From assembly GCA_040756905.1 (NCBI GenBank), contig JBFLYD010000038.1, positions 1 through 47,743 of the forward strand: a stretch of DNA of 47,743 nt, written 5' to 3'. The DNA is from Acidobacteriota bacterium (GTDB lineage Bacteria; Acidobacteriota; Aminicenantia; JBFLYD01). The notes beneath the pieces were generated by a model. The model did no database searches. It was not told the DNA's origin and was given only the letters and a program-made list of their open reading frames with translations. Shown here piece by piece: positions 1 to 47,743 of the stretch (position 1 is its first letter; the number at the start of each line of letters is the position of its first letter). The position numbers and the translations under genes are program-made.

Positions 1-31
1 AACTTTTTCAAATTCTGATTTCATCGAAAAA

Positions 32-123
32 GTGGCCGGAATAAATCGGAATGGGTGGCCACTTTCAATCAGAATCAGTGGCCGGTTTGAATCGGAATCG
101 ATGGCCACTTTGGATCGGAATAT
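32..123. repeat. Four tandem 23-bp imperfect repeats
   Basis: Four head-to-tail units start at 32, 55, 78 and 101, exactly 23 bp apart. Each begins GTGGCC (ATGGCC in the last) and contains a core close to AATCGGAAT. Units 1 and 3 continue as GTGGCCGG, units 2 and 4 as TGGCCACTTT. Arrays of short GTGGCC repeats are known near the ends of IS21-type elements, where the transposase binds; assignment to such an end is inference, because no transposase gene lies in the window. Short reading frames across the array are not credible genes. From 124 to 363 the DNA is AT-rich and I see nothing else in it. Confidence 0.7.
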
Positions 124-363
124 ACATAAGGATTTTGGTACAGAGTATCTCCTTACCTTCTCCTGCAAAACAAGGAGTTTTTCTCCCTCTTTCGATGCCA
201 AACGCCTGGAAGAAATATTTATTATTTTTATAATTTTTCTTTCTTTTTTTATTTATTCTCTTTTGAAATTCATTTTTTACCATGATATAAATTCTGAGGG
301 TGTTAAAAAGTGAAATTCAGACAAAAAATGCAGAAAATCGATGCAACCCAAAAAAGGAAATTC

Positions 364-753
364 CTATCCCTCTTTGTGTGGATGGTCACATTCAGTCTTA
401 TCTAAAATATAACCCTTGCCGGCACCGGGTTTACATAAGCTTTCTCCGCCTTCCAAGGTGCCTTTTAGAAGCTTTCCAATTACTTCATCAATTTTTCCGC
501 TTACTCCAACAATTGTTTGGATGTCGTATTCCTCAAAAAATGCCATTGCTCGCTGTCCCATGCCACCACAAACAATGCAATTGGCGCCTTTTTGATGTAA
601 AAACTGGGGGATAGCACCTGGCTGATGCCCCGGGTTTGCGACCTCTGTCCTCTTGGTTACCTTGCCGTTTTCAATATCAACCAAAGTGAAAGTTGGACAC
701 CTGCCAAAATGTGCTGATACAAAATCTCCGTCTGTAGATATAGCTATACGCAT
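364..753 (-). CDS. NifX/NifB-type dinitrogenase iron-molybdenum cofactor family protein
   Basis: A 129-aa single-domain protein of the dinitrogenase FeMo-cofactor (NifX/NafY/NifB C-terminal) family. The N-terminus MRIAISTDGDFVSAHFGRCP, with the HFGRC signature at about residues 15-19, the conserved FTLVDIENGKV strand and a CGGMGQRA turn at about 62-69 are typical. Family members bind iron-sulfur or iron-molybdenum cofactors; stand-alone copies are common in anaerobes without nitrogenase, where their role is unclear. Downstream of the DUF5320 and Fur genes on the same strand, and this trio recurs in anaerobes, which suggests metal or cluster handling. No nif structural gene is present, so a role in nitrogen fixation should not be assumed. 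Confidence 0.85.
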   Translation of the reverse strand: MRIAISTDGDFVSAHFGRCPTFTLVDIENGKVTKRTEVANPGHQPGAIPQFLHQKGANCIVCGGMGQRAMAFFEEYDIQTIVGVSGKIDEVIGKLLKGTLEGGESLCKPGAGKGYILDKTECDHPHKEG

Positions 754-823
754 AATTACTCCTTTTTAAACAATGAGCAAAGATGGGGAATAGATAAACA
801 AACCTACTCCCCATCATTTCAGG

Positions 824-1366
824 TTACTCATTTTTCTCTTCATGAGTTTGGAGTTTTTCTAAGGCCTCTACTCGACTCTGGATATCTTCAAGCTCTTTCT
901 TTAAAATCTCAGCCTGATTTCTTAAGATATCTGCTTCCTGCTTGGGAGTAATCTCAGCTCCGTAAGGATACAAAGCTGGGTTTAGCCAACCACCAAAAGC
1001 AGGATACCACATAGCTGCTCTCGCCCAACCAGGAAGACCAGTGGCATAATACCAATGTCTGAAGCCTCTGCCACCACCACGGCCGACAAATCCTCTTCCT
1101 CTGCCAAAATAACCTCTGCCGGGGATCGGATTCATATAGCCGGGCACAGAATAACCTGCGCAGTAACCTGCTGCTCTTCCGGTCATCGGGCCTAAGCCCA
1201 TCGGACCAGTTCCGCCTCCTCTTGGCATACCAAACACCTCCTTCCCTTTGCTTACTTTATTTTTAATGTCTTTAGAATCCAATTTAATTACGCAATACCC
1301 CATACCATGACCCGTCATCGGCCCTAATCCACAAGGTCCTGTCCCATCAAAACCTGGCAAAGTCAT
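824..1366 (-). CDS. DUF5320 family protein with duplicated Gly-rich motif
   Basis: A 180-aa protein with two copies of a glycine-rich motif: GTGPCGLGPMTGHGMGYC at about residues 8-25 and GTGPMGLGPMTGRAAGYC at about 51-68. A Gly/Arg/Tyr-rich middle and a predicted C-terminal coiled coil (about 140-175) follow. Ordinary family members begin at the second motif (MPRGxGTGPMG), so the first 46 residues are extra. An internal ATG at 1226-1228 (residue 47) has a strong GGAGG 8 nt upstream (1237-1241); the long start at 1366 also has an AGGAGG, but almost touching the ATG. Two nested products are therefore possible. Function unknown; neighbours are a NifX-like protein and Fur, and the conserved cysteines could bind metal. 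Confidence 0.75.
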   Translation of the reverse strand: MTLPGFDGTGPCGLGPMTGHGMGYCVIKLDSKDIKNKVSKGKEVFGMPRGGGTGPMGLGPMTGRAAGYCAGYSVPGYMNPIPGRGYFGRGRGFVGRGGGRGFRHWYYATGLPGWARAAMWYPAFGGWLNPALYPYGAEITPKQEADILRNQAEILKKELEDIQSRVEALEKLQTHEEKNE

Positions 1367-1421
1367 CCCTCCTTATCGTTATTGAAAACCATTTCCACTA
1401 ATTGCGAAAAAAATATAGCGG

Positions 1422-1895
1422 TTATTTCTTCCCGATACATCTTTCACATAAGCCGTAAAACTGGATTAAGTGATTTGTGATTTTAAAGCTGTATTTCTTT
1501 GATAAACCCCTCTCTGTCTGATTAAGAAGTTCAATTTCATCATCTATAAAATCTGTATAATCTATAACCCTGTTACAGCCAGTGCAAACCAAATGGTGGT
1601 GATGATGCGCCCCCTTAGGCCCTTCAGCAAATTCATAGCGCGCTCTTCCATCTCCAAAATCAAGCTTGTAAACCATGCCCAGGCTGGATAAAACATCTAA
1701 TGTCCTATAAATAGTGGTTAAGCCGATATTGGGATGACGAGGGTGAATCTTCATATAAATATCTTCCGCGCTCAAGTGTTTTTCTGATTTTGCTAAAACT
1801 CCAAGAATTGCTTCTCGGCCTAAAGTAAGCCTATAGCCACATCCTCTAAATTTTCCGTGCCACCACGGTGGCTCAATATAATCTCTTTTCGGCAT
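1422..1895 (-). CDS. Fur-family metal-responsive transcriptional regulator
   Basis: A 157-aa Fur/Zur/PerR-type repressor. The N-terminal winged helix includes SAEDIYMKIHPRHPNIGLTT (about residues 42-61) and is followed by the dimerisation and metal-binding half with the histidine run HHHHHLVCTGC (about 97-107). CTGC and the C-terminal CERC form the two pairs of a structural zinc site. It should sense Fe, Zn or peroxide and repress by binding a palindromic operator; which metal cannot be told from sequence. An AGGAGAT lies just upstream of the ATG. It heads the minus-strand group Fur, DUF5320, NifX and may control it; a Fur-box-like palindrome lies at 1911-1929 in its own upstream region. Confidence 0.92.
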   Translation of the reverse strand: MPKRDYIEPPWWHGKFRGCGYRLTLGREAILGVLAKSEKHLSAEDIYMKIHPRHPNIGLTTIYRTLDVLSSLGMVYKLDFGDGRARYEFAEGPKGAHHHHHLVCTGCNRVIDYTDFIDDEIELLNQTERGLSKKYSFKITNHLIQFYGLCERCIGKK

Positions 1896-1910
1896 ATCTA
1901 ATATCTCCTA

Positions 1911-1929
1911 AATGGCAATGATTTCCATT
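1911..1929 (-). promoter_or_regulatory. Putative Fur-box-like operator upstream of fur
   Basis: The 19-bp sequence AATGGCAATGATTTCCATT has inverted arms AATGG/CCATT and loosely resembles the AAT-ATT dyad of Fur-family operators. It sits about 16 bp upstream of the fur start codon, where an autoregulatory site is expected. The assignment is inference from position and symmetry only. Confidence 0.4.
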
Positions 1930-2101
1930 AACAAATATACATCTTGCGTTTTGATGTGTCAAGATATTTTTTTCAACTCAAAACCTTCCCAAGCGCCACT
2001 TTACAGATCCAGATATCTTCCTACCCATCTTTTCTGTTAATAATCTGACTTATTACAGGTATTTTAGAGAAATTGAATATTGATATAAATAGAAAATAAT
2101 C

Positions 2102-2176
2102 ATGCACCTTGACGATAAACAGAAAAAAATAATATTAGATAAATTCAAGAAATTTGATTCAGCAAGGAATGATTAA
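2102..2176 (+). CDS. Possible 24-aa leader peptide or gene remnant
   Basis: The frame from ATG at 2102 to TAA at 2174-2176 encodes 24 residues (MHLDDKQKKIILDKFKKFDS, then ARND). The stop is 1 bp before the ATG at 2178 of the next gene. It is Lys/Asp-rich and not recognised. An AT-rich TATA-like stretch (GATATAAATAG, 2082-2092) precedes it. It could be a real short peptide, a leader coupled to the following operon, or chance. Confidence 0.25.
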   Translation: MHLDDKQKKIILDKFKKFDSARND

Positions 2177-2177
2177 A

Positions 2178-2447
2178 ATGCCATCAATTGAGAAACATAT
2201 TGAACTAAGCTTAAAAAGAACAGGTAAGGAATATAAAGAAATTCACGAGTGGATGGATGGAAAAAATATTAGCTATAAGGAAAGAGTTGCAAGACATAGG
2301 GTAAGTAATGTTCCAATATTTCTGCCTGTGGTTGAGAAAGAATTTGGGAAGGATGGCGTCAAGGAGTACCTAAAGCACATAGAAGATGATTACGAGAATA
2401 ACCTTGTATTAAGAGTTTGGACGGCGTTAAGGAGCCTGATAAGGTGA
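2178..2447 (+). CDS. Conserved-looking hypothetical protein, 89 aa
   Basis: Not recognised as a named family. Starting at ATG 2178 (MPSIEKHIELSLKRTGKEY) the product is 89 aa, soluble, mainly helical and charged, with no signal peptide or cysteine cluster. An upstream in-frame start at 2154 lacks a ribosome site and overlaps the short 24-aa frame. It is the first full gene of a compact plus-strand run; its TGA stop (2445-2447) overlaps the GTG start of the DUF488 gene, so the two are probably translationally coupled. Confidence 0.65.
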   Translation: MPSIEKHIELSLKRTGKEYKEIHEWMDGKNISYKERVARHRVSNVPIFLPVVEKEFGKDGVKEYLKHIEDDYENNLVLRVWTALRSLIR

Positions 2448-2788
2448 TAAGAACAAAGAGGATCTATGACAGGCCTGATAAAGGTGATGGGTTCAGGATC
2501 CTGGTGGACAGGCTATGGCCTAGAGGCCTGTCCAAGGATAAAGCTAAGGTTGATTTGTGGCTGAAAGATATAGCTCCCAGCAATGAATTAAGGAGATGGT
2601 TTTCACATGATATTAATAAGTGGACAGAGTTTCAAAAGAGATACGAACAGGAGCTAGAAAGTAAAGAAGAACTGATAAATAAAATTAGAAAGATTGAAAA
2701 AGAGAATAAAACCGTGACGTTGTTGTATTCTGCAAAAGACACTTCGTATAATAATGCTGTTGTCTTGAGAGATTATTTGAAAAGCTAA
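2444..2788 (+). CDS. DUF488 family protein (YeaO-like)
   Basis: About 114 aa from the GTG at 2444. Family hallmarks are clear: KRIYDRPDKGDGFRILVDRL and WPRG near the N-terminus, WLKDIAPSNELRRWFSH in the middle, and the closing NNAVVLRDYL. DUF488 proteins are small, widespread and biochemically uncharacterised. I prefer the GTG start to the TTG at 2417 because AAGGAG lies 10 nt upstream of the GTG and the GTGA overlap with the preceding stop is a normal coupling arrangement. A truncated DUF302 frame follows directly. Confidence 0.88.
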   Translation: MIRTKRIYDRPDKGDGFRILVDRLWPRGLSKDKAKVDLWLKDIAPSNELRRWFSHDINKWTEFQKRYEQELESKEELINKIRKIEKENKTVTLLYSAKDTSYNNAVVLRDYLKS

Positions 2789-2810
2789 TGTTTCTGCCCA
2801 AAAAGAGATA

Positions 2811-3071
2811 TTGGCAGTAAAAGGTTTTGAACAGAAACCATTGAAAATAATTGAAATCTGCTCTGGAAAATACGCTAATCAATTCTTGAATAAAAATAGA
2901 CTAATCTCTCTTTGTATGCCCTGTAAGATCAATGTGTTGGAAGAAGATGGGAAAGTCAAGATTGCTGGAATGAAACCGACTATGATTTCACAATTCTTCC
3001 CAGAAGTGACAAAAAAAGAAGCTGAAGAAGTAGAGAAAGATATTAAAGAAATTGTTGATAATGCCAAGTGA
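2811..3071 (+). pseudogene. DUF302 family protein, N-terminally truncated
   Basis: Residues around KIIEICSGKYANQFLNKNRL, the LCMPCKINVLEEDGKVKIAG strand and FFPEV match the DUF302 fold. Homology-like sequence in this frame extends slightly upstream of the first possible start (TTG 2811) to about 2784 and then meets a TGA at 2778-2780. The usual N-terminal roughly 35 residues (the FGVLTEIDV-like strand) are missing. The DUF488 stop lies at 2786-2788, so it looks as if a deletion joined DUF488 directly to the body of DUF302. It may be a non-functional remnant, or translated from the weak TTG start. DUF302 function is unknown. Confidence 0.6.
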
Positions 3072-3075
3072 TAAA

Positions 3076-3465
3076 ATGAAATTGTTAATGCTTCATGCCA
3101 AACAATTTTGGTATAAACCACACATAGGTCTAGCAGATGCCAAGAGTGGTGATATAAGTAATGCTATTATTGCATTTATTCATGTTGAAGAAAACGATAT
3201 GGACAAAGATGAGGTCATAGATAAGGCTGTTGGAAATTTGCGGTGGTTAGCTAAGAAGAATGAAATAGATAAAATAGTTCTTCATTCTTTTGCTCACTTG
3301 TCAAACAGCAAATCTGACCCAGAAACTGCAAATAGTATAATTCAAAAAATAGGAGAAGAATTAAAGAAGAATTTCACAGTCCACATTGTGCCATTTGGTC
3401 AGTTTTATGAGTTTTCAATTCATGTGCTTGGTCCATCTTTGGCAAAAGTGTTCAAAGACATATAG
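3076..3465 (+). CDS. Stand-alone archaeal-type threonyl-tRNA synthetase editing domain protein
   Basis: About 129 aa from ATG 3076 (MKLLMLHAKQFWY), the start most like archaeal homologues; ATG 3061 would add five residues and overlap the previous stop. It resembles the N-terminal editing (D-aminoacyl-tRNA-deacylase-like) domain of archaeal ThrRS, which removes serine from mischarged tRNA-Thr: AIIAFIHVEE, IVLHSFAHLSNSKSDPETA (the YPYAHLS-type motif) and VHIVPFGQFYEF (the PFGWYKEF-type motif). The lysine that normally follows PFGWY is Tyr here, so catalysis may be altered or lost. No synthetase body is attached. It could be a trans-editing factor or a repurposed RNA-binding fold. The family is archaeal, which supports transfer. 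Confidence 0.75.
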   Translation: MKLLMLHAKQFWYKPHIGLADAKSGDISNAIIAFIHVEENDMDKDEVIDKAVGNLRWLAKKNEIDKIVLHSFAHLSNSKSDPETANSIIQKIGEELKKNFTVHIVPFGQFYEFSIHVLGPSLAKVFKDI

Positions 3466-3474
3466 GGGTTTCAA

Positions 3475-3792
3475 ATGACAATACAAAACCTAATTAACGA
3501 ATTTGTAAGCGGTTATGTACAAAGCAAATATGATGAGAAATACTTAAAAGAGAAAATAACTGAGATTTTGAAATTTGTACTTCCTAATATCGCGGTCATA
3601 GTTAAAAATAAGAAAGAGAAGGATGTCGCTAGGTTATGGAACACTGTGAAAGAAGGTGAGAAAATCAAGAATTTGTTTAGGAAAACTCTTGAAACAATAG
3701 ATAGACCAATTGTAATTTATGTTGCTAGCAAATTTGAAAATAATCAATATTTTGGTACAAGGATAGTTGAGGAGGCTTTAAAATGGAAATAA
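3475..3792 (+). CDS. Hypothetical protein, 105 aa
   Basis: Not recognised. The 105-aa product is soluble and helix-rich, with many Lys and Glu residues, and ends with the strand PIVIYVASKF and a short helix. No signal peptide, membrane segment or metal motif is visible. A weak AGGGGTT precedes the ATG. The thioredoxin gene's ATG (3783) begins inside its last codons, so the pair is probably co-translated. Lengths and overlaps suggest one operon running from DUF488 to the CoA-binding gene. Confidence 0.65.
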   Translation: MTIQNLINEFVSGYVQSKYDEKYLKEKITEILKFVLPNIAVIVKNKKEKDVARLWNTVKEGEKIKNLFRKTLETIDRPIVIYVASKFENNQYFGTRIVEEALKWK

Positions 3793-4055
3793 AAGTGTTA
3801 GATTTCACAGGAAAGTGGTGTTCGACTTGTATTGTTTTGGATAGATTATTAGAATCTGAAATAATTCCAAAATATAAAGATAAAGTGAAATTTATTAAAA
3901 TTTATATCGAGGAAAATGAAAAATTGACAAACCAATATGAAATTCTTTCTGTACCTACTTTAATTCTTCTGAAAAATGACAATGAAATCTGGAGAAAAAG
4001 CGGTTCGATAACTAAAGATGAGGTAATCAAAGAACTGAATAGTGTGGTAAAATGA
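3783..4055 (+). CDS. Thioredoxin-fold protein with CSTC active site
   Basis: A 90-aa compact thioredoxin-like protein. It has the first strand IKVLDFTGKWCSTCIVLDRL with a W-CxxC redox motif at about residues 13-16, and the cis-proline loop ILSVPTLILL at about 57-66. It should catalyse thiol-disulfide exchange in the cytoplasm; no signal peptide is present. It is shorter than classical thioredoxin (about 105 aa) and nearer archaeal mini-thioredoxins. It overlaps the preceding gene and shares a 4-nt ATGA overlap with the glutaredoxin gene, so the two redox proteins are very likely made together. Confidence 0.85.
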   Translation: MEIKVLDFTGKWCSTCIVLDRLLESEIIPKYKDKVKFIKIYIEENEKLTNQYEILSVPTLILLKNDNEIWRKSGSITKDEVIKELNSVVK

Positions 4056-4345
4056 ACGATGAATTGGAGACTATAAGAAAAAAGAAGATTGCCAAAATGT
4101 TTGAAAAAATGAATAAACCAAAAGTCAAAATTTACACTACAAACTCTTGTCCATATTGCCAGTTAGCCAAAGATTTTCTAAGAGAGAGGGGTATAAAATT
4201 CGATGAGATAAATGTTGAATTTGATCAAAAGGCTGCTAGTGAAATGATAGAAAAATCAGGACAAATGGGAGTTCCTGTTATTGACATAAACGGGACAATT
4301 ATTATTGGTTTTGATAGGGAGGCAATTTTGAGGGCATTGAAATGA
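4052..4345 (+). CDS. Glutaredoxin / NrdH-like redoxin
   Basis: A 97-aa protein with an N-terminal extension of about 25 charged residues followed by a glutaredoxin fold: KIYTTNSCPYCQLAKDFL (CPYC at about residues 34-37), GVPVIDINGTIIIGF with the cis-proline, and a final helix. This CPYC/GVPV pattern is shared with NrdH-type and archaeal glutaredoxins, which are reduced by thioredoxin reductase or glutathione. ATGA overlaps join it to the thioredoxin upstream and the methyltransferase downstream. Likely role: dithiol electron carrier paired with the neighbouring thioredoxin; its target is unknown. Confidence 0.85.
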   Translation: MNDELETIRKKKIAKMFEKMNKPKVKIYTTNSCPYCQLAKDFLRERGIKFDEINVEFDQKAASEMIEKSGQMGVPVIDINGTIIIGFDREAILRALK

Positions 4346-4857
4346 AAGATTATGTTATCTGTAATTCACTTCATGAGAAGATAGGAAATGTAGACAGGGT
4401 ACTTGATGTAGGTTGTGGCGATGGATATCTCGTTAATTGTTTGGCCAAAAAACTTAATAGAAAGGTTACTGGCTTTGATATTTCAGATGAAGGATTTACT
4501 AAGTCGCATGAAAAATGTAAGCAATTCAATACGTGCAGTTTGATAGAATGTGTAAAAGGAAATGCACACAAAATCACAAAATTTTTTGTAAACGAAGAGT
4601 TTGATGTTGTTACATTAATATACACTCTTCATCACATAAAAAAGCCAGCCATTGCACTGAAACAAATAAGAAAAATACTAAAAAATGGTGGGAAGATTGT
4701 GATAGGTGATTATTGGTTTACTGAGAGGAAAAAGAAAAGAAATTGCTTTAGGTTTACACTAAAAGATATTCATAATTTGCTTAAAGAACAAGGATTTAGA
4801 TATCTCGGTGAGGACAGGATTGGAAAAGACTTTGTTATGGTTATTGGAGAGAAATGA
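4342..4857 (+). CDS. Class I SAM-dependent methyltransferase
   Basis: A 171-aa Rossmann-fold methyltransferase. Motif I is VLDVGCGDGYLVNCLAKKL (about residues 20-38), followed by the acidic ribose-binding position VTGFDIS and the motif IV region FDVVTLIYTLHHIKKP (about 94-109). KILKNGGKIVIGD is the post-motif strand. The N-terminus is short and there is no extra substrate-recognition domain, so the substrate cannot be guessed. It shares a 4-nt overlap with the glutaredoxin gene and sits within the redox cassette. Confidence 0.82.
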   Translation: MKDYVICNSLHEKIGNVDRVLDVGCGDGYLVNCLAKKLNRKVTGFDISDEGFTKSHEKCKQFNTCSLIECVKGNAHKITKFFVNEEFDVVTLIYTLHHIKKPAIALKQIRKILKNGGKIVIGDYWFTERKKKRNCFRFTLKDIHNLLKEQGFRYLGEDRIGKDFVMVIGEK

Positions 4858-4866
4858 GATGAGAAG

Positions 4867-5277
4867 ATGGTTATAAATGAAGGTATAAAAATCAAAGAAA
4901 TTCTGCAAAAGTCTAAAACGATAGCAATAGTCGGATGTTCCAGAGACCCAGAGAAAGATGCTCATAAAGTCCCAAAATATCTGAAAGAACATGGTTATAA
5001 AATTATTCCCATAAATCCATCTGCAGATGAAATTCTAGGTGAAAGAGTTTACAAAACTCTATCCGAGATTAAAGAACCTATTGACATCGTGGATATTTTC
5101 AGGCCAAGTGAAGAGTGCTTGGGTGTTGTAAAAGAAGCCATCAAGATAAAGCCTAAAGTTATATGGATGCAATTAGGTATCAAAAACGAAGAGGCTGCTA
5201 AATTAGCAGAAAAGAAAGGAATAGAAATTGTCATGGACAAATGCATCATGATTGAACATAAACATCTGATAAAATAA
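4867..5277 (+). CDS. CoA-binding domain protein (YccU-like)
   Basis: A 136-aa single-domain CoA_binding_2 protein. The Rossmann start is KTIAIVGCSRDPEKDAHKVP (about residues 15-34), followed by YLKEHGYKIIPINPSADEIL, DIVDIFRPSEEC and VIWMQLGIKNEEA, all family hallmarks. The C-terminal VMDKCIMIEHKHL carries the cysteine and histidine usual at the end. Related proteins bind CoA or act in cysteine-linked redox regulation; the exact function is unsettled. It lies 9 bp after the methyltransferase gene and probably belongs to the same operon. Confidence 0.85.
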   Translation: MVINEGIKIKEILQKSKTIAIVGCSRDPEKDAHKVPKYLKEHGYKIIPINPSADEILGERVYKTLSEIKEPIDIVDIFRPSEECLGVVKEAIKIKPKVIWMQLGIKNEEAAKLAEKKGIEIVMDKCIMIEHKHLIK

Positions 5278-5282
5278 TTGTT

Positions 5283-5896
5283 ATGCAAACAATCGTAGAA
5301 AAATTCGTGAGATTCTGTGAAAGTGATTTTGGGCAGAATATTCTAGAAAAAGAAGCCGAGTATATCTATAGAGAACTAAAGGGTTGCCAGAAAATTCTTG
5401 ATGTTGGTTGTGGCATTGGTGCATTTGAAGAGAGAATGCCTGACTTTGATATTGCAGGTGTAGATAATGATGAAGAAATGCTTAATGTAGCAAGGAAAAG
5501 AGCCCCCATGTTGGTTTTTACAGAACCAGCGCTTCACAACTTCCCTTTCCAAATAGTTCTTATGATGCTACATTTTTTGTTACAAGTCTTGAATTTATGG
5601 AAGATTATAGGCCTGCAATTGACGAAGCAATCAGAATTTTAAAACCAAATGGAAAATTAGTTGCTATGGTTCTCAATCCAGAATCCCTGTATTTCCAAAA
5701 CCATTACGCAAAAGAAGGCTCATATTTCAGAAGAATTAAACCTCAAAATCCATCAGAAATATCAGATTATGTTAGAAGATATTTTGATGTTTCAATACAT
5801 TACTTCTTAGGTATTGATGGTGAGAGAATTTTTGATACATCTGATAAAAAATACGCAAGTTTGTATATTATTCTTGGAACCAAGAAAAGAGATTAA
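5283..5896 (+). pseudogene. SAM-dependent methyltransferase interrupted by a frameshift
   Basis: The first part (5283 to about 5555) encodes KILDVGCGIGAFEERMPDFD and VDNDEEMLNVARKRAP, a typical methyltransferase motif I and II. The frame then goes wrong at ALHNFPFQ. The next frame carries the continuation NSSYDATFFVTSLEFMEDYR, IRILKPNGKLVAMVLNPES and the C-terminus to 5896. Adding one T in the CCCTTTCC run near 5542-5548 would restore FPFPNSSYDA, a normal methyltransferase sequence. The gene would then give about 204 aa. This is either a real 1-nt deletion that inactivates the gene or a homopolymer sequencing error. The next downstream gene lies on the opposite strand. Confidence 0.75.
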
Positions 5897-5899
5897 TAT

Positions 5900-6138
5900 T
5901 CTCACGAAGTGAGACAAATTGTCCGAAGGACTTAGGAAATCCCCCATAAAATTCTTTTTCGTAGAAAAAGGCTATATGTCCGTTAGGACTAAGGCGGAAA
6001 CCCCCTTCTAATAAATCTACACGACGATTGAGTTTAACATATGGCATTTTACGAAGTTTCCTGAAGGCAAATTTGGGTGAGGCTCTGCAAGAGCCGAACC
6101 GTAAAACCCGTGTTAAATGCCCTGAGCACCGAAGGTGC
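5900..6138. repeat. Cluster of short hairpins with GAA-type trinucleotide loops
   Basis: This gene-free 300-bp stretch (5897-6196) lies between convergent genes and holds several short, near-perfect hairpins with tiny loops. They are 5900-5914 (TCTCAC GAA GTGAGA), 5921-5931 (GTCC GAA GGAC), 5954-5970 (CTTTTTC GTA GAAAAAG), 5978-5989 (GTCC GTTA GGAC), 6081-6095 (GGCTCT GCA AGAGCC) and 6126-6138 (GCACC GAA GGTGC). The stems differ in sequence while the GNA-type loop recurs. C-GAA-G loops are known to form unusually stable DNA mini-hairpins. The cluster may terminate the two convergent genes, but so many separate units are more than that needs. Confidence 0.6.
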
Positions 6139-6196
6139 GAAAGTGCAACGTGGTTCGACAAACGAAGTGAGGAGAAAGTCGCGGAGGGGCAAATTT

Positions 6197-6613
6197 TTAC
6201 AAATCTTCCATCATAGGTTTATCTTTTATAAATTCAGAAGGCAACCCAAGTTTCTTAAAATATTCACACATTGCTATACAAGCAAACTTTTCTGTTGAAT
6301 AATGAGTTCCACCAAGAAGATTGATGTTATTTTGTTTTGCAAATTCATGGGCCTTTTTTGAATAGTCGTTTTTTATTGTAACGCCAGTTATCAAAACATT
6401 TACTTTTTCTTTGACAATTTCTTTAAGCATTTCAATATCATTCCCTCCCCCTGCGATGAGTGCAACAATTCCACTTTTTATATCATCGTCTCCATATTTG
6501 TATAAACTTGTTTTGTGTCCTATGGCAGATTCAAATTTTTCTTTCAATTTAGATACTGTTTTAAGTTCGGTTTTTCCAAATACTCCACACAAAACACCAA
6601 AATATGGAGCAAA
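6197..6613 (-). pseudogene. NIF3-like protein, C-terminal fragment
   Basis: About 138 codons of the C-terminal half of a NIF3/YbgI-family protein. Visible parts are FGKTELKTVSKLKEKFESAI, VALIAGGGNDIEMLKEIVKE and the signature NLLGGTHYSTEKF (about 40 residues from the end), which supplies metal ligands in this family. The coding-like sequence runs upstream of the nominal TTG start at 6592 (as ...FAPYFGVL) and stops abruptly near 6613, where a transposase remnant begins on the other strand. The N-terminal half with the other metal ligands is absent, so the gene is truncated and almost certainly inactive. Confidence 0.65.
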
Positions 6614-7061
6614 TAGTTTTCATCTTCATTTTCTCACTACTGAGGGAGGGCGAGATAAAGATGGCAGGTTTCATAAAGTTTCACACTTTGATGATGCCAT
6701 ATTAGCTCAGTTCTTTTCCCGAGAGGTCTTCTTACTGCTCCTTAAAGAAGGCTTTATCAACCTGGAGCTGGTGCGAGAGATTCTTCTCTGGCGACACAGT
6801 GGTTTCAATGTTCACTCAAAAGTTCGAGCAAGAACAAAGAAAGAAGAAGAAGAAGAAGAAGAAGAAGAAGAAGAAGAAGAAGAAGAAGAAGAAGAAGAAG
6901 AGAGAGTTGGCAAGTACATGATAAGACCTTTGTTATCTTTAGAAAGATTAAGCTTTGAAGAGAAAGAAGGCAAGGTGAGCTACCAACATGGGAAAAAGAG
7001 TGCAGAGCAAGAGAAGATGGATTATCTGGTAGTGTATAAATTTGGGGGAAAAGTCAGGTAA
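6613..7061 (+). pseudogene. IS91-type (Y2/HUH) transposase fragment
   Basis: The plus-strand frame carries a central piece of an IS91-family transposase. It begins at the HUH motif region (SFHLHFLTTEGGRDKDGRFH), passes FFSREVFLLLLKEGFINLEL and ILLWRHSGFNVHSKVRA, and ends after VGKYMIRPLLSLERLSFEEK and MDYL at about 7028. The zinc-finger N-terminus and the catalytic tyrosines with the C-terminus are missing, so it cannot transpose. A pure (AAG)20 tract interrupts it without breaking the frame. The longer open frame upstream of 6613 is antisense to the NIF3 fragment and not part of this gene. It marks the right edge of the likely transferred island. Confidence 0.75.
6841..6900 (+). repeat. (AAG)20 microsatellite
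   Basis: Twenty perfect AAG units occupy exactly 60 bp, flanked by imperfect purine-rich sequence. Read in the transposase frame they give a run of glutamates. The tract keeps the surrounding frame open. Such long perfect trinucleotide runs are rare in bacteria and prone to slippage. Confidence 0.95.
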
Positions 7062-7079
7062 TTTAAATTAAAATGACAA

Positions 7080-10000
7080 TCATTTCTCTTCGCTTTTCTT
7101 TGTATAATCCTCTTCACTCATCCCATGAATAGAGCTGAGTTTCTTTTTCGAAAGTTGAGAATTAAGAGAAAGAAGCTCTTTTTCAGTAATCGATTTAAAT
7201 TTGATTTCTGCTTTTTTGATTTCCTCTTCAAGTACGGAAAGATATGTGAGTTGGGATTCAGTAGGTCTACCTCCGTATCCGCTTACAGAACCATAAAGAT
7301 CAATTACTCTTTCCCTGAGCTTTGGTTCACCGAAAATACCCCCACTCTGAACAAGATTTCGATGAAGGCTCTCTAATTTTTTTGAAAACTCTTTGAGTTG
7401 AGAAATCAATCCTTTATCTTTGCCTTTCATTTTTTCTAATTCCTTTACTCTTTTATCAGACTGCTCTTTAATATCAGCAATAGTATCAGCTATATAGGCA
7501 AGCCTCTCCTGCATTCTATATAATTTCATGACTGTTTCATATTGAAGCTTCCGATCCTCAGGGCTGTGTTCTGTTAATGGGTCAGGAATGAGTTTAATCT
7601 CATTTGTGTAAATCTTCTCTTCTTTAGTTAACTTTACTTTGTATGTACCCTCAGGAACCATTGGACCTGTGAGAATGCGAGGAGCCAGGGCTGGTGCTGC
7701 TGCAACCTTCGGCGCTTTAAGCCGCATATTCCAATAAACTCGATTAATTCCACGACGTTTCCCTGTTGGCAGGGACTTTATCAGTTTTCCTTCAGCATCA
7801 TAGATTTCAAGCTTCAAATCTCCAAAAATATGTCTTTTTTTGAGGTAATAAGTAATTACAGCTCCTCCAGGCGGATTTGAACCGAAAAATCCATCATCTC
7901 CTGGAAATTCCTGAAGATAGGCAGGAATTGAAACTATAGAAGGCCGCGATTGAAGAATCGCTACATCGCTATTGAGAATCTCCCTGGTAAGGTTTCTCAA
8001 CGGTGTTATATCATCAATTATCCATATACCCAACCCATGGGTGGCAAGAATAACATCATGGTCACGGGGATGGATAGCAATGTCACGAATCGCAACTTTA
8101 GGAAATTGTTCCTTGAAATGAGCCCACTGCTTACCGCCGTCAACTGAAATAAAAAGACCGAGTTCAGTTCCTAAAAATAAAAGCTCTGGGTTAACAAGGT
8201 CTTCCCTAATAACATGACAATAACCCTCAATTTCATCAGTAACCATTGAAACCCAGGTTTTTCCAAAATCTGAAGTTTTATAAACATATGGTTTCATGTC
8301 ACCAGTCTGATGGCCATCAAAAGCAACATAGGCAGTGCCAGGATTATGGGGTCCTGCTTCAACATGAGAACACCATGTGTTTGGGGGAAGATTAAGGATA
8401 TTTCCAACTACATTTGTCCAGGTTTTTCCACCATCACGGGTAAGCTGGAGATTGCCATCGTCAGTCCCCACCCAAATGACGTTAGAATCAAAGGGCGATT
8501 CAGAGATTGTAAAAATAGTACAATGATTTTCAGCAGTTGTGTTATCAATAGTTAAGCCACCTGACTCAGCCTGTCTCTGTTTTTCTGGATCATTTGTGGT
8601 GAGGTCTGGAGAAATCCTCTCCCAGCTATCTCCCCTATCTCGGGATTTAAATAGAAATTGAGCACCTATGTAAATAACTTTCGGGTCATTTGGGCTTATA
8701 GTAACTGGAGTGTTCCAGTTGAAGCGATATTTAGGTTCACCTTTTTTTGGAAGGGGGCGGATATCTTTCATTTCACCAGTCTTTTTATTGTATCTCTGAA
8801 GTCTACCTCCCTGCCATTCGTTATAGACAATCTCAGGGTTGGATGGGTCTGAAAACGCATGGAATCCATCTCCTCCACCGACATTCTGCCAATCTTTATT
8901 CTGTATGCCGAATGGACTAAAATTTCGAGATGGACCACACCAGGAACCATTATCCTGAAGACCCCCATAAACATTGTATGGAATTTTCATGTCGAAACTC
9001 ACATGATAGAACTGGGAAACCGGAAGGTTGCTCAGAAGTTTAAAATTTTTCGCTCGATCATAGGAAACATAAACTCCTCCATCAGTTCCTAAAAGGATGT
9101 GCTCGGGGTTATTTGGATTAATCCATAAAGCCTGATGATCAGGGTGAACGCTAAAGGATATCCCCCTCAATCCTGAGATAATGGGATTGCTAAAAGTTTT
9201 ACCTCCATCTTCACTCATGAAAAGAATCATACTCATATTGTATGCCCTATTATGATCTTTGGGATCTACTTTTATCTCAGCCAAGTAGAAAGGACGGACT
9301 TTAACACCAAAACTCGAATTAATTTTAACCCAGCTCTCACCCATATCATCTGAACGATAAAGAGCTGTTTCTTTAGCTTCGAAAATTCCATATAAAGTGC
9401 CTGGCCGTGAGGGAGCTACATCAAAGGCAATTCGTCCAAGGTCACCATCAGGAAGTCCTTTCTTTATTCTCTTCCAAGTTTTTCCTCCATCAGTAGATTT
9501 ATAAAATCCACTGCCTGGGCCTCCTGAGGCAAAAAAGTAGGGCTTTCTCCTAACCTGCCACATAGCTGCATAAATTACATCGGGCTCCTGAGGGTCGATT
9601 GCCAGATCACCGCAGCCAGTATTTTCATCCACATACAGAATTCTTTTCCATGTTTTCCCTCCGTCAGTTGTTTTATAAACTCCTCTTTCCTCATTTGAAT
9701 TCCATAGATGCCCAAGAACGCCCACATAAACAATTTTAGAATCTTTAGGATGGACAATTACTTCACTGATTCTTTCAGAATCTTTAAATCCAACAAATTC
9801 CCAATTTTTTCCTCCATCTAATGTTTTATAAAGACCAGTGCCGACAGACACAGTGTTCCTTACGTTAATTTCTCCTGTTCCTGCCCATACTGTATCCGAG
9901 TTAGACTGGTCAATGGTAATGCATCCTATGGACATTGTGTATTTCTCGAATAAAGGTGTAAAAGTAGTTCCTCCATTTAAAGATTTCCATATGCCTCCTC

Positions 10001-10217
10001 CTGCAGTTCCTACATAAATTATTCTCGGGTCGCCTTGAACACAATCAATGTCAGTGATACGGCCACTCATCGCAGCAGGTCCAATACATCGAGCTTTGAT
10101 GTCACCAAAAGTTGAAGAATCGATTTTTATTTTCTCTTTAGGATATAAAAACACAGCAAATATCAACATGAGAAAAAATATTATTTTTCTTTTAAGAAAG
10201 CTTGAAATATTAACCAT
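7080..10217 (-). CDS. Exported BNR/Asp-box beta-propeller protein
   Basis: About 1045 aa from the ATG at 10217, chosen because AGGAGG lies 6 nt upstream and the product then starts with a signal peptide (MVNISSFLKRKIIFFLMLIF). Ten or so Asp-box motifs of the form S/T-x-D-x-G-x-x-W/F are spread over the first 750 residues (for example YKTLDGGKNW, YKTTDGGKTW, YKSTDGGKTW, LTRDGGKTW), forming one or two sortilin/VPS10-like propellers. A beta-rich region (PEGTYKVKL) and a helical, probably coiled-coil, tail follow. No catalytic residues of known sialidases are recognisable, so it is likely a secreted or periplasmic binding or scaffold protein rather than a proven glycosidase. Large families of such proteins are typical of Acidobacteriota-like bacteria. 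Confidence 0.88.
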   Translation of the reverse strand: MVNISSFLKRKIIFFLMLIFAVFLYPKEKIKIDSSTFGDIKARCIGPAAMSGRITDIDCVQGDPRIIYVGTAGGGIWKSLNGGTTFTPLFEKYTMSIGCITIDQSNSDTVWAGTGEINVRNTVSVGTGLYKTLDGGKNWEFVGFKDSERISEVIVHPKDSKIVYVGVLGHLWNSNEERGVYKTTDGGKTWKRILYVDENTGCGDLAIDPQEPDVIYAAMWQVRRKPYFFASGGPGSGFYKSTDGGKTWKRIKKGLPDGDLGRIAFDVAPSRPGTLYGIFEAKETALYRSDDMGESWVKINSSFGVKVRPFYLAEIKVDPKDHNRAYNMSMILFMSEDGGKTFSNPIISGLRGISFSVHPDHQALWINPNNPEHILLGTDGGVYVSYDRAKNFKLLSNLPVSQFYHVSFDMKIPYNVYGGLQDNGSWCGPSRNFSPFGIQNKDWQNVGGGDGFHAFSDPSNPEIVYNEWQGGRLQRYNKKTGEMKDIRPLPKKGEPKYRFNWNTPVTISPNDPKVIYIGAQFLFKSRDRGDSWERISPDLTTNDPEKQRQAESGGLTIDNTTAENHCTIFTISESPFDSNVIWVGTDDGNLQLTRDGGKTWTNVVGNILNLPPNTWCSHVEAGPHNPGTAYVAFDGHQTGDMKPYVYKTSDFGKTWVSMVTDEIEGYCHVIREDLVNPELLFLGTELGLFISVDGGKQWAHFKEQFPKVAIRDIAIHPRDHDVILATHGLGIWIIDDITPLRNLTREILNSDVAILQSRPSIVSIPAYLQEFPGDDGFFGSNPPGGAVITYYLKKRHIFGDLKLEIYDAEGKLIKSLPTGKRRGINRVYWNMRLKAPKVAAAPALAPRILTGPMVPEGTYKVKLTKEEKIYTNEIKLIPDPLTEHSPEDRKLQYETVMKLYRMQERLAYIADTIADIKEQSDKRVKELEKMKGKDKGLISQLKEFSKKLESLHRNLVQSGGIFGEPKLRERVIDLYGSVSGYGGRPTESQLTYLSVLEEEIKKAEIKFKSITEKELLSLNSQLSKKKLSSIHGMSEEDYTKKSEEK

Positions 10218-10367
10218 TTCATCCTCCTGATAATTCATGTTATTCATAATACATATGATGAAAACTATATTAGCTTATTCCTGATCACAGTTCAATATTT
10301 CAATTGGAAAACAATTAAAATTTTATTTTTGGGTGTTTTTAGCTACCTTTCTTGATAAAATAATGAC

Positions 10368-11297
10368 ATGAAGATTAATATAAAAAAAGATAAAGATAAG
10401 AAAATAGATGTGCTTGGTATCGGATTGAATGCGGTGGATTTTCTTTGTGTAATTCCTTCTTTTCCTGAGTATGAAACTAAATTGAAGATGATTGATTATT
10501 CAATTCAAGGAGGAGGTCAGGTAGCCACAGCTCTTGTAGCTCTGAGCAAATGGGGGCTAAAGACTAAATACCTTGGAAAATTTGGGTCTGATTATTTCGG
10601 AAATTTTTCAAAAAAATCCCTTGAAAAAGAGGATGTTGATGTAGAGGATTCCCTGATTATAGAAGGAGCTCGAAATCAAATTGCATTTATTATGGTCGAT
10701 AGAGGAACTGGCGAGAGAACAATAGTATGGTATAGAGATGAAAAATTAAATTTTTTTCCAGATGATTTTGATGTAAATTTGATTTTAAAGAGTAAAGTTT
10801 TGCTCGTAGATGGTCACAATGAAGAAGCGGCAATTTATTATTCTTCTTTTGCAAAAGAAAATAATGTTCCAGTTGTAGCTGATGTAGAAAGAGTAAAAGA
10901 AAATACAGAAAAATTAATAGAAAATGTTGACTTTTTGGTCACATCTTCAAACTTTCCCCAAGAATTTTCAGGAAAAAAGGATTTAGAAAAATCGTTAAAA
11001 GAGCTTAAAAAGTTTGGCCCTGTTCTGGTTGCAATAACCCTTGGGAAAGATGGTTCTATTGCTCACTATAAAGATGAAATTATCAGAACCCCTGGATATA
11101 AAATTGATGCAGTTGACACCACTGGAGCAGGCGATGTCTTTCATGCAGGCTTTATATATGGTCTTTTGAATGGATTTGAACTGAGAGAATTATTAAAATT
11201 TTCTAATGCAGTGGCAGCTTTAAAATGCAGAGAAATTGGTGGTCGAAAAGGAATTCCTTCCGTTCCCGAAGCTCTCTCTTTTATGAATAAAAATTAG
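10368..11297 (+). CDS. PfkB-family carbohydrate kinase
   Basis: A 309-aa ribokinase-type sugar kinase. The N-terminal fold has IDVLGIGLNAVDFLC and the substrate-loop GGGQVATALVALSKWG (about residues 48-63). The C-terminal PfkB signature DTTGAGDVFHAGF spans about 250-262, with catalytic Asp256. It phosphorylates a sugar or nucleoside with ATP in the cytoplasm; the substrate cannot be told from sequence. It is transcribed divergently from the propeller gene and overlaps the convergent M2 peptidase gene by 4 bp at its 3' end. There is no strong ribosome site before the ATG. Confidence 0.88.
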   Translation: MKINIKKDKDKKIDVLGIGLNAVDFLCVIPSFPEYETKLKMIDYSIQGGGQVATALVALSKWGLKTKYLGKFGSDYFGNFSKKSLEKEDVDVEDSLIIEGARNQIAFIMVDRGTGERTIVWYRDEKLNFFPDDFDVNLILKSKVLLVDGHNEEAAIYYSSFAKENNVPVVADVERVKENTEKLIENVDFLVTSSNFPQEFSGKKDLEKSLKELKKFGPVLVAITLGKDGSIAHYKDEIIRTPGYKIDAVDTTGAGDVFHAGFIYGLLNGFELRELLKFSNAVAALKCREIGGRKGIPSVPEALSFMNKN

Positions 11298-12982
11298 TGA
11301 ATAAACTGATTTACAAAATATTTTGGTGTTAGAGGTTCTCCAGTAATCTTTTTGATTAAATCATCCCATCTGTATTTTGCTCCAGGGAGAAAGAGTTTTT
11401 CTCTTAAGTATTTACCAGCATCTATTCTTCCCACATAAGAGACATTTCTGTCTGAATCAATTTTAAATACATTATTTACAATGTAATAATGAAGCTGTGA
11501 GGCAAAAAGTTCTCCAAGCATGTAATTATGATAATATACAGGATAAGAGCATATATGAATTTTAGTAGCCCAATCAGCCGATTTCTCCCTGTTTTCCGGT
11601 GGCTGGACAAATTGATATGCCTCGACCGTTTCCCACCATAATTCGTTAAGATTCTGGTCAGGGTTGTTGTATAATTCTCTTTCAAACCTGAACATTACCT
11701 GAGCCCATCTTGCAAATACCAGCTGGGTTAACCTCAGAATCTTCTTCACTGTGGAAGCTATCTTTTCCTTTTCTTCATCAGTAATTATTCCCATATCTTT
11801 CATCCAGTTCGGGTTCCTTGCCAGTCGTCCGAAAAACATAGCTGTTGCTTCAGTAGTGAAAGTATGAGCAGATGTTCTCAGGATGAAGGGAAGGTCTCTA
11901 TCGATATATTTACTGTAAACACTATGGCCAAGCTCATGAAGGAGAGTTTCCATCCAGTTTACATCATTTTTTAAATTAACCATTATTCGAACGTCCCCTT
12001 TTCTATCTATATCATTGCTATAAGCATGGGGATATTTTTTTTCTCTTTCGAATAGATCGCTTCTTGCAAGAATGTCCTCCACAGGGAGTTCAAGGCCTCC
12101 ATAGAACCTCTTGGCAAGTTCAGGAATGTTTTGTTTTGAATAATATTTGTCAAGATCAACTTTGTATATGTTGGGGGGATCCTGGAAAAAAGGGTCCTGA
12201 TAATGCCATGGCATTACCCTTTCGATTTTTATTTCATATCTTTTCGATAACACTCCATCTATTTCATTCTTTAGTTCTCTAAATGGCTCATCTGTTAGGT
12301 GCTTTAATTCGTCAAAGATTTTCAACAAATCCTCTTCATTCTGTTCAGCCAGAGTCAGAGACATTATGTAATAGTTTTTGAACCCTAAATCTTTTGCAGC
12401 TTTATCTCTGAGTTTTACAAGATATTTGAGATCTGATTCAACTACTGATCCAACCTGTTTTGAAGCTTCCCATGCTTTTTTTCTTATCTCTGAATTCAGT
12501 TCTGTTTTGAGTATGTCTTTAATTTGGTTCATTGTGAGCTCTTTTCCATCCATTTTACCTCTGAAAACATTGAATTGATTTTCAACTTTGGTGGACAACT
12601 CAACTATTTGTTTTAGAAGAGCTGGTTCAATTTGATTTTCTAAATATGAGTTGTAAAGGATTTCCAGCTGGCGCAGAAGTATAGGGTCTTTGATATTATT
12701 TGAGGCTTTAAGTTCTTTAAGTATGGAAAATTCTTCTCGATCGCTGTAAATCTGTCTTAATTTTAACTGGAGCTCTCCATATCTGTCGTAGTCCTCTTTT
12801 TTACCAAAGGCACTCGCATCCCAGTAAGCTAAGTTTATATCTTTATACAAGGGTTCAATCTTAGCTGTATGATTTTTAATAAATTCAGAAAAACTTTTTT
12901 CATCTGGTTTCATATTTTCTCCTGATATCAAAAATAGAATTATAATTGCAATTATAACAATTAAAAAGCTTATTTTTTTCAT
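11294..12982 (-). CDS. M2-family (ACE-like) zinc metallopeptidase, exported
   Basis: A 562-aa peptidase with an N-terminal signal or anchor (KKISFLIVIIAIIILFLIS). The YKDINLAYWDASAFGKKEDY opening is typical of the M2/angiotensin-converting-enzyme-like group, and the protein is helical throughout. The gluzincin motif HELGH is at residues 349-353, with the third zinc ligand Glu378 in TTEAT. It probably removes dipeptides from peptides in the periplasm. AGGAG precedes the ATG. The length fits the family, and no inactivating change is visible. M3 oligopeptidases share the fold and are the main alternative. Confidence 0.87.
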   Translation of the reverse strand: MKKISFLIVIIAIIILFLISGENMKPDEKSFSEFIKNHTAKIEPLYKDINLAYWDASAFGKKEDYDRYGELQLKLRQIYSDREEFSILKELKASNNIKDPILLRQLEILYNSYLENQIEPALLKQIVELSTKVENQFNVFRGKMDGKELTMNQIKDILKTELNSEIRKKAWEASKQVGSVVESDLKYLVKLRDKAAKDLGFKNYYIMSLTLAEQNEEDLLKIFDELKHLTDEPFRELKNEIDGVLSKRYEIKIERVMPWHYQDPFFQDPPNIYKVDLDKYYSKQNIPELAKRFYGGLELPVEDILARSDLFEREKKYPHAYSNDIDRKGDVRIMVNLKNDVNWMETLLHELGHSVYSKYIDRDLPFILRTSAHTFTTEATAMFFGRLARNPNWMKDMGIITDEEKEKIASTVKKILRLTQLVFARWAQVMFRFERELYNNPDQNLNELWWETVEAYQFVQPPENREKSADWATKIHICSYPVYYHNYMLGELFASQLHYYIVNNVFKIDSDRNVSYVGRIDAGKYLREKLFLPGAKYRWDDLIKKITGEPLTPKYFVNQFIH

Positions 12983-13022
12983 CTCTTTACTCCTCTCACA
13001 GTTTTTTAGACAAATCTCGATA

Positions 13023-13250
13023 TTAATTCTGTTGTGTCTGTTGTTTTTGCGATGGAGGTCGATGAGGAACTATAAGCCATGCAATAATATAAACAATTAA
13101 TCCACCAATGATCCCTGTAAGAAAAGTGATAAGTATGTAGATTAATCTTATTAAACTTGAGTCAATGTTAAAGTAATCGGCTAAGCCTCCACAAAATCCA
13201 GCTATTTGTCTATCTGTTCTTGATAAATAAAGTTTTTTCCTCTCTTCCAT
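13023..13250 (-). CDS. PspC-domain membrane protein
   Basis: A 75-aa protein with the PspC core: LYLSRTDRQIAGFCGGLADY (about residues 7-26), then FNIDSSLIRLIYILITFLTG and a transmembrane helix IIGGLIVYIIAWLIV. A Gln/Pro-rich tail ends it. PspC domains are linked to phage-shock or envelope-stress responses and sit in the inner membrane. GGAGG lies upstream of the ATG. No pspA or pspB partner is nearby. Confidence 0.9.
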   Translation of the reverse strand: MEERKKLYLSRTDRQIAGFCGGLADYFNIDSSLIRLIYILITFLTGIIGGLIVYIIAWLIVPHRPPSQKQQTQQN

Positions 13251-13332
13251 TTACCCTCCTGTTAAACATTAAATATTTAATAGATGCTATATTTTACAGA
13301 AAAAATTTATAATTGGAAAATATTTTCCAAAT

Positions 13333-14061
13333 CTATTTTTTTTCGGGCATCTTAAAAAATTCATCCTCAATTTCTGGGTTCAGTTCAATAGATTCTATTG
13401 TGATTTGACTTTGGGGATTGTTATTTACCCGTGCTTCAATCGAATGGGGAATCAATATCCCATTAACCTCCTTGTAATCCCCAAAAAATCTCTCAACATG
13501 TAAGGGAGTTCCCTGATAATCTACTGTTTCTGATTGCTTCAATTCGATGCAGGATTCTGTATCAAGAAAGAAGAATTTTTCTTTGCCATCCTTATATGTA
13601 ATTCTTAACTTGTAAACTTCTGTTCCAGCCATATCTTCCTTGCCTAAGAGTTCAACTTTATGTCCCTTTTCTCTATAGTTCACCAGTGGACCATCAAAGT
13701 CAGCTTGCTCTTTTATTGAATCAGCCTGCATCCCTGTCATTTCCTGAGGGTCTTCAGAGCCGAGGAATGGCATAATCCACCAAGCTTTTTCTCCATCAAA
13801 GGCCTGGACAATTTTCTTGTCTTGAAATGTGCTTTCAATCCGCAACATGTTCGGTCTCTTTGCCCACATAACCATAGGCATTTCCACTGCCTGGGAAATA
13901 ACTTTTCCTGTCATTTTTATACTCTGGATTGCCTTAAGCTTTTCAATACCACCTTTTTTCTCCAGATTTTTAGCGATAATTTCATCAGCTGTCTGAGAAA
14001 AAGCAAATGAAACAGCTAAAATTCCTGAAACCAGAAAAACAAGAATAGAAGTTTTTTTCAT
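13333..14061 (-). CDS. LolA-like outer-membrane lipoprotein-sorting family protein
   Basis: A 242-aa exported protein with a clear signal peptide (MKKTSILVFLVSGILAVSFA, FSQT). The mature start TADEIIAKNLEKKGGIEKLK and the following beta-rich sequence (TGKVISQAVEMPMVMWAKRP, YKLRITYKDGKEKFFFLDTE) match the LolA/LppX-like half-barrel family that carries lipids or lipoproteins through the periplasm. GAGGAGGAG precedes the ATG. Not classical LolA; similar proteins are often multicopy in Acidobacteriota-like genomes and of unknown cargo. 14062-14221 holds only AT-rich sequence. Confidence 0.8.
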   Translation of the reverse strand: MKKTSILVFLVSGILAVSFAFSQTADEIIAKNLEKKGGIEKLKAIQSIKMTGKVISQAVEMPMVMWAKRPNMLRIESTFQDKKIVQAFDGEKAWWIMPFLGSEDPQEMTGMQADSIKEQADFDGPLVNYREKGHKVELLGKEDMAGTEVYKLRITYKDGKEKFFFLDTESCIELKQSETVDYQGTPLHVERFFGDYKEVNGILIPHSIEARVNNNPQSQITIESIELNPEIEDEFFKMPEKK

Positions 14062-14221
14062 AATCTCCTCCTCAAAATTAATTCTGAGATTTTGATAAAA
14101 CTCATTTTATTATTTATACGATAGTATATACAAAAAGTTTTTGATTATCATTTAAAGTCATTATAATATATCATTTTTTCCAAAGAACAAAATGACCTTT
14201 TCTAAAATTACAATATTTTAT

Positions 14222-16729
14222 TTATTTCCCTAATAATGGAAATGAGTGTCTAAAAGATGAATTTGAAATCAAAATCCCTTCCCTTACAATTTCAATTTCT
14301 TCATCAAACTCTCCTTCTAACATTTTTTTTATCTCAATCAATTTCTTCATAATATTTCCAGATTTAGCAGGCGAATATTTTTCAGTTATGAATAATTTTG
14401 AAAATTGTGTATCAGGAACAATAAAAATTTCATCACTGCGAAGCTTGTATATCTCTCTAAAAACAACTTCAGATGCCGTTGGACGAAAATTAACTGAATA
14501 GATAATTCCTGAAATTTCTTTCGAAAGCTTCCCTTTCTCATCCATCATTTGATAGAGTTCATTAAATTCTATTCCTTCGGGAAAATTTCCTTTAACTGCT
14601 TCTTTAAATTCTTCAGAAGTAATCAGATATGATGATTTAAATTCTAAAACCTCATTTCTACATTCGATGCCGAGGGGAGGGGGTGGTGGAAATGAGAAAA
14701 GCATATGAGGATGATGGCCTTTTGAAAAAACAATTGAGATCCTTGATTTTCTGAATCCTCTTTCAAAAATTCTTATCAAGTCTAAATGGGATAGATATTT
14801 AGCCTTATCTTTTTTTGAGTAGGTGGCCAGATACCTTATCTCCTTCTCTGTTTTTTCCCCTACATAGTTTAGATTTAATTCTGGCTGCTCCAATGTCTTC
14901 TCTTTATAATATTTTTTCATTATTCTCCATAAATCACATTCGAAACATTCATTGCATCTTCTATCAAGACAATTGAAGGTCGCTTCTTCATTAAAAGCTT
15001 TCTTGAGTTCAGACTGAAGAGTTTCTTTCTTTATTCCTGTATCTATGTGATCCCAGGGAAGAGGAGAATCAAGAGGAACTGGTGATAAATATTTAGCTTT
15101 TTCCACATGGGAGTCATGTATCGCATTCTCCCATATGTCAGGTCTGAAAAAATCGCTCCATGCATCCAGTTTCGCACCGTATTGCCAGGCTCTTTCAATA
15201 AGATTTCCAATATATCTGTCACCTCTTGAAATCAATGCTTCTATTACACTCATCTTCACAGAATGGTTCTTAAAATTTACACTCTTATACTTTTTCAAAC
15301 TATCTTTAATAAAGTGCAATTTCTGAATCAGGGCTTTTTCTTCCTCCATTCCAAGCCATTGAAAGGGAGTATGAGGTTTTGGAATAAAAGAGGAGACACT
15401 CAAATTTATTTTTACATCTTTTCCGGTTATCCTTCTTCCTATCCTCAATATATTCTTAACAATATCAGTAATCCCTTTAAGGTCTTCTTCTCTTTCTGTA
15501 GGAAGACCCACCATAAAATAAAGCTTCAACAATCTCCACCCGAATTTGAAACAGTTCTCCGCTGCTCTTACTATCTCATCATCATTTAATTCTTTATTGA
15601 TGACTTTTCTCAATCTATCTGTTCCTGCCTCAGGAACTATCGTAAAACCTGTTTTTCTGACCTTGACAATTTCTTTTGAAACCTCTTCTTTTAGCCCTGA
15701 AGGTCTTAAAGATGAGACAGAAATTGAAATTCTTTCTTCAGAGAATATCTTCATCAATATCTTTAATAATTCGCTTAGATATGGATAGTCAGCTGTGTTC
15801 AAAGAACTAAGGGAAACCTCTTCATATCCTGTTGATTCCGTTAATCTCAGTAATCCTTCAACAATACTTTGAGGTTTTCTAATTCGATAGGGGCTGTAAA
15901 TGGAAGTAGCCTGACAGAATCTGCAGCGCTGAGCACACCCTCTTGAAATTTCATATGAAATTCTATCAAATACAATCTTTCCTGATGGAACGACAATTTT
16001 TTCAGGGAAAGGATAATCATCCAGGTTTTTCAACACCCTTTTTCTTATTCTATTGTTATTCTCTGACATTGGAATTATAAAACCTGTTTTTTTATCGGAT
16101 ATCTCCTTCCATTGAGAAGGAACGTATACGCCATCAATCTTTGCCAGTTCTTTCAGAATTTGAGATTTATCATTCTTCAATGTTTTTTTTAATTCAAAGA
16201 AATTATCAATTATTTCAAATACTCCTTCCTCTCCATCACCTATGAGAAATAGATCAATGAAAGGGGAAATAGGCTCCGGATTAAAACAAGAAGGTCCTCC
16301 TGCGATTATCAAAGGCATATCCATATCTCTATCTTTTGACCGCAATGGAATTTTTGCGAGGTTCAGAATATTGAGCATATTTGCAAAATTAAGCTCATAA
16401 AGGAGAGAAACCCCGATTATGTCAAAATCTCTCAACGGAATCTTATTTTCAAGGGAGAACAATGGAGTTTCTCTACTCCTCAATTCTCTTTCGAAATCAA
16501 CCCCAGGAGAAAAAACTCTTTCAGCAAGAATGTCTTCCCTCCCGTTCAGAAGGAAATAAAGGATTTTTATTCCAAGAGAAGACATGCCAATTTCGTAAAG
16601 GTCAGGAAATGAAAGGGCAATCTTTATCCTTGCTTTAGCAGGATTCTTCTTGATAGAGTTTAATTCATTGCCAAGATATCTGTGGGGCTTTTCTACATCA
16701 TTCAATATATCTTCGATTCTAAAGGACAT
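14222..16729 (-). CDS. Radical SAM protein (TIGR03960 type) fused to a DUF2344 domain
   Basis: An 835-aa two-part protein. The N-terminal roughly 600 residues contain a B12-binding-like region (IIGVSLLYELNFANMLNIL, IIAGGPSCFNPEP) and a radical SAM domain. The cluster motif CAQRCRFC has Cys265, Cys269 and Cys272. A Cys-rich segment (NCLDRRCNECFECDLW) follows, and from about residue 630 comes a DUF2344 domain (YSKKDKAKYLSHLDLIRIFE, SKGHHPHMLFSFPPPPPLG). This pair is widespread near rodA or RNase G genes, and its reaction is not settled. It lies 10 bp after rodA and is the last gene of the cell-shape operon here; no rng gene follows. Confidence 0.9.
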   Translation of the reverse strand: MSFRIEDILNDVEKPHRYLGNELNSIKKNPAKARIKIALSFPDLYEIGMSSLGIKILYFLLNGREDILAERVFSPGVDFERELRSRETPLFSLENKIPLRDFDIIGVSLLYELNFANMLNILNLAKIPLRSKDRDMDMPLIIAGGPSCFNPEPISPFIDLFLIGDGEEGVFEIIDNFFELKKTLKNDKSQILKELAKIDGVYVPSQWKEISDKKTGFIIPMSENNNRIRKRVLKNLDDYPFPEKIVVPSGKIVFDRISYEISRGCAQRCRFCQATSIYSPYRIRKPQSIVEGLLRLTESTGYEEVSLSSLNTADYPYLSELLKILMKIFSEERISISVSSLRPSGLKEEVSKEIVKVRKTGFTIVPEAGTDRLRKVINKELNDDEIVRAAENCFKFGWRLLKLYFMVGLPTEREEDLKGITDIVKNILRIGRRITGKDVKINLSVSSFIPKPHTPFQWLGMEEEKALIQKLHFIKDSLKKYKSVNFKNHSVKMSVIEALISRGDRYIGNLIERAWQYGAKLDAWSDFFRPDIWENAIHDSHVEKAKYLSPVPLDSPLPWDHIDTGIKKETLQSELKKAFNEEATFNCLDRRCNECFECDLWRIMKKYYKEKTLEQPELNLNYVGEKTEKEIRYLATYSKKDKAKYLSHLDLIRIFERGFRKSRISIVFSKGHHPHMLFSFPPPPPLGIECRNEVLEFKSSYLITSEEFKEAVKGNFPEGIEFNELYQMMDEKGKLSKEISGIIYSVNFRPTASEVVFREIYKLRSDEIFIVPDTQFSKLFITEKYSPAKSGNIMKKLIEIKKMLEGEFDEEIEIVREGILISNSSFRHSFPLLGK

Positions 16730-16739
16730 TTATTATAAA

Positions 16740-17837
16740 TCAGAAAATCTGATATTTCCTCATTCTTATATTTATGATTAAAGCGATTATTATGAAAGTC
16801 GAAAGAAGAGATGACCCTCCATAACTCAGAAGAGGAAGGGGGATTCCAACAATAGGAAATAATCCTATCAGCATTGAACAATTTATAAAAAATTGAAAAA
16901 TAATTATCGATGAAAGGGAAAAAGATAATAAAATTCCAGCTTTAGCCTTTGGTTCAAGGGATATCTTAAGAAACCTTAAAATAAACCAAAGATAAAGAGA
17001 AAATATAATTAATATTCCAAAAAATCCGAATTCTTCTGCAAGGACTGAAAGAATAAAATCTGTATGTTGAGCTGGAAGAAATTTAGATTGAGTCTGTGTT
17101 CCTTTTAAATACCCTTTCCCAAAAAATCCACTGGAGCCAATGGCTATTTTGGATTGGAGCAGATGATATCCCTCAGCCTTTGGATTGCTCTGGGGATAAA
17201 TAAATGTTTTTATTCTTGCTTTTTGATAATCTTTTAAAACAAATTCCCACATAAACACTCCCGAAAGAAGAATGATTATTATTAACAAAAACACAAGTTT
17301 TGCCTTTATTCCTTTAAGAAAAAATAAAGATATGAATCCTGGAAAAAATGTGAGAGCTGTTCCAAAATCTGGCTGCAACACTACAAATGAAACTGGTACT
17401 CCAATGATAATCCCAGCATAAAATAACTCTTTCAACCCAATCTTTTCTCCTACCTTATCCACAAAATATTTTGTCAATAAAATCACCGCAGCAATTTTTG
17501 CAAATTCTGCTGGTTGAACCTGAAATTGACCAAAATCGATCCAGCTTTTTGCTCCTGCAATTTTTTTCCCTTTTATTAATAGATACATCAGAGGGATAAT
17601 TGAAAATACATAAACAGGAAATGACCATTCAATTATCTTTTTGTAGTTTATCATGATTAAGACCAAAAAAATCACTAAACCCCCTAAAAACCATAGCATC
17701 TGCTTTATCAAGAATATTCTGGAAGTCTGATATGTACAGCTATAAATCATAGCCATACCTATCAGGCTTAAAACAATGGCAATGGAAAGTGTGAAATAAT
17801 CAATATTCTTTATTAATTCTTTGGTGTGCTGTCCCAT
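16740..17837 (-). CDS. rodA: Rod-shape peptidoglycan polymerase RodA (SEDS family)
   Basis: About 365 aa with some ten membrane segments and SEDS hallmarks: LQPDFGTALTFFP, KGTQTQSKFLPAQHTDFILS, VLAEEFGFFG and GIPLPLLSYGGSSLL near the C-terminus. With PBP2 it polymerises glycan strands along the cell side wall. I prefer the ATG at 17837 (MGQHTKELIKN) because GGAG at 17844-17847 sits 6 nt upstream; an upstream in-frame ATG at 17849 would add MEIF. This whole start region lies inside a degenerate copy of repeat R1, so the repeat seems to provide the ribosome site and start codon. It is preceded by mrdA and followed by the radical SAM gene. Confidence 0.95.
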   Translation of the reverse strand: MGQHTKELIKNIDYFTLSIAIVLSLIGMAMIYSCTYQTSRIFLIKQMLWFLGGLVIFLVLIMINYKKIIEWSFPVYVFSIIPLMYLLIKGKKIAGAKSWIDFGQFQVQPAEFAKIAAVILLTKYFVDKVGEKIGLKELFYAGIIIGVPVSFVVLQPDFGTALTFFPGFISLFFLKGIKAKLVFLLIIIILLSGVFMWEFVLKDYQKARIKTFIYPQSNPKAEGYHLLQSKIAIGSSGFFGKGYLKGTQTQSKFLPAQHTDFILSVLAEEFGFFGILIIFSLYLWFILRFLKISLEPKAKAGILLSFSLSSIIIFQFFINCSMLIGLFPIVGIPLPLLSYGGSSLLSTFIIIALIINIRMRKYQIF

Positions 17838-17876
17838 AAATATCTCCATAAATAATCGTTTTCTTTAGTGTGCATT
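17824..17876. repeat. Repeat R1, degenerate copy spanning mrdA end and rodA start
   Basis: It shares GTGTGCTGTCCCATAAATAT and the TAAATA core with the R1 copies at 20973, 21158 and 27755; the second arm (GTGTGCATTTC side) is decayed. Read on the minus strand it contains the last codons and stop of mrdA (GCACACTAA) and the Shine-Dalgarno plus ATG of rodA. Confidence 0.8.
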
Positions 17877-19679
17877 TCTTTTTGCCCCATTAAAATAAAA
17901 ATTCAGAATCTTTCCTGCAATCGGAGCTGCATTTTCTCCTCCCTTCCCAGCATGCTCTATTATTATTGCAATTGCAACTTCAGGATTATCTTTCGAAGCA
18001 AATCCTGTAAACCAGGAATGGGGAGTAATTCCTGTAGTAAATTCATTTTTATCCTTGATTATTTTTGAAACCACCTGGGTTGTTCCTGTCTTTCCACAAA
18101 CATCAAATCCAGAAAGCCTTGCTCTTGCTCCTGTACCAGAATCGTTTACTGAACCCCACATCCCATCTATTATGTATTCAAAATATTCTTTATCTATATC
18201 TATCTCCTTTGGGTTCTGTTCAAAATAAAACTTTTGAAATTTATTATTCTCATAATATCCTCTTGCAACATGAGGAACTATTTTTTTCCCCCTGTTCGCT
18301 ATTGCTGATACAAAATTTACTATTTGGATCGGCGTCGTAAGAATATATCCCTGACCGATGGAAATAGAAATTGTCTCTCCTGAATACCAGGGTTCTTCAA
18401 GATACTTCATTTTCCAGGAAGGGTCTGGAACCAATCCTGCCCTTTCGCCGGAAATATCAATTCCTGTGTATTCTCCAAGTCCAAATTTTTTTGCATATTT
18501 CTTGATTTTCTCAATACCCAATCTTTTTCCAGTTTTATAAAAATAAACATTACAGGAATGCTTTATTGCTTCATAGAGATTTAAACTCCCATGTCCCAAT
18601 TCCTTCCAGCAGCGAAAAACTTTGTTTCCAGATTGATAAGAGCCAGAACAGGATATCCTCTCATCAGGATTTATTACTTTTTCTTGAAGTCCTGCCAGAG
18701 CTATAAGCAACTTAAAGATTGAACCAGGAGAATATTGTCCCTGAATTACTCTATTATAAAAAGGATAGTTCTCATCGGAGATGAAATTTCTCCAATCGGC
18801 CTCTGAAAATTCTGAAACAAATAAATTAGGATTAAAACCAGGAGAAGAAGCCATTGCAAGGATTTCCCCATTTTTAGGATTAATTAAAACTATCCCGCCC
18901 TTTCTATTCTCTAAATACTTTTCCACTTCATTCTGTAGGTCTATGTCAATCGTAAGAACCAGATCATTCCCTTTTTCAGGCTCCTTTCTTTCCAGTTCTT
19001 CAATAATTTTTCCTTTTATATCAACAGCATAATCAACCCATCCATCTTTACCTCTTAAAATCTTATCATACTGTTTTTCTAACCCCATTTTTCCTGTAAA
19101 TGAGCCTGCTTTAATGTCTTTTGTTTTTGATATTTCCTCCGGGAATGCCTCTCCAATATATCCAAAGATATGAAAAGCAAGGGAGTTAAAAGGATAATTT
19201 CGAACCGGTTCTATTTGAAATTCTAATGGAAAAAATTCATCTTTTCTTGCTTCCAAAAAGCTCACCTTTTCAATTGGAATGTCTTTCTTTAAAACAAGCG
19301 GTAAATAATAAGGAGTCTTTCTTGAATTTAATATTCTATCAATAAAACTTTTTTTCCTGACTTCAAGAATGTTGGAAAGATTATCAATGTAATTGAATAA
19401 TTCTGACATTCTATCTCTATCGATTGTTAAATTAAAAGAGGGTCTATTATCCACGATAACTCTTCCATTCCTATCATAAATAAAGCCTCTTGAAGCCAGG
19501 ATATCCACCCTTCTTATTCTATTTATCTCCGCCAATTTCAGATAATTTTTATGGTCTACAATCTGAATCTTCCAGTAAAATATCAAAACAAACAATAAGG
19601 CAATGGAAACTATGTATTTTACAATGTTTATTCTCTTGAGCAAAGATGTCAAGTCTTCAGAATAATTTATTTTTTCCAT
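17865..19679 (-). CDS. mrdA: Penicillin-binding protein 2, elongasome transpeptidase
   Basis: A 604-aa class B penicillin-binding protein. One N-terminal membrane anchor spans about residues 20-38 and a dimerisation domain follows (RVDILASRGFIYDRNGRVI). The transpeptidase domain has the SxxK motif SIFK at 320-323, SCN at 375-377 and KTGT at 530-533, all intact. It crosslinks side-wall peptidoglycan with RodA and the MreBCD scaffold. The start overlaps the end of mreD by 13 nt. Its last residues (NAH) and stop are encoded by the arm of repeat R1, so the original C-terminus may have been trimmed or replaced there. Confidence 0.95.
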   Translation of the reverse strand: MEKINYSEDLTSLLKRINIVKYIVSIALLFVLIFYWKIQIVDHKNYLKLAEINRIRRVDILASRGFIYDRNGRVIVDNRPSFNLTIDRDRMSELFNYIDNLSNILEVRKKSFIDRILNSRKTPYYLPLVLKKDIPIEKVSFLEARKDEFFPLEFQIEPVRNYPFNSLAFHIFGYIGEAFPEEISKTKDIKAGSFTGKMGLEKQYDKILRGKDGWVDYAVDIKGKIIEELERKEPEKGNDLVLTIDIDLQNEVEKYLENRKGGIVLINPKNGEILAMASSPGFNPNLFVSEFSEADWRNFISDENYPFYNRVIQGQYSPGSIFKLLIALAGLQEKVINPDERISCSGSYQSGNKVFRCWKELGHGSLNLYEAIKHSCNVYFYKTGKRLGIEKIKKYAKKFGLGEYTGIDISGERAGLVPDPSWKMKYLEEPWYSGETISISIGQGYILTTPIQIVNFVSAIANRGKKIVPHVARGYYENNKFQKFYFEQNPKEIDIDKEYFEYIIDGMWGSVNDSGTGARARLSGFDVCGKTGTTQVVSKIIKDKNEFTTGITPHSWFTGFASKDNPEVAIAIIIEHAGKGGENAAPIAGKILNFYFNGAKRNAH

Positions 19680-20137
19680 TTCCCGATCAAATAAAAAACG
19701 AATCCCCCCAGAACTGCTGTTATAAAGGGTTGAAGCAACAATATCTTTCTTTCGGTCACACTGATTTTCAAATTTATCAAATGCAAAACGGACAGATAAA
19801 TAAGAAGTTCTGTTAAGACTCCAGTTAAAATTATTAAAAAATAGCTTAAATAATTCCTTGTAATTATCCTGGATGAAATTTTAGAGATTAGATAACCCAT
19901 AACTCCTTTTGAAAGCCCACTTACTCCTATTATTCCCGTTGAAAAGGAATCCTGAACTAATCCAGCTATTGTGCCAAGAGAAGTGCTTAGTATAGAATTT
20001 ATATTCATTGACCAGTGAACAACAAAAATAGAGAGGAAATTGACCAGAAAAAACAGGTTATAATTTAGTTTAGAGACAGAAGTTTGAAACACAGATGCCA
20101 AAAGTAATGTTAAACCTATATATATTATCCGTTTCAT
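19667..20137 (-). CDS. mreD: Rod shape-determining protein MreD
   Basis: A 156-aa, very hydrophobic protein with five or so membrane segments (for example IIYIGLTLLLASVFQTSVS at the N-terminus and the central LGTIAGLVQDSFSTGIIGVS, a typical MreD motif). It sits between mreC and mrdA with overlaps of 4 and 13 nt, the standard order. It links the MreB/MreC scaffold to the RodA-PBP2 synthase in the inner membrane. Sequence conservation of MreD is low, so the call rests strongly on position. Confidence 0.9.
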   Translation of the reverse strand: MKRIIYIGLTLLLASVFQTSVSKLNYNLFFLVNFLSIFVVHWSMNINSILSTSLGTIAGLVQDSFSTGIIGVSGLSKGVMGYLISKISSRIITRNYLSYFLIILTGVLTELLIYLSVLHLINLKISVTERKILLLQPFITAVLGGFVFYLIGKWKK

Positions 20138-20952
20138 TTAAAAATCACTAAAACTTCTTCGAGTTCTTCATAAACGAAATATGGCTTTACAGAAATTTTT
20201 TTAAACAATGAATTAGTGTTCTCAACCTTCACGACTCTTCCGATTTTTATTCCTTTTGGAAATATCATGTCATATCCAGAGGTTTCCACTTCTTCATTTT
20301 TTCCCATGGAATGGATATTCCTGATATAATTAAGAGAGCATTCATACGAACCAGTTCCTCCAAGAATTCCGATTATGTTTTTATCTTTTATCTTTGCTCC
20401 TACCGCTGAATTTTTGCTCGTGGCAAGCTGAACCTTTGAATAATTCTTTCCAATAGGCTCAATTGTTTTTCCAACCAGGTTTCCATTATAATCAATAACA
20501 CATTGATTTTTTTTTATTTTATCGTTTAAGCCTTTATTTATATAGATATTCTCAAAAGGATTTGAAGGATCTATCCCTATTGTCCTTGCTCTAACATATC
20601 CAGAGAAAATATTCTCTCCAGATAGATTGACGGCCTTTTCTGTCTTTATCTGTCTTATTTTTTCCTCAAGATCAAGATTTCTAAATTTTAATTTTAAATT
20701 TTCCTCCCTTAATCTCTTGTTTTCTTCATGAATTTTCTTTAACAGGAGATATTCATTCACAATTCCTCGGGTTTCAGAAATAAGCTCGTGAAATAGATTA
20801 TTAACTGGAGTAAAAATGGCAAAAATACTCTTCTCAAAAAAAGAAGCTCCGTTTCCTTTAGGAACCTGAATCGATATTAAAACTATATTTATCAATACAA
20901 TCAGTAAAAGAAAATAGCCATCTTTTACTCTTTTTTTAAAAAAAAGTTTCAT
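20134..20952 (-). CDS. mreC: Rod shape-determining protein MreC
   Basis: A 272-aa protein with an N-terminal membrane anchor (about residues 12-30), a coiled coil with LLLKKIHEENKRLREENLKL (about 70-95), and the beta-rich MreC domain. That domain includes ARTIGIDPSNPFENIYINKG, IDYNGNLVGKTIEPIGKNYS and VQLATSKNSAVGAKI. It is the periplasmic scaffold of the elongasome. A 4-nt overlap joins it to mreD. Unusually, mreB does not directly precede it: a 262-bp array of palindromic repeats separates the two. Confidence 0.94.
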   Translation of the reverse strand: MKLFFKKRVKDGYFLLLIVLINIVLISIQVPKGNGASFFEKSIFAIFTPVNNLFHELISETRGIVNEYLLLKKIHEENKRLREENLKLKFRNLDLEEKIRQIKTEKAVNLSGENIFSGYVRARTIGIDPSNPFENIYINKGLNDKIKKNQCVIDYNGNLVGKTIEPIGKNYSKVQLATSKNSAVGAKIKDKNIIGILGGTGSYECSLNYIRNIHSMGKNEEVETSGYDMIFPKGIKIGRVVKVENTNSLFKKISVKPYFVYEELEEVLVIFK

Positions 20953-20972
20953 TTTTAACTAATCAGGGATTG

Positions 20973-21024
20973 GTGTGCTGTCCATAAATATCTTGGTAAA
21001 TAAAGAATTTCTCCTAAAGCACAC
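20973..21024. repeat. Repeat R1, copy between mreB and mreC
   Basis: A 52-bp unit with terminal inverted arms GTGTGCT and AGCACAC and an AT-rich core containing ATAAATATCTT. A further hairpin follows at 21034-21054 (ATGGGGAAG, loop AGG, CTTCCCCAT), which is also seen in altered form after the R1 copy at 27755. Confidence 0.9.
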
Positions 21025-21065
21025 TGAAGGGGTATGGGGAAGAGGCTTCCCCATGTCTGGGGGGT

Positions 21066-21155
21066 GCTCAGCGAAGCGTCTAAGGAGATCTTTCTCCCAT
21101 AGGGAAAGTGTCATGTCACAATAATATAACGAAAGGTATTTAAGTGACATGACAC
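21066..21155. repeat. Repeat R3 with its conserved leader module
   Basis: The leader module (GCTCAGCGAAGCGTCTAAGG through ATAGGGAAAG, 21066-21107) is followed by a 48-bp palindrome with 12-bp arms GTGTCATGTCAC (21108-21119) and GTGACATGACAC (21144-21155). Near-identical module plus palindrome copies occur at 28187-28274 and, inverted, at 47573-47664. The open frame across this array is an artefact of the repeats. Confidence 0.9.
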
Positions 21156-21157
21156 TA

Positions 21158-21210
21158 GTGTGCTGTCCCATAAATATCTTCGTAAATAGAGAATTTTTCT
21201 TACAGCACAC
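21158..21210. repeat. Repeat R1, second copy between mreB and mreC
   Basis: A 53-bp unit with arms GTGTGCT (21158-21164) and AGCACAC (21204-21210). It ends 4 bp before the mreB stop and starts 2 bp after the R3 palindrome, so the array is R1, hairpin, R3, R1. Transcripts running from mreB to mreC would have to read through it. Confidence 0.9.
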
Positions 21211-21214
21211 TGAA

Positions 21215-22243
21215 TTAATCTAGTGCTATTCTCTTTAAAAATTCAATGTTCTCAAGCATTTTACCGCTTCCGATAACAACAGAAGCTAAAGGGTTATCTG
21301 CTATGAAAACTGGAAGGTGGGTCTCTTCCATTAATCTCTTATCAAGTCCTTTTAGAAGGGAGCCTCCTCCTGTGAGTATTATACCTCTATCTACAATATC
21401 AGCTGATAATTCAGGAGGTGTTTTTTCCAGTGCTATCTTAACAGCTTCAATTATTGCTTCCAGTGTGTCTTCCAGAGCCTCCCTAACCTCTTTATCATTA
21501 ATTACAACTGTCTTTGGAATTCCATCCCTGAGATCTCTTCCCTTTATTTCCATACTCATTTCTTCTTCTAATGGGTAGGCAGAGCCGATTTTAATCTTTA
21601 TCTGCTCAGCTGTCTTTTCTCCTATTAATAAATTGTATTTCTTTTTAACAAACTGAACTATTGCTTCATCCATTTCGTTGCCGGCAATTCTTATGGCTTT
21701 TGAAAATACAATTCCCCCTAAAGATATTACTGCTATATCAGTGGTGCCTCCTCCAATATCAACAATCATGCTTCCTACTGGTTCTGTTATTGGAAGGTCT
21801 GAGCCAATTGCAGCAGCCATAGCCTGATCAACGAGATATACTTCTGAGGCCTTTGCCTTAATAGCCGCATCCTTAACTGCTCTTCTTTCGACTTGAGTTA
21901 TTTCCGAAGGTATTCCAATAACTATTCTCGGTCTTATCCATTGATTTTTATTTCTTGCTTTCCTGATAAAATAATCCAGCATCCTTTCTGTAATCTCAAA
22001 ATCAGCTATAACCCCATCTTTTAAAGGCTTTATAGCTAAAATATTTGCAGGGGTTTTCCCCACCATCTCCTTTGCTTCATTTCCGACTGCCTCGATTTTT
22101 CCGTTATTTTTATTAATCGCTACAATCGATGGTTCATTGACGACGATGCCTTTTCCTTTTAAATATATGAGAGTATTGGCGGTTCCAAGATCAACAGCTA
22201 AATCACATGTTAATTTACTTATTAACCACTCAATGATTCCCAT
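21215..22243 (-). CDS. mreB: Rod shape-determining protein MreB (bacterial actin)
   Basis: A 342-aa actin-fold ATPase. Phosphate-1 loop DLGTANTLIYLKGKGIVVNE (about residues 17-36), phosphate-2 MIVDIGGGTTDIAVISLGG (about 158-176) and the adenosine motif ILTGGGSLLKGLD near the C-terminus are intact. The N-terminal IIEWLISKLTCDLA is amphipathic and should attach the filament to the membrane. It organises side-wall synthesis with mreC, mreD, mrdA and rodA downstream. The ribosome site is weak. 22244-22428 upstream is AT-rich with one short hairpin (ATCTCC/GGAGAT, 22397-22416). Confidence 0.96.
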   Translation of the reverse strand: MGIIEWLISKLTCDLAVDLGTANTLIYLKGKGIVVNEPSIVAINKNNGKIEAVGNEAKEMVGKTPANILAIKPLKDGVIADFEITERMLDYFIRKARNKNQWIRPRIVIGIPSEITQVERRAVKDAAIKAKASEVYLVDQAMAAAIGSDLPITEPVGSMIVDIGGGTTDIAVISLGGIVFSKAIRIAGNEMDEAIVQFVKKKYNLLIGEKTAEQIKIKIGSAYPLEEEMSMEIKGRDLRDGIPKTVVINDKEVREALEDTLEAIIEAVKIALEKTPPELSADIVDRGIILTGGGSLLKGLDKRLMEETHLPVFIADNPLASVVIGSGKMLENIEFLKRIALD

Positions 22244-22428
22244 TCATTTTCTCTTATAATAAAAATATAACTTTTTATTTCTAATCATAAAAGATACAAA
22301 ATGAATATACATAAAAAAAAATTAATTTTCAAATTTTTTAGAAATTAAACAGGAAGAGAGGAAGAAAATTGATTTATTTTAAACAAGAGGTCAATTATCT
22401 CCTGAGCGAAGGAGATGGCTAACCCTTA

Positions 22429-22896
22429 CTAAGAAATTATTATGTTTAAAAGGTCTTCTTCGATAGTTTTTTCTGGAGTTTCAATTATTCTACCTTTTTC
22501 TTTTCCATCGATGTAAACAATGAAAGTTGGAACTTTTAAGATGTTTTTATCTTTTATTAAATACTCTGGTTCTGTTTTTCCTCTTGATATTCCAAAATAT
22601 TTAACTTTAATCTTTTTATTGCTAACAAGATCAATTACTTTTATAAAGGAACATACATGTGTTTCACTATCAGGGCACCATGTGCCTAAAATGACCTCAA
22701 TAAGTATTTCTTTTTTTACATCCTTAAGTTGATTTACTATCTCTTGTTTTGGAACATATATCTCTGAAATTTCTTTCCAGAGTGGAAATAGATCAAAAAT
22801 TTCTTCTTTTGAAGTTTCTCCGATTATATCTTCCTGCGGAATTAAAAGGGAGAATAATATTAAAAAAATACCTATTTTAAAAAGGCAATATCTCAT
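22429..22896 (-). CDS. Exported thioredoxin-like protein with WCPDS site
   Basis: A 155-aa protein with an N-terminal signal sequence (LFKIGIFLILFSLLIPQ) and a thioredoxin-like fold. The redox position reads LGTWCPDSETHVC (about residues 71-83), so only the first Cys of the usual CxxC remains and Ser replaces the second. The KVPTFIVYIDGKEKGRI segment provides the cis-proline loop. Such WCxDS proteins in diderms are probably periplasmic and may not act as dithiol reductases. Its ATG overlaps the end of exbD by 4 nt, so it is translated with it. Confidence 0.75.
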   Translation of the reverse strand: MRYCLFKIGIFLILFSLLIPQEDIIGETSKEEIFDLFPLWKEISEIYVPKQEIVNQLKDVKKEILIEVILGTWCPDSETHVCSFIKVIDLVSNKKIKVKYFGISRGKTEPEYLIKDKNILKVPTFIVYIDGKEKGRIIETPEKTIEEDLLNIIIS

Positions 22897-23303
22897 TCCT
22901 GAAAAATTTCAGGAACAATTCCAAGTACTTCTATTCCAGCACCTTTTGCTATGTCTATTATCTTTATCACTTCTTTGTATGGAAGCCTTGAATCAGCTCT
23001 TATAAATATGGTTTTATCAGCTCTTGTGGCATATAACTCTTTCAAATACTGAGCTAAAGCTGCTCTTTGAATAGGTCTCTGGTTTACATCAATATTCAGA
23101 TCCTTTTTTAAGGTAAGAACAATCGTTGATGCTGGAACTGCTGTATCAGAACCTCCTGTTTCTGGAAGTTTAACATCGATTCCTTTCTGGACAAGAGGAG
23201 TTATAACCATAAAAATAATCAGAAGTACTAAGAGAATATCACAGAGAGGAACAACATTGGGTTCAGATTTAACTTTACTTGTAGAACCTACCTCCATTGC
23301 CAT
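22893..23303 (-). CDS. ExbD/TolR-type biopolymer transport protein
   Basis: A 136-aa protein with a short cytoplasmic N-terminus, one membrane helix (VPLCDILLVLLIIFMVITPL, containing the conserved proton-path Asp) and a periplasmic domain. Residues VDVKLPETG-like (GIDVKLPETGGSD) and FIRADSRLPYKEVIKIIDIA are typical. It normally works with ExbB/TolQ to harness proton flow for TonB- or Tol-type outer-membrane work. No ExbB is in the window, so the partner is elsewhere or upstream genes were rearranged. A GGAGG ribosome site is present. Confidence 0.9.
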   Translation of the reverse strand: MAMEVGSTSKVKSEPNVVPLCDILLVLLIIFMVITPLVQKGIDVKLPETGGSDTAVPASTIVLTLKKDLNIDVNQRPIQRAALAQYLKELYATRADKTIFIRADSRLPYKEVIKIIDIAKGAGIEVLGIVPEIFQE

Positions 23304-23353
23304 AAATAATTCCTCCTTTCAAATTGTCATTTTTTCAAAGTCTATCTATTTTG

Positions 23354-25699
23354 TCAATTATTTTTTCTAATCTTTTCCAGATGAGAAATTGCCTCTGATG
23401 CAGACTGAAACCTATCTTCTTTCCTTTTCTCCAAACATTTAAGAATGAAAAAATCAATTTCCTCCGGTACATCACTCCTTATCGAACTCGGTTTATCAGG
23501 CGGGTCAAAAATGTGTTTGTATAAAACATTATCTCCTGAAAACAATGGTTTTCCTGTGATCAGATGAAATAAAGTGGCACCTGATGAATAAATGTCCACT
23601 CTCCTATCAATTCCCTCTCCTCTTATCTGTTCTGGAGCCATGTAAAGAGGAGTTCCTGTTATCATCCCTGTCTCGCCTTTTTTATATTCTGATAGAATTA
23701 TTGCAAGACCAAAATCCATTACTTTGACCTGATTTTCTTTGGAAACCATAATATTCTGAGGTTTTATATCTCTATGGATTACATTTTTATTGTGAGCATA
23801 ATTAAGGGCATGGAATAAATTCAAAGATACGAAGAAAAACTCATCGAATGAGATGAAATTTTTTTCTTTCAATAATTCCTGCATGGTTTTCCCTTCAATA
23901 TATTCCATCGAGATAAAGTAATTTTCTTTAAACTTTCCTACATCGAATATTGTGACAATGTTTGGATGATTCAAAGCCGCCGCAGCTCTTGCCTCCAAAT
24001 AAAATCTCTCGATTGATCTTGAATCCTCAAGATTTTCTCTCTTGAGAATCTTGAGAGCTACAACTCTTTTCAACAGTAAATCCTCAGCCTTATATACTGT
24101 TCCCATCCCACCTTTTCCTATCCTTTGGATTATTCTATATCTTTCCTCTGTCTCTGGAGTCTCTATCAGTTCTTTAACTTCTATTGTTAAATTCATAAGA
24201 TTTTCTAATCTCTCCCTTACATCTTTAAAATTATAATCTTTATTAAGAATTTTCCGGTATAGCTCAATTGCAGTGTTATACTCTGACAATTTTTCACTGC
24301 AGATACCAAAGTGGTAAAAACTCTCTAAATTTTTTTCTGAAATTTCACTATTCTCTAAAATTTGTGTAAACCTTTCAAATGCTAATTTATATTCTTCTCT
24401 TTTAAAGAATATCTCAGCAATTAATCTCTGAGCTTCATCATAATTTTCATCGGTTGATTTAACCCGCTGAAAAAATTCAAGAGCTTTTTCTTCATCTCCT
24501 GTATTTAACGTTAACTTTCCTGCCTCGAAATAATTTCCAGCTTTTCCATACATCTCTTCAGCCTTTGCAAAATCTCTTAGCTCAGCATAAATTTTACCAG
24601 CGCTCTCAAATTCCTCGGCAAGTTCAAACATCTTGGCTGCCTTATGTTTTTCCCCGGCCTTAAAAAAATTCTCAGCTGCTTTTACATAATTTCCCAACAA
24701 CTTATACAATTCTCCTGATTTATGAAAATCGTTTGTAACTTCATAATCTTCAGCAGCCCTTACAAGATCTCCAGCCTCTTCAAAATGTTTAGCTGATTCT
24801 GAATAATTACCTTCCTCATAAAAATGCCTTGCTCTCATTAAATGGGACCTTTTTAATTCATCGGCTTTTTCATAACACTCAGCAGCTTTCAAAAACTTCT
24901 CTTTCTTTTCCCATAGTTCAGCTGCTTCCTTCCACATGTTTTTCCTTTCCAAAAGCTCTGCAAGCTCCTCATTTAATCTCTCTTTTTCTAAAAGAGAAAT
25001 CGCTTTCTTTACATTTCCAAGTTTTTCCCACGTTTTCGCTGCTTTTATCAGATGGACTTTCTCTGATTCATCCAAAATCTCTCCTAATTTTTGATTTTTT
25101 ATATGATAAAAATTTCTCTCATAATTCTCAGCGGCTTTTTCAAGCATCTGAGCTTTTTCATAATAAATTGCAGCATCTTCATAATTTTTAAGACTCTCAA
25201 ATATCTCTGCCACCTTTCTGAAATTCTTAATTTTAAGGAGCAAATCTAATGCCTCTTTATAAAACCTTCCTCTAATGTAAATCTCAGCTGATTCTTCAAA
25301 ATCAAGGGAAGTTTTTTCAGGTTTCAAAAGAACCATTGAAGCTGCCTTTGAATAATTCTCTGCCTTTAAATACATCTTTTTTGCTTCATAGTATTTTCCG
25401 AGTTTTTCATGCATCTTGGCACATGCATTAAAATTTTTTGCCTTTAAATAACATTCTGAGGCTTTCTCGTATCTTCCGATTTCCTCATATATCATCCCTG
25501 CTCCATAGAAATTTCCCAATTTTTCTAATCTTTTAGCTTCAGTTATTTTAGATGATGTATCAGTAGAAAAAATTCTAAAAAATATTCTCAAGAAAAGGGA
25601 AATAAATCTGATTAAAATTATAAGGAGAATGGCATAAATTGCATATTTTATGTAAATATTTTGTGAAATAAAATTAAATAACTTAGAAATATACTCCAT
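23354..25699 (-). CDS. TPR-repeat serine/threonine protein kinase with C-terminal kinase domain
   Basis: A 781-aa protein. It has one N-terminal membrane helix (YAIYAILLIILIRFISLFL), about a dozen degenerate TPR-like helical repeats (pattern F-Y-E-A-G-K-L-Y-E-K-A) through about residue 500, and a complete Hanks-type kinase domain from about 521 to the end. Kinase motifs are intact: GKGGMGTVYKAED glycine loop, VALK lysine (about 550), HRDIKPQN (catalytic Asp about 644), MDFGLA (Asp about 662) and TPLYMAPEQ. The order is the reverse of the usual bacterial kinase, which carries the kinase first and sensor domains last. It is upstream of exbD on the same strand; its targets are unknown. Confidence 0.92.
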   Translation of the reverse strand: MEYISKLFNFISQNIYIKYAIYAILLIILIRFISLFLRIFFRIFSTDTSSKITEAKRLEKLGNFYGAGMIYEEIGRYEKASECYLKAKNFNACAKMHEKLGKYYEAKKMYLKAENYSKAASMVLLKPEKTSLDFEESAEIYIRGRFYKEALDLLLKIKNFRKVAEIFESLKNYEDAAIYYEKAQMLEKAAENYERNFYHIKNQKLGEILDESEKVHLIKAAKTWEKLGNVKKAISLLEKERLNEELAELLERKNMWKEAAELWEKKEKFLKAAECYEKADELKRSHLMRARHFYEEGNYSESAKHFEEAGDLVRAAEDYEVTNDFHKSGELYKLLGNYVKAAENFFKAGEKHKAAKMFELAEEFESAGKIYAELRDFAKAEEMYGKAGNYFEAGKLTLNTGDEEKALEFFQRVKSTDENYDEAQRLIAEIFFKREEYKLAFERFTQILENSEISEKNLESFYHFGICSEKLSEYNTAIELYRKILNKDYNFKDVRERLENLMNLTIEVKELIETPETEERYRIIQRIGKGGMGTVYKAEDLLLKRVVALKILKRENLEDSRSIERFYLEARAAAALNHPNIVTIFDVGKFKENYFISMEYIEGKTMQELLKEKNFISFDEFFFVSLNLFHALNYAHNKNVIHRDIKPQNIMVSKENQVKVMDFGLAIILSEYKKGETGMITGTPLYMAPEQIRGEGIDRRVDIYSSGATLFHLITGKPLFSGDNVLYKHIFDPPDKPSSIRSDVPEEIDFFILKCLEKRKEDRFQSASEAISHLEKIRKNN

Positions 25700-25820
25700 T
25701 TTTGATTTTCATTTATGATCTCTAAGAAATTATCACTCTCTATCTTCTTCGTTTGGCTTCTTTAAAAATGCAAAAAACAGTGCCTGACCCCATTTTTTGC
25801 CATTTTTTTGCATCTTCGGT

Positions 25821-26024
25821 TTAATTATCATCATTCTTTTTTTCTTTTTTCCACCAATCAGGTGGATAGCACCACCAGAAATGTCTCCTTCTAAACAAAA
25901 TCGAAAGACCGAGAGCGATTAAAATAAGAGGCCATATTATCTTCCATGCACTTCCTGAAATATAACCTAAATTTTGTAACAAAAATACAGCTCCAATAAT
26001 TACTAAAAATATACCGGCCAGCAT
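25821..26024 (-). CDS. Small LiaF-TM/DUF5668-type membrane protein
   Basis: About 67 aa from the ATG at 26024, chosen because GGAAGGAG lies a few nt upstream; the longer frame to 26105 adds a non-conserved leader. It has two membrane helices (AGIFLVIIGAVFLLQNLGYI and AWKIIWPLILIALGLSILF), then a basic, Trp-rich tail (RRRHFWWCYPPDWWKKEKK). This is the helical pair found at the start of LiaF-like envelope-stress proteins and in DUF5668 proteins, which often occur with PspC. 25770-25810 upstream of its end holds a short AT-rich inverted repeat around GTGCCTGACCCC. Confidence 0.75.
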   Translation of the reverse strand: MLAGIFLVIIGAVFLLQNLGYISGSAWKIIWPLILIALGLSILFRRRHFWWCYPPDWWKKEKKNDDN

Positions 26025-26107
26025 TTTCTCTCCTTCCTCGATAATTTTAATGCAAAATTCGGAAATATACAAAAAAATACTAAATTCATAAAAAAAATTT
26101 TTCACTC

Positions 26108-26257
26108 TAATACAAACGAATTAAATAAATTGACATGTAGGGCATGGCTTTAGCCTTGCATTAAGCAACCCCCGAATCAACCCATGAAACAAGTTCAGGG
26201 CAAGGTTTGGGGCAGGCTCTGAAGGGTTGCCCCAAATTATTTATTGCATTTGTATTA
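26108..26257. repeat. Repeat R4, long copy upstream of the HD-GYP gene
   Basis: The ends are TAATACAAA and TTTGTATTA. Inside are GGGCATGGCTTTAGCCTTGC and GGGTTGCCCC hairpin halves matching the copy at 27652-27754, but in the opposite orientation. It carries about 47 bp of additional internal sequence. The rest of 26258-26430 is AT-rich without recognised features. Confidence 0.85.
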
Positions 26258-26430
26258 ATTAATACATCAACCTATATTTAATTAATTTTAATTTTAGAAA
26301 AAAATTAATAAAGGAAATTTATAATTATCAAATTTATTCAATTTTCTACCTTTATTACCAGCTTTTTTAAAGCACGTAGATTTTTTAAATTTGACACTAA
26401 AAAAATTTATATGATATTTGCAAATTCACG

Positions 26431-27654
26431 ATGAGAGAATATCTAAAGTTAAGCATGAATAATCTGATTACTGCTCTTTCAAATGCTCTGGATCTTTACA
26501 AGTCAGAACTTCTTATATCAAGCCATCATAAAAGAGTCACAATAATTGCTCTCAAAATAGCGGAGTATTTTAGATTGAGCGATGGTCAAAGGAATGATTT
26601 ATTCTTTTCAGCAATCCTCCATGATTTAGGAATTTCAACTCATAAGGAAAAAATTTCAATGTATCAATTTGAATTTAAAATCCCAGAACCTCATTGTATT
26701 AGAGGCTATGAATTAATAAATTCCACGAGAATTTTAAAGCCTTATTCTAAATTTATCCTTTATCATCATGACAGATGGGATGGCAAAAATAAATCAGGAT
26801 TAAAAGGAAATAAAATTCCATTGGAGAGCCAGATAATACATCTTTCAGATAGAATAGAGATTTTAATAAATTATGATTCCTATGTTTTAGAACAAAAAAA
26901 TTCAATCAGAAAAAAGATTAAAAATTATTCAGAAAAATTATTCAATCCAGAATTGGTTGATTCTTTCATAAAAATTAGTGAACAAGATAGTTTCTGGTTT
27001 GACCTCGCTTCTCCTTACCTGGATGATATTCTCTCTCAATTAAGCAGCGAATCGAAGATAATAATCGGATTAAAAGATTTAAAAGAAATAGCTTTGACTT
27101 TTGCTAAAATTGTGGATGACAAGAGTGAATTCACAAAGAGACATTCAGAAAAAATTGGAAAAACAGCAAGAATAATAGCATCTAAATTGGGTTCATCCCA
27201 ATTAGAGTGTGAGCTGATAGAAATAGCAGGGCTTTTGCACGATCTTGGCAAACTTTCAATCCCCGATGAAATTCTTGATAAACCATCCGGATTAACTGAA
27301 CAGGAATTTAACATAATGAAAAAACATAGTTACTATACTTACCATATTCTGGGAAAAATCGAAGGCTTTGAACAGATGAAAGAGTGGGCTGCATTCCATC
27401 ATGAAAAATTGAACGGTGCCGGATATCCCTTTAAAAAAGATAAAACAAATTTATCTTTATTTTCAAAGATTATGGCTGTAAGTGATATATTTAATGCTCT
27501 CACCGAAGAAAGACCATATCGAAAAGCATTGGACAAAAATGATGTATTCAAAATTATGGATGAAAAGGTAAAAAAAGAAGAAATCGATGGGAATATAGTT
27601 AATGTCCTCAAGAATAATTACGAGGAAATAATCTCTAAAATTAAGAGAAGCTAA
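26431..27654 (+). CDS. Tandem HD-GYP domain protein
   Basis: A 407-aa cytoplasmic protein with two HD-type phosphohydrolase domains. The first has HD at residues 64-65 and a degenerate HHDRWDGKNKSG at 112-123 in place of HHExxDGxGYP. The second is nearly canonical: HDLGK at 270-274 and HHEKLNGAGYP at 323-333, then SDIFNALTEERPYR. HD-GYP enzymes degrade cyclic dinucleotides such as c-di-GMP, so the second domain is probably active and the first regulatory; this is inference. The TAA stop is the first three bases of repeat R4 (27652). No good ribosome site is visible. The gene is isolated between two R4 copies in opposite orientation. Confidence 0.88.
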   Translation: MREYLKLSMNNLITALSNALDLYKSELLISSHHKRVTIIALKIAEYFRLSDGQRNDLFFSAILHDLGISTHKEKISMYQFEFKIPEPHCIRGYELINSTRILKPYSKFILYHHDRWDGKNKSGLKGNKIPLESQIIHLSDRIEILINYDSYVLEQKNSIRKKIKNYSEKLFNPELVDSFIKISEQDSFWFDLASPYLDDILSQLSSESKIIIGLKDLKEIALTFAKIVDDKSEFTKRHSEKIGKTARIIASKLGSSQLECELIEIAGLLHDLGKLSIPDEILDKPSGLTEQEFNIMKKHSYYTYHILGKIEGFEQMKEWAAFHHEKLNGAGYPFKKDKTNLSLFSKIMAVSDIFNALTEERPYRKALDKNDVFKIMDEKVKKEEIDGNIVNVLKNNYEEIISKIKRS

Positions 27655-27754
27655 TACAAAGCAATAAATAATTTGTAGGGCAACCCTTCAGGGTTGCTTG
27701 ATGCAAGGCTAAAGCCTTGCCCTACATGTAAAAATATTTTGTGCGTTTGTATTA
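27652..27754. repeat. Repeat R4, compact copy abutting the HD-GYP stop
   Basis: A 103-bp unit with ends TAATACAAA and TTTGTATTA. It contains two internal hairpins, GGGCAACCCTTCAGGGTTGC and GCAAGGCTAAAGCCTTGC. Its first three bases are the stop codon of the HD-GYP gene, and its last base is directly followed by R1. Confidence 0.9.
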
Positions 27755-27807
27755 GTGTGCTGTCTCATAAATATCTTTATAAATAAACAATTTCTCATAA
27801 AGCACAC
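27755..27807. repeat. Repeat R1, copy following R4
   Basis: A 53-bp unit with arms GTGTGCT (27755-27761) and AGCACAC (27801-27807), very close to the two copies in the mreB-mreC gap. A 7-bp hairpin follows at 27819-27836 (AGGGAAG, loop GCTT, CTTCCCT). Confidence 0.9.
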
Positions 27808-27842
27808 TGAAGGGTTATAGGGAAGGCTTCTTCCCTGAACAT

Positions 27843-27900
27843 AGGAGGGTGGTCGGAATACATATTCCGCACCCTCCTACATGCACCATTCTGGTGCATG
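27843..27900. repeat. Two strong hairpins in the repeat island
   Basis: First hairpin, 27843-27878: AGGAGGGTG and CGGAATA pair with TATTCCG and CACCCTCCT around a CA loop, with a 2-nt bulge. Second, 27880-27900: CATGCACCA, loop TTC, TGGTGCATG. They occur once in the window and may be part of the extended R1 element or transcription terminators. Confidence 0.7.
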
Positions 27901-27967
27901 CAAATAGATGATTTAAATTTAAATAAAAACCTTTTACACACTGCCTTAAGAGAAGTGATAGTACCTT

Positions 27968-28106
27968 AGTTGCATAAATTAGCGTTTCATATTTGTCATT
28001 CCTGCGCCCATTTTCATGAGGGTAAACCCCGGCAGGAATCCAGTAAAATCAATAGATTCCCGCTTAAGGCCTGCGGGAATGACAGAACCATAAAACTTAT
28101 GCAACT
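27968..28106. repeat. Repeat R6 (GTCATTCC-type palindromic element)
   Basis: A 139-bp unit bounded by inverted arms AGTTGCATAA (27968-27977) and TTATGCAACT (28097-28106). Inside are the halves GTCATTCCTGCG and GCGGGAATGAC, a motif common to dispersed repeats in many bacteria. No coding content. Confidence 0.85.
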
Positions 28107-28114
28107 TAGTACTT

Positions 28115-28274
28115 GGAGCCTTTCGGATAAAAGAGAAGTGATTAATTCTCCTGATATTTCAGTTCTCCGAAAGGCTCCCATGTGCTGCTCAGCGAAGCGT
28201 CTAAGGAGATCTTTCTCCCATAGGGAAAGGGTTGTGTCACAGAAGAGCAACAAAAGGTAATTAAGTGACACAAC
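28115..28274. repeat. Composite repeat R2 + module + R3
   Basis: R2 (28115-28178, 64 bp) has 13-bp arms GGAGCCTTTCGGA and TCCGAAAGGCTCC. Then comes the module with GCTCAGCGAAGCGTCTAAGG (from 28187), then R3 (28231-28274) with arms GTTGTGTCAC and GTGACACAAC. The same composite occurs inverted at 47573-47734. Open frames across 27970-28403 are repeat artefacts. The rest of the gene-free stretch to 28366 holds one GAGCGAAG motif (28303-28325) and nothing else recognised. Confidence 0.9.
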
Positions 28275-28366
28275 ACTGGCATAGATTTTTATGCGAGGAG
28301 ATCTGAGCGAAGAGGATAGTTGACCTATTAATTTATATTGAATAATGAATAATGAAGATCTGACCC

Positions 28367-29374
28367 CTAATTGGAAAAAGAAAAAGCGTCTCCTATTTTC
28401 CAAGATTTAAGGTTATTTTTCAGTTGAATCATTTGAAAAATTGCATCTTTCTCTTTTATTCTTATTTTACAGTAGTGGTATGTAAATCCTTTTTCTCTGA
28501 AAATATCATTTTTATCCCGTTTTACCAGATAAGGAGGAGCTCCTCCGCCAGCTGAAACTACATAATTAATTCTGTTATTTACATACCTTTCATAATTATG
28601 CTTGTGAGCTGCAAAAACAATATCTACTTTTTTAAAGTCCTCCTGAGCGTAACTTTCGAACAGTTGCGCCAATTTCTTTTCAGCTTTCCTCGCTCCACCA
28701 TGGGTAGTCTTTGTATAAGGTGGATGATGCATGGCCACAAACAAAAAATCTGAGTCTTTCTTTTTTAGTTCTTCTTTCAGCCATCTGGCCTGGGCACTTT
28801 CAGGAGAATGGTCAGTCATTGTATCAAGGATTATAAATTTGCAATTCCCATATACAAAAGAATACCATCTTCTCTCCTCAAGAAATGGAAATCTTTTAAA
28901 ATAACTCCTGAGTAATTTTGAAGGTTCTCCTCTCTCCTGAAACATCACTCTGTATTCGTGATTCCCAAGGACAGGGTAAAAAGGAATTCCATTCTTAATA
29001 ATCTCACCATCAAAAGCATCAAATATTTCCCATTGATGCTCATCACTGTATGTAACCATGTCACCTAAATGGATGACAAAAGATGGCCTCTCCTCAATAA
29101 TCTTTTTGACAACTAAAGTCTTTTGAATTCCTGCAAACTCTCTTGAATCACCATAAACAATGAAAGTAAAGGGATGGGTGACCTCTTTCTTTTCAAATAT
29201 TTCCGAGGATTTCTGTTCATAAGCCGGATAGAAAAACTCTGGATAAAAAACATTTAGAAATTTATCAACATAGGAAAAAACTGGAAATTTATACTTATAA
29301 GCAATTCCACCAGCTATAAACGATAAGATTATTACAGTTATTAAAAGGAGATTCTGTTTTATTTTTTGTTTCAT
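28367..29374 (-). CDS. Membrane-anchored calcineurin-like metallophosphoesterase
   Basis: A 335-aa protein with an N-terminal signal anchor (KQKIKQNLLLITVIILSFIA) and a purple-acid-phosphatase-like metallophosphoesterase domain. Motifs are IVYGDSREFAG (GDxR variant), VIHLGDMVTYSD, PVLGNHEYRV, FVAMHHPPYTK and IVFAAHKHNYERY. These give the two-metal centre expected for phosphomonoester or diester hydrolysis outside the cytoplasm. The substrate is unknown. It is convergent with the repeat island and divergent from the activase gene. Confidence 0.87.
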   Translation of the reverse strand: MKQKIKQNLLLITVIILSFIAGGIAYKYKFPVFSYVDKFLNVFYPEFFYPAYEQKSSEIFEKKEVTHPFTFIVYGDSREFAGIQKTLVVKKIIEERPSFVIHLGDMVTYSDEHQWEIFDAFDGEIIKNGIPFYPVLGNHEYRVMFQERGEPSKLLRSYFKRFPFLEERRWYSFVYGNCKFIILDTMTDHSPESAQARWLKEELKKKDSDFLFVAMHHPPYTKTTHGGARKAEKKLAQLFESYAQEDFKKVDIVFAAHKHNYERYVNNRINYVVSAGGGAPPYLVKRDKNDIFREKGFTYHYCKIRIKEKDAIFQMIQLKNNLKSWKIGDAFSFSN

Positions 29375-29441
29375 GGCACTATAGCTTAATCCTCAGAAAA
29401 ACAAGATGTCAAGGTTGCATTAAAATCCCAATATTTGTAAT

Positions 29442-32400
29442 ATGAAAAGAATGATTGGTGATGAAAAATATCGAATAGGTATTGATGCAGGTTCTCTTTA
29501 TTTAAAAATAGTGGTCATCGATGAAAAGGGAAACGTCTTAGAAAGTTTATTTTCACAACACAAGGGAAACCTGATAGAAACTTTAATCTGGTTGCTTAAC
29601 GAACTAAACTTAAACAAAAATTCATTGATCGGAATGACAGGAGAATTCCCGGAACATCTTCTGGAGAAAGCCCGGATTAATCCAATAAATCCATTAAAAG
29701 CTGATGTTACTGCAGTAAGGAAGTTATTTCCCTATGTAAGAAATATAATCAATGTGGGAGGATGTTCTATCAAATTTATTCAGTTCAATGAAAAAGGTGA
29801 GTTTTTAAACTTTGGAATCAACTCATTATGTGCATCAGGAACCGGCTCTTTTCTTGATCAACAGGCAGAGAGACTGGGAATAAAATATGAGTATTTAAAA
29901 AATTTCCCTTCTTTCCCGGATCCGCCTACTATATCCACAAGGTGTTCAGTCTTTGCAAAGACTGACCTTATCTCAAGGCAACAGGAGGGATTTTCCAGAG
30001 AAGAGATGTGGTCGGGCTTATGCAGGGGAATGGCCTATAACCTTTTGAATACATTACTAAAAGGAAAAAAACTTAATAGGCAAACAGTTATCATAGGCGG
30101 AGTCTCTCTAAATTCAGAAATTTTAAGATGGTTGAAGAGTCAGTACAGCGATCTTATCTTTACCTGGAAAAATGGTCATTTGGCAGGAGCTATAGGATCA
30201 GCTTTATTGGCTGATAAGGATTTTTCTGATTTTTTGTCTCTTCTAAAAAATGATGGAAAAGAAAAAAGAATTTTTTTAAAATCAATACGCCCTGCTTTGT
30301 TACTTATCAAATCTAAATATCCCTACTTTGAAGAAGAAAATCTTTTAATTGATGATCTTTCCAATGAAATAAGAATAAATAAATGGCCTGAGAAAAATAC
30401 AATCGAAGTTTATATGGGAATTGATGTAGGCTCCACATCCACCAAAGCTGTATTAATTGATAAAGCGGGCAATATCCTGATGGATATCTATAGAAAAACA
30501 GAGGGAGACCCTGTTCAGGCTGTGAGAAATCTCTTTATTGCTATTGAGAAAATCTCAAAGGAGAAAAAAACTTCCCTAGAATTTTTGGGTGCCGGAACCA
30601 CTGGATCGGGAAGAAAGATGATTGGTTTAATAACAGGAGCTGACTTTATTATAAATGAAATTACTTCTCACTTAAGGGGAGCATCATACATTGATCCAGA
30701 AGTTGAAACAATCTTTGAGATAGGAGGACAGGATTCCAAATACACAAGGGTAAAAGATCAGCTTATCCATGATTCCAATATGAACTATGTTTGTGCAGCA
30801 GGGACTGGTTCTTTTATTGAAGAACAGGCAAAAAAGCTTGGTTATGAAGTTTCTCAAATAGGCGATCTGACATTGGGAACTGCTCCTCCATATACCTCTG
30901 ACAGATGCACAGTTTTTATGGAACAGGATATTTTTAAGCTTTTAAAGGAAGGGTATACAAAAAAAGAAGTAATGGCTGCAGTCATGTATTCAGTTGCACA
31001 GAATTATTTGAGAAATGTGGTTGGAAATAGACACATTTCAAAAAAGATATTCTTTCAGGGAGCAACAGCCAGGAACAAAGCATTGGTAGCAGCCTTTGAA
31101 AATATTTTAAACAGGGAGATTTCAGTACCATCTCATTGTCATGTAATGGGAGCGTATGGTGTTGCCCTTATAGCTAAAGAGAGTAGGGAGAGAAAAGAAT
31201 TTAAATCAAAATTTAAAGGTCTGGATTTAGCAAAAAGAAAGCTTAGCTTTTCAAATAAAAATTGTGGTTTATGTTCCAATAACTGTCGAATAACTTACGC
31301 CCATATCGAAGGAGAAAAAGAGACTCCATCCTGGGGATATATGTGTGGAAGAGAACCATGGGATACAAGGAAGAAATTGCCTGAGAATTTTTATTTATTC
31401 CAGCAAAGGAATAAATTTTTCTTTAAAGAACGAAATCATAACAGAAAATTAAAAAATACTCACACTATAGGAATACCAAGGAGCTTGAGCACCTATCTCT
31501 ATTATCCATTTTTTAAAGAATTCCTTCTCGCTCTGGGATTCAATGTTCGACTTTCGCCAGTAACAAATCCTGATATAGTAAAGAGGGGTTGTGAACTCTC
31601 TGGAGCTGAAACCTGTTTTCCTGTAAAAATTTCCATTGGCTCGAGCTTTGAATTTTTTAAGGACAGGAATGTCAATTTTGTCTTTATCCCTCATATGATA
31701 AGTGCTGAGCCCAATCCGAAGACAACAAATAGTCTTTTCTGTCCCTATCTGGAGGCTGCACCTTCTCTTATACAGAGCAGCATTCATCTCCAGGGTCTAA
31801 ATTCGGATAAGATATTGAGTCCGGTTTTTGATTTTAGACTTAATATTAAAGAGAGTGCTGAAAAAATTTATAAAACAATCGGAGAAAAATTAGAGGTAAA
31901 AAAGGAAGATGTATTTAAAGGTCTGATAAGAGCAAAAAAAACTCAGGAAGATTTTGAAAAAAAGATCAGAGAAAAAGGAACTGAATTATTAAAGGATCTT
32001 GAGGAAAAGGATGAAATAGGAATTGTAATACTGGGAAGACCGTATAATATATTTGACCAGGGAATTAATTTAGATCTTCCCTATAAGATATCCCAGTACG
32101 GGTATAAAGTAATTCCTCTTGACTGCCTTCCTGTGAGCAGAGAAGAGATCGATGATTATTTCTCCAATATGTACTGGGCATGGGGTCAGAAAATTCTTGC
32201 TGCAAGTAAATTTATAAAAAATCATAAAAACCTTTTTGCCGTATATTTAACGAATTTTAACTGCGGTCCAGATTCTTTTCTGCTGAGCTACTTTGAAACG
32301 ATTTTAGAAGGAAAACCCTTTTTAATCCTTGAGATCGATGAGCACGGTGCTGATACAGGATACATAACCCGAATAGAAGCCTTTCTTGATGTGTTAAGAA

Positions 32401-33614
32401 ATTATAAAAGAGGAAAAGAATCTTTGGAATTTTCTTATAAAGAGCTTCATAATAAATCAATAAAAGAAAGGAAGCTCTGGATTCCCGCCATGCATCCCAT
32501 TGGATCCCAGCTGTTTGCTTCAGCTTTCAGGAGATATGGTTATATGGCTGAGGCACTTTCACCTGAGAATAAAGAAGCTTTTAATTTGGGGAGATCTCTT
32601 TCAAGGGGAAGTGAGTGTCTTCCCATGGCTGTGACTTTAGGAAGCCTTGTTTTTAAATTGAAAGAAACAGGCTCGGATGGAAAATATGATGCTTTCTTAA
32701 TGCCTAAGGCTGATGGACCCTGCAGATTCGGTCAATATGCTACTCTTCATAGAATCATTCTCGATAAAATAGGTTATAAAAATCTATATATTGTGTCTCC
32801 CTGCGCATCCAATGTCTATATGGGGTTTAACCAGAGTTTAAGAAAATTATTGTGGAGAGCATTCCTTATCTCAGATATTCTCTATAAGTTAGCGTGTATG
32901 ATAAGACCATATGAAGTTTATAAAGGAGAGACCGATAGAATACTGGATGAGGAAAAGAAAAGATTTGAATTTGCCTTTGAGAAAGACGGGAATTTAAAAG
33001 AAGAGCTCAAAAAATCAATCAGAGCTTTTAAAAATATAAAAGTAGATAAATTTAGAAAAAAACCTCTTGTTGGCATAGTAGGTGAAATATTTGTAAGATG
33101 CAATATTTTTTCCAATGACAATCTAATAAGATACATAGAAAAATATGGAAGTGAAGCATGGCTCACCTCCTCTGCTGAATGGATTCTCTATACTTATTAC
33201 ATGCAGAAATGGAGAGCTAAGGAAAAGAGATTAAAATTTATGGAAAAGCTTAAAACTTATCTAAAGAATAAGTTCATAGTCAAAGATGAAATGGTATGGT
33301 ATGAATTAGGAGGAGATTTAGTAAGAGAAAGACATGAACCATCGATCGAGAAGATTCTTGAAGAAGGAATGAAATACGTTCCTTTAAATTTTGAAGGAGA
33401 AGCTATATTAACTGTAGGAAGGGCAGTTCACTTTGCCAAACAAGGTGTTAATTTAATTGTGAATGTATCACCTTTTGGTTGTATGCCGGGGTCAATAACC
33501 TCATCAATTTTTCAAAGAATCCAGAATGAAACAGGAATTCCAATAGTGAACATATTCTATGATGGTGAAGAAGGCCAGAATAAACAGTTAGAAATATATC
33601 TATCCCAGCTATAA
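29442..33614 (+). CDS. Giant BadF/BcrA/HgdC-type acyl-CoA dehydratase activase fusion
   Basis: A 1390-aa protein. Two ASKHA ATPase (activase) domains come in tandem: the first starts YRIGIDAGSLYLKIVVID (about residue 10), the second YMGIDVGSTSTKAVLID (about 325). Each has the cluster-binding cysteine loop, LCASGTGSFLDQQ and VCAAGTGSFIEEQ, and a second conserved Cys (STRCSVF, SDRCTVF). A Cys-rich linker (CGLCSNNCRIT) leads to a long DUF2229/HgdB-like region with SGAETCFPVKISIG and RGSECLPMA. Activases pass ATP-driven low-potential electrons to 2-hydroxyacyl-CoA dehydratases or benzoyl-CoA reductases. No separate dehydratase subunits are nearby, so the substrate is open. Strongly suggests anaerobic metabolism. 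Confidence 0.9.
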   Translation: MKRMIGDEKYRIGIDAGSLYLKIVVIDEKGNVLESLFSQHKGNLIETLIWLLNELNLNKNSLIGMTGEFPEHLLEKARINPINPLKADVTAVRKLFPYVRNIINVGGCSIKFIQFNEKGEFLNFGINSLCASGTGSFLDQQAERLGIKYEYLKNFPSFPDPPTISTRCSVFAKTDLISRQQEGFSREEMWSGLCRGMAYNLLNTLLKGKKLNRQTVIIGGVSLNSEILRWLKSQYSDLIFTWKNGHLAGAIGSALLADKDFSDFLSLLKNDGKEKRIFLKSIRPALLLIKSKYPYFEEENLLIDDLSNEIRINKWPEKNTIEVYMGIDVGSTSTKAVLIDKAGNILMDIYRKTEGDPVQAVRNLFIAIEKISKEKKTSLEFLGAGTTGSGRKMIGLITGADFIINEITSHLRGASYIDPEVETIFEIGGQDSKYTRVKDQLIHDSNMNYVCAAGTGSFIEEQAKKLGYEVSQIGDLTLGTAPPYTSDRCTVFMEQDIFKLLKEGYTKKEVMAAVMYSVAQNYLRNVVGNRHISKKIFFQGATARNKALVAAFENILNREISVPSHCHVMGAYGVALIAKESRERKEFKSKFKGLDLAKRKLSFSNKNCGLCSNNCRITYAHIEGEKETPSWGYMCGREPWDTRKKLPENFYLFQQRNKFFFKERNHNRKLKNTHTIGIPRSLSTYLYYPFFKEFLLALGFNVRLSPVTNPDIVKRGCELSGAETCFPVKISIGSSFEFFKDRNVNFVFIPHMISAEPNPKTTNSLFCPYLEAAPSLIQSSIHLQGLNSDKILSPVFDFRLNIKESAEKIYKTIGEKLEVKKEDVFKGLIRAKKTQEDFEKKIREKGTELLKDLEEKDEIGIVILGRPYNIFDQGINLDLPYKISQYGYKVIPLDCLPVSREEIDDYFSNMYWAWGQKILAASKFIKNHKNLFAVYLTNFNCGPDSFLLSYFETILEGKPFLILEIDEHGADTGYITRIEAFLDVLRNYKRGKESLEFSYKELHNKSIKERKLWIPAMHPIGSQLFASAFRRYGYMAEALSPENKEAFNLGRSLSRGSECLPMAVTLGSLVFKLKETGSDGKYDAFLMPKADGPCRFGQYATLHRIILDKIGYKNLYIVSPCASNVYMGFNQSLRKLLWRAFLISDILYKLACMIRPYEVYKGETDRILDEEKKRFEFAFEKDGNLKEELKKSIRAFKNIKVDKFRKKPLVGIVGEIFVRCNIFSNDNLIRYIEKYGSEAWLTSSAEWILYTYYMQKWRAKEKRLKFMEKLKTYLKNKFIVKDEMVWYELGGDLVRERHEPSIEKILEEGMKYVPLNFEGEAILTVGRAVHFAKQGVNLIVNVSPFGCMPGSITSSIFQRIQNETGIPIVNIFYDGEEGQNKQLEIYLSQL

Positions 33615-33686
33615 AAACAACTACTTCATTTGCATTTTTTAGGTTCTTAATTTAAAATAAAAAAGAGGAAATTTGGCGCGATAAAG

Positions 33687-34871
33687 ATGGCGATTAATTT
33701 TGGAGTTGGCTTAAGTAAGCTGAGGGATTCTTTTCAAGCAGGAAAGCAAGCAGCGGAGAAAGCATTGTCTCAAATGGGTGAAGAAACTCCCAACCTTACA
33801 GTAGTTTTTTCTTCTATTCAGTTTGATCTTCCAAAACTATTGAAAGGAGTTAAATCAATTATTAGTAAGGCTCCCTTGATCGGATGCTCAACCGGGGGTG
33901 AAATAGATTTTTCAGGAGGCCACAAAGGTTCTGTAGTAGTAGCTACTTTAAAATCTGATAAAATAAAAATTATCACTTCTAAATCTGAAAGAATCAGTCA
34001 AAATTCTCGTAAGGCTGGAGAAGAGTTAGCTAAATCTTTTATTTCATCAATACCCGAACGAGAAAGAGGAACACTTATTGTTTTCCCAGATGGATTAACT
34101 GGGAACGGAACTGAGATTATTCGAGGAATTTACGATATCTTAGGCGCAAATAGAAATATTATTGGCGGAGGAGCTTGTGATGAATGGAAACTTAAAAGAA
34201 CATATCAATTTTTCAATGATCAACTACTTTCTGACTCTATCGTTGGCGCTTATTTAGATTCTAATATAAAAATTGGATATGGTGTTAAACACGGTTTTAA
34301 ACCTTCTGGTGAACCAATTTTAGTTACCAAGGCCAAGGGTAATATATTACAAGAATTAAGCAATAAACCAGCAGTCAATGCTTATTTAGAATATTTCAAT
34401 TTAACCCTGAATAAAGTCGGGCTTGAAAAATTGGGAAGAATGAAAGAAGCTAATTTTTATCCATTGGGAGTTCCAGAAATGAGAGATGAATATCGTATTA
34501 TTCATGTAATAGACAGAAATCCTGATGGATCAATAACCTGCGCTTCAGAAATTCCAGAAGGTTCTATTATCAATATAATGGAAACCACAAAAGAAGAGCT
34601 TTTAGATGCCGCTCGGGAAGCAGCCATGCAAGCAGTCTCTATGGTGAAAAAAAGAAAAATTAAAGCCGGGCTAATCTTTGATTGCATTTCTCGACCCTTG
34701 ATCTTGAAAAAAGACAACCAAAAAGAGATAGAAAGTGTTAAAGAAATCATAGGAGAGGATGTTCCGTTAGCAGGCTTTTATACATATGGTGAAATAGGAA
34801 GATGCCCTGAGACTGCTGGTCGTCCCATTTTTCACACAATGACTGTCGTGGTATGTGTTTTAGCAGAATAA
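33687..34871 (+). CDS. FIST-domain sensory protein
   Basis: A 394-aa soluble protein made of FIST N and FIST C domains. N-terminal features include the LIGCSTGGEIDFSG motif (about residues 67-80) and NIIGGGACDEWKLKRTYQFF. The C-terminal part has VPLAGFYTYGEIGRCPE and ends FHTMTVVVCVLAE, both typical. FIST domains are proposed to sense small ligands such as amino acids and are commonly linked to signalling proteins. Here the gene lies 40 bp upstream of a large hybrid histidine kinase in the same direction, which suggests a two-protein sensory unit. A weak GAGGAAA lies upstream. Confidence 0.9.
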   Translation: MAINFGVGLSKLRDSFQAGKQAAEKALSQMGEETPNLTVVFSSIQFDLPKLLKGVKSIISKAPLIGCSTGGEIDFSGGHKGSVVVATLKSDKIKIITSKSERISQNSRKAGEELAKSFISSIPERERGTLIVFPDGLTGNGTEIIRGIYDILGANRNIIGGGACDEWKLKRTYQFFNDQLLSDSIVGAYLDSNIKIGYGVKHGFKPSGEPILVTKAKGNILQELSNKPAVNAYLEYFNLTLNKVGLEKLGRMKEANFYPLGVPEMRDEYRIIHVIDRNPDGSITCASEIPEGSIINIMETTKEELLDAAREAAMQAVSMVKKRKIKAGLIFDCISRPLILKKDNQKEIESVKEIIGEDVPLAGFYTYGEIGRCPETAGRPIFHTMTVVVCVLAE

Positions 34872-34911
34872 CTTTATAGATTATAGTTTATATACGTTAG
34901 GAAAGAAGAAA

Positions 34912-37900
34912 ATGAAGGAATTAGCAACTGAAAAAATAAAAGAGTTGGAAAGGAAACTCACCCAATTATCCATTCTCTACTCAATTGCTTCTTCTATAGG
35001 TGTTTCTACTGATGAGGAGGAAGTTTTAAATTTAGTTATCGAGAAGGCTATGGACAATTTAAGTCCAGAAATAGGAGTTATCTTTCTGGTTGATCCCGAT
35101 AAAAAAGAATTGTCAGCAGCTGTTTCCCGGGGAATAAACATAGAGAATATAAAGAAAAATAATATTAAACTGGGTGAAGGAATTGCTGGCACTGTAGCCT
35201 TAAAAGGAAAGCCAATTGAAATAGAAGATATCAGTAAATCAAGGGCAATCGATTCGTTTCTTCGACCCTTTCCTGTAAAATCTATTTTTTGCTATCCAAT
35301 TAAAACCAACAAAAAAGTATTGGGTGTAATTCATCTCAGCAAATTCAAAAAATTTTCCCTTACCCAAGAAGAAAGATGGATATTAACCATCATTGCTAAC
35401 CGTGCAGGAATAGCTATTGAAAGTGCTAATTTATATAGAAAACTTCAGGATTGGAGTAGAACTTTAGAAGAAAAAGTTGAACAAAGGACTAAAGAAATAC
35501 AATTCCAGCTTGAACGAACAAAAGCACTGGAAAAGGTCGCCTTTCAAATAAGCGCTGAAATGGATCTTTCCAGATCTTTACCTCTGATTGGAAAAGAAAG
35601 TGCAAAGATCCTGAATGCAGACAGATGGGCTATTGTTTTTGTGGATGAGGTAACTAAAAAGCCTAAGTTTGTATATTCCGAAGGATTGTCCAGAGAATAT
35701 ATGATAGCTGCCATCAAACATTATAAAGAAATACCTGGAGGGAAAGTTATCGAGACTCAAAAACCAATGTTTATTCCTGATGCTTTCCGAATCCCTCCAT
35801 TAAAAGAATTAGCTACCCAGGAAGGATATAAATCCGTAAATATCATTCCTTCTAACTACCATGGAGAGATTGTAGGAGGGATAATTTATTATTACGATAA
35901 AATAAAAGAATATTCTGAGCTTGAAAAAGAGTTAGCCATAGCTTTTGGTGAGCTGATAGCTGTTGCTATTGCTAATTCAAAACTTTTTGAAAAGCAAAGA
36001 GAAACCATCAAACAGCTAAAAGCAATAAATAAAATGGGGAGAACTATTATAACTTCTATCGAAACCAGAAATTTATTTCAGCAGGCTGTTAATTTAGTTG
36101 AAAATATTGCTCACTATCCTTTTGTTTTTCTTTTGTTAGTCGATGGAGAATCAAATGAATTAGTTCAAATAGCCAGAGCAGGAAGACTCCAGAGAAAGGT
36201 TCCCTCTGAATACAGACAAAAGATAACCGAAGGGATGATTGGTCAGGCTGTTACTACTGGGAAGATTCAGGTTTCAGGAGATACCAACTCCTACCCTTAT
36301 TACTTAAGATATTTCCCTGAAGTAAATTCTGAAATTTCTGTTCCAATTAAAACTAAAGATGGAAAAGTAATTGGAGTTTTAGATGTCCAGAGTGAAAAAT
36401 TCAATGCTTTTGGAGAAGACGAAATAGCAACTATCCAGACTATTGTTGATCAAATCTCGGTTGCTTTAGAAAACTTGAAACTTTATAAAGATTTAGAAAA
36501 ACGAGTAAAAGAATTATCCACTCTTTATCAAACAGGTAAGAGCATTACCAGTTTATTAGATTTAGATAATGTTCTCAATCAAATTCTCGCCATCCTCAAA
36601 CAAATTGTTCCTTTTTATGCTGGTGGAATCCTTCTTTTTAACCCTTCTCTAAATGCATTAGAAATAAAAGCTTCCCTTGGGCCAAAGATAAGGAGTTTAA
36701 AAAGATTGGTCATAAAACCAGGTGAGGGAATCACTGGCACAGTCTTTCAAACAAAGAAAAGTATTATTGTTTCAGATGTAGAGAAAGATTCAAGATACAT
36801 CCCTGGCCACCCCCATATCCGAAGTGAGATGGCTTCACCTCTTATATATCAGGATAAGGTCATGGGCGTTATAAATGTGGAAAGCAAAGAGATTAATGCT
36901 TTTAACGAAGATCATCTTAGAATTCTTAACTATTTTGCTACTCAAGCAGCGATTGCCATCGGAAATGCTCTGCTTTATGAAGAGATAAACCGAAAAGCAG
37001 AGGAGATGAAAGTCTTGTATGAGATTGGAGCTACTTGCTTATCAACATTGGAGTTAAACAAATTGTTGAAATTAATCTCCAAAAAAGTAATGAGAGTAAT
37101 GAATGTTAATACCTTTTATTTATCTTTATATGATGAAAAGAAAGATGAGATTTTCTTTCTAGTTCTCATAGATAAGGGAAAAGAATTAGAGCCATTTTCT
37201 GTAAGAGTTTCAGAAAAAAGTGGCCTGACAGGCTGGATTATCCGTAACAAAAAACCCATTATATTCACAGACTATGAAAAAGAGAAGGATCAATTACCAG
37301 CAGAAGTAAGAATTATTGGTATGCCTTCCCAATCCTATTTGGGAATTCCTCTTATAGTTAGAGATAAAATAATTGGGGTAATATCTATTCAGAGCTATAA
37401 AAAAGGCATATTTGATCAGGGTCATAAAGAACTTCTCACTTCCATTGCTAATCAGGTTGCATTAACCATTGAAAATGCTGAGCTATTTAAAAATTTGGAA
37501 AAAACTTATAAAGACTTGAAAGAAAGCCAGAAACAATTGCTTTTAACGGAAAAATTACGGGCTTTAGGAGTAGTTTCTGCAGGCGTAGCCCATGATTTCA
37601 ATAATATCTTGGGAGCAATTTTAGGTCGAGCTCAACTTTTAAGTCAACAGACTAAAGATAAAGAAGTGCTTAGAGGACTTAAAATAATTGAAAAAGCAGC
37701 TTTAGGCGGAGCAGAAATTGTAAAAAGAATTCAGGAATTTGCTAAAGTTAAGCCTGAGGAAATTTTTGAGCCAGTAAATATAAATCAAGTTGTAGATGAT
37801 AGTTTAGCTTTAACTAAAGTCAAATGGAAGGATGAATCAGAAGCTAAAGGAATAAAGATAGACATAAATAAAAAATTAGAAGAAGGACTTATGGTAGATG

Positions 37901-38646
37901 GCAACCTTTCAGAGCTAAGAGAAGCTATAACTAATATTATTTTAAACTCAATAGATGCTTTGCCGGGAGGAGGACAAATTTCAATTGAAGCAAAATCTGA
38001 TGGAGATAAAGTATTATTAGAAATAGCAGATAATGGTATAGGAATGTCCCATGATGTGAAAGAGAAAGCATTTGATCCATTTTTCACGACTAAGGGAGTA
38101 GAAGGAACGGGTCTGGGTTTGAGTATTGTATATGGAATAATTCGCAGGCACAAAGGAGAATTAAAAATTGAAAGTGAAGAGGGAAAAGGAACAACTATTT
38201 TTATTTCTTTACCTAAGTCAAAAAAAATAAAAAAAATAGAAATAAAAGAATTTCCTAAAAAAGAAATCCCTCCTTTAAATATATTAATTATCGATGATGA
38301 ACCCTACATCAGAGAATTGTTATCCGATATTCTTACTCCCCATGGCCATAAAACAACCCTGGCTGAATCTGGCAAAGAGGGAATTGAAAACTTTCAAAAG
38401 GAAAAGTTTGATTTGGTTTTAACAGACATTGGAATGCCAGAAATGTCTGGCTGGGAGGTAGCTAAAAAAATAAAATCGATAAACCCAGAAATAGTAATAG
38501 GATTTATTACTGGCTGGGACATGCAATTTACCCCAGAAGAACTAAAGAAAAGGGGTGCTGATCTTGTCATATTTAAACCGTTCAAAATAGAACAGATCTT
38601 AGAGACTATTTCCAAATCGATAGAATTACGCACCAGTCATTCTTAA
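34912..38646 (+). CDS. Hybrid histidine kinase with five GAF domains and a C-terminal receiver
   Basis: A 1244-aa cytoplasmic protein with no membrane segment. Five GAF modules follow one another over about residues 15-865, linked by helical signalling segments (for example WSRTLEEKVEQRTKEIQFQL). HisKA follows with the phospho-acceptor His in GVVSAGVAHDFNNILGAIL, then an HATPase (NSIDALPGGG, ADNGIGMSHD, GTGLGLSIVYGI) and a receiver domain (ILIIDDEPYIRELL, phospho-acceptor Asp in VLTDIGMPEMSG, conserved Lys in VIFKPF). Probably partnered by the FIST protein upstream. No DNA-binding output is attached, so a separate phosphotransfer partner or regulator is expected. The gene ends overlap the convergent NlpC/P60 gene by 4 bp. 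Confidence 0.93.
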   Translation: MKELATEKIKELERKLTQLSILYSIASSIGVSTDEEEVLNLVIEKAMDNLSPEIGVIFLVDPDKKELSAAVSRGINIENIKKNNIKLGEGIAGTVALKGKPIEIEDISKSRAIDSFLRPFPVKSIFCYPIKTNKKVLGVIHLSKFKKFSLTQEERWILTIIANRAGIAIESANLYRKLQDWSRTLEEKVEQRTKEIQFQLERTKALEKVAFQISAEMDLSRSLPLIGKESAKILNADRWAIVFVDEVTKKPKFVYSEGLSREYMIAAIKHYKEIPGGKVIETQKPMFIPDAFRIPPLKELATQEGYKSVNIIPSNYHGEIVGGIIYYYDKIKEYSELEKELAIAFGELIAVAIANSKLFEKQRETIKQLKAINKMGRTIITSIETRNLFQQAVNLVENIAHYPFVFLLLVDGESNELVQIARAGRLQRKVPSEYRQKITEGMIGQAVTTGKIQVSGDTNSYPYYLRYFPEVNSEISVPIKTKDGKVIGVLDVQSEKFNAFGEDEIATIQTIVDQISVALENLKLYKDLEKRVKELSTLYQTGKSITSLLDLDNVLNQILAILKQIVPFYAGGILLFNPSLNALEIKASLGPKIRSLKRLVIKPGEGITGTVFQTKKSIIVSDVEKDSRYIPGHPHIRSEMASPLIYQDKVMGVINVESKEINAFNEDHLRILNYFATQAAIAIGNALLYEEINRKAEEMKVLYEIGATCLSTLELNKLLKLISKKVMRVMNVNTFYLSLYDEKKDEIFFLVLIDKGKELEPFSVRVSEKSGLTGWIIRNKKPIIFTDYEKEKDQLPAEVRIIGMPSQSYLGIPLIVRDKIIGVISIQSYKKGIFDQGHKELLTSIANQVALTIENAELFKNLEKTYKDLKESQKQLLLTEKLRALGVVSAGVAHDFNNILGAILGRAQLLSQQTKDKEVLRGLKIIEKAALGGAEIVKRIQEFAKVKPEEIFEPVNINQVVDDSLALTKVKWKDESEAKGIKIDINKKLEEGLMVDGNLSELREAITNIILNSIDALPGGGQISIEAKSDGDKVLLEIADNGIGMSHDVKEKAFDPFFTTKGVEGTGLGLSIVYGIIRRHKGELKIESEEGKGTTIFISLPKSKKIKKIEIKEFPKKEIPPLNILIIDDEPYIRELLSDILTPHGHKTTLAESGKEGIENFQKEKFDLVLTDIGMPEMSGWEVAKKIKSINPEIVIGFITGWDMQFTPEELKKRGADLVIFKPFKIEQILETISKSIELRTSHS

Positions 38647-39539
38647 AAGGGCCTTCTTGCCCCCTGGTAAAGACTTTTCCAATATGGATCAGAAAGCCTC
38701 GATATCTGAACCACTGGTTTTTCATGGGTTGTTGAATGAATGAATTCCTTTCTACTTATCATAATTCCCACATGGGTTATCTTATCAATTGATTTTCCAA
38801 AGAATACAAGATCTCCCTTTCTTTCCTTTCCCTTAGGAACTTCCATAAGACCACTCCTTTCAAACTGGATATTGGCATCTCTCAAAACCTCAATCCCGCT
38901 CAACCTACAGATAAGCTGGGTAAATCCTGAACAATCAAGACCAATAGGTGTCGTTCCACCCCATAGATAGGGAATACCGAGGAATCTTTTTGCAAGATTT
39001 ATCATTTCATCCGATGTTATCCGCCTTTTTTTCTGAGAGGCATCTTTTATAATTCCATCCCCTTTCTGAATCCATCCTTTCTCTCCGGAAGGAAGATTTA
39101 TCTCACACCATCTTTCTCCCCAATTTCCAGCCTCTAAGATTGAACCAATGGGAGCGAATGTAAGGGGCTTATGTGTTGTGACGTTCTCATCCCTGTATAT
39201 GTAAGCAATGAGACTCTTTACTTCAAAAACTTTCCCTTCTCTTGCATATAATCTTTCTTCCTTTTCGAAAACTCTTATAGAGGAAGCTTTCATCCATCCC
39301 TGGTATGTATCAGGCGTTTCTATCAGAAACCATTCTTCCCCTTTTTCATTATTTTCTGATTTTATAATCTTCACATTTGTTCCAATTACTGCCTGACTCA
39401 CCACATCTGCCATTTCATCAGGTCTACTGTGCATATTCTCCACACTCTTTATCACAACCCCCATCTTTTCCGTTTCTTCACCCGAAAAAAGATATAAGAA
39501 AGGAATAAATATTAAATAGAGTATTTTAATTTTTTTCAT
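38643..39539 (-). CDS. Exported SH3b-NlpC/P60 murein endopeptidase (YkfC-like)
   Basis: About 298 aa from the ATG at 39539 (GGAGGC 6-8 nt upstream; the TTG one codon earlier is less likely). It has a signal peptide (KKIKILYLIFIPFLYLFSGE) and two SH3b domains over about residues 25-160. The NlpC/P60 domain follows with catalytic Cys204 in GLDCSGFTQ and His257 in HVGIM. This architecture matches YkfC-type gamma-D-glutamyl-L-diamino-acid endopeptidases that cut murein tripeptides. The neighbour is an L-Ala-D/L-Glu-type epimerase, which is the next enzyme of that pathway in Bacillus. Confidence 0.9.
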   Translation of the reverse strand: MKKIKILYLIFIPFLYLFSGEETEKMGVVIKSVENMHSRPDEMADVVSQAVIGTNVKIIKSENNEKGEEWFLIETPDTYQGWMKASSIRVFEKEERLYAREGKVFEVKSLIAYIYRDENVTTHKPLTFAPIGSILEAGNWGERWCEINLPSGEKGWIQKGDGIIKDASQKKRRITSDEMINLAKRFLGIPYLWGGTTPIGLDCSGFTQLICRLSGIEVLRDANIQFERSGLMEVPKGKERKGDLVFFGKSIDKITHVGIMISRKEFIHSTTHEKPVVQISRLSDPYWKSLYQGARRPF

Positions 39540-39542
39540 CAA

Positions 39543-39869
39543 AGCCTCCGATTGCTAATTATAACATTAACGAAAATTTGTAAATATGATTCTCATTCTT
39601 CTCTTTTAGATTCCCCCAATGGGAGATAATGTGTTGAATGTTTACAAACTCCGTGCTATATAAAAGGGACTCTGATGCCGGTGTTCCTCTTCAGCAAGAT
39701 GTTTCTTATCGTTCTGGAAACAGTTCTCAACAGCAAGCCGATCGAACCAAAAACTTTCAGCTTACCGGCGCTTCTGAAAACCCTGTTTCCCCTCGGCCAG
39801 ATCCGGGCGTTTGGTCATGATAAAAACTTCATTTTGAGTTATAATTTATCGTTATTTTAGGAGGTAATT
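39543..39869. other. Intergenic stretch without a recognisable gene
   Basis: 327 bp between divergent NlpC/P60 and epimerase genes, and richer in GC than its surroundings from about 39660 to 39820. Two short frames (60-61 codons) cross it in different phases with no ribosome site or familiar sequence. It could be a decayed gene remnant. The epimerase ribosome site AGGAGG sits at 39859-39864. Confidence 0.4.
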
Positions 39870-41003
39870 ATGAAAAGGAAGAAATTTCTTGAGGCTACTG
39901 GCTTTATTTTGGCAAGTGTACTCATTCCTTATAAGCCTATTTTGAAGAATATAATGGAAATTGAGAAATCAACTGGTAAATTTAGTGTTAAAGCTAAGAT
40001 TTATGAGCTTAAATTGAAGCATGCATGGGGACTTGCAAGGGGCACATGGACTACCCGGAGGAATGTTTTCGTAAGGATTGAAAGAGATGGAATCTCAGGG
40101 ATAGGAGAAGCTGCTCCTATCGCAAGATACAATGAGAGTGCAGAAAGTAACCTTAACTTCATAGAGAGGGCTAATCCTATCCTGGAAAGAAGCCTCTGGG
40201 AGTACTACGAAAGATGGAATGAAATCGATGCTATTACTGAAGGTGAGCATGCTGCAAAAGCTGCTCTGGATATGGCAATCTTAGACTGGATAGGAAAAAA
40301 ACTCAACATCCCTCTTTATCGTTTCCTTGGTCTTGACAAGGGAAAAACTCCAATTACAACATTCTCAATTGGAATAGATGAAATAAAGGTAATGCAGGAA
40401 AAGGTTAAGGAGGCAGAGGAATTCCCTGTTTTAAAGATTAAAGTTGGAACAAAGGATGATAAAAAGATAATAGAGGGGATAAGAGAAGTGACGAATAAGC
40501 CTCTGAGGGTGGATGCCAATGAAGGATGGAAATCAAAGGAAGAAGCTCTTGAGATGATAAACTGGATGGCTAAGAAAGGAGTTGAATTCATTGAGCAGCC
40601 TCTCCCATCGAACATGATCAACGAGCAAACATGGCTTAAGGAAAGAACTAAGATTCCGATATTTGCCGATGAAAGTCTCATGAAGGCTTCGGATATACCG
40701 AGGATTGCCCATGCTTTCCATGGAATAAACATAAAGCTAATGAAATGCGGAGGGATGCATGAGGCATTGAGGATGGTTTCGATGGCAAGATCCCTTGGTT
40801 TAAAAACTATGTTAGGATGCATGATTGAAAGCTCTTTAGCCATTACAGCTGGAGCTACAATCTCACTTCTTTTTGATTATGCAGACCTCGATGGAAATCT
40901 TCTTATTACTAATGACCCGTTTAAGGGCGTTCGAACAGTAAAAGGAAAGCTTTTTCTTTCAGATAAACCAGGCCTCGGTGTTGAAGGTGATGTATGGGGA
41001 TAG
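39870..41003 (+). CDS. Dipeptide epimerase, enolase superfamily (L-Ala-D/L-Glu type)
   Basis: A 377-aa muconate-lactonizing-type enolase-superfamily enzyme. The barrel carries the acid/base Lys in KIKVG (189-193), metal ligands in VDANEGW (Asp215), IEQP (Glu242) and ADES (Asp267), and the opposite Lys in NIKLMKCGG. The GLARGTWTTRRNVFVRI start of the capping domain is typical of L-Ala-D/L-Glu epimerases. Residues 1-40 form an unusual N-terminal extension (KRKKFLEATGFILASVLIPY) resembling an export or Tat-like signal, so the enzyme may be exported. A perfect AGGAGG precedes the ATG. Flanked by an NlpC/P60 peptidase and a beta-lactamase-like protein, consistent with murein peptide recycling. Confidence 0.88.
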   Translation: MKRKKFLEATGFILASVLIPYKPILKNIMEIEKSTGKFSVKAKIYELKLKHAWGLARGTWTTRRNVFVRIERDGISGIGEAAPIARYNESAESNLNFIERANPILERSLWEYYERWNEIDAITEGEHAAKAALDMAILDWIGKKLNIPLYRFLGLDKGKTPITTFSIGIDEIKVMQEKVKEAEEFPVLKIKVGTKDDKKIIEGIREVTNKPLRVDANEGWKSKEEALEMINWMAKKGVEFIEQPLPSNMINEQTWLKERTKIPIFADESLMKASDIPRIAHAFHGINIKLMKCGGMHEALRMVSMARSLGLKTMLGCMIESSLAITAGATISLLFDYADLDGNLLITNDPFKGVRTVKGKLFLSDKPGLGVEGDVWG

Positions 41004-41075
41004 TCGGCTTCCGCTATTCGTGTCTATTGTGTGAGAGATTACCTAAAACAGAAGCAATTAATGAAATAAACTCAA

Positions 41076-41984
41076 TTAGTGCTGAGGGAGCAACCTTCCA
41101 TATTCACTGTAGCTCTGGATTCTTAAGAAGTGTTCAAAGGCAATTCTTGAGATGGATGTAATTGCCTCTTCCCCCTCTTTGCCATTTCTTAGATACGTTG
41201 TCATTACACATATTATGTAAGGTCTTTCCTTAAGATAAACAATTCCTGAATCACATCTAACTGCTTCGAGCTCTCCAGGCTTATTGGCAATGGATACATC
41301 CTCAGGAATCCCACTCCTTAAAGGACTTTCCTTAAATATGGATAGAATTTTAAGAAGCTCAAATCTAAATGGATCTTTTATCGCATTTTCCCTTCCAATC
41401 CTCTCTAAAAGCTCCATTATCTCCAATGGAGTTGAGATATTCTCCATCCCTTCCCGGGCAGTCTCGAGATCCATCATCTTCCTTTTTAATTTAGTATTTT
41501 TAAAACCAAAGGAATCCATCCTTCTGTTAACAGAATCCATTCCTATTCTATCAATAAGAATATTTGTTGCAGTGTTGTCAGAAAGCACTATCATCAAAAC
41601 ACACAAATCTTTAATAGAGAGGGAAAGAGTTGGGTATCCGAGATTAATTAATATGCCGCTACCTCTAACTTTTTGACTCTCCTTTAATTCAATAAACTCA
41701 TCGAGTTTTAGCTTTCCCTCCTCTGCCTGTTTAAAAACTTCAAGAAGTATAGTTATCTTTATGGAGCTTGCCTGGGGAAATATCTCTTTTTCATTCAGAA
41801 AGAATGACTTTCCAGTCTTTAAATCTTTTATAGCAACACCCATTACCCCATCCAGTTTCTCTTCTATCTCTTTTATCCCTATCTGGAATTTTTCATCCAA
41901 TAAAGAAAGTTTATCTCCATTCATCAATGAAGATGAAAAAATAATTAAACAAATTCCAACCATAGAATTAAAAATTCTTTTCAT
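41076..41984 (-). CDS. Class A beta-lactamase-like serine hydrolase, exported
   Basis: About 302 aa from the ATG at 41984 (GGGAGG 5 nt upstream), starting with a signal peptide (MKRIFNSMVGICLIIFSSSL). It has the SxxK motif SSIK, the SDN loop in VLSDNTATNIL and a KPGEL motif in place of KTG. An Arg/Glu-rich segment (DLETAREGMENIS) holds the likely omega-loop region. It could be a true beta-lactamase or a DD-carboxypeptidase-like murein hydrolase; the KPG box differs from the commonest KTG. The gene is in a cell-wall neighbourhood and its upstream region carries the structured element at 42112-42226. Confidence 0.85.
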   Translation of the reverse strand: MKRIFNSMVGICLIIFSSSLMNGDKLSLLDEKFQIGIKEIEEKLDGVMGVAIKDLKTGKSFFLNEKEIFPQASSIKITILLEVFKQAEEGKLKLDEFIELKESQKVRGSGILINLGYPTLSLSIKDLCVLMIVLSDNTATNILIDRIGMDSVNRRMDSFGFKNTKLKRKMMDLETAREGMENISTPLEIMELLERIGRENAIKDPFRFELLKILSIFKESPLRSGIPEDVSIANKPGELEAVRCDSGIVYLKERPYIICVMTTYLRNGKEGEEAITSISRIAFEHFLRIQSYSEYGRLLPQH

Positions 41985-42111
41985 ATTGCCTCCCATCATT
42001 CTTTACTAAAAAAATATCCTTAAATTCAACTATTTATGTAAATATGTAAGGCTTCAGCGATATATAAAGGAGCATCTTAATACTAAAGAGAGAATAGATT
42101 CTAAACATACA

Positions 42112-42226
42112 GGAGTGAGCAGGAAGGGTGGTGGAGAACCCGAAGGTTCCTGAAAACCGTCACGAATGCTGAGCGGGACTGGGGAAAATGCAGCGGGTTT
42201 TCGAAGTCACCCTTTCTGATCACTCT
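42112..42226. ncRNA. Unidentified structured element, predicted three-way junction
   Basis: The outer stem pairs 42114-42130 with 42208-42224 in 16 of 17 positions (one G-A mismatch, one G-T wobble) and extends by one or two pairs. Inside are a hairpin GAACC-CGAA-GGTTC (42136-42149) and a longer arm GAAAACC/GGTTTTC (42152-42158 with 42196-42202), which has an inner GCTG/CAGC. Because it is nearly palindromic, either strand could be the transcript; on the minus strand it would lie in the 5' region of the beta-lactamase-like gene. I do not recognise a known riboswitch. It may be an RNA, a regulatory leader or a mobile palindrome. The rest of 41985-42270 shows no gene. Confidence 0.5.
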
Positions 42227-42270
42227 GAAACTTCTGAGCGAAGGGGATGGTTAATCTCTGTAAATATCCT

Positions 42271-43383
42271 TCATAAAAGTATTTCATCAACCCTTACTCC
42301 TGATGCAACATCCACTACAAAAGCTTTTTTTCCCTCAGAAACGATAATGTTTGCCACATCCATAAAAGATTCTGGTGCATAAGCAAACATACATCCTCCT
42401 CCGCCTGAGCCACTTATCTTTCCGCCGTGCGCTCCTTTTTGTTTCGCAAGATTAAGCATCCTGTTGATTACAGGGGTTGAGGTTTTAAACATATCCCTTA
42501 ACAACTGATGTTGCATGTCCAAAAATTGACCAAATATTTTTGGGTCAACCTCTTTTTTTGACAGAATTTTTAGCCCCTCATTCACATAATCTCTATTTTT
42601 GATGGTCCCTTTTAGTAATAATCCCTCTTCTGGCGAAAGTTTATTACTAAATCTCTTCACATCCTGTTCTTTAAAGAATCTTAGTTTTTCAAGGTTTAAA
42701 TCTGGCTCTAACTTTTTAATAACGTCAAGTCGGCCATATCTTAATTTTTTAAGGAGAGTAAGCGTATCTTTGGGTTGCAATGAATCTCCTATCACAAATT
42801 TTCCCAACCTTGATGGCAACCTCTTAATTATTGAAGGATTAACACCACAATCAATGTAGTTAACCCCACCCAGGGCAATAGCAAAGTGGTCCATCCATCC
42901 ACCAGGCTCGCCAAATTCTAAAACCTCTGCCTCATATGAAAATAAAGCAATCTGCTCCAGGTCATTAAATCTCGGGTCATTAAAGGCTGTTAAAAGAAAT
43001 TTTGTCCATGCTACAACCAATGCTGAAGAACTCGAACACCCTCCTCGCATCGGTATCTCACTATGCACCTCACAATCAAACCCATGGGTAATCTTGATTG
43101 CCTTATTTTGAAGCACGTTAACCACACTCCTCCAATAATCTCTCTCCTTCTGATAAGGAACCTTTCCTTCTACCTCAAAGACTTCATAATCATTAATATC
43201 CGGTAAATTGATGTTAAATCTTTTGTCATTTCGAGGAGTGCCAGATATTCGAATCCTTAGGTTTATTGCAGAAGCAATAACTGGCAGTTTCATATAATCT
43301 GAATGTTCTCCAAAAAGGCATATCCTTCCTGGTGCAGAAACGCTCAGAAATTTCATGGGAGCTGTTTTAACATTTCTTCGCAT
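42271..43383 (-). CDS. GHMP-family sugar kinase
   Basis: A 370-aa small-molecule kinase. GHMP hallmarks are SAPGRICLFGEHSDYM (about residues 16-31, a galactokinase-like start), the ATP loop PMRGGCSSSSALVVAW (111-126) and the C-terminal KISGSGGGGCMFAYAP. Members phosphorylate sugars at C1 or similar alcohols. The start at 43383 is supported by GGAGGAG 8 nt upstream, giving a 31-nt overlap with the nucleotidyltransferase gene. With that enzyme and the symporter it forms a likely salvage route: sugar, then sugar-1-phosphate, then NDP-sugar. The exact sugar cannot be inferred. Confidence 0.88.
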   Translation of the reverse strand: MRRNVKTAPMKFLSVSAPGRICLFGEHSDYMKLPVIASAINLRIRISGTPRNDKRFNINLPDINDYEVFEVEGKVPYQKERDYWRSVVNVLQNKAIKITHGFDCEVHSEIPMRGGCSSSSALVVAWTKFLLTAFNDPRFNDLEQIALFSYEAEVLEFGEPGGWMDHFAIALGGVNYIDCGVNPSIIKRLPSRLGKFVIGDSLQPKDTLTLLKKLRYGRLDVIKKLEPDLNLEKLRFFKEQDVKRFSNKLSPEEGLLLKGTIKNRDYVNEGLKILSKKEVDPKIFGQFLDMQHQLLRDMFKTSTPVINRMLNLAKQKGAHGGKISGSGGGGCMFAYAPESFMDVANIIVSEGKKAFVVDVASGVRVDEILL

Positions 43384-44087
43384 GTTAGAAACTCCTCCAA
43401 AGTATTTATACCCAAAATGAATCTTGGGTCAACTACAGAATATGTTTCAACCTTTTTTCCGTGCTTTGTTAGAATTTCAACAATATCGGTAAGGTAATAC
43501 TCCTTTTTTACATTATCATTTTTTATTTCTGATAGGAGCGGCAAAACCACCTCTGCCTTAAAGCAATAATGAGAAGAGTTAACCTCTTCTATCATCTTTA
43601 TTTCAGGGGAGGCATCAAATTCCTCCACAATCTTTATCACCTTGTTATTTTTATCTCTAACTACTCTTCCGTAAGGAGGAGGATTATCAAAATATGTGGT
43701 AATAAGTGTTGCATCCGCATCAGTTTCTTGATGATGCTGAATCAAGCCTTTAATAATCTTAAAATTGATTAAAGGCGCATCACCAACAAGCACTACCAAA
43801 TCTCCGATGAAATTTTTGAGTAACTCTCTTGTCTGCATAAGGGCATGTCCTGTTCCAAGTTGCTTTTTTTGTAGCACATACTCAAAATCATATCCAAGGG
43901 ATTTTATAACATTTTTAGCTTTATATCCAACCACAACAATAATTCTTTTTATACCAGCCCCAATGCATGCGTCAACAACATATTTTACAATGGGCTTCCC
44001 TGATATCTGCATTGTAACTTTAACTGTGTCTGATTTCATTCTGGTTCCTTTGCCAGCTGCCAGTATGATTCCGACTCTCTCCCTCAT
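43353..44087 (-). CDS. GlmU-like NTP-sugar nucleotidyltransferase
   Basis: A 244-aa nucleotidyltransferase. The pyrophosphorylase signature is at the N-terminus (GIILAAGKGTRMKSDTVKV, about residues 6-24). LGTGHALMQT, VVLVGDAPLI and VEEFDASPEI follow, as in the uridylyltransferase half of GlmU. The left-handed beta-helix acetyltransferase half is absent. It should join a sugar-1-phosphate to an NTP. Its ATG overlaps the stop of the small membrane peptide (ATGA), and its end overlaps the GHMP kinase start, so the three are translated together. Confidence 0.88.
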   Translation of the reverse strand: MRERVGIILAAGKGTRMKSDTVKVTMQISGKPIVKYVVDACIGAGIKRIIVVVGYKAKNVIKSLGYDFEYVLQKKQLGTGHALMQTRELLKNFIGDLVVLVGDAPLINFKIIKGLIQHHQETDADATLITTYFDNPPPYGRVVRDKNNKVIKIVEEFDASPEIKMIEEVNSSHYCFKAEVVLPLLSEIKNDNVKKEYYLTDIVEILTKHGKKVETYSVVDPRFILGINTLEEFLTCEEMLKQLP

Positions 44088-44203
44088 CTGCTCATTCTCT
44101 CCTTCATTAATTTAATAAATTCTTTTACAGGAAAAATAACCCAAAAAATAAAAACAATGAAGCCGATAAACCAGATTATCCAGGTAAACCAATCAAAATT
44201 CAT
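44084..44203 (-). CDS. 39-aa single-span membrane peptide, probable symporter accessory subunit
   Basis: The frame from ATG 44201-44203 to TGA 44084-44086 encodes MNFDWFTWIIWFIGFIVFIF, then a basic tail ending ERMSR. It has one hydrophobic span with several Trp and Phe and a positively charged C-terminus. It begins 8 nt after the symporter stop, and its stop overlaps the next start (ATGA), exactly filling the gap between two coupled genes. Similar tiny proteins accompany sodium:solute symporters. Function as an accessory subunit is inference; the coding claim rests on position, coupling and amino-acid pattern. Confidence 0.65.
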   Translation of the reverse strand: MNFDWFTWIIWFIGFIVFIFWVIFPVKEFIKLMKERMSR

Positions 44204-44211
44204 GGAACACC

Positions 44212-45879
44212 CTAATCAAAGTAAAGTCTAAACAATCCACCCGCAAAGTACACAATCATAGAGCCAATGGAAAGCCATGCTGCAAATTTACCAAACCCTA
44301 TTCCTCCCAGGATTATGCTAATTAGAAATGAGATAAGCCCAGAAACGAATATGCCAAGCATCAATCTTCCCCCTCTGGATACAGGGATTATGTAATATCC
44401 AGAACCTCTCTCTGTTTCTTTATGTCCTGGTTTTGTAGCCATGCGGATAGTTTTTGCCTTATCCATCTGAGCATTGTTTCTAAACAATGGGCTAAAAATT
44501 GGTGTGAAGATAAGAGCAGCTCCTGCACTGCAAAAAGTTGCATACGTGCTCGCATTGGGCGAACCAGCAAAAAAGAGGAAAACACAAAATGCGCCTGTGA
44601 TAGCACCTGAAAGGTAACCTACAAAGGCACCAACCCAGTTGGCTCCTTTCCAGAATATTCCATAAACTATGGCAATAACAAACAAAGGCATGTCTGTTAT
44701 CCCGATTAATGTGAGATATGCATTCACAGCTCCTAATTTCTTAGCAAGGAGGGAAAAACTCACCATGAATATGCCCACAAACAGAGTAACTATTCTCGCA
44801 ACGCTGATGACCAGCTTTGATGATGCCCTCTTTTTCAGCACCCTCTGGAAGATATCGCTGGTGAAAAGCGTTGAAGTCGAATTGATATTTGAGCTTATCG
44901 TTGACATCTGGGCTGATAGAAGTCCACATATAACAATTCCAAATACACCAGCTGGAAGAAAACGTGAGAGCATGAATGGAATTACAGTGTCTCCAACCTT
45001 GATTCCTGAATCTATAACACGCGCTGCAAGACCAGGCATATACCACAGCAAAGCAAATGGCGTTGTTTGAATTCCAGAGAGTACCAGTCCTTTTGCCACC
45101 GTTTTAACATCCTTTCCTGAAAATGCTCTCTGAAGCATTCCTTGGTCTGTACATGCCCATTGAATTCCAAGGAAAAATATGGCGAGGATAAAAGCCCAAT
45201 TAAGCTGCCCTGTTTGAGGAACAAGCTCAAAATGAGATTCAGGAACACTCCTGACTATTCCAGAAAATCCTCCTGCTTGCATCATTATCATTGGGAAAAA
45301 AATAAGAGCTCCCAATAACATAAGAGTAAACTGAAGAACATCAGTAAATGCTACCGACCACATTCCCCCTGCAGTTGTATAAATGATGGTTACAACAGAA
45401 AAGATGAGTGCCCACATCAGGTATGAACTTTCTCCGGTCCCAGTAATCACAATAGCTGCGGTGGTACCAGTATATAGAACAATTCCAAGCCAGAATGAAA
45501 GTCGAAATATCCATAAAACCGCAATGAGCACTCGCATCCCCAAGCCATACCTGATTTCCAGAAATTCTGGAATTGTTCTTATCTCAAGACGACGAAGGAT
45601 AGGGAGGATAAATAGCCCTGCAAGGACAAGAGCCATATTTCCTGTCCATGTGTGCCAGATGATTGAAATTCCTTGTTCATATGCCTTTCCAGCCTGACCC
45701 ACAAAGCTATACAAATTAACATTTGTGGCAGTAAGAGTTGCAGCAAGTATGAATGGAGGAAGCATCCTTCCAGCAACATAGTAATCATCAGGGCTCTTTA
45801 TCCATCTAAAAAAGATTGACCCGAAAAAAAAGAGAAAACCCAGAAAAACTGCTACAATGACTATATCTACAGGTGTCAC
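44212..45879 (-). CDS. Sodium:solute symporter (SSS family)
   Basis: A 555-aa transporter with about thirteen to fourteen membrane helices. SSS features include an early GRMLPPFILAATLTATNVNL (about residues 37-56), IYTTAGGMWSVAFTDVLQFT (about 165-184, the family signature) and SSNINSTSTLFTSDIFQRVL. It imports a sugar or similar solute with sodium. The GTG start overlaps the stop of the TPR gene (GTGA) and is thus coupled to it. Followed by a 39-aa membrane peptide, a nucleotidyltransferase and a GHMP kinase, which suggests the cargo is a sugar that is phosphorylated and activated after entry. Confidence 0.92.
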   Translation of the reverse strand: MTPVDIVIVAVFLGFLFFFGSIFFRWIKSPDDYYVAGRMLPPFILAATLTATNVNLYSFVGQAGKAYEQGISIIWHTWTGNMALVLAGLFILPILRRLEIRTIPEFLEIRYGLGMRVLIAVLWIFRLSFWLGIVLYTGTTAAIVITGTGESSYLMWALIFSVVTIIYTTAGGMWSVAFTDVLQFTLMLLGALIFFPMIMMQAGGFSGIVRSVPESHFELVPQTGQLNWAFILAIFFLGIQWACTDQGMLQRAFSGKDVKTVAKGLVLSGIQTTPFALLWYMPGLAARVIDSGIKVGDTVIPFMLSRFLPAGVFGIVICGLLSAQMSTISSNINSTSTLFTSDIFQRVLKKRASSKLVISVARIVTLFVGIFMVSFSLLAKKLGAVNAYLTLIGITDMPLFVIAIVYGIFWKGANWVGAFVGYLSGAITGAFCVFLFFAGSPNASTYATFCSAGAALIFTPIFSPLFRNNAQMDKAKTIRMATKPGHKETERGSGYYIIPVSRGGRLMLGIFVSGLISFLISIILGGIGFGKFAAWLSIGSMIVYFAGGLFRLYFD

Positions 45880-47711
45880 TTTTCCAGTTTCTGAAGCCTT
45901 TCTTTTGCCTGTTGATGCTCTGGGTTCAGTTCCAATGCTTTTTTATATGCCTTGATTGCCTTTTCTATTTGGCCTTTTTCTTCATAGGCTAAGCCCCGTA
46001 AAAAGTAAAGATTTGCAAACCATGGATTAGCTTCCTCTTCTGGATGCATCTTTATGTTAGCACCTGCCATAGATATCACTTCATCGAGTAAAATCTCGCT
46101 CAATTTTTTTAAGATTTTCGCCTGATAGAGCCTGTTCATTTCTAAAGCTCCATGGGCTTCATTCGCTGCTTGATTCCAGCATTTGAATGCCTCAGGAAGG
46201 TTATTCATCTTGCTGTATGCCAGTCCCTTATACCAAAGTATCTCTGCAAAATTGTGTAATGGTTCTTTAGTAATCCGAATGTTTTCCGGATATTCCATCG
46301 CCCTATCAAATTCTGATGTAGCCTCAAGATACTTTCCATCGTCAAAAAGCTTTTTACCTTTTGTCAAATAAATTGTCCTGTGCCAGGACTGAAATTCAAA
46401 GCGATGCCAGTGATCTGCTGGATACTTTGAGATAATCTCTTCCATAAGTTTAAAATTTCCTTTTTCAGAATATAATGGCAATAATTCTCTTACAATTTCG
46501 GATGGTTTAGATACTTTGTCAAGTCCAGATTCAAGAATTGCGATCGCTTTTTCTTTTTGTTTTATTTCTCCGTATAAATCAGAAAGTTCTTTGTAGCACT
46601 GGAAGTGCCATCCTCCATATGATAAAGCTTTCTCATACCATGAAACTGCCTCTTCAGGTTTTTTTTGAATTTTCCAGATAATAAGCCCGATATTCCTGTA
46701 AAGAACAGTCAGTAAATCTGAGTAGCTCATTTTTTCTTCATTTTTAAGATTTTCTATCTTCTGTGCCGATTTATTCCATTGTTCTAAAGCTTCTGAAAAT
46801 CGATAACGGGATGCAAGGAAATTACCCATGGCATAACGGGTAATAAAGTTATCCTCAGAATTTTCTATTGCATCTTTTAATATAGCAAATTCCTCAAGAC
46901 GATTGGGAAATAAATGTTGATAATTTTTGGTTTTCAGAGCATTCCCATAAAATTCTTTGCCTTTCTCTCTTTTGCCAATTTTGTTATAAAGATAGCCAAG
47001 ATAGAACAAAGACATTGGCGATTTCTCTCCATCAATCATTTCCATAAGGGTAATCGCATCCTGGTAAAGTCCACTGTTAATATAAAGACATGCGAGTTCA
47101 AGATAGGATTGTTCTTCATCTCCCCTCACCCCTCCCTCTCCCCTGAGGGGAGAGGATTGAAGCCTGCCCCGTACTTGATGCGGGGGTGAGGGGGAAAACG
47201 GGTAAGATGTAACAAATATTAGTGCGTTTGTATTAATAAGATGCTGCTCGAAAGCTGCAAAGTAGTTTGTAGGTTCATCTTCAAACACACTTTTTATCAT
47301 TTTCTCTGCGTCTATATATTTATGCATTTTTCTGTAAGCGGCTGATAGAAGCACTCTTGTTTCACTGGAGCGTGGATTTCTCTCGAGTGCCTTCTTGAAA
47401 TGTTTAACTGCCTGATGATAATTACCTCTTGCGAGGGAAATTTGACCCAGACAGTGATAAGCTGTTGCAAATGTTTGGGAAAATTTAGTTGCTTTTAGAA
47501 GATAATCTTCTGCTGTCTGGAGGTTTCCAATTATTTTGTTCAACAATCCAAGGTAATAATAAGCATCTCCAAGTGTCGTGTCACTTAAATTACTTTCATT
47601 ATTCTTTTGTGACACAACACTTTCCCTATGGGAGAAAGATCTCCTTAGACGCTTCGCTGAGCAGCTCATAGGAGCCTTTCGGAGAACTGAAATGTCAGGA
47701 GAATTAATCAC
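45876..47711 (-). CDS. TPR-repeat protein with repeat insertions in frame; may continue past the window
   Basis: At least 611 aa with many TPR motifs (for example AYHCLGQISLARGNYHQAVK, LYFLRGLAYEEKGQIEKAIK). The last 40 residues are a clear TPR (KAIKAYKKALELNPEHQQAK). The nominal GTG start (47711) lies inside repeat R2, and the frame stays open to the window edge (AVLGAFRIKEV before it), so the true N-terminus may be outside. Residues 1-46 or so are translated R2 plus R3 sequence. Around residues 160-200 a second insert (SYPFSPSPPHQVRGRLQSSP, LRGEGGVRGDE) is translated R5 and half of R4. No signal peptide is visible. Its stop overlaps the symporter start, so it belongs to the transport operon, likely as a scaffold. 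Confidence 0.8.
   Translation of the reverse strand: MINSPDISVLRKAPMSCSAKRLRRSFSHRESVVSQKNNESNLSDTTLGDAYYYLGLLNKIIGNLQTAEDYLLKATKFSQTFATAYHCLGQISLARGNYHQAVKHFKKALERNPRSSETRVLLSAAYRKMHKYIDAEKMIKSVFEDEPTNYFAAFEQHLINTNALIFVTSYPFSPSPPHQVRGRLQSSPLRGEGGVRGDEEQSYLELACLYINSGLYQDAITLMEMIDGEKSPMSLFYLGYLYNKIGKREKGKEFYGNALKTKNYQHLFPNRLEEFAILKDAIENSEDNFITRYAMGNFLASRYRFSEALEQWNKSAQKIENLKNEEKMSYSDLLTVLYRNIGLIIWKIQKKPEEAVSWYEKALSYGGWHFQCYKELSDLYGEIKQKEKAIAILESGLDKVSKPSEIVRELLPLYSEKGNFKLMEEIISKYPADHWHRFEFQSWHRTIYLTKGKKLFDDGKYLEATSEFDRAMEYPENIRITKEPLHNFAEILWYKGLAYSKMNNLPEAFKCWNQAANEAHGALEMNRLYQAKILKKLSEILLDEVISMAGANIKMHPEEEANPWFANLYFLRGLAYEEKGQIEKAIKAYKKALELNPEHQQAKERLQKLEK
47122..47235. repeat. Repeat R5 joined to a partial R4, inside the TPR gene
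   Basis: R5 spans about 47122-47194 with arms CCCCTCACCCC and GGGGTGAGGGG, an internal CTCTCCCC/GGGGAGAG hairpin and a CGGGGCA-type half. It belongs to a class of palindromic repeats common in bacteria. It is followed at about 47201-47235 by the end of an R4 unit (GTGCGTTTGTATTA). Both are read through in frame by the TPR gene. Confidence 0.85.
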
Positions 47712-47734
47712 CTCTCTTTTATCCGAAAGGCTCC
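47573..47734. repeat. Inverted copy of the R2 + module + R3 composite
   Basis: R3 (47573-47620, arms GTGTCGTGTCAC and GTGACACAACAC), the module (to 47664) and R2 (47671-47734, arms GGAGCCTTTCGGA and TCCGAAAGGCTCC) mirror 28115-28274. The total length of 162 bp is a multiple of three, and the TPR frame passes through it without a stop. Confidence 0.9.
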
Positions 47735-47743
47735 TAGCACTGC

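Follow-up and report, generated by a model that had tools for sequence, protein, structure and literature searches.

A fragment of a palindromic repeat as the apparent source of the rodA translation start in an Acidobacteriota bacterium

In the Acidobacteriota genome GCA_040756905.1, rodA appears, judged from the DNA sequence, to take its ribosome site, start codon and opening codons from a fragment of R1, a palindromic repeat dispersed throughout the genome. The fragment lies between mrdA and rodA on a contig of 47,743 nucleotides (JBFLYD010000038.1), analysed over its whole length and referred to here as the window. It is very likely that the R1 fragment inserted at a compact mrdA-rodA junction, disrupted the ancestral start and became the start of rodA. 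An initial annotation of the window had proposed that the repeat was turned into a translation start and also provided the mrdA stop. The first part is supported, covering ribosome site, start codon and opening codons, given that R1 is specific to this genome, that the junction is compact in 80 of 81 relatives and that RodA has no standard start codon further downstream before residue 32, while the part concerning the mrdA stop is not upheld.

The R1 repeat and its copy at the mrdA-rodA junction

The R1 half-site GTGTGCTGTCYCATAAATATCT was scanned across the 2.56-Mb host genome (G000; 69 contigs) allowing up to three mismatches, with the reversed pattern as the control, and was found at 67 places against 0 for the control. 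R1 itself is palindromic and 66 copies were extracted; its consensus in the sense of rodA is AGTGTGCTTTATGAGAAATTGTTTGTTTGTGAAGATATTTATGGGACAGCACACTA, and intact copies have the inverted arms AGTGTGCTKT...ACAGCACACT. In 141 other genomes of the class the half-site occurs only 0-2 times per genome. R1 is thus specific to its host, which implies that it moved to rodA and disfavours the reverse direction. No R1 was found in viral contigs, and comparison with Rfam returned weak matches only, all of them sub-threshold, among them Clostridiales-2 RNA at window positions 21020-21089 in the spacer hairpin of a composite element (E 0.00018, below the gathering score). In other families of the class there are low-copy sister palindromes with compensating arm changes (AGTGTCCCGTCTC...GAGACGGGACACT), and sister palindromes of the form AGTGTCCCGTCTC...GACGGGACACT followed by a G-rich/C-rich hairpin were seen at L187, L190, L191, L192, L194 and L195 (genomes G078, G015, G117 and G120). 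In five copies of R1 (L001, L004, L011, L019, L096) the terminal TAG serves the adjacent ORF, encoded on the opposite strand, as its stop codon. Three copies in the window are well formed:

20969 to 21038, minus strand: R1 copy between mreB and mreC (nhmmer E=3.6e-19)
21150 to 21215, minus strand: R1 copy directly after mreB (nhmmer E=3.2e-18)
27749 to 27821, minus strand: intergenic R1 copy (nhmmer E=3.2e-21)

In an operon whose genes otherwise overlap, mreB and mreC are kept apart by two R1 copies together with an R2 palindrome (20969-21215). The window also contains a 170-nt inverted repeat (28108-28277 and 47572-47741, 91% complementary) that is partly common to the R2-containing spacer near 21065-21156.

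The minus strand carries mreB, mreC, mreD, mrdA and rodA in that order, each confirmed by Pfam. The FTSW_RODA_SPOVE domain and the adjacent mreB, mreC, mreD and mrdA identify the last gene as encoding RodA, a SEDS glycosyltransferase. The genes and the repeat segments at the junction are as follows:

16740 to 17837, minus strand: rodA from its preferred start (PF01098, E=2.9e-88; mreB-mreC-mreD-mrdA context)
17865 to 19679, minus strand: mrdA, encoding PBP2 (PF00905 and PF03717)
17820 to 17864, minus strand: R1-derived segment with intact right half and no left arm (leave-one-out nhmmer E=4.3e-9, model positions 27-71 of 79)
17824 to 17845, minus strand: exact 22-nt R1 right half-site AGATATTTATGGGACAGCACAC (22/22 match; one of the 67 places in the genome, control 0)

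The leave-one-out profile was built from the 65 other R1 copies, excluding the one at the junction, and was searched against the window, where it also recovers the three well-formed copies. Its match at the junction spans the R1 core and right arm, and the left half is degenerate. Both GTGTGC motifs at the junction have the same orientation, unlike the inverted arms of intact R1, so the left arm is missing here, as it is in very few of the 66 copies. The core reads AAGATATTTATG in the three other window copies and GGAGATATTTATG at the junction, which places GGAG as a Shine-Dalgarno exactly 6 nt ahead of the ATG of rodA, as the initial annotation had described. Its identification of a degenerate R1 unit is likewise borne out by the exact half-site and the profile match. 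An AT-rich junction and a degenerate left half might be taken as signs of chance or constraint at an ordinary junction, but the exact 22-mer, the leave-one-out E value and the zero control matches leave that reading with practically no weight. The junction copy of R1 is real and, on these sequence data, probably functional.

The other R1 arm had been put forward as the source of the mrdA stop, a proposal that is rejected on three grounds: the GTGTGC beside the stop is in the wrong orientation for a left arm, the R1 match does not begin until 17864, one base past the TAA (17867-17865), and the MrdA C-terminus lies at its usual distance past the conserved AAP motif in the class comparison. Taken together, these make the stop best read as native, with no R1 origin:

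17865 to 17867, minus strand: mrdA stop codon TAA, judged native

The start of rodA

From its longest open frame rodA reads ATG GAG ATA TTT ATG GGA CAG CAC ACC AAA GAA TTA ATA AAG. After the second of these ATG codons (17837) the next ATG, GTG or TTG is at residue 32, within the hydrophobic first segment, with none at residues 6-31; the only two before residue 32, ATG 17849 and ATG 17837, are both in R1 DNA, so that the start must lie in R1-derived sequence. The two candidates and the ribosome site are listed below; the anti-Shine-Dalgarno sequence is assumed in all duplex energies, as a search of the assembly for a 16S gene found none.

17835 to 17837, minus strand: most likely rodA start codon, ATG (MGQHTKELIKNIDYF), in R1 DNA, with ATG 17849 as the only other standard start before residue 32
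17847 to 17849, minus strand: alternative in-frame upstream ATG (MEIFMGQHT), R1-derived, the start of the longest ORF (Shine-Dalgarno -0.9 kcal/mol, assumed anti-Shine-Dalgarno)
17844 to 17847, minus strand: Shine-Dalgarno GGAG, 6 nt before the rodA ATG (duplex energy -6.4 kcal/mol, assumed anti-Shine-Dalgarno)

With this assumed anti-Shine-Dalgarno the site at rodA is the strongest among the 45 R1 copies that keep the core ATG, for which the median is -1.0 kcal/mol. The junction copy is also predicted to fold less stably, at -8.0 kcal/mol against a median of -17.7 for the 44 other copies, and codons 2-5 have a predicted unpaired probability of 0.75 compared with 0.28 elsewhere; since the left arm is missing, the usual R1 hairpin would no longer hold the first rodA codons. 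For the ATG alone, predicted openness is no better at the junction (0.32 vs 0.38 in the other copies).

Initiation at the upstream ATG 17849, which would give MEIFMGQHT... and would still place the start within the R1-derived segment that contains both codons, is unlikely: it is in frame and opens the longest ORF, but its Shine-Dalgarno energy is -0.9 kcal/mol compared with -6.4 kcal/mol for ATG 17837 (anti-Shine-Dalgarno assumed), and it would add six residues relative to most relatives where ATG 17837 adds two. Far less probable is a non-canonical RodA start (ATA, ATT) near residues 13-16, downstream of R1, which would reduce R1 to a 5' leader; ATA13 and ATT16 do exist in frame, but starts of the ATA/ATT type are very rare, and the KELIKN segment, which aligns to the RRLLKEID segment of the relatives, would be lost. 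In favour of such a leader, a paper on REPs cautions that N-terminal repeats often stay untranslated, as a downstream start may serve instead (PMC3733652); rodA has no standard downstream start nearby.

The ancestral junction and the arrival of R1

The layout of the junction was compared among 81 genomes in which both mrdA and rodA are readable, the nearest relatives being members of the same class; a contig scan for closer RodA sequences gave distant matches only, at no more than 42% identity. In 80 of the 81 the offset of the mrdA stop from the rodA ATG falls between -5 and +29 nt, commonly at +5, +8 or +29 (13 relatives share +8), and in the remaining one it is -91, whereas in the host genome it is at -30 from ATG 17837. 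The Met of RodA in these relatives aligns with query residue 7 in most and with residue 9 in a second group, as compared with residue 5 here. Relatives lacking the repeat but having the same junction sequence would have refuted the initial annotation; at the level of the class, the junction differs. A trace of the earlier arrangement may be preserved in a pair of direct repeats:

17861 to 17873, minus strand: direct repeat A, GCACACTAAAGAA (12/13 match to repeat B, spacing 44 nt)
17817 to 17829, minus strand: direct repeat B, GCACACCAAAGAA, pairing with repeat A (equal or better repeats in 73/2000 shuffles and 7/434 window tiles)
17873 to 17875, minus strand: putative fossil ATG start of rodA, which overlaps the mrdA stop at offset +8 (44-nt excision yields MHTKELIKNIDYF and puts Met at query residue 7, as in the class)
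17813 to 17875, minus strand: relic short ORF MHTKENDYLWRYLWDSTPKN* translated from the putative fossil start and ending inside rodA

Taken alone, the 13-nt direct repeat is modestly significant, as 3.7% of shuffles and 1.6% of window tiles contain one as good. Removal of one repeat together with the intervening DNA (44 nt) gives ATGCACACTAAAGAATTAATAAAG, translated as MHTKELIKNIDYF, with Met at residue 7 and the stop at offset +8, a restoration that is achieved by only 16 of 2091 (0.8%) arbitrary deletions of 20-60 nt. ATG 17875 has a fair Shine-Dalgarno of -4.7 kcal/mol with the assumed anti-Shine-Dalgarno. As 44 is not a multiple of three, the insertion would have broken the old rodA start, and we infer that the R1 fragment displaced this start and took its place.

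In the favoured account a fragment of mobile, palindromic R1 would have entered a compact junction at which mrdA and rodA overlapped. The ancestral start at ATG 17875 (MHTKELIKNIDYF), with its 11-nt overlap with the mrdA stop, would have been pushed out of frame by the net gain of 44 nt, and the right end of R1, ATGGGACAGCACAC, which is in frame, could then have taken over as start codon and first codons. Where R1 has AA-AGAT the junction has GG-AGAT, which makes a good Shine-Dalgarno, and the missing left arm would have freed the first rodA codons from the usual hairpin. It is from R1 homology, the lack of other standard starts, the junction layout of the class, the Shine-Dalgarno strength and the weaker predicted folding, all read from the sequence, that we infer what the ancestral sequence was, in which order the events took place and that RodA initiates at ATG 17837.

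Two routes of arrival fit, template switching at short matches and transposition with loss of the left arm. Microhomology-mediated template switching that copied part of R1, entering at AGAA and leaving at GCACAC, is given slightly less than an even chance; R1 similarity begins exactly at an AGAAA common to the target and R1, the right border falls within GCACAC, which both also share, and the left arm is lacking, something seen in very few of the 66 copies. Against this, TA is present at both ends of 33 of 43 composite elements, and transposition followed by deletion is equally workable. The end product is the same, and the rivalry therefore concerns the mechanism of arrival only. That R1 instead originated at the rodA start and dispersed from there is highly improbable despite its exact right half at rodA, considering that the left arm of other copies is missing from the one at rodA, that the sister repeats with compensating arms found in other members of the class do not lie at rodA, and that the rodA starts of relatives have a different, compact layout.

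The parent element, other recipient genes and related systems

R1 frequently forms one terminus of a composite, R2-spacer-R1, with a modal length of 186 nt (62 codons). Many copies of the composite keep one frame open, which encodes LVCCPI.IF.NKQFLIKHTEGVWGRGFPMSGGCSAKRLRRSFSHRESVV.QKNNERYLSDTTL; the segment LVCCPI.IF.NKQFLIKHTEGVWGRGFPMSGG... is found in frame inside four proteins, P0004 (two copies), P0005, P0006 and P0007 (short form), and is absent from four homologs of P0006, the L209 protein. The long proteins concerned, in which the composite adds up to about 62 aa, are encoded at:

L207:3213-6299 (two copies), L208:2742-5321, L209:2568-5435 and L210:1497-4124

The other orientation of R1 ends in ...KIFMGQHT. 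AtpF (P0001, PF00430; L074:939-1694, minus strand) reads MKMFTGQHTRLVLVLFIFF... and has the apparently R1-derived start MKMFTGQHT...; from R1 as far as residue 86 its open frame offers no alternative start codon, and the likely AtpF starts of relatives fall at residues of about 58-72 in the host numbering, close to the corresponding position. Judged from its sequence, R1 likely supplies the AtpF start in parallel to rodA. The MltG/YceG reading frame (L021:492-1553, minus strand) begins in or directly after R1 and has candidate TTG starts. SpeE (L013) was rejected as a further recipient, having its own Shine-Dalgarno and ATG after R1. Somewhat tentatively, R1 may be regarded as a mobile repeat that is preadapted for translation and gene starts, often with an open frame on either strand and, close to one of its ends, an ATG in frame (...KIFMGQHT). 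On this view it has replaced native starts at several core genes of a single genome (rodA, atpF, perhaps mltG) besides its in-frame insertions.

By behaviour R1 resembles several known kinds of element, and the comparison is one of likeness, with no membership of a named family claimed. Rickettsia palindromic elements (RPE; Ogata et al. 2002), in the accounts that PMC10969869 and PMC3733652 give of them, are in-frame, protein-coding palindromes of about 150 bp in unrelated genes. They are the closest known kind, the R1 element sharing with them the palindromic structure, similar size, conserved peptide and in-frame position in unrelated proteins. Proteins with an N-terminal RPE-1 are reported to be expressed (PMC3733652). 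At rodA the R1 fragment would do more than extend a protein, supplying Shine-Dalgarno and start codon and apparently displacing the ancestral start, and the host class appears different from Rickettsia. Like the prokaryotic MITEs reviewed in PMC10969869, the composite is short, encodes no transposase and has terminal inverted repeats (AGTGT...ACACT), with the 186-nt modal length and the 66 R1 copies in keeping with such elements. It differs in that no parent transposase was found for R1. The TA at both ends of the 33 composites could mark a target duplication but may belong to the element itself, and longer target-site duplications are not in excess of shuffles. A genome search for an IS630-type transposase (PF13358, DDE_3) gave no match, which leaves R1 outside the IS630-type MITEs on this point. 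REP/BIME elements are likewise short, palindromic, numerous and often intergenic, sometimes lying in coding regions (PMC3733652). R1 is longer than typical REPs (20-40 bp), and the Y1 transposase (PF01797) was found at four places, none with R1-type arms in the flanks examined, in contrast to RAYT-mobilised REPs; neither these flanks nor the PF13358 search linked a transposase to R1. What is proposed is that R1 works like an RPE or a MITE. Among the papers searched, no direct precedent was met for a MITE as the provider of a start codon.

Protein-coding palindromes are known mainly from Rickettsia, and R1 would be a similar one in an apparently unrelated lineage. The gene concerned, rodA, is a cell-shape gene, and most rod-shaped bacteria cannot do without it. 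Here R1 would be more than a tolerated insert, being apparently the sole source of the start signals, and beside it a putative fossil of the displaced start can still be read. As such, rodA may offer a concrete and testable case of repeat DNA recruited as the translation start and beginning of a normally essential gene.
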